Positions 1 to 21,176 of a stretch of DNA of 21,176 nucleotides are shown one piece after another (within the stretch, counting starts at the first letter, position 1; every line of letters begins with the position of its first letter). Below the pieces are notes generated by a model. It had not been told where the DNA came from and made no database searches. It was given only the letters and a program-made list of their open reading frames with translations. The translations under genes and the position numbers were made by a program. The DNA comes from a virus: positions 1 to 21,176 of IMG/VR virus record IMGVR_UViG_3300009093_000138, one strand, 5' to 3'.

Positions 1-660
1 GACGTTGCCGTTGAGGCTCACGCTCCCATCGAGAAACCACGTACCGTCGAGCACCTGCCCGCTCAGCACTCCCGCGATGCCGCCGCAGTGCGATCCCACG
101 CCCTTCATCAGGCGAATCGACCGGCGAATAAACGCGAGTTCGCCGGGGTCGATGCCGTCGTCCCACACGCTGCCATCGCCCCAGGTTCCGGCGTCCGACC
201 ACATGCCGTCGGTCGGCACCCAGAAGGCGTGCGGCTGTTTGATGACCACCCAGAACGTCGCCCACCCGTCCGCGGTGAGCCCGCACTGCCACGCCTCGAT
301 GACCTCGACGTTGGGGTACCCGCTGGCGTTGAGGTACAGCTGCAGGCCGATGGCCTGTCCGGCGAGGCGCCAGTACGTCCAGGCGTTGCGCAGCTTCTCG
401 CGGTGATGGGCCTCGCTCTCGCGCGGCCCGCGCTCCATGTGTCGTTCGATGGCAATCTGCAGGAGGCCATCGGGCGTCGCGTACGACGGCATGCGCTGGA
501 GGATCGCGTCGTAGGCCGACTGCACGATCGCGTCGAAGACGAGGCCGATGCTCTGCAGGTATCCCGCACCGAAGAAGCCGCGCAGCCACGCCGGCGCCTT
601 CTCGAGGATCATGTCGGCGTAGGGCATCCCCGAGGGAGCGGGCACGCCCGGAATCGTCAC
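1..660 (-). CDS. Tail protein I-like (Mu gp48-like), 3' end outside window
   Basis: GTG at 660 overlaps the J-like stop (GTGA). The frame is open through to the left edge, giving 220 residues with no stop, so the C-terminus is outside. Sequence: GMPYADMILEKAPAWLRGFF, IVQSAYDAILQRMPSYATPD, HHREKLRNAWTYWRLAGQA, LNASGYPNVEVIEAWQCG and WSDAGTWGDGSVWDDGIDPG, followed by ELAFIRRSIRLMKG. This matches I/gp48-type baseplate proteins whose C-terminal region carries W-x-D-G repeats. Mu fibre genes normally follow. The antisense frames here are shadows. Confidence 0.82.
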   Translation of the reverse strand, partial: MTIPGVPAPSGMPYADMILEKAPAWLRGFFGAGYLQSIGLVFDAIVQSAYDAILQRMPSYATPDGLLQIAIERHMERGPRESEAHHREKLRNAWTYWRLAGQAIGLQLYLNASGYPNVEVIEAWQCGLTADGWATFWVVIKQPHAFWVPTDGMWSDAGTWGDGSVWDDGIDPGELAFIRRSIRLMKGVGSHCGGIAGVLSGQVLDGTWFLDGSVSLNGNV

Positions 661-1874
661 GTGCCCACCCACGCGAAGCTCGTGATGCCGTCGTTGAGCG
701 AGATGACTCCGATCTCACCCGCGGCCGTCACGACGTCGTTCGCGGGCGCCGTGAGGTTCATGCTCACGGTCCCGTACGGAGCGCCCGCGCTGCGCGCGCC
801 GTCGACGATGGCCTCGTACAGGTCGGCAACCGTGACCTTGGCGCCGATGTCGAGCGCGGCCTGGAGCGAGACGAGGTTGGCGATGGCGTTCGCCTGCGCG
901 GCCGCGGCGTACTTCGTCGGCAGGCTGCACGTGCCGCCGAGCGTGATGGGATGCGCGGTCGCCGACTGCGCGGTGAGCTGCGTGCAGAGCGGTCGGCGCT
1001 TGAGCAGCGTGGCGCTGGCGGCGAGCGACGCGAGGCTGGGGTCGACGAAGTTCTGCACGGCCGTGACGACGCTGGAGTCCACGATGCCGATTGCGCCCGC
1101 GAGGAAGAGCTGCACCTGCCACGGGTTCGGCGAGCCCTCGTAGACCTTCGTGCGCGTGACCAGCGAGGACGCCGCGCGCGCCCATGCGTCGTACTGGAGC
1201 TCGGGGCCCATGCCGAGGAGCGGCAGCTGCCCCATGCAGCGCGCCTGCAGCGAGGGATCACCCTCCTCGTCCTGCCCCGACTGCGTGATCCACGACGTCA
1301 CGCCGCCGGCGTTCGTCACCGCGATGCCGGGGATGGGCGAGGCGAGCGACAGGATGGCGCCGTTCGGCACGTTGTACGCGCCGCCCGCGAACTCCGCCTG
1401 GAAGAGCGCCTGCACGCTGCCGTTGAGCGGCACGTTCGCTGAGCTGCCCGGTGTGCCGCCGAGGTTGCCCTGCAGGAGCTGGAAGCGCAGAGGCGCACCG
1501 TTGGCGTCCACGGCGTTCGCGATCGCGAACGTGCTGAACGCCGGAATCGAGATCGGCCCCACGCCCGCGACGTCGCTGAGCGTGAGGATGCCCTGCGTGA
1601 AGGTGGCCGGGTAGCGGTCCAGGCCGTACATCTGGTTTGCGACGAGTGTGAGCCAATCGCCGCCGGACAGGCTCGCAAAGCCGAGCGCCGCGATCTTCGC
1701 GATGGTGCTCGACTGGTCGCTGCCGATGCGCGCCACGAGCTCGGCGAAAGCGCGCCCTACGTTGAACGGGCCCCATGCGGTCGTGGGGAAGCCAGCGGCC
1801 TGCAGGAGGCCCGCGATCGTGCTCGTCACCTGCGCGAGCGTCTGTCCGCTGAGTAGGTTCGAGAGCGAGATCAC
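657..1874 (-). CDS. Baseplate J-like protein (Mu gp47)
   Basis: 405 residues, GTG start overlapping the gp46-like stop (GTGA). The J family (PF04865) pattern is visible: helical N-terminus with AFAELVARIGSDQSSTIAKI, LTLSDVAGVGPISIPAFSTF, AVDANGAPLRFQ, AGGAYNVPNGAILSL, ITQSGQDEEGDPSLQARC and then ASSLVTRTKVYEGSPNPWQV. C-terminal helical part (VSLQAALDIGAKVTVADLYE). It forms the baseplate wedge with gp46 and gp48. The stop overlaps the I-like GTG. Confidence 0.9.
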   Translation of the reverse strand: MISLSNLLSGQTLAQVTSTIAGLLQAAGFPTTAWGPFNVGRAFAELVARIGSDQSSTIAKIAALGFASLSGGDWLTLVANQMYGLDRYPATFTQGILTLSDVAGVGPISIPAFSTFAIANAVDANGAPLRFQLLQGNLGGTPGSSANVPLNGSVQALFQAEFAGGAYNVPNGAILSLASPIPGIAVTNAGGVTSWITQSGQDEEGDPSLQARCMGQLPLLGMGPELQYDAWARAASSLVTRTKVYEGSPNPWQVQLFLAGAIGIVDSSVVTAVQNFVDPSLASLAASATLLKRRPLCTQLTAQSATAHPITLGGTCSLPTKYAAAAQANAIANLVSLQAALDIGAKVTVADLYEAIVDGARSAGAPYGTVSMNLTAPANDVVTAAGEIGVISLNDGITSFAWVGT

Positions 1875-2269
1875 TGGACCTCCGCGAGGTAGGCCTCGAG
1901 CTTCGATACGCCGAAGATGAACGAGAACGGCTGGCCGGTGCTGAGCGTGCCGCTGAGCTTCACCGTGAGCGTCTCGGTGGCGTCACCCCACGACACGTCC
2001 GCGGTCGCCTGCGTGACGCGCTCGTCCTTCGACGCCTCGTCGGCGAGCTGTTGTTGGAGCTCGAAGACGCGCTGGTCGTCGATGCCGTCGTTGACCATCG
2101 CGACGAGGTCGAGACCGTCGTCGGGCGCCCACTCGAGGGATCCTCTCGCCGTAGTGAACCGGTGAAGCATGTCCTGCGCAACGAGCGCGGGGCCGCTCAC
2201 GAGCGAGAAGTTGGGGTCGACGTCGCCCGCGCACGCGATGTCCGTGCCGTAGTCGATGACATCCGGCAT
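1871..2269 (-). CDS. Mu gp46-like baseplate protein (gp25/W-like)
   Basis: 132 residues from the ATG at 2269 with a GGAG box; the earlier in-frame codon at 2311 lies inside the preceding gene and lacks a site. MPDVIDYGTDIACAGDVDPN and MLHRFTTARGSLEWAPDDGL are typical of gp46 (DUF2634/gp25-like), which connects the baseplate wedge to the tube. C-terminal strand SFIFGVSKLEAYLAEVQ. Its TGA is overlapped by the GTG of the J-like gene. Confidence 0.82.
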   Translation of the reverse strand: MPDVIDYGTDIACAGDVDPNFSLVSGPALVAQDMLHRFTTARGSLEWAPDDGLDLVAMVNDGIDDQRVFELQQQLADEASKDERVTQATADVSWGDATETLTVKLSGTLSTGQPFSFIFGVSKLEAYLAEVQ

Positions 2270-2277
2270 GGCGGCTC

Positions 2278-2985
2278 CTACGTGGAGAACAGGGCCTGCA
2301 GCGCCGTCCACGCGGCCGTGTCTTGCGTCGCGACGAGGACGACGGCGCCGACGTTCGTGGCGGGCGCGGCGCCGCCCGGGATGCCGCCGGCGACCGCGGC
2401 GACGAGCTCGGTGCCGAAGTTGGACAGCTGGCCGGTGTACGAGTATCCGTGCACGCCCGCGGTGGCGAATAGGCTCAGCAGGTTGACGAGCGTGAGCTGC
2501 ACGCCGGAGAGCGACGCCGCGCGCGCCTGGATAGCGGCGATGCGCGCCTGGATGCCGGCGACGCGCGCCGCGAGCGCCGAGACCTTGGCGGCGAGGCCCG
2601 TGACCTTCGCGACCGCGCTGGCGAGCGCGGACTCGAGGCTGGCGATGAACCCGGGTACACCGAGCGCGATGGCCTGGACGATCGAAAGGAGGAGCGTCCC
2701 GCTCGTGATCGAATCCGCGACGGCCTGCATCTGCGACGCAAAGCTCGACGCCGCGCCCGCGAGCTGGCCGGTGAGGTCGGTGACGATGCCCTGCGCGCTC
2801 GCGACGTCTGCCTCTGCGGCGCCCAGGTCGGCGAGAACGGCCTGCACGTCCTGCGTGAGCGCGAGGACGTCCTGCCCGAGCGCAGCCACCTCGGCGAGGA
2901 GCGCGAGGTTCGCGGGACCGATGCCGGACAGGACGGCGGGTTGAAACGTGCCGACGTTGCCGCCGCCCAGGTCGTGGATGGTCAT
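2278..2985 (-). CDS. Alanine-rich coiled-coil baseplate-region protein
   Basis: 235 residues; ATG overlaps the previous stop. Almost wholly alpha-helical: LALLAEVAALGQDVLALTQD, ASSFASQMQAVADSITSG, VSALAARVAGIQARIAAIQA and so on, with clear heptad spacing of hydrophobic residues (roughly residues 20-165). A Gly-rich segment separates a short C-terminal domain (YSYTGQLSNFGTELVAA...). It sits between the OB-fold pair and gp46-like gene, a place where no such protein occurs in Mu itself. A trimeric stalk or needle for the spike is possible. No domain recognised. Stop is TAG. Confidence 0.65.
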   Translation of the reverse strand: MTIHDLGGGNVGTFQPAVLSGIGPANLALLAEVAALGQDVLALTQDVQAVLADLGAAEADVASAQGIVTDLTGQLAGAASSFASQMQAVADSITSGTLLLSIVQAIALGVPGFIASLESALASAVAKVTGLAAKVSALAARVAGIQARIAAIQARAASLSGVQLTLVNLLSLFATAGVHGYSYTGQLSNFGTELVAAVAGGIPGGAAPATNVGAVVLVATQDTAAWTALQALFST

Positions 2986-3458
2986 GACGTCGCCAGCACC
3001 TTGCCGCTGCCCGCGGCCGCGACCCCCACGATGGGTGTCGTGATGGTCATCGTGGTTCCCGGGGGCACGGGGCTACTCGCGACCGAGCCCGTGACCAGCA
3101 TCAGCGGCGGCAGCGCGAGGGCCACGGGGTCACCCGATCGCACCACGCCGCGCGCGTTCCCCTTCCCCCCGAGGATGATCTGCACGACGTCGCCGGGTTC
3201 CCAGAGCGAGAACACGGGGCGCGATGGGTCGCCGTTCTCGAAGCCGAGCAGCCCGCGGGAGCCCTTGGCGACCTGCGCCGTCGTGCCGGGGAGGCCGTAT
3301 CGTAGGTCGGCCTTCATGCCTGGCACGCGCGGATCGTCCGGCTGGATCTCGACGGATTGACCGACCTGGCGCACGACCGTCGACGGGTAGAGGGCGAAGA
3401 AGTCGAAGCGCGCGACGAGCGAGCGGATGATGGCCGTGACGAACGTGGCGAACGTCAC
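2982..3458 (-). CDS. OB-fold spike/baseplate protein, second paralog (gp45-like)
   Basis: 158 residues from GTG at 3458 (GTGA overlap with the previous stop). It aligns along its length with the preceding protein: FFALYPSTVVRQ, VEIQPDDPRVPGMKADLRYG, LPGTTAQVAKGSRGLLGFE, PVFSLWEPGDVVQIILGG, GDPVALALPP and GKVLATS. The pair is a tandem duplication, with divergence concentrated in the middle. The upstream in-frame extension has shadow composition and was rejected. Its TGA overlaps the next ATG. Confidence 0.7.
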   Translation of the reverse strand: MTFATFVTAIIRSLVARFDFFALYPSTVVRQVGQSVEIQPDDPRVPGMKADLRYGLPGTTAQVAKGSRGLLGFENGDPSRPVFSLWEPGDVVQIILGGKGNARGVVRSGDPVALALPPLMLVTGSVASSPVPPGTTMTITTPIVGVAAAGSGKVLATS

Positions 3459-3946
3459 GAGACCGCTAGCACCTTGCTCGAGCCGCGCAGCCAGCTGCCC
3501 TTGAGCGTCACGGGCTGCGCGTTCGTGAGCGATAGGCCCGCGGCGACGTTGGTGAACACGATGCCGCCGGGGGGGATGGGTAGATCGTCGGGGCCGGGTG
3601 CCTGTACGGCGTCGCCGACGCACGCCACGGGCCGGCCGCCGTCGCCGCCGAGAGACACGCTGATCACGTCGTCGGCCGACACGAGGTAGGCGAACGGCGC
3701 TCGCGGCGAGCCGCCGGAAAAGCCCAGCTGCACGCGCGTGCCCGTCTTCACGCGCACGACCGCGCCGGGGATGCCGAGGCGGACGGGTACGTTGGTGGCC
3801 ACGGGCACGAGCGGCGAGTCCGGAAGCACGTCGACCGCGCCGTCGGCGCGCTGCGCGGTCACCTTGCCGGCGTAGAGAGCGAAGAGGCCGAGGCGCGCGA
3901 GGCGCACGCTCGCGAGGGCGCGTACGAAGGCCAGGGTGTTACTCAA
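3455..3946 (-). CDS. OB-fold spike/baseplate protein, first paralog (gp45-like)
   Basis: 163 residues from the TTG at 3946, which overlaps the hub stop (TTGAGTAA). Start chosen because the N-terminus then aligns with the following paralog to within one residue. Pattern: FALYAGKVTAQR, VDVLPDSPLVP, VRLGIPGAVVRVKTGTRVQL, APFAYLVSADDVISVSLGGD and C-terminal SSKVLAVS. This is the OB-fold type of phage spike/baseplate protein (Mu gp45/gpV class). No His-rich iron-binding tip is seen. Confidence 0.7.
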   Translation of the reverse strand: MSNTLAFVRALASVRLARLGLFALYAGKVTAQRADGAVDVLPDSPLVPVATNVPVRLGIPGAVVRVKTGTRVQLGFSGGSPRAPFAYLVSADDVISVSLGGDGGRPVACVGDAVQAPGPDDLPIPPGGIVFTNVAAGLSLTNAQPVTLKGSWLRGSSKVLAVS

Positions 3947-4598
3947 AGTAGGCCTCCGTACGCACGGCGTCGTCGCCGATGAGGTGCTCGACGTACCCGA
4001 CCTTTTGACCAAGGAACGTCACGCCGGGTAGCAGCCACGGATCCTCGCAGCTGATCTGCACGTACTGGCGGTCGCCTCGCTCGTCGAGGAGCGTGAACAC
4101 CGGGGCGTCTACGCCCGAACTCGGGACCGTGGGGAACGTGTCGGTGCCGACCCAGATCGTGCCGTCGGCCTGTACGCGCCACGTGGCGCCGAGCTCGTTC
4201 GCGACCTGGTCGACGCCGAACGACGCGGGCCCGGTGAACATCGCCCATCGCGCGAACACCGTGGCCGTGGCCGCGGCGTCGCTCGCCGAGGACAGCGTCT
4301 CGCCGACCTGCGCGACGATGTCGCTGAGCACCGACTTGGCGGTCGCCTGTTCCCAGTACTTCTTCTGCACCGTCTTCGGCAGGCCCGCGCCGCCGCCGAC
4401 GATGCGCGCCTGGAAGACGCCGCGCACGACCGCGGAGTCCACGATCGTGCCCACGAAGGTCACGCCCGTCGACGCCTGCAGCGTGATCTTGCCCGCGAGG
4501 AGCTCGGGGGTCATGAGCTCGACGTCGCCCGTCCACACGCCCTGCCTCGGCATCGCGAAGCGAGCCTTGAGAACGGGAACGCCGCCGTCGGTTTGCAT
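3939..4598 (-). CDS. Baseplate hub protein (Mu P/gp44-like)
   Basis: 219 residues, ATG one base after the previous stop. Beta-strand-rich start (VPVLKARFAMPRQGVWTGD, ITLQASTGVTFVGTIVDSAV), then QKKYWEQATAKSVLSDIVAQ, a helical part and TWRVQADGTIWVGTDTFP. The C-terminal WLLPGVTFLGQKVGYVEH and the terminal acidic/aromatic end are typical of gpD/gp27-type hub proteins, which form the trimeric hub that carries the spike. The protein is shorter than T4 gp27, consistent with Mu-like hubs. Its TAA stop overlaps the TTG start of the next gene by eight bases. Confidence 0.7.
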   Translation of the reverse strand: MQTDGGVPVLKARFAMPRQGVWTGDVELMTPELLAGKITLQASTGVTFVGTIVDSAVVRGVFQARIVGGGAGLPKTVQKKYWEQATAKSVLSDIVAQVGETLSSASDAAATATVFARWAMFTGPASFGVDQVANELGATWRVQADGTIWVGTDTFPTVPSSGVDAPVFTLLDERGDRQYVQISCEDPWLLPGVTFLGQKVGYVEHLIGDDAVRTEAYFE

Positions 4599-4599
4599 G

Positions 4600-5241
4600 C
4601 TACCTGCCGAAGAATCCGCGAGCTCCGCCGGCGGGCACGGGCGGCCTCGAGGCGACGGTCGACGATGGCGGCGGGTTGGCGTAGCTGCCGTCGGCGCGCT
4701 GCTGCAGGACGTTCTGCGGCACCTTGCCTGGGTCGCGCGAGCCGATGGTGCGCGTCACGTCCTTCTTCGGCGGGAAGTACTCGTAACAGTCGATCTCGAT
4801 GACGTAGCCGTCCTTCGTGTATTTCGGTCCCTTGATCTTGTGCGGGAGGATCGACCTCACGCCCCATAGCGCGGCGACGGGATGCTGAATGTCGAGCTTC
4901 TGGACGTTGCCGATGTTGCCGCTGGGTCGGAAGTAGAAGGCGATGGCCTGGAAGGCCTCCCATTCTTCCTTCGTCGACAACGTCGTCTTGATCTTCACCT
5001 TCGCGGGCGCGGGCCCGTCGTCGGTGATGCTCGCGCCCGGCCGACCCTTCGGCTTGTTCACGTCGAGGCGCTGCTCGGGGTCCACGTCGACCGTAGACAC
5101 GCCGGGGATCGTGAACTTCTGCCCCTGCTGCGGCGTGAGCACGACGCTGTCCCACGTCTTCGGCTGATCGTCCCAAAAGGGGATTCGTAGCGGCGCCGCA
5201 GGGGCCGGGCCCGTCGTCTTCGGAAGCGTGGGACCAGGCAT
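4600..5241 (-). CDS. Baseplate/hub-adaptor protein (Mu N position)
   Basis: 213 residues; starts two bases after the tape measure TAG. Proline-rich N-terminus, then LRIPFWDDQPKTWDSVVLTP, FTIPGVSTVDVDPEQRLDV, KVKIKTTLSTKEEWEAF and YVIEIDCYEYFPPKKDVTR: a beta-rich protein of the baseplate-hub adaptor type (N/LysM-type proteins that follow tape measures). C-terminal 40 residues are Pro/Gly-rich and disordered. No peptidoglycan hydrolase motif. Function is inferred from order. Stop is TAG. Confidence 0.6.
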   Translation of the reverse strand: MPGPTLPKTTGPAPAAPLRIPFWDDQPKTWDSVVLTPQQGQKFTIPGVSTVDVDPEQRLDVNKPKGRPGASITDDGPAPAKVKIKTTLSTKEEWEAFQAIAFYFRPSGNIGNVQKLDIQHPVAALWGVRSILPHKIKGPKYTKDGYVIEIDCYEYFPPKKDVTRTIGSRDPGKVPQNVLQQRADGSYANPPPSSTVASRPPVPAGGARGFFGR

Positions 5242-5243
5242 CG

Positions 5244-7226
5244 CTACATCGCTCCGCTCTGCGCCGCGGCGTCGCGCGCGGCCGCAGCGCCAGCGCCTCG
5301 GTTCACGCTCTCGTTGATGGCTTGCCCGACGCCCTCGCCGATCTTCTTCGCGTCGCCCTCCGTCTTCACGGTGACGCCGCCGACCTCGACGTGGATCGAC
5401 TGCTGGAGCTGTCCCTTTGCCTTGTCATTCAGGACGCTCCACCACGGCGACGACGAGTCCTGAGCGGGCGCGTTGGGCGCGAACTTGACGCCCGACTCCT
5501 TGAGCGTCTGCTCGAACATGTTCTTTTGGAACTCGAGGAAGTACTCCCGCTGCCGAGCGATATCGTCCGAGTGCGGAATGATCGTGGCGTTCGTGAACGC
5601 ATCGACCTTCGAGTTCGAAAGATCTTTGATTTGCTCGTCGTAGCCGCCTCGACGCACGCTGAGCTCGAACTGATCTTTGAGTTGCTGGAGCGTGACGTCG
5701 CCCTCTTGCCCCGACCTCTGCATCGCGGCGTGCTTCGACCCAAACCCCTTGGCGACGCTCATTAGATCCGCGTCGCTGCCCGCGTAATCCTCGGCCGTGG
5801 GGTTGGTCGAGAAGTAGTCGTGGATCGATTTGATCGCTTTCACGACCTCGCCGAGGACGCTAGCGAGCGTCTTGCCGAAGCTGATGGCGGTCTCGAAGAA
5901 GTCCTGGATACCGCTCTTGCCGTTCGGCCCCACCTTGGTCATGTCGGTGAGGATGTTGAACACGCTGGAGAGGATGTCCTGCAGCGCGTGACTCGCCGCC
6001 GGCGTCTCGAGCATGCCGCGCACATCCCTCAGGAAGTCGATGACGGGCTGGACGTTCACGCCCTCGAGGAGCTCGTCGAGCGAGACCTTCAGCGCATTGA
6101 GGCCACCGCCCACGGTGTTGGCCGTGATGTCCGCCTGCGTGGCGCCGAGGACGCCCGTGCGCTCGACCTTGGAATTGATCGCCTGCAGCGCCGCCTGGAT
6201 GACGTCGCCCTCGCTCACGATTCCCTGATGCAGCTTCTGCTTCGCCACATCCGTCGTTGTGCCGAACATCTTCCCGAGCTGGGCTTCGATGGCCTCGGGC
6301 GCGATGCCCAGGTGCTCTAGACCCATGAGCGCGCCGGTCGAAAGCTTCCCGCCCTTGTCTCGCTGGCGCTCCAGCTTGTCGATGAACTGCTCGATGGTCT
6401 TCAGGCCGCCCTTGGGGTCGCCCATGATGTCGCCCAAGGCCATGCCGCCGGAGATGATTCCGCGAATGCTCTCGACCTGAAACCCGACGTTTCGCAGGTG
6501 CAGGTACGTCTTCTCCAGGATCTCGGGCGCGATCCCGAGGTCCTTCGCCGCTTCCTTCATCTCTTGGAAGGCCTCGACACCTCGGCCAGTGGCGCGTTCA
6601 GCGATGTCGAACGCCGCTCCCATCTGCACGCCCCAGTCGTGCGCGTGGATGGCGTCCGCAAGCAGTTCCTCGCCCACCTCGATGAGATTGCCGATGACGG
6701 CACCGACGATGTTGAGGGTGGCGTCGAACGCCATGTTCAGCGCGCCGACTGCGACGCCGGCCTTTACTAGGTCGCCGAGTCCAACCTGCGCCGCCACGTG
6801 GTCGACGATGCCACGCACCTGCTTCCAGTTCTCGACGTCCTCTTTCCCCGGCGAGTGCGAGCCGCCGCCGCTCGCGCCGCCGCCACCTCTCATCAGGTAG
6901 CTGGCGTCGCTCGGTCCGCCCTTAGCCATGGTGCGGTACGCCTCGAGGACGCCCGCGTGTCCGCCCGCTGCACCCGCGGCCTTCGGCGCGCCGAAGTCCC
7001 CGGACTCGAGGTCGATGCCGAATAAATCCTCGATGCCCTTCTTGTCGACCTTGAGCTGCCTCGACTGGCCGGCGACCGTCTTCAGGGTCTCGTTGAGCTT
7101 CTTCACCTGCGCGTCGGCGCGGTCGGCTCCGCCCGTGATGGCGTCGATCGACTGCTTGATCTCGTTCGCGGGCCCCGTGAGCTCGTTGACGAGCTCGACT
7201 TCCCAGGAAGTACTCTCGTCGGGCAT
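5244..7226 (-). CDS. Tail tape measure protein
   Basis: 660 residues, ATG start. An N-terminal helical, coiled-coil-like region (EIKQSIDAITGGADRADAQV, about 20-60) and Gly/Ser-rich region (about 110-130) precede a hydrophobic stretch at about 153-182 (LVKAGVAVGALNMAFDATLN), typical of tape measures. The rest is long alpha-helical sequence with repeated FFETAISFGKTLASV and DVRGMLETPA segments. It sets tail length; by the usual rule of about 0.15 nm per residue the tail would be near 100 nm. No lysozyme or peptidase domain is visible in it. It ends in TAG. Confidence 0.9.
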   Translation of the reverse strand: MPDESTSWEVELVNELTGPANEIKQSIDAITGGADRADAQVKKLNETLKTVAGQSRQLKVDKKGIEDLFGIDLESGDFGAPKAAGAAGGHAGVLEAYRTMAKGGPSDASYLMRGGGGASGGGSHSPGKEDVENWKQVRGIVDHVAAQVGLGDLVKAGVAVGALNMAFDATLNIVGAVIGNLIEVGEELLADAIHAHDWGVQMGAAFDIAERATGRGVEAFQEMKEAAKDLGIAPEILEKTYLHLRNVGFQVESIRGIISGGMALGDIMGDPKGGLKTIEQFIDKLERQRDKGGKLSTGALMGLEHLGIAPEAIEAQLGKMFGTTTDVAKQKLHQGIVSEGDVIQAALQAINSKVERTGVLGATQADITANTVGGGLNALKVSLDELLEGVNVQPVIDFLRDVRGMLETPAASHALQDILSSVFNILTDMTKVGPNGKSGIQDFFETAISFGKTLASVLGEVVKAIKSIHDYFSTNPTAEDYAGSDADLMSVAKGFGSKHAAMQRSGQEGDVTLQQLKDQFELSVRRGGYDEQIKDLSNSKVDAFTNATIIPHSDDIARQREYFLEFQKNMFEQTLKESGVKFAPNAPAQDSSSPWWSVLNDKAKGQLQQSIHVEVGGVTVKTEGDAKKIGEGVGQAINESVNRGAGAAAARDAAAQSGAM

Positions 7227-7229
7227 CGC

Positions 7230-7828
7230 TCAACCCCGCAAAAAACGAGAAAGCGCGACGAGGTCGCCGATCAGCATGGCTCCGACGAACGCGTCGGTGG
7301 TCGGCTGACCGTCGGCCGTCGTCGCGCGGTACTGAAACGCGAGGAGAGCGTGCGCGCGCTCGAGCGGGTTGTCCCGCGCGCGCTCGTACGCCCTCAGCCT
7401 ATTTTTGCTTCGCGAGTAACCTCGCCGCTGGCGAGCAGATTGAGCTCGGCCGTCACCTTGCGCGGCAGCGCCGGCATCTCCTCGAGGATGGCGTCGAGTC
7501 TCGCCTGGTCGGGGTAGACCACGACGTCGCGGAACGCCTGCTCTTGCGCGTTCGCGAGCTCGCGCGCGCTCTCCGCGATCGTGGTCACGAACGAGCGGTA
7601 CTCCGCGGCGCGCCACGGTCGAAAGATGACCACGCGACCGTTCGGGAGCTTCAGCAGGAAGTGAAGTCGGTCGCCGTGCTTGGCGACGAGCTGTCGCCAC
7701 ACGGCCATCGCCACGCCGGACGCATGAAACTCGGGCTCGCCACCCTGTTCGGGGATGGCCTGGATGTCCGGGTTCGGAGGCAGTGGGCGGAGCTGGGGGT
7801 GCGTGGGCTGGGGCGGATAGTCGTGCAT
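7230..7828 (-). CDS. Tail assembly chaperone, long product by -1 frameshift
   Basis: Fusion product of 199 residues: residues 1-142 from the zero frame, then 57 from the -1 frame (NRLRAYERARDNPLERAHAL... to LSRFLRG, stop at 7232-7230). The direction is -1: zero-frame codons start on positions 1 mod 3 and the continuation on 2 mod 3. Neither frame has a usable start with a ribosome-binding site for the second part, and the overlap with the short product is only a few codons. The tape measure ATG follows three bases after the stop. Frameshifting in this gene pair (lambda G/GT, Mu gp41 type) is established. Confidence 0.8.
7394..7828 (-). CDS. Tail assembly chaperone, short product (gp41-like)
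   Basis: 144 residues; ATG with AGAGGAA upstream. Proline-rich start, then HFLLKLPNGRVVIFRPWRAA and EQAFRDVVVYPDQARLD, ending EAKIG then TGA at 7396-7394. The protein lies between tube and tape measure, the standard position of the frameshifting chaperone. The last codons run over five A residues in a very GC-rich sequence, and the -1 frame continues past the stop to just before the tape measure start. The short product coats the growing tape measure in related phages. Confidence 0.82.
   Translation of the reverse strand: MHDYPPQPTHPQLRPLPPNPDIQAIPEQGGEPEFHASGVAMAVWRQLVAKHGDRLHFLLKLPNGRVVIFRPWRAAEYRSFVTTIAESARELANAQEQAFRDVVVYPDQARLDAILEEMPALPRKVTAELNLLASGEVTREAKIG
7400..7408 (-). promoter_or_regulatory. 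Probable -1 slippery site (run of five A)
   Basis: Minus-strand codons GCA AAA ATA directly before GGC TGA. The Lys codon AAA can re-pair perfectly one base back. It is not a textbook X XXY YYZ heptamer because the A-site ATA would have to re-pair as AAT. A 5-bp stem (7364-7368 with 7373-7377, loop four bases, with possible outer pairs) lies about 24 bases downstream and could stimulate slipping. Confidence 0.65.
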
Positions 7829-7871
7829 GGCGGGCGGTTCCTCTCAGGCGCCCATGTGCGGGCGCGGTGAC

Positions 7872-8390
7872 TCAGTAGCCGGACTGGCTCCCCGGCGTGC
7901 CGGGGCCGGGCTGGAAGTCGGCGACGGGCACGTTGCCGCCGGGCACGATGCCCATGATGTTGAGGCCGAGGGTCACGACGGCGGGGTCCGTGCTCTTGTC
8001 GTTTCCGTTCTTGAAGTCCTCGTCCTCGATCATGCAGCCGATGATCTTGTCGGTGAAGATCGGGTCGCCCGGGTTCTCTCTCCACTCGACTTGGATGTCG
8101 AAGGGCTTGAAGAAGTACCCGCTGTTCGGCGTAGGGTTGTTCGCGAGGTAGGCGACGAGGCGGTTGTACTCGACGCGCACGAGCGTGACGTTCGTGCTGC
8201 CATCGAGCTTGCCGCGCGTGCGTCCCTGCTTCTGGACGCTCGCGCCGTAGCTCGAGCCCATCTTCGCGCTCTGCTTGTAGTTGCACTCCGTGAATCGCGT
8301 GATGACCAGCGACCCGACGCGAAGGCGAATGCTCGCGAACGAGAAGAGGAAGCCGTTGATGAGCGGCGTTTGGTCCTGGATGATGGCCAT
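7872..8390 (-). CDS. Tail tube protein
   Basis: 172 residues, ATG with GGGAG upstream. Contains the tube family pattern: IIQDQTPLINGFLFSFASIR, VITRFTECNYKQSAKMGSS (with an extra acidic/basic loop), VRVEYNRLVAYLA and EDEDFKNGNDKSTDPAVV, a beta-rich fold with helix, and a short Pro/Gly tail. In the order sheath-tube-chaperone-tape measure this is the Mu M-type tube. It forms the inner tube that is pushed through the baseplate on contraction. Confidence 0.85.
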   Translation of the reverse strand: MAIIQDQTPLINGFLFSFASIRLRVGSLVITRFTECNYKQSAKMGSSYGASVQKQGRTRGKLDGSTNVTLVRVEYNRLVAYLANNPTPNSGYFFKPFDIQVEWRENPGDPIFTDKIIGCMIEDEDFKNGNDKSTDPAVVTLGLNIMGIVPGGNVPVADFQPGPGTPGSQSGY

Positions 8391-8464
8391 GGGCTCCCTC
8401 GGCGATGAGTCGTTGTGGCCGTCGCGGGCGGACGCGGCCGAGGTTCAGGAGTCGAGGCGCGCGG

Positions 8465-9943
8465 TCAGACCTGCGGCGCCGGAATCGGAATGTTGAACGC
8501 GAAGCCGATGTCGACCGTGATGGCCTTGATGTAGCCCTTGGGTCGCACCCGGACGCTCGCTCGCAGGTTCTGCGTGGACAGCAGGTTGTCCGTGCGGTTG
8601 ATCTTCGCGCCCGCGGCGCTCACCTGGCGCGTGGCCACGAGGCGCTCCGTGAGCTTCGAGGCGATGAGCCCCTCGATGGCCTGCGCCTGGCCCTCTTCGA
8701 TCGTGCCGTCGGCGTTGACGAACAAGTCGTCGTTCACGCTCTGGCGCAGCTGCGCGAGGGTGATGCGGCAGGCCTCGTCGATGACCTGGCCGTGCTGCAG
8801 GTACTTGTAGTCGCTGCCCGTGTTGGACAGCAGCGGCATCTCCGTGATGAAGAAGCCGACGATCTTCGTGCCCGTCGTGACGCTGCCGCCGACGAACGTG
8901 CGCAGCGTGCCGATGCGGTGAGCGTCGAGCGCGGGCGTCTTCGCTTCGTCGCGCCCGATCGACACCACGCTCGGGGGCAGCGCGCCGCGCGCGACGCGGC
9001 CGGGGTCCTCGCCCAGCGGCTTGTTCTGCAGGCGGCTGAGCGCCGTCCACGCTGAGTGCCGCTTGTTCACTCGGCCGGTAATCGCGCTCGCCTGCTGCAC
9101 GCTGCCCGCCATGGGCGCGACGTGCGGGGCGACGACGGCGTCGATGGCGGTGATGATCGCGGCATCGGCGCCGTTCGGTTGCTCGCTCGCGATGGGATCC
9201 GGGAGCTCGACGATGAAGCGCGGATAGTGGTACAGGCCGTTCGCTGCCGCGGCCGCGGTCTCGACGACGGCGATGATTGCCGCTGCCGCCGCTTGGCGCG
9301 CGCTGTCCGAAACGCCGCCGGCTTGGCCGACGATGTGACAGATCGAGTAGTCGCCGGGGTCGGCGTTGAGCGCCGACAGCGCGGTCGTGAGGTCCGTGGT
9401 GTTGAACATCGGCGCCGTCGACGTCCAGCCGTACACGTCGGCCGCGACGTAGGTGCCCGCGGTCCACGTGATGGTCAGGCCCGTGCCGGTGATGACGTAC
9501 GTGGCGGCCGTGGCGATGACGGGCGACCACGTGTTGCCGTTGTCCAGCGAGTACTGGAATGTGGACGTGCCCACGGCGCCGCCGGCGACGATGAGGAGCA
9601 GGCCCTCGAAGAGGTCGTTCGGCGTGCCGGCGATGGTCGGCATGGGCGGCGTGTTGCTGCCCGAGACCTGCGCGATGGTGCCCGCGGTGCCCGCGACGCT
9701 CGCGGCCGTAGGGATGACGTCGACGGGGCCGCCCTGCTCGACGAGGACGAGCGCCGCGGCCTCGACAGCGGGGCCGCCGACGAGCGTGGACACGAGCGTC
9801 GTCTTGTCGTTGAACGAGTAGCGGGTGTAAACCGTGCCGGCGGTGCACACGCCGACCTTGACCTGGCCCGCGCTATTGGTGTTGGCCGAGAGGCCGAGCG
9901 CGCGGTCGACGATCGACATCGAGACGTCGGGGAGAACCGTCAT
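8465..9943 (-). CDS. Contractile tail sheath protein with inserted beta domain
   Basis: 492 residues, ATG preceded by GGAG. N-terminal sheath domain (1-90, including VGVCTAGTVYTRYSFNDKTTL and AALVLVEQGGPVDVIPT), then an inserted beta domain at about 95-177 (AVGTSTFQYSLDNGNTWS, GLTITWTAGTYVAADVYGW). The main sheath body follows: ALNADPGDYSICHIVGQ, NGLYHYPRFIVELPDP, DEAKTPALDAHRIGTLRTF, FITEMPLLSNTGSDYKYLQH and a C-terminal VRPKGYIKAITVDIGFAFN. This is the Mu L-type sheath family. The insertion is likely exposed on the outer surface of the tail. Identity as sheath also rests on the following tube gene. Confidence 0.9.
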   Translation of the reverse strand: MTVLPDVSMSIVDRALGLSANTNSAGQVKVGVCTAGTVYTRYSFNDKTTLVSTLVGGPAVEAAALVLVEQGGPVDVIPTAASVAGTAGTIAQVSGSNTPPMPTIAGTPNDLFEGLLLIVAGGAVGTSTFQYSLDNGNTWSPVIATAATYVITGTGLTITWTAGTYVAADVYGWTSTAPMFNTTDLTTALSALNADPGDYSICHIVGQAGGVSDSARQAAAAAIIAVVETAAAAANGLYHYPRFIVELPDPIASEQPNGADAAIITAIDAVVAPHVAPMAGSVQQASAITGRVNKRHSAWTALSRLQNKPLGEDPGRVARGALPPSVVSIGRDEAKTPALDAHRIGTLRTFVGGSVTTGTKIVGFFITEMPLLSNTGSDYKYLQHGQVIDEACRITLAQLRQSVNDDLFVNADGTIEEGQAQAIEGLIASKLTERLVATRQVSAAGAKINRTDNLLSTQNLRASVRVRPKGYIKAITVDIGFAFNIPIPAPQV

Positions 9944-10023
9944 GGCAGCTCCGTTGGAGAGGACGGAGCGCGGCCGGGGCGGACGGCACGCGCGGGGAGG
10001 TTGTCAGGGGGGGTGAGGAGGCG

Positions 10024-10401
10024 TCAGCCGAGGCGGATGTTGCTGACGCCAGCAATCGCGGCGTCGAACTCGGCCTCGGTGAGCGTGGGAGGCGGGTGGC
10101 CTGGGTCGGTCGGCCATCCGGCGAGATGGTGCGCGCCCGCGAAGAGGTGCGCGGCCGTGCCCTTCTTCTTCGCCCACCACGCTGGCGAGTTGTCGGGGTG
10201 CGGCGCGGCGACGGGGCGGCCCTTCTTGTCGACGCTGCGCGGGTGCGAGCCTCGGGCATCGGCTTCCTTGGCGAAGGCGGCGACCTCGTCGAGGACGCTC
10301 TTCTTTGCCGTGGTGTCGGGCGTGGGCGAGGCCTTGGCGGGGGTGCTCGCGGGCGTGGCGGTCGTCGCGGCGGCGGGGGTCGTCGGCGTGGTCTCGGGCA
10401 T
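10024..10401 (-). CDS. Hypothetical protein with Pro/Thr/Ala-rich N-terminus
   Basis: 125 residues. The first 35 residues are almost entirely P, T, A and S. The rest is soluble with SVLDEVAAFAKEADARG and a conserved-looking KKGTAAHLFAGAHHLAGW segment and a C-terminal LTEAEFDAAIAGVSNIRLG. It lies before the sheath, in the position of Mu gp38. No domain recognised. ATG with GGAG upstream. Confidence 0.6.
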   Translation of the reverse strand: MPETTPTTPAAATTATPASTPAKASPTPDTTAKKSVLDEVAAFAKEADARGSHPRSVDKKGRPVAAPHPDNSPAWWAKKKGTAAHLFAGAHHLAGWPTDPGHPPPTLTEAEFDAAIAGVSNIRLG

Positions 10402-10411
10402 GGCGTCTCCG

Positions 10412-10924
10412 CTACTCGTTGTCGGCGTCGAGTTCGCCGTCGCCCGGCGTGTCGGTGACGGGCTCGAGATTCGCCTGGTTGATGCGCGCGTACGTGCCTC
10501 GCAGCTGCGTGGGCGTGCCCGTCAGCGGCAGCACCATGCGAGGCACCATCACGTCGACGTCGAAGGTCTGAACGATGACGTAACCGCCGTCATCGGTGTT
10601 GGGCTCGATGTCCCGCTCGCCCACGGGGATGATCATCCCGTTCCCCTGCTCGCGAATCGCGGTCAGGAGCGCCGCCTGCATCAGCTCTGCCTCTTCGTAC
10701 GTCCCGCCCCAGCAATGCACCTCGCAGCGGATGTGCCTCGTGCCGATGGGTTGCGGGTCGGCGCCGGGCGCAAGCGGCGGGTCGGTGGGGCCACCGAGCG
10801 TGACCCAAACCCAGCGGGGCGACGGGACCTGCGCCGATAGCTGATTCGCGCCCTGCAGCCACGTACCAAAGCCCGCGAGCTGCGTGTGGATGTCGTCGAT
10901 GACCGTTTGCAGCCCGAAACCCAA
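10412..10924 (-). CDS. Tail terminator/neck-like protein
   Basis: 170 residues with a TTG start at 10924; an in-frame TGA two codons upstream rules out an earlier start. The protein begins GFGLQTVIDDIHTQLAGFG, has RWVWVTLGGPTD, a segment IRCEVHCWGGTYEEAELMQA and then a helix with LLTAIREQGNGM, the fold pattern of phage tail terminators (gpU-like) and gp37-like neck proteins. The C-terminus is acidic. It ends in TAG, showing that TAG is a working stop in this phage. Function inferred from order (between gpG-like and sheath). Confidence 0.6.
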   Translation of the reverse strand: MGFGLQTVIDDIHTQLAGFGTWLQGANQLSAQVPSPRWVWVTLGGPTDPPLAPGADPQPIGTRHIRCEVHCWGGTYEEAELMQAALLTAIREQGNGMIIPVGERDIEPNTDDGGYVIVQTFDVDVMVPRMVLPLTGTPTQLRGTYARINQANLEPVTDTPGDGELDADNE

Positions 10925-10927
10925 GGC

Positions 10928-11380
10928 TCACCCGCCCTTCACCAGGCGTCGCAGCACGAGGATCATCGCCTTGCGCACGGGCTCCGCCCATGTGCCCATA
11001 TCGTTACCCCGCGGCACCATCGGACGCGCGGGTATGGCACCCACGCGCTTGCCTGCGCGCGTGTTGCGTCCCTGCGTTCCGTACTGGTGGAAGCGCGTGT
11101 AGGGCGTGCGGTTGAAGAGGCGGAAGCCGCGCGCGGTGACCTGCTTGTCCCACGCAGATTGCATGCGCCGCGTGTCTCGCAGCGGCTGGCCCTGCCGGTA
11201 CTTGAGCGGCCGCCACGGGTTGCCGTAGGGGTCGCGCGAGGCTCGAAAGCCGAGGTTCAGCTGCGTCAGGCTCTCGTTCGCCGCCGCGTTCGCGATCTGC
11301 TGGAGCGCGTCGCCCTTCGTCAGGTCGCCGAGGCGCTTCGACAGCTCGCGGAGCTCCTTGAAGCTGCCGCCGATGCTCAA
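10928..11380 (-). CDS. Virion morphogenesis / tail completion protein (gpG-like, PF05069)
   Basis: 150 residues, TTG start overlapping the upstream TGA by four bases (TTGA). It matches the phage virion morphogenesis family: a helical N-terminus (FKELRELSKRLGDL), GFRASRDPYGNPWRPL, LRDTRRMQSAW, FNRTPYTRFHQYGTQGRN and IPARPMVP. The signature ends in a basic helix. In Mu-like phages this protein completes the neck or head-tail joining. The start is set by the overlap and by the presence of the family N-terminus. Confidence 0.88.
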   Translation of the reverse strand: MSIGGSFKELRELSKRLGDLTKGDALQQIANAAANESLTQLNLGFRASRDPYGNPWRPLKYRQGQPLRDTRRMQSAWDKQVTARGFRLFNRTPYTRFHQYGTQGRNTRAGKRVGAIPARPMVPRGNDMGTWAEPVRKAMILVLRRLVKGG

Positions 11381-11847
11381 TCGTCCTCCGAGGGGAAGCC
11401 GGTCTCGCCGTGCCCCGGCGCCGTGTTACCCGTCGCGCACCTGGGCGGCCGCGTGTCGGCGTCGAGGTCGGCGTCGAAGGACTGCACGGTGCGGGAGTCG
11501 ATGATGCCCTGGGGGTGCACGCGGTCGTTCGCCACGTCCTCGGCCCACTTGCGCGCCGCGTCCGCGCGTTTCCAGATCACCTTGTTGCCGTCGCCCTCGA
11601 GCGAGAGACCCTGTTGGGTGACAAGGATCTCGTCGGCGAGGAAGCACGTGTAGGTGATGAGCTGCGGCGGGTACGGCGCAACGATCGGGCAGACGAACTG
11701 CGACGCCAGCGCGTCTTCCAGCATGGTGGACGCCGCGATGAGCGCCGCCGTGCGCTTCGGGTCCGTGATGTTGCGGTAGCCCGTGCCGACGAGTCCGTAC
11801 GTCGCGTAGTCGGTCAGCGACGCGTACTGCGGCGGCGTGTAGGCCAT
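11377..11847 (-). CDS. Head-tail connector-like protein (DUF1320/Mu gp36-like)
   Basis: 156 residues, ATG start three bases after the previous stop. The pattern of the gp36/DUF1320 family is visible: YASLTDYATYGL at the start, then a helix with TAALIAASTMLEDALASQF, the short CPIVAPYPPQLITYTC segment and a second helix LADEILVTQ. In the family this forms an adaptor to the portal/neck. The C-terminal 40 residues are variable and acidic. The stop TGA overlaps the TTG start of the next gene. Confidence 0.68.
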   Translation of the reverse strand: MAYTPPQYASLTDYATYGLVGTGYRNITDPKRTAALIAASTMLEDALASQFVCPIVAPYPPQLITYTCFLADEILVTQQGLSLEGDGNKVIWKRADAARKWAEDVANDRVHPQGIIDSRTVQSFDADLDADTRPPRCATGNTAPGHGETGFPSEDD

Positions 11848-11850
11848 GCG

Positions 11851-12297
11851 TCAGCCCTTGGGCTTTGCGACCGCCATGGCCGCGGCCTTGTTCCGCGCGG
11901 CCTGACGCGTATGCGATTCGCGGTCGGCGTCGCTCTCGTCGTCGTCGCTGCCCTCGTCCTCCCAGTCGCCCGCGCGGTCCGCGGGGTGCACGGGGGCCGT
12001 GGGCTCGACGCTCGACGTCTGGAGGCCGAACTTGCGCTCGAGGATGGCCTGGAAGCCCTCTTTGCCGACGCGCAGTCGGCCGTCCGCGCCCTTCACGACC
12101 GTGAGGCCCTTGATGTCCCGGTCCTTCACCACGGGCGTCCACACGGGTTCCCAGTGGTGCGGCTTGCCGTCGGGGCCGGCGAGGAAGTTGTGGCCGTGCG
12201 CGGGGCCAGCCTTCACGTAGAAGACGGCGCCGCCGCTCGCGTTGGCGGTCGGAGCGGCGGGCTTGGTCTCGCTGGGCTTGGCGGCGGGCTCGGTCAT
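11851..12297 (-). CDS. Hypothetical head-completion-region protein
   Basis: 148 residues, ATG with a clear AAGGAAG ribosome-binding site. Proline/alanine/lysine-rich N-terminus (1-20), a compact middle with VFYVKAGPAHGHNFLAGPDG and RVGKEGFQAILERKFGL, and an acidic tail (WEDEGSDDDESDADRE) ending in a lysine-rich stretch. Its place directly after the capsid gene corresponds to Mu gp35. Mu-like genes here are often small and poorly characterised. I recognise no domain with confidence. Confidence 0.6.
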   Translation of the reverse strand: MTEPAAKPSETKPAAPTANASGGAVFYVKAGPAHGHNFLAGPDGKPHHWEPVWTPVVKDRDIKGLTVVKGADGRLRVGKEGFQAILERKFGLQTSSVEPTAPVHPADRAGDWEDEGSDDDESDADRESHTRQAARNKAAAMAVAKPKG

Positions 12298-12317
12298 GAT
12301 TCGCTTCCTTGAGTTGA

Positions 12318-12364
12318 GCCGCCCTCTTCGGGATCCTAGCCTCCACGCTGGGAGGCTGGGCGGC
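12318..12364 (-). terminator. Nested hairpin after the major capsid gene
   Basis: An inner stem AGCCTCC / GGAGGCT (12338-12344 with 12351-12357, six-base loop) is enclosed by an outer stem GCCGCCC / GGGCGGC (12318-12324 with 12358-12364). On the left arm the inner stem can be extended to CCTAGCCTCC against GGAGGCTGGG, which competes with the outer stem. It lies in the 132-base gap between the capsid stop and the next gene. No T-tract follows, so it is a partial terminator or processing/stability element at best. Confidence 0.45.
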
Positions 12365-12429
12365 GACGAGGCCGGACCTTGGGCGCTGATCAGGCGCTTG
12401 CTTCCGGAGCCGTGTTGGCTATCCGAAGA

Positions 12430-13389
12430 TCAGCCCGACGCGCGGAGCGCGAGGAACCAGAGCGAGAAGCCGGCGTTCCGGCGGTTGTCGATGCCGAAGT
12501 CGAAGCGGTTCTCGCGGAACACGTTCTCGTCCGTGAGCGCCGTCTTCGGCACGAACACGTCGGCCTTGCGGTCCTGGAAAATGAACGGCTTGATCGGCTT
12601 CGAGGTGCAGGCGAGGCCCCACACGAGGTCGAGCGCGCCGCCCGAGAGCTCGGGGATCATCAGGACCTTGGCCTGGCCCTTCGTGATGTTGGTCACGCCC
12701 GCGGCCGCGACGTTGTTGCCGCCCTGCTGCAGCGCCTCGAGGATGGTGTCGGCCTCGAGGATCTTGCGCGCCACGGGCTCGAGCGCGGGACCGCACCAGA
12801 GGACGTTCGGGACGACCTTGAGCGGCCGACCTCCCTCGTCGCAGTAGCCGAGCATCTTCGCGCGCATCGCCTGGAAGTTCGCCTGCGTGAGAGGCGTGCC
12901 CGTGAAGTAGTTCGACTGCGTGTTCGCGCCCGAGAGGTTCGTCACCGACGCATCGCGCAGGTTCACGGGGTGCGCGGTGTCGAAGAAGCCCTGGCCGTCG
13001 TACGAGGCGTACGAGTGGCCGTTGATGAGCAGGTCGGCGATGAGCTCGTCGGGGTGCTTCTTCGCCGAGTCCCCCATGTCCTTGAACTTGTATTCGTAGA
13101 TCCCGAGCGAATCGTCCTCGATGTGCTCGCGGTCGACGCCCACGGTGAGCTCGAACTTGCGGTTCGTCAGGCTGTACGAGTAGGCCTGCAGCCCCTGGAT
13201 GGTGCGCGGCCCGAGCCACTCACGCATCTTGGGCAGGTCGGCCATCCACCCGTAGTCGTTTTGCTTGCTCGACGACGGGACACGCATGGCGAGCTGCTCC
13301 CACCACGTGTCGGCGATCTCGTACCCCTGCTTGAAGAAGCCGTAGAACGAGGTTTGAAGCTGGAGAATGCGGCTCGGCGTGACGTCCAT
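12430..13389 (-). CDS. Mu T-like major capsid protein
   Basis: Main shell protein (PF10124, Mu gpT family). 319 residues, ATG with a strong GAGGAG upstream. Family hallmarks are visible: a helical N-terminus (SRILQLQTSFYGFFKQGYE), YGWMADLPKMREWLGPRT (46-63), KFELTVGVDREHIEDDSLG, FFDTAHPVNLRD and the C-terminal FDFGIDNRRNAGFSLWFLAL. HK97-type fold is known for the family. The N-terminus is short, without a long delta domain, consistent with a separate scaffold gene. It lies after protease, scaffold and decoration genes exactly as in Mu-like phages. It has its own ribosome-binding site and hairpin-bounded gaps on both sides, so its transcript may be handled separately. Confidence 0.95.
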   Translation of the reverse strand: MDVTPSRILQLQTSFYGFFKQGYEIADTWWEQLAMRVPSSSKQNDYGWMADLPKMREWLGPRTIQGLQAYSYSLTNRKFELTVGVDREHIEDDSLGIYEYKFKDMGDSAKKHPDELIADLLINGHSYASYDGQGFFDTAHPVNLRDASVTNLSGANTQSNYFTGTPLTQANFQAMRAKMLGYCDEGGRPLKVVPNVLWCGPALEPVARKILEADTILEALQQGGNNVAAAGVTNITKGQAKVLMIPELSGGALDLVWGLACTSKPIKPFIFQDRKADVFVPKTALTDENVFRENRFDFGIDNRRNAGFSLWFLALRASG

Positions 13390-13489
13390 GGTCGTGCTCC
13401 TCGTGCGGAGCGCGCGGGCGGACGCGCTTCGCCATGGCGGCGGTGTTGGGCATCGCGTTCGCGCGACGCGTGGATGTGAGAGGCGGTGT

Positions 13490-13507
13490 CGCGCGCTTGG
13501 GCGCGCG
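13490..13507 (-). terminator. GC-rich hairpin between decoration and capsid genes
   Basis: A perfect 7-bp stem (CGCGCGC / GCGCGCG, arms 13490-13496 and 13501-13507) with a four-base loop, nine bases downstream of the decoration gene stop. There is no T-run after it on the minus strand, so a strong intrinsic terminator is unlikely. It may be an attenuator or an RNA stability element that sets the capsid/decoration ratio. The surrounding 126-base gap holds no gene. Confidence 0.35.
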
Positions 13508-13515
13508 GTGGCGGG

Positions 13516-14343
13516 TCAGGCGACGACGAGCGCGCCCTGCGGAACCACGACGCCGGTGCCGGCTTTCGTGATGCTGAAGGTGATCGCATCGCCAGCGGCG
13601 AGCGTGGTGGCGCCGGCCACTCCGCTGAGCGGGATAGCCACGGGCGTCCAGGCGACCATGTTGGCGGTCGTGGTGAGCGCGGCGATGGCGACAGCTGCGC
13701 CGCCCGCGGTGCGCTTGAACACCGTGATGGTCGCGTTGTTGTTCGGGTCACCGGTGAGCGCTGCGGCCGGGACGAACTCGACGCGCTGGACGGTGACCGG
13801 ATCCTGCGCGTACCCGATCGCGGTCTCCGCCGTGGCGGTCGCCGCGGCGCCGTCGGCGGCCGTCTTAGGGAACGAGGCGATCATGGCGTCGATCGCCGCG
13901 TTCGCCTGGCGCTGGCCCTTGTAGACCCGCACCCAGACGAAGCTCGAGTCGACATCCACGATGCGTCCGGCGAAGCTGCGCGCGCCCTGATTGCTCGTCA
14001 GCGCGACGGTCTGGTCATCGACCATCCAGCAGTCCTGACCTACGTTCGCGATCGTGATGGCGTCCGCGCCGCCCGAGTTCACGAACGGCCAGATGCCGGG
14101 GATGATCTTCCCCACGTTCATCGCGCCGTCGGCGCCCGTCGAGTTGTCGTAGGACTCGCTGAAGAGGCCGATGGCGACGAGGCCCGCGGCGGCCGTTGCG
14201 GGCTTCACGAAGCCGTTGGCGTCCTGTACGGCCATCCCGCCGGCGTACCCCTTCGTGCTGCCCTTCGCGGGGCCGTACTGCGGGATCTGACGGATGATGT
14301 CGTCGCGGCCCTTGACGAGGCGTTCGGTGGCGAGTGCGGTCAT
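13516..14343 (-). CDS. Capsid decoration/cement protein with C-terminal beta-sandwich module
   Basis: 275 residues, ATG preceded by GGAG. The N-terminal part (to about residue 150) has the look of a head cement protein: Gly-rich loops followed by IPGIWPFVNSGGADAITIAN and SFAGRIVDVDSSFVWVRV, which form the beta-barrel seen in decoration proteins encoded just before the capsid. Residues about 178-275 are a separate beta-sandwich: VQRVEFVPAAALTGD, ATITVFKRTAGG, LAAGDAITFSITKAGTGVVV. Similar modules occur on phage surface and tail proteins. So the protein probably sits on the capsid exterior and displays the second module. No cysteine-rich or transmembrane segment. A GC-rich hairpin follows the stop. 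Confidence 0.68.
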   Translation of the reverse strand: MTALATERLVKGRDDIIRQIPQYGPAKGSTKGYAGGMAVQDANGFVKPATAAAGLVAIGLFSESYDNSTGADGAMNVGKIIPGIWPFVNSGGADAITIANVGQDCWMVDDQTVALTSNQGARSFAGRIVDVDSSFVWVRVYKGQRQANAAIDAMIASFPKTAADGAAATATAETAIGYAQDPVTVQRVEFVPAAALTGDPNNNATITVFKRTAGGAAVAIAALTTTANMVAWTPVAIPLSGVAGATTLAAGDAITFSITKAGTGVVVPQGALVVA

Positions 14344-14414
14344 GGTCGTTCTCCGGGCCGCTCAGCGCGTGGCGGCGGTCGAGTGACTTGGGTGTCGGGC
14401 GGGCGGAGGGCTGG

Positions 14415-15098
14415 TCAGCCAGCGGCGAGGCGCGCGCCCGGCGCGGCCTTCACGGGGAGGTTCAGCGCGACGATGTCGCCGTCGTTGAGGCCCGCGGCCT
14501 TCATCTGCAGCGGCGTGAGCGACGCGGGGATGCCGCGCGGGAACTTCTTCACGAGCTTGCGGTTCGCCACGTAGGACTCGGGCGTCACACCGAGCTTCTC
14601 GATGGTCTCGAGCTCCTCGGCGCTGAGGTCGGTGTCGTTCACTGTGCCTCCCTGCGTGGCACCCGCGGCCACGGTGCCGCCGCCGTCCTGCGGCTTCAGC
14701 TGCTGGCGCGGCTCCGGGAGGACGAGCGGCGGGCGCGTCGCGAGGTAGTTGTCGAACGCCTTGTCGCTCTCCATACCGAGCGAGATCGCGAAGTCGCGCT
14801 CGGCCGGCGCGATCTTCTTGTCGGCGATGAGCTTGTCGACGCGGCCGGTGAGCGTCTGCTTCTTCGCCTCGGCCTTCGACGCCGCGAGGTCGGTCGAGAG
14901 CTGCTGGATCTTGGTGCCCGACGTCGCTGCGTCGTTCTTCCAGACCTTCACCTGCGCGACGGCGTCGCGGGGCTCGTCGATGCCCGTGAGCTCGACGATG
15001 TCCTCCATCGTGCGCCCTAGCGCCTGAATGGCCGCGAGCACCTCGGCCTCGCTCGCCGTCTCCGAAAGCCCCAGCGCCGCCAGAATGAGCTTGTTCAT
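14415..15098 (-). CDS. Scaffold-like head assembly protein (Mu Z position)
   Basis: 227 residues from the ATG at 15098, preceded by a GGAGAG ribosome-binding site. The longer in-frame extension upstream lies inside the protease gene and has shadow-type composition, so it was rejected. The protein begins MNKLILAALGLSETASEAEV, has a helical, charged, coiled-coil-like middle (QQLSTDLAASKAEAKKQTLT) with the pattern of phage proteins cut by I-type proteases, and ends in a proline- and alanine-rich segment. It lies between protease and decoration/capsid genes, the place of the Mu scaffold Z. The C-terminal part has a conserved-looking LSAEELETIEKLGVTPESY segment. Scaffold role is inferred from position and composition. 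Confidence 0.75.
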   Translation of the reverse strand: MNKLILAALGLSETASEAEVLAAIQALGRTMEDIVELTGIDEPRDAVAQVKVWKNDAATSGTKIQQLSTDLAASKAEAKKQTLTGRVDKLIADKKIAPAERDFAISLGMESDKAFDNYLATRPPLVLPEPRQQLKPQDGGGTVAAGATQGGTVNDTDLSAEELETIEKLGVTPESYVANRKLVKKFPRGIPASLTPLQMKAAGLNDGDIVALNLPVKAAPGARLAAG

Positions 15099-15141
15099 CG
15101 TGTCTCTCCGTCGTCTGTCGGCGCTCGGGCGGGCGCGCGCG

Positions 15142-16137
15142 TCACTTGGTGGGCCGGTGGAATCGGCCGGTTGGCTTGTGACGAGGGTGCTTGTCCGTCG
15201 CGAACTTCTTCCGCGGCGGCGTTGCCGTCGTCTTCGTCGCGTTCTCGTCCCACGGCGGGGACATGCCGAAGAGCGCGAACTCCTTGGCGAGGTGGGTGCG
15301 TACGGACTCGAAGTCGGCCTCGGGCACCACGGCGTTGCCCGCCACGACCTGGCGGCCAGCCTCGATGAGCGCAGGCCTGGACACCACGAGCTCGCCGGCG
15401 ATGGCGTCGTGGTGGAGGAGCCGGTAGTCGCCGAGGTTCTCCGGCGAGCGCGGGTCGTACCAGGCAAACGCCTTGCGATATAGCTCGAGGTCGAGCGTGC
15501 CGGGTTGCCCCGAGCCGTCGCGCGAGGCCCACGAGCGCACGCGCCGGAGGTTCTCCGCCGCGTCGTAGACGAGGAACGGGTCGTACGTCGGCGTGGCCTC
15601 GAAGCTCACCGTGCCGCTCGGGGCGTTCGGGGCATCGGTCTGCGCGCCCTGCTGGTCATCGGCGAGGAGCAGTCCGCCGGCGAGCGGCACGAGCGGCTGC
15701 GCGTTGCACGTCGCCGGCGTCGAGGTCAGTGCGACGTTCAGGATCTCGGTGACGACGCCCTCTTCGTGCATGAAGAGCGGGCTGACGTACCGGACTTCCT
15801 TCGCGAGGATGCGCTGGCGCGCGAGGTCCGTGTACCGGACGTCGACGGCATGCAGCTCGTCGTTCGCCACCGCGAGCCGGAACCACCCCGCGGCCATCTT
15901 CTGATGCCCGGGGATGAACGGGTTGAGGATGTCGTGCTCGTAGTCGAACGAGTAGTCGTTTCCCCAGTCGGCCGCCGACGCCATGACGCGCTTGACGCTC
16001 TCGCCGTCGAAGGTGAAGTCGCCCTTCTTCGTGCGGTTCGTTCCCGCGCGAAAGAGTCGGATGTCGGTCGGCAGCTGGTCGCCGATGAGCCCGGACAGCA
16101 GGTCGATGGCCAGCGCCGCGCGTTCGGGTTTCGCCAT
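15142..16137 (-). CDS. Mu I-like prohead protease with extra C-terminal domain
   Basis: Capsid maturation protease of the Mu gpI type. 331 residues, ATG start with a weak GAGG eight bases upstream. The protease part (about 1-150) has FTFDGESVKRVMAS, the DYEH box at 65-68, GHQKMAAGW (77-85), KEVRYVSPLF (113-122) and LNVALTSTPA (133-142), all typical. Instead of the usual low-complexity scaffold tail, residues about 186-297 form a second domain: DAAENLRRVRSWAS, YRKAFAWYDP, LHHDAIAGELVVSR and MSPPW. I recognise this second domain as a conserved module seen in other phage head proteins, function unknown. A basic tail (KKFATDKHPRHKPTGR) closes the protein. The scaffold function is probably in the following gene. 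Confidence 0.88.
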   Translation of the reverse strand: MAKPERAALAIDLLSGLIGDQLPTDIRLFRAGTNRTKKGDFTFDGESVKRVMASAADWGNDYSFDYEHDILNPFIPGHQKMAAGWFRLAVANDELHAVDVRYTDLARQRILAKEVRYVSPLFMHEEGVVTEILNVALTSTPATCNAQPLVPLAGGLLLADDQQGAQTDAPNAPSGTVSFEATPTYDPFLVYDAAENLRRVRSWASRDGSGQPGTLDLELYRKAFAWYDPRSPENLGDYRLLHHDAIAGELVVSRPALIEAGRQVVAGNAVVPEADFESVRTHLAKEFALFGMSPPWDENATKTTATPPRKKFATDKHPRHKPTGRFHRPTK

Positions 16138-16242
16138 CGATGCGGCCTCAATCTTTAGTGAGCCGTTGGCACACCCAAACGTGTACGGACGCGCCTGGAG
16201 GCGTATGCGCTGGTACCGATTCGCGTCGCGGCCGCGCTCAGT

Positions 16243-16479
16243 TCACTTGAAGATCAGCGCGCGCACCGCGCAGTCCTTCGCCTCGAGGAGCTTGCGCAGG
16301 CAGACCGTGCGCTCGGGGTTCGAGGGCACCGTCGCGCAGATGGCCTGCGCGAGCTCGCAGAACGGTTTGCTCACCGCCTGTAGCTTCTAGGGCAGGTGCT
16401 CGAAGGCGAAGAACTGAAGCATTCGATCCGGCGGCGCGGCCGGGCGGTCTTCGGGCTTGATGGGAGTCGGGTCGGTCAT
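16243..16479 (-). CDS. Acb2-like small helical protein with in-frame amber codon at position 31
   Basis: 79 codons including the terminal TGA. ATG at 16479 overlaps the MuF TGA (ATGA). The frame reads MLQFFAFEHLP, then TAG (16389-16387), then KLQAVSKPFCELAQAI and VPSNPERTVCLRKLLEAKDC, ending AVRALIFK. Both halves belong to one conserved phage protein pattern (HLPxxLQxxSxPFxxLA...LPxxxE[KR]TVALRKLLEAKD), so the TAG interrupts a real gene. The C-terminal pattern P-x3-E-[KR]-[ST]-x2-L-x-K-L-x-E-A, seven residues after LA, is the core spacing of the Acb2 family (T4 Vs.4 and relatives), which sequester CBASS cyclic nucleotides. That assignment is by eye. The TAG could be GAG mutated, a sequencing error, suppressed or read through. 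Restart at the GTG at 16374 would give 43 residues with only the C-terminal core. About 105 bases without a gene follow before the protease. Confidence 0.7.
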
Positions 16480-17174
16480 GTCTGTTCCTCCGCGTGCTTC
16501 ACGCGCTCGTATTGCGACCACAAGTCCGGCGGGTAGTCGCCGCGGTCGGGCTGCCAGTCACGTACGCCCGGCGGCGCGCCGAAGCCGTCGGCCGGCTGCA
16601 CGCTCGTGGGGTTCGGCGTCACGCCCATCGAATGCGCTTGCTCCTCGGTGAGCGAGATGGTGGAGCACCTGCACGCGAAGTGCATCGGCGGCACGTGCGT
16701 GTGCCACCACGGATGCGAGAGCGGCAGGATGGTGCCGTCGGCCGCGCCGCAGATGGGACACGTGCGCTCGTCCTGCGTGGCGTCGAAGAGCGCGTACGGC
16801 CGGTCGTCGGCGACGTCCTGCTGCTCGAGCCAGCGGCCGGCGTTGTACGCGCTCTGCAGGTTCGTGCGGAAGATGGTCTCGAGGCGCCACGCGGGGTCGG
16901 CGACGGTGCCGTCCCACGCGTCCTCGAGCTGGTCGGCGATGCGCGCCTTGAAGTCTTCGAGCGTCTCGCCGCGCTGCATGGCGTGCTTGAGCGACTCGAG
17001 AACGTCGGCCACGAGGTCGAGGTCGGCCACGCCCGACACCGTAAAAGCCTTCTCGCGAGCCGCGGCGTCGAGCTCGTCCCACTCGGCGCTCGCGATCGGC
17101 AGCTTGCCGCGGAACCACGCGATCGACCGCTCGGGCTTCGCGGGGTCGAACTCGGGGATCTCGAGCTGTTCCAC
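16476..17174 (-). CDS. MuF-type head morphogenesis protein (SPP1 gp7 family)
   Basis: Minor head protein of the Mu gpF family (PF04233), bound to the portal and needed for proper head assembly; in some phages it is ejected with DNA. 232 residues, GTG start at 17174 seven bases after the preceding stop. The MuF core runs from about residue 85 to 175: RTNLQSAYNAGRW, then D-x-R-x-C139-P-I-C142, then H160-VPP-M-H165-FAC168-RC170. The paired cysteines and histidines look like a complete metal-binding set. No C-terminal toxin domain is present: only about 60 residues follow the motif. The stop overlaps the next ATG (ATGA). Confidence 0.92.
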   Translation of the reverse strand: MEQLEIPEFDPAKPERSIAWFRGKLPIASAEWDELDAAAREKAFTVSGVADLDLVADVLESLKHAMQRGETLEDFKARIADQLEDAWDGTVADPAWRLETIFRTNLQSAYNAGRWLEQQDVADDRPYALFDATQDERTCPICGAADGTILPLSHPWWHTHVPPMHFACRCSTISLTEEQAHSMGVTPNPTSVQPADGFGAPPGVRDWQPDRGDYPPDLWSQYERVKHAEEQT

Positions 17175-17181
17175 GCTCAGA

Positions 17182-17481
17182 TCACCAGAAGACGGAGATC
17201 CACTGCGCGGCCGTGGTCAGGCCGCCGCCGGTCACCAGGATCTTCACGGCCTGGTAGGGAATCGGCTCGCCGATCTGCGCGGCCTTGAACGGCACGATGA
17301 CGCCGTTCGACAGCTGGAGGACGATGTCGCCGGCGATGCCCACGCGCAGGCCTCGGCACGGCGCGCCCCCCTCGGCCACGAGGTCGACGTCCTGCGCGAG
17401 CGGCACGCCCTGCGCGTACGTGACGCCGTAGGGCGACGAGTGCAGCGCGTCGGGGTTGTTCAGGCCAGCGGGAGCGGTCAT
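17182..17481 (-). CDS. Small beta-rich protein resembling phage spike-base/decoration proteins
   Basis: 99 residues, ATG overlapping the portal stop by four bases. The sequence has the pattern of the short 'spike base' proteins of the RCAP_rcc01079 type: a DVDL element, then CRGLRVGIAGDIVLQLSNG, a turn, IPYQAVKILVTGG and a terminal short strand ISVFW. This is a compact beta domain in which an aromatic or basic ligand site is usually contributed by the trimer. I match it by eye only. Its place between portal and MuF would fit a capsid surface or vertex decoration protein. It could equally be a small head protein of unrelated fold. No signal peptide or membrane segment. Confidence 0.6.
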   Translation of the reverse strand: MTAPAGLNNPDALHSSPYGVTYAQGVPLAQDVDLVAEGGAPCRGLRVGIAGDIVLQLSNGVIVPFKAAQIGEPIPYQAVKILVTGGGLTTAAQWISVFW

Positions 17482-19289
17482 GACGGGTTCTCCTGTCGCA
17501 CGGTTGCGCGCCCGGCGAGGGTCGCGAGCATGAGCGTGGTGTGCACCAGCTCGGCCATCGTCTTGGGGTTCATGCGCGCGTGAGCGCGGAGGAGGCGCGC
17601 GCGCATGTCCTCGGGCGAGGTCGCGAGCTGCACGGCGGCAAGCACGGCGTCGAGGTCATCGCGCTGCGTCTTCGCCGCGGCCGACTGCCCCTTGGCGACG
17701 AGCTCGTCGACGTAGCGCTGGCCCTCGTCGGCGAGGGCTCCGAGCGCGCCGAGCGCGGCGCGCACCCGGGGCTTGGGCGGCGTCGGTTCCTTCCCCGCAT
17801 CATCCTCGCCGTCCTTCGGTGGCGACTCTCCACCCTTGCCCGCGCCGGGTTTCGGCGGCGGCGGCCGACCAGGTGCCGAGCCAGGGGGCAGCATCCCGGG
17901 TGGCATCGGCGGCGGCTCGGGCTTCTCCGGCAGCTCCTCGGGGTCGCACCCCTCGGGCAAGATGCCCGCTTCCTGCAAGATCATCCGCGACTCGACCTCG
18001 CTGATGATGCCGGCCTGAACGAGCGGAGGCAGTCCCACGCCGTACTGCGCGCACGTGTCGGCCTTGAGCTTCTGATCTTCCGGCGGCTTGACGCTCCACA
18101 AGAACTCGGGGAGCTCGTCGTCGGTGAATCCCGCGATGTTGATGATGCAGTACTCGCGGATGACCTGACGGACGACGTCGCGCGCGAACGGGTGGATGGT
18201 GCCGCCGATGACATCGAGGCGGACGTTGTTGTGCGCCTGCGCGGCCGCGTTGCTGCCCTTGCTCCCGATCTCGGTCGTGAGGTTCTGCCCGAGGAGGACG
18301 ATGGCAATCGAGGTGCTGACGGCCTCGATGAAGCGCTGGAACGACTCCCACGAGGTGTCCTTCGGCTCGACGAACGACAGGACGACGCTCTCGCCCTTGC
18401 TGTTCTTCGGCATGCGGAGCGTCGACTCCGCACCCAGGCGCCTGACCTTGTCGTAGAAGGACTTCTTCTTCCCGGCGTCGAGGTTCGGCGGCTCCGTGAT
18501 CGTGAGGATCGGGACGCCGTGCTTCTCGCAAAAGCGCAGCCAGTCCTGGTAGGAGAACTGGCGGAAGATGAAGAGCAGGCCGAGCGCGCGGATGCTGCCG
18601 CCGAGCCACGAGCGCTCGCCGTTCGGGAAGTGGCAAAACCACGCCGTCGGGTCCTCTTGGACGCGAACGGGACCCGTCGTCGTCGACGCGTACAGCCCCT
18701 GCTGGTAGACCCACCACGCGTGCTGGAGCTCCCACGGCTCGAGCACGGGAAGCCACTCGCCGTTGACGAGCGTCCAACGCTTCTGGGCGAGTGAGAAGCC
18801 CATGAGCGCGGTCTGTTCGAGGATGCGCGAGAACACCTCGTCGGGGCAGATCGTCTTCCACGCTTCGCGCACGCGGTCGGCGACCATCTGCGCGCGCTTC
18901 GAGTCGCGCGCGGTCGACGACGCCTTGACCTCGAAGGGCAGGCCCTTGATCGAGTTGAGGAGCGCCTGCAGGCACCCTGCGATGCGGTCGTCGCGCCGGA
19001 GCGCCGTGGCGAGCTTCGCGCTCGCCGTGAACATGCCCTCCTCGTGCTCGTCGAGCGCGGTGCGGACGCGCGGGATGGTCCACGAGCTCGTCTGCTCGAC
19101 GGGCAGCGTGCGGTAGATGACGAGCGTGGGCGGGCTCGCCGTCTTGCCCTTCTTCTGGATGCGGCCGACGATGGCGCCGGGGCTCGGCGCGAGGTCGCGC
19201 TCGGGCGTGGCCTTGCCGGGCTTGGGCGGCGGCGTGGCGAGCGACGCGCGGCGCGCGCGCGAATGCGTCTTCGCCAGCTTCTTCTTCAT
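17478..19289 (-). CDS. Mu gp29-like (DUF935) portal protein
   Basis: Portal protein, the dodecameric ring at the capsid vertex through which DNA passes and on which the head assembles. It has 603 residues from the ATG that overlaps the upstream TGA. A lysine- and proline-rich N-terminal tail (about 1-60) precedes the DUF935 core. Typical segments are RRDDRIAGCLQALLNSIKGL, GFSLAQKRW, FCEKHGVPILTITEPPN and LLGQNLTTE. A Pro/Gly-rich linker (roughly residues 470-525) leads to a C-terminal helical part ending in MAELVHTTLMLATLAGRA, as in other members of the family. The stop overlaps the next start (ATGA). The length is slightly above the usual 500-550, explained by the N-terminal tail and the linker. 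The position after terminase matches Mu. Confidence 0.93.
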   Translation of the reverse strand: MKKKLAKTHSRARRASLATPPPKPGKATPERDLAPSPGAIVGRIQKKGKTASPPTLVIYRTLPVEQTSSWTIPRVRTALDEHEEGMFTASAKLATALRRDDRIAGCLQALLNSIKGLPFEVKASSTARDSKRAQMVADRVREAWKTICPDEVFSRILEQTALMGFSLAQKRWTLVNGEWLPVLEPWELQHAWWVYQQGLYASTTTGPVRVQEDPTAWFCHFPNGERSWLGGSIRALGLLFIFRQFSYQDWLRFCEKHGVPILTITEPPNLDAGKKKSFYDKVRRLGAESTLRMPKNSKGESVVLSFVEPKDTSWESFQRFIEAVSTSIAIVLLGQNLTTEIGSKGSNAAAQAHNNVRLDVIGGTIHPFARDVVRQVIREYCIINIAGFTDDELPEFLWSVKPPEDQKLKADTCAQYGVGLPPLVQAGIISEVESRMILQEAGILPEGCDPEELPEKPEPPPMPPGMLPPGSAPGRPPPPKPGAGKGGESPPKDGEDDAGKEPTPPKPRVRAALGALGALADEGQRYVDELVAKGQSAAAKTQRDDLDAVLAAVQLATSPEDMRARLLRAHARMNPKTMAELVHTTLMLATLAGRATVRQENPS

Positions 19290-19405
19290 CTGCGCGGACT
19301 CAACTTTCGCCAGTTGACGATGGCGACCTCGAGAAACGTGAGCACGCAGACGAGGTAGACGAGCGTCCACCACGGGTGCTCGCTCACGTAGTCGAACAAC
19401 GTCAC
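19286..19405 (-). CDS. 39-residue single-pass membrane peptide (hypothetical)
   Basis: A very short reading frame: GTG start at 19405-19403 overlapping the upstream TGA (GTGA), and TGA stop at 19288-19286 overlapping the portal ATG (ATGA). The peptide begins MTLFDYVSEHPWW, continues with one hydrophobic helix of about 19 residues (WTLVYLVCVLTFLEVAIV region, residues 12-30) and ends in the basic tail NWRKLSPRR. The perfect four-base overlaps at both ends are the best evidence that it is real. It also means the portal starts at 19289 and not at the in-frame codon at 19373. Function unknown. It could be a membrane anchor, a small holin-like or superinfection protein, or simply a coupling peptide. 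Confidence 0.7.
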   Translation of the reverse strand: MTLFDYVSEHPWWTLVYLVCVLTFLEVAIVNWRKLSPRR

Positions 19406-19617
19406 GCTGCGCGGCTCCTCATCGACTCGAGGCATCCCTCGAGCACCTTGCGCTCGACGTCGACGCCGAACTTTTTCGCCGCCGCGTCGTCATGCATCGA
19501 CAGCTCGAGCTGCTTGCCGTTGCGTGTGTACGACGCGCGCACGATGCCGTCGGCGCGTTCGATCTTGAAGCCCGGCGCGAGCTTCTTGCACGCGGCTAGT
19601 AGTTGCTGCTTCGTCAT
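19402..19617 (-). CDS. Hypothetical 71-residue protein
   Basis: Small soluble protein with a lysine-rich N-terminus (MTKQQLLAACKKLAPGFKIE) and a predicted alpha/beta pattern, with an exposed strand pair around RASYTRNGKQLELSM. I recognise no domain. It starts at an ATG whose A is the last base of the terminase TGA, and its own TGA is overlapped by the GTG of the next small gene, so it is translationally coupled on both sides. Codon use matches the neighbours. Its place between terminase and portal suggests a head or packaging accessory, but no function can be assigned. Confidence 0.75.
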   Translation of the reverse strand: MTKQQLLAACKKLAPGFKIERADGIVRASYTRNGKQLELSMHDDAAAKKFGVDVERKVLEGCLESMRSRAA

Positions 19618-21176
19618 CAACCACGTCCTTTCGGGAGCCAGTCGTCGAAGTCGTCGCCTTCGTCGGTCTCGACCTCGAGCGGCGCGAGGTGTGCGTGCGC
19701 GCCGCTGAGCGTGTCCACGCAGTCGTCGTGGTCGCCGTCGGGGAAGGCCTCGAGCTCGTGGAAGAACGCGCTGATGTCCCACGACGGGTCTCGCACGATG
19801 TACCAGCGCCCCTTTTCGACCTGCGGCGACGCCGCGCTCGCGCGCGTGATCTTGTCGCCCGTGGGCTTCAAAAAGTGCACCGGCCAGCCGTCGACGAGCT
19901 CGGCGAGTTGGTAAGCCTCGGCCTCGCCGGCGGCCGCCGGGTCCTGCTCGAAGACGATGTGCACGCCCTTGCCGTCGGCTTCGGCGGTCGCCCGGATGCG
20001 GCGCTGTACCTCGGGCGGTGCGCCGCGAAACCGCACCATGTCCGCGATGACGTACACGGCCTCGCCGCTGGCGAGCAGGAACTTGCCGACCTTCAACCCC
20101 ACAGTCCAATCGGGGTCCTGGCTCTTGCCGCCCTTCGACTTCGGCACGGCGGCGGCACGGTCCCAGTAGCGGATCCAGAGGACGCGTCGCGGGAGAGCGT
20201 CGCGGCTGATCCAACGGAACCACTCGCGCTTGAAGAGCAGGCCCGCAGCGACGCGGATAAGCCAGTTGCCCTTCAGCTGTTGCTCACGACGAACGACGTC
20301 TAGCTCGAGCAGGTTAGAGACGTAGCCAGGATCGCCGCGCAAGAGCGCGGGGTTGTCCTTCAGGAGCGCGGGGATGAACTGTCGCGAGCGGGCGCGGACC
20401 TCCTGGCGCTCAACATCGTCAGGATCCTCGTCGGCGTAAGCGTCACGCTGCGCCGCCTCCGCAGCGCTGACCACGACGTCCTGTTCGCCAACACGCAGCA
20501 CCCAGATGATGGCGTTCGGAGGCACCGGTGGCACGCGCTGTCCGTCGAAGCGCGGCTTGAGCCCCGGCCAGTTGCACTCGGGATTGAGCCATGGGCCCCA
20601 GCGTTCGAACACCCACTCGTGCCCGTCCCCGCCAGGGTTGCTCGTTGCGCGCACGAACCGCGGAAGGCTCGACTTCGGCGATCGCACCCGACCCTTGATG
20701 AACAGGTACTGAGACCGAAGGAAGTGAGTGAGCTCGTCGAAGCCCTCGTACTGGAATTGCCGCCCCTGGTAGTTCTCTGCGTCTTTCTCGAGCGCGCAGT
20801 GGGCGAACTGGAACTCGGCGCCCGACGAGAATTTCCACACGCATCCGTCGCCGTCCTGCACCTCTCGCGCGCCGGGGTCGGCGAGCTTGTACCAGACGCG
20901 CGCCTCGGCCTTGAGGTCGCGCAACTGCTTGGCCTCTCGGCGAAAGAGGATGGCGCGAAACTCTGGATCGTGGTGCCACTGGAGCGGCGCCACGACGAGC
21001 GAGGAGCTCTTGCCACCGCCGGCGGCGCCGCCGTACAGCACCTCTTGCGCGTTCGAGTGGACGAAGAGCTCTTGCGGGCCGGCGTGCGCCTCCCACCACT
21101 TGTGCCCCTCGCGGCACGTGCGCGGGTAGCGGAGTCGACCCTTGGAGTCGAGGAGCTCGTCGGCGCCGCACCCCTC
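19617..21176 (-). CDS. Phage terminase large subunit, 5' end outside window
   Basis: This is the ATP-driven DNA-packaging motor and headful nuclease. The frame stays open to the right edge, giving 519 visible residues, so the true start lies outside. The GTG at 21041 sits immediately before the Walker A motif and cannot be the real start. Visible motifs, counted from the edge, are Walker A YGGAAGGGKS (about 48-57), Walker B QYEGFDE (142-148) and the coupling motif RATSNPG (176-182). A C-terminal RNase-H-like nuclease follows with acidic residues in RYWDRA (D339), VIADM (D379), FEQDP (411-413) and DDCVD (485-488). All motor and nuclease motifs look intact. The stop overlaps the next ATG by one base (TGATG). 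This corresponds to Mu gp28 by position. A small terminase subunit is not in the window. Confidence 0.95.
   Translation of the reverse strand, partial: EGCGADELLDSKGRLRYPRTCREGHKWWEAHAGPQELFVHSNAQEVLYGGAAGGGKSSSLVVAPLQWHHDPEFRAILFRREAKQLRDLKAEARVWYKLADPGAREVQDGDGCVWKFSSGAEFQFAHCALEKDAENYQGRQFQYEGFDELTHFLRSQYLFIKGRVRSPKSSLPRFVRATSNPGGDGHEWVFERWGPWLNPECNWPGLKPRFDGQRVPPVPPNAIIWVLRVGEQDVVVSAAEAAQRDAYADEDPDDVERQEVRARSRQFIPALLKDNPALLRGDPGYVSNLLELDVVRREQQLKGNWLIRVAAGLLFKREWFRWISRDALPRRVLWIRYWDRAAAVPKSKGGKSQDPDWTVGLKVGKFLLASGEAVYVIADMVRFRGAPPEVQRRIRATAEADGKGVHIVFEQDPAAAGEAEAYQLAELVDGWPVHFLKPTGDKITRASAASPQVEKGRWYIVRDPSWDISAFFHELEAFPDGDHDDCVDTLSGAHAHLAPLEVETDEGDDFDDWLPKGRG

Follow-up and report, generated by a model that had tools for sequence, protein, structure and literature searches.

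Why would a contractile-tailed phage carry two neighbouring spike-like genes, when simple contractile tails are assumed to have a homotrimeric central spike made from one gene? This question is raised by a virus record from soil, IMGVR_UViG_3300009093_000138, whose 21,176 nucleotides are called here the window and whose source phage is Mu-like. Both genes lie on the minus strand. Gene A, the upstream copy (3455..3946; 163 residues), runs from a TTG start at 3946 to a stop at 3455, and gene B, the downstream copy (2982..3458; 158 residues), from a GTG start at 3458 to a stop at 2982.

Genomic Context of the Pair

The window holds a minus-strand late operon, in the order terminase, Mu portal, protein F, Mu protease I, gpT capsid, sheath, tube, tape measure, gp43-type gene, hub, A, B, coiled-coil-like gene, gp46, gp47/J and the start of gp48; the names of the sheath, tube, hub, gp43 and gp48 rest mainly on gene order. 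Pfam matches to Mu-type head and portal genes (Mu-like_gpT, E = 3e-82; Portal_Mu, E = 2e-47; Phage_Mu_F; Mu-like_Pro), together with Baseplate_J and the hub, give the window, judged from its genes, the character of a Mu-like myophage. The Mu protease I profile hits two frames within 14415-16137, the N-terminal part in 15142-16137 and the C-terminal part near 14418-15077.

Around the pair, with all genes on the minus strand, the tape measure protein (5244..7226; TMP_3, E = 3e-4, under the curated cut-off) is followed by a gp43-type gene at the tube initiator position (4600..5241), which is identified from gene order and kept in relatives, and by the gp44-type hub (3939..4598), whose homologues in relatives adjoin the spike gene or are fused with it. 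Beyond A and B come a helix-rich, coiled-coil-like protein (2278..2985), a gp46-type (gp25-like) baseplate wedge protein (1871..2311; phrog_975, E = 1.5e-5, and gene order), the gp47/Baseplate_J wedge protein (657..1874; E = 4e-19 and E = 3e-31 in two profile searches) and a gp48-type wedge gene (1..672), which is identified from gene order and leaves the window incomplete. A homologue of the coiled-coil-like gene stands beside every complete two-copy locus described below, and also in the single-copy L008, L009, L041, L042, L045, L081 and L082.

The stop of the hub gene and the start of A overlap by 8 bp, the stop of A and the start of B by GTGA, and the stop of B and the start of the coiled-coil-like gene by ATGA. 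Because of these consecutive start/stop overlaps, the four genes are probably translationally coupled.

A Genuine Pair of Homologous Genes

The original prediction took the neighbouring genes at 2982-3946 for tandem duplicates that align along their length, and pairwise alignment bears this out. A and B are adjacent paralogues with 36% identity across 163 columns in BLASTP (E = 4e-19), or 37% in MAFFT, and their homology spans the full length of both proteins. Their third-position G+C of 0.91 is of the coding type, and the codon-position values (0.73/0.54/0.91 for A, 0.67/0.53/0.91 for B) are similar to those of neighbouring genes. The longest DNA run common to A and B is only 11 bp, so that an assembly or sequencing duplicate is ruled out; recent gene conversion within the pair is ruled out as well, long identical DNA being absent. 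The window is also covered over 17,738 bp, with 7 mismatches, by a second contig (3300025913_000118; L010/L032). It confirms A and the A/B junction, ends at or just inside the start of B and, in the other direction, extends at least 2.2 kb past the end of the window.

Most of the motifs by which the pair had been recognized are present as described (FALY, PDxPxVP, GxPG, LGF, DVxxxxLGG and KVLAxS), the exception being KGxR, which reads KTGTR in A. Since ALYP, PDxP, LPG, LGFExGDP and the C-terminal GSxKV are conserved among single-copy relatives as well, most of these motifs mark the family rather than the pair.

Predicted Fold and Spike Identity

The AlphaFold model of A, built with 48 sequences, has an overall pLDDT of 83, with most of the OB region above 94; the OB region of the B model reaches about 67-87. 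Both models are made of an N-terminal helix, an OB fold and a short C-terminal tip, and the helix and seven OB strands match one to one. The possibility of two different folds was checked on these predicted structures, and the folds are the same. The C-terminal 60 residues of both proteins, where a triple beta-helix would be expected in a gp45/gpV-type spike, are of low confidence in these monomer models. The best PDB match of A is chain V of the Mu baseplate (9ki1_V), with P2 gpV (3qr8) in rank 2, the R2-pyocin spike (4s37) in rank 4 and a proteasome OB domain between them; as the E-values are only 0.01 to 0.1, this ranking weighs more than the single values. The PDB matches of B are the PVC, P1 and pyocin spikes, mixed with other OB folds. 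Against PDB sequences, the family profile finds VgrG proteins on top (E = 0.02), through their gp5-like OB region.

No convincing match naming A or B was found among the Pfam and PHROG profiles. When 48 family members were considered at E up to 0.1, DUF6484 was the commonest Pfam match (37/48, best E = 2e-5) and Phage_base_V was matched by 10/48; the DUF6484 profile leaves A unmatched and gives B 16.1 bits, under the curated cut-off of 27.6. The spike gene is placed directly between the hub and gp46/gp47, and the same hub-spike-(coil)-gp46-gp47 order is found in relatives. The predicted structures of both proteins, the Pfam matches in relatives, the gene order and the hub-spike fusions described below thus agree with the OB-fold spike type first proposed. 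Judged from sequence and models, A and B are short central-spike proteins of the gp45/gpV type, presumably trimeric, and almost certainly the products of two paralogous spike genes.

The DUF6484 matches bring in the main rival to the heteromeric spike preferred below. One copy would be the virion spike, and the other a TvpC-like assembly placeholder or chaperone, an OB and short beta-prism mimic that templates the tip and is then replaced. TvpC, an OB/beta-prism protein (DUF6484 in class II), forms a pre-complex from which it is displaced by VgrG, and the same is predicted for DUF6484 proteins (PMC13373197); the faster divergence of one copy per pair would also suit such a role. However, the DUF6484 matches are weak and extend to single-copy relatives, whose protein must be the spike itself. 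Moreover, neither PAAR nor DUF2169 was seen among the Pfam-scanned genes of the window, which is a fragment, and both copies retain the helix-OB-tip layout, so that we regard a placeholder role as rather unlikely.

A Tip Without Histidine

Histidine is absent from the whole sequences of both A and B. The two proteins have therefore no HxH iron apex, for which reason the pair is counted as a variant spike rather than as a plain gp45/gpV member. Most members of the family are without HxH, which is carried in the tip region by Mx4, L020, L024 and L027. A VARxGD motif is found near the C-terminal end in many family members; A (VACVGD) and B (VVRSGD) have degenerate versions of it. A PAAR-like tip formed by this motif is only hinted at: Pfam PAAR matches 2/48 family members (best E = 0.067), and the tip-motif PDB match 4jiv_D, a PAAR protein, comes at E = 0.02, with a lectin scoring equally.

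Copy Number and Hub-Spike Fusions in Relatives

In tblastn searches, A and B both match one same single gene at the spike position in Mx4, Riverbug and MMP7/MMP17. The survey of one- and two-copy loci called for by the original prediction covered 50 whole records, 47 of which had a family match. Most are single-copy (39/47); two tandem copies occur in 7/47, namely the window plus six others (L005, L038, L073, L075, L076 and L077), and the last one is a truncated contig nearly identical to the window. As the records were collected because they resemble family members, the two-copy proportion is no census. L074, cut inside its second copy, adds to the two-copy set, as probably does L096, where a downstream-type copy lies at the contig start. 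Since the L075 and L076 copies are identical, the other two-copy clade amounts to five complete lineages plus L074. No spike family member was found in the capsid relatives L033-L035, a search for kin using gp47 gave no matches, and no report of duplicated phage spike genes was found among the open-access papers searched.

Some loci show further peculiarities. An HNH-endonuclease-like frame (L005 5471-5983), recognized by eye, directly precedes the first spike copy of that locus. In the single record of L028 and L071, the spike gene is broken over two frames, through a frameshift or a sequencing error, and the hub and gp47 matches are likewise broken.

Hub and spike domains are joined in one stop-free frame in about ten distinct lineages, at 17 loci (among them L004 1759-3015; L044, L049, L050-L053, L084, L085 and L092-L095, as well as L086 and L089, whose matches show just a short hub or spike stretch). 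Such fusions imply one spike seat per hub chain, the family sitting directly on the hub.

Number and Timing of the Duplications

A tree of 53 family members unites the upstream copies from the other two-copy phages in one clade (support 99/94) and their downstream copies in another (97/98), so that this duplication predates the split of these phages. The window A and B fall outside both clades. Under LG+F+G4, the best topology has A and B as sisters (AU 0.695), a grouping whose own branch support is weak (70/0). A shared duplication, placing A with the upstream copies and B with the downstream ones, is rejected by the AU test (p = 0.004), as are the swapped pairing (p = 1e-5) and all pairs as one clade (p = 0.029); the SH test, which is more conservative, does not reject these three alternatives (p = 0.06-0.15). 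Single constraints under a mixture model are weaker, with 0.17 for A+a, 0.24 for A+b, 0.078 for B+b and 0.035 for B+a, and A alone with either clade stays unrejected because its branch is long. As the topology tests reject a shared origin, duplication has probably taken place at least twice. At least two separate events, in the window lineage and in the L005/L038/L073/L074/L075/L077 clade, are the favoured reading of these alignments; early gene conversion could mimic them.

Divergence and Likeness Within the Pairs

Divergence was scored against a profile of the single-copy members. In the other clade, upstream copies reach 142-160 bits and downstream copies 75-102 bits; in the window, B reaches 116 bits and A 97 bits. 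One copy per pair thus remains spike-like while its partner drifts, the drifting copy being the upstream one, A, in the window. Both copies of every pair retain the helix, the OB fold and the tip. A copy that diverges faster might also be a redundant duplicate on its way to loss, or a component now used elsewhere in the particle, for example in the collar. Yet the other clade has maintained its pairs in at least five complete lineages, both window copies have a normal codon signature, and the site belongs to the baseplate block rather than to the neck block; loss or relocation looks very improbable. The collar or receptor module suggested at the outset is unsupported, both copies being helix-OB-tip proteins encoded between the hub and gp46.

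In the other clade, whose five complete pairs do not include that of the window, copies are more similar within a phage than across phages. The true pairing ranks 1/120 when scored over the whole protein, over the helix or over the tip, and 3/120 over the OB fold. The helix is the most similar part between paralogues in four of these five pairs and tied in the fifth; that of the window pair, at 32% identity, is no more similar than the rest. This within-phage likeness is unexpected from a plain tree and an old duplication, since all pairings should then sum to about the same value. It suggests co-evolution, shared partners (hub, tape measure) or old conversion.

Two Products for a Three-Fold Site

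Two gene products on a site of three-fold symmetry do not make a symmetric complex. Given the three-fold docking on the hub, A and B would share the seats, alternate, stack, or leave one product to act off the virion. Sharing, which agrees with the heteromeric spike suggested at the outset, is ranked first because both proteins keep the parts of a seated subunit and are probably co-translated, and because the other clade shows a within-phage correlation of its copies. According to this scenario, a tandem duplication in the window lineage would have produced two spike genes, both kept working, which then diverged. Both products would enter the baseplate, and thus be present in the virion, where they would together occupy the three spike seats beneath the trimeric hub. 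The result would be a heterotrimeric spike with an asymmetric tip, its 2:1 subunit ratio being a guess. VgrG heterotrimers of the type VI secretion system (T6SS) provide a precedent for such a mixed spike (PMC10433429). A probability of roughly 0.45 is assigned to A and B forming together a heteromeric spike, and likewise to the whole explanation, with its paralogous spikes, separate duplication and mixed spike.

If the two products alternated, each virion would hold three A or three B, in a mixed population possibly suited to different envelopes. A and B are each complete enough for this, with helix, OB fold and tip, but the gene overlap suggests joint expression, no switch was seen, and independent trimers are not expected to give the within-phage correlation, though shared partners could. 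Such alternative homotrimers are judged unlikely. In a stack, the hub would bear one trimer, with the second beneath it, and the two OB trimers in series would keep three-fold symmetry. An inner trimer, however, needs no tip and an outer one no hub-facing helix, whereas the C-terminal ends of the two copies are similar and the N-terminal helix is present in both, which makes a stacked spike improbable.

Returning to the heteromeric spike, a similar and separate doubling in a second phage group suggests that some phage spikes may combine two different subunits. More doubtful, and put forward only tentatively, is the wider proposal that phages at least twice independently converted a central spike of three identical chains into a two-gene heteromer with an asymmetric, non-iron tip. 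Spike heteromers and spike-mimic assembly factors are already known from type VI secretion, and the repeated, separate origin and long retention of such pairs suggest that one or the other exists in phages too.

Comparison with Known Systems

P2 gpV and the R2-pyocin spike are each encoded by a single gene and end in an iron-bound HxH apex. The window spikes have in common with them (3qr8, 4s37) the OB fold and the position in a contractile tail, and differ by the absence of this apex from A and B. Mu gp45 (PMC11915804; PDB 9ki1) is similar in its OB fold and in its gene position, after the hub gp44 and before gp46/gp47. It is, however, a trimeric spike from one gene, with a beta-helix and an apex that binds Fe and Ca, whereas the window has two shorter genes without histidine.

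VgrG of the T6SS is related through its gp5-like OB region, matched by the family profile, and the hub-spike fusions of relatives resemble its layout; in the window, by contrast, hub and spikes are separate genes, each spike having about 160 residues and a short tip. TvpC and DUF6484 proteins (PMC13373197) combine an OB fold with a short beta-prism and, as here, add another OB/prism protein to the one forming the true spike, but they accompany DUF2169 and PAAR in T6SS loci, whereas the window pair lies in a phage baseplate operon. Finally, Myxococcus phage Mx4 p62, Thermus phage Riverbug gene 12 and Meiothermus phage MMP17 offer a homologous spike in the same gene order, in a single copy, with an HVH motif in the Mx4 protein.

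Follow-up and report, generated by a model that had tools for sequence, protein, structure and literature searches.

An in-frame amber codon in a conserved small gene, predicted to encode an Acb2-like helical hairpin, of a contractile-tailed phage known from sequence records

A small gene next to a Mu F-like head gene contains a single in-frame TAG

The window analyzed here is a whole virus record, IMGVR_UViG_3300009093_000138, of 21,176 bases, with a G+C content of 68.6%, from a phage known solely from sequence records. On its minus strand lies a small gene of 78 codons plus a stop, surrounded by structural genes of a contractile-tailed phage (Table 1). These surroundings include genes for a Mu F-like protein, a protease, and a major head protein (phrog_371), and PHROG matches identify sheath (phrog_907) and baseplate wedge (phrog_6) genes as further neighbors. 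The terminase, portal, scaffold, and tape measure labels used in this work are presumptive, having been assigned here or earlier from gene position.

The frame of the small gene runs from an ATG at 16479-16477 to a TGA at 16245-16243. Its translation is MTDPTPIKPEDRPAAPPDRMLQFFAFEHLP, followed by a single TAG as codon 31, then KLQAVSKPFCELAQAICATVPSNPERTVCLRKLLEAKDCAVRALIFK and the terminal stop, without any other internal stop. When X was put in place of the TAG, the protein matched phrog_1761 (E = 2.2e-27, residues 8 to 76) and phrog_5120 (E = 9.6e-18). Since the PHROG profile match spans both sides of the TAG, the two halves are parts of one conserved domain. This confirms the central claim of an earlier, sequence-only reading of this DNA, which had noticed an in-frame amber codon inside a conserved small phage gene; the TAG interrupts an otherwise conserved frame.

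Table 1. Positions of the small gene, its parts, and its neighbors in the window
Feature	Position	Strand	Basis
Small gene, phrog_1761/phrog_5120 type, predicted Acb2-like helical hairpin	16243..16479	-	Frame, PHROG matches, structure model
In-frame TAG at codon 31, where the first long helix of the read-through model begins	16387..16389	-	Frame, model; identical TAG in the second record (L002/L082)
Segment 5' of the stop, encoding a 30-residue product with a variable leader and predicted short helix 19-24	16390..16479	-	Frame, model
Part after the stop: 47 codons, most conserved residues, predicted helices 31-50 and 55-76	16246..16386	-	Alignment, model
Possible re-initiation ORF, GTG start, 43 residues, nearly the whole predicted hairpin	16243..16374	-	ORF reading
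Ribosome-binding site GGAGG, intact, 7 bases 5' of the ATG	16487..16491	-	Sequence
Upstream gene, Mu F-like minor head protein, ATGA overlap with the small gene	16476..17174	-	PF04233, E = 1.7e-22; phrog_220, E = 4.6e-59
Downstream gene, Mu I-like protease, start 105 bases past the TGA of the small gene	15142..16137	-	PF10123, E = 6.7e-24, model positions 1-137

The same reading had described the start of the gene as intact, which is borne out by the ribosome-binding site and the overlap, and both flanking genes as coupled to it, which holds on one side. Upstream, the ATGA overlap at 16479-16476 couples the small gene to the Mu F-like gene. Downstream, the protease start at 16137 is separated from the TGA by a 105-base gap, and this side is therefore not translationally coupled.

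Several other features of the region were noted. The Pfam model of the Mu-like protease is split across two ORFs (14415-16137, minus strand), with the N-terminal model positions in the downstream gene of Table 1 and model positions 144 to 329 in the frame ending at 14415. This split probably reflects separate protease and scaffold genes, as the ATG at 15098 has its own ribosome site. In the tail region (2278-7226, minus strand), six proteins had no PHROG match at an E value of 0.001 (5244-7226, 4600-5241, 3939-4598, 3455-4012, 2982-3623, and 2278-2985). Two of these baseplate-region neighbors, 2982-3623 and 3455-4012, are mutually related (identity at 59 of 163 aligned columns, E = 2e-18), which suggests a tandem duplication, and neither matched a PHROG family at that threshold. 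A search of viral_contigs with the major capsid protein returned a near-identical record and four records at 29 to 38% identity, and a search of genome_contigs returned no match. These searches gave neither a host nor a close intact relative. With six tail proteins unmatched in PHROGs and capsid relatives of 29 to 38% identity, the phage appears distant from known groups.

The TAG is shared by a second, near-identical record

The near-identical record, IMGVR_UViG_3300025913_000118 (21,145 bases), carries the small gene base for base, TAG included. By arithmetic from the matches, it begins at window base 3439 and extends 3,407 bases beyond the window end. The two records differ at 7 of 12,957 compared bases, and none of these mismatches lies within the small gene. 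Three are synonymous single changes and two are non-synonymous single changes; the other two are adjacent (18096-18097, minus strand) and form the sole double change, in portal codon 426. Its number suggests that the second record may be a re-assembly of an earlier sample; a search for papers naming this number gave no match.

Given that a near-identical record with different ends has the same TAG, an error in a single assembly is unlikely. A sequencing or assembly error common to both records, if they were built from overlapping reads, as they may have been, would be compatible with how little they differ. It would also be compatible with a pattern search using a 30-base stretch in which the TAG codon was allowed to vary, which matched the second record alone and found no sense allele and no third record. 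Against this, two records with different ends agree, and in our judgment a substitution error is unlikely to survive into two consensus sequences. We therefore regard a shared error as quite improbable.

TAG ends four other genes of the phage

The sequence-only reading had argued against a recoded genome on the grounds that TAG serves as a normal stop for TMP and for the genes at 4600, 2278, and 10412. All four TAG-ended genes were confirmed. Across 24 tabulated genes, the stop is TGA in 19, TAG in 4, and TAA in 1. The 23 genes other than the small gene were selected for being open, which in part accounts for their freedom from internal stops. Three of the four genes with a terminal TAG are followed, after 1, 2, or 10 bases, by a further ORF with an ATG start, as genuine stops would be. 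Reading through TMP and the three other TAGs would add 61, 218, 26, and 135 codons. No tRNA was found in the window, in a search of both records (for which the control was positive in 14 of 14 genomes), or in the additional 3.4 kb, a total of 24.6 kb from what is probably an incomplete genome. The argument against recoding is thus supported both by the four TAG-terminated genes and by the lack of tRNA in this sequence.

Programmed recoding, whether a code 15-type reassignment of TAG or a pyrrolysine-like insertion, would offer an explanation for an in-frame TAG within a conserved gene. Under code 15, TAG would be found inside many genes and would not be used as a stop; in this phage, TAG ends 4 of 24 genes, and one internal TAG was recognized. 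Together with the tRNA result and the many different residues found at this site in relatives (below), this makes programmed recoding the least credible of the explanations considered, and we set it close to nil.

Relatives examined have no stop inside the conserved domain

The family of the small gene is widespread, with 325 phage records at E values up to 1, and its neighbors differ between phages (minor tail, holin, terminase small subunit, and DNA maturase genes), as expected of an accessory gene. To place the TAG among these relatives, we scanned the best 80 of 454, the best 80 of at least 554, and the best 80 of 206 matches. The queries were the read-through protein or its alignment, and badly broken copies would consequently be under-counted.

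Among the best 80 of 454 relatives, a stop interrupts the conserved domain in the second record alone, and two others (L012 and L018) have one upstream only. Of 175 viral or phage loci examined, 171 matched, and after removal of the second record's own two loci these gave 139 distinct other domain sequences. A stop inside the conserved domain was found in 0 of these 139, and in three loci (L012, L018, and L210) one precedes the domain. The result was the same for 80 genomic loci, the best of a longer list, which may overlap with the 139 viral and phage sequences: 0 of 80 have a stop inside the domain, and one (L316) has one upstream. In each of ten annotated phages that we examined, the domain is part of a single CDS. 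No split gene was found among the relatives examined (best 80 of 454, 139 viral and phage, and 80 genomic sequences). The sequence-only reading would have been overturned by homologs in which the second half is always a separate gene; in the other members examined, both halves lie in the same ORF. The window copy, with its TAG, differs from phrog_1761, phrog_5120, and phrog_1454, in whose other members examined the domain runs uninterrupted. Within the window and its 3.4-kb extension, no other frame scored better than an E value of 0.6 as a second copy of the domain or an Acb2-like gene.

A programmed readthrough site should have its stop conserved among homologs, which is contrary to the counts of 0/139 and 0/80. 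A nonsense null, in turn, should have its stop in one lineage only and upstream of the structural core, and this is the arrangement seen here.

The residue that the TAG replaced was also considered. The sequence-only reading had proposed a one-base change from GAG. Glutamate is indeed the commonest residue at the codon-31 site among the 139 sequences, one of which is unaligned there (E, 46 of 138; P, 39; A, 23; D, 9; and others), but proline is ahead in two 80-sequence counts (25 of 80, versus 24 for glutamate, in each), such that a glutamate origin is favored by one count and not by the other two. As the site varies among P, E, A, D, and other residues, no special decoding is expected there.

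The read-through protein has a predicted fold like that of Acb2

To compare the small protein with known families, we used an alignment (A1) of the window protein and 39 of 79 other relatives (from the best 80 of 454), hand-chosen so as to remove near-duplicates and keep the set small. Every one of the 40 A1 members matches both phrog_1761 and phrog_5120, for which PHROGs gives no function. A third family with no function given, phrog_1454, is matched weakly by 29 of 40 members and, also weakly, by T4 Vs.4 (E = 7e-4).

The structure model of the read-through protein (pLDDT, 90.9; pTM, 0.72) has a short helix at residues 19 to 24 and two long helices at 31 to 50 and 55 to 76. The short loop between the long helices suggests that they would pack antiparallel. 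PMC12043709 describes the Acb2 protomer as a short N-terminal helix plus two long helices, and the model predicts the same short helix and two long helices for the small protein.

Searches for formal membership in the Acb2/Tad1 hairpin family (PF24729) fell below significance. None of the 40 A1 members matched PF24729 at E values up to 1, and 1 of 10 distant relatives reached 16.4 bits, against a curated Pfam cut-off of 27. The small-gene family thus lies below the cut-off, while T4 Vs.4, used as a positive control, lies above it (71.4 bits). A genome-wide search found 0 of 15 records over the cut-off. The weak match of 15 to 16 bits in a distant relative calls for caution, because 8 of 14 control genomes give similar sub-cut-off matches. 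The distant relative with 16.4 bits is gp27 of Brevibacterium phage AGM2 (L286, 1489-1680), a possible bridge between the small-gene family and the Acb2/Tad1 hairpin family.

Other comparisons gave similar results. Among 50 listed rows of a BFVD fold search (143 matches in all), 12 were named Acb2/Tad1 hairpin, with a best E value of 0.16; the matches below 0.001 among the rows listed were one protein named anti-TRAP and one unnamed protein. PDB sequence and fold searches from the small-gene family had no Acb2/Tad1 protein among the entries listed, and an NCBIfam search gave no significant support for Acb2 membership. Profile-profile comparisons against T4 Vs.4 itself and against alignments of relatives of p26 and Vs.4 were weak (P = 0.025 to 0.13), and a wider alignment did no better. 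The name p26 is carried by 8h2j and other PDB chains; we take it to be the Acb2 of PaMx33. As Pfam, NCBIfam, PDB, and profile comparisons all fell short of significance, we call the protein sponge-like only and do not file it under PF24729. On the strength of the model, it plausibly soaks up cyclic-nucleotide alarm signals in the manner of an Acb2-type sponge.

The sequence after the stop is well preserved

If the gene was lost, the state of its tail should reflect when. Of the 47 residues after the stop, 39 equal the family consensus (0.83, compared with a mean of 0.77 for intact relatives), and 34 of 39 relatives in A1 score no higher than the window. All 23 post-stop positions that are conserved at ≥90% among the 39 A1 relatives are kept. 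In a neutral simulation, which assumes random substitutions, 7 substitutions in the 141 bases left these 23 positions intact and the frame free of stops in 4.3% of trials. Hence, neutral substitution has reached about 5% at most, unless the stretch remains under selection. The loss, which the sequence-only reading had expected to be recent, apparently would be so, and the conservation of the tail fits recent loss, readthrough, and re-initiation alike.

Re-initiation could occur at an in-frame GTG 12 bases downstream of the TAG. The resulting 43 residues would span most of helix 31-50 and all of helix 55-76 of the model, and this bare hairpin might work alone or with the 30-residue leader, so that the gene would have been split or tuned down rather than lost. 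While the undecayed tail is in keeping with this, GTG is a common codon of a conserved valine there (28 of 139 relatives), no strong ribosome site is evident before it, no relative examined has a split gene, and the part left out holds the conserved QFF..HLP segment. Re-initiation is therefore an unlikely explanation.

We consider it similarly unlikely that the TAG is read through, by a host amber suppressor or because it is leaky, to give some full-length protein. The undecayed tail and the tolerance of the site for different residues would suit such a product, and a survey makes the case that in-frame stops are widely read through in prokaryotes, albeit in mostly short-lived cases (PMC7918605). 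On the other hand, suppression would also extend TMP and the three other TAG-ended genes by the lengths given above, the 24.6 kb of phage sequence holds no tRNA, and no relative examined carries the stop.

A readthrough-promoting structure at the TAG was considered and rejected, as two pieces centered on the codon folded like their shuffles (z = -0.08 and -0.13). For the 144 bases after the TAG, the advantage over shuffles was slight (z = -1.19, equaled by 28 of 200). A 90-base piece with the TAG at its start (16300-16389, minus strand) was clearly ahead of its dinucleotide-shuffled versions (z = -2.78, 1 of 200); a GC-rich coding stretch could give such a value, and we do not take it as a signal.

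Discussion

The sequence-only reading had left nonsense mutation, sequencing error, suppression, and programmed readthrough as options for the TAG. Plain nonsense loss now leads among these. We think it probable that this lineage of contractile-tailed phages, which carries Mu-like head genes, has recently lost a dispensable accessory gene to a nonsense mutation. The points that weigh against plain loss are the undecayed tail, for which continued translation would give the same picture, the presence of the stop in both records, the intact ribosome-binding site and overlap, and the fold of the 90-base stretch.

Under nonsense loss, the intact gene would have yielded a helical-hairpin protein of roughly 60 to 78 residues, plausibly a cyclic-nucleotide sponge, and the TAG at the start of the hairpin would leave a 30-residue product without the fold. 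Because the TAG falls on the first residue of the long hairpin in the model, that product, composed of the variable leader, short helix, and loop, should be non-functional. Its loss may have been tolerated in a host without the matching defense, or favored where a guard system of the host penalizes sponges, in the way that Panoptes penalizes Acb2. We infer here the loss of function, the sponge function, and the reason that the loss was tolerated or favored.

A related but doubtful possibility is that this wild phage keeps a sponge-like anti-defense gene switched off through a single amber codon, which suppression or reversion could undo. The phage would thereby avoid hosts that punish sponges through Panoptes-type guards and would retain the rest of the gene for use in hosts that signal through CBASS- or Thoeris-type systems. 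We rate this as improbable as a sequencing error common to both records.

Stops in sponge-type genes have precedents. According to PMC12657218, acb2 of Pseudomonas phage PaMx41 has a premature stop, and so do alleles of the T4 gene for Vs.4, there named acb2/vs.4, in phages that escape Panoptes. The present case is like these in that a natural or selected phage has a stop inside a small helical-hairpin gene of sponge type. It differs in that the PaMx41 and T4 genes are established Acb2 genes, whereas the small gene here is sponge-like by predicted fold only. More generally, PMC7918605 finds in-frame stops to be most frequent in the mobilome category, with many orthologous ones short-lived.

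The TAG is a further example of an already known kind, and taken alone, it amounts to one broken gene in one phage. The wide distribution of the family, its lack of a function in PHROGs, and its predicted Acb2-like fold add some weight to the case. If the sponge reading is true, this phage would provide another wild sponge gene broken by a stop, like that of PaMx41, in keeping with the view that carrying a sponge has a cost in certain hosts.
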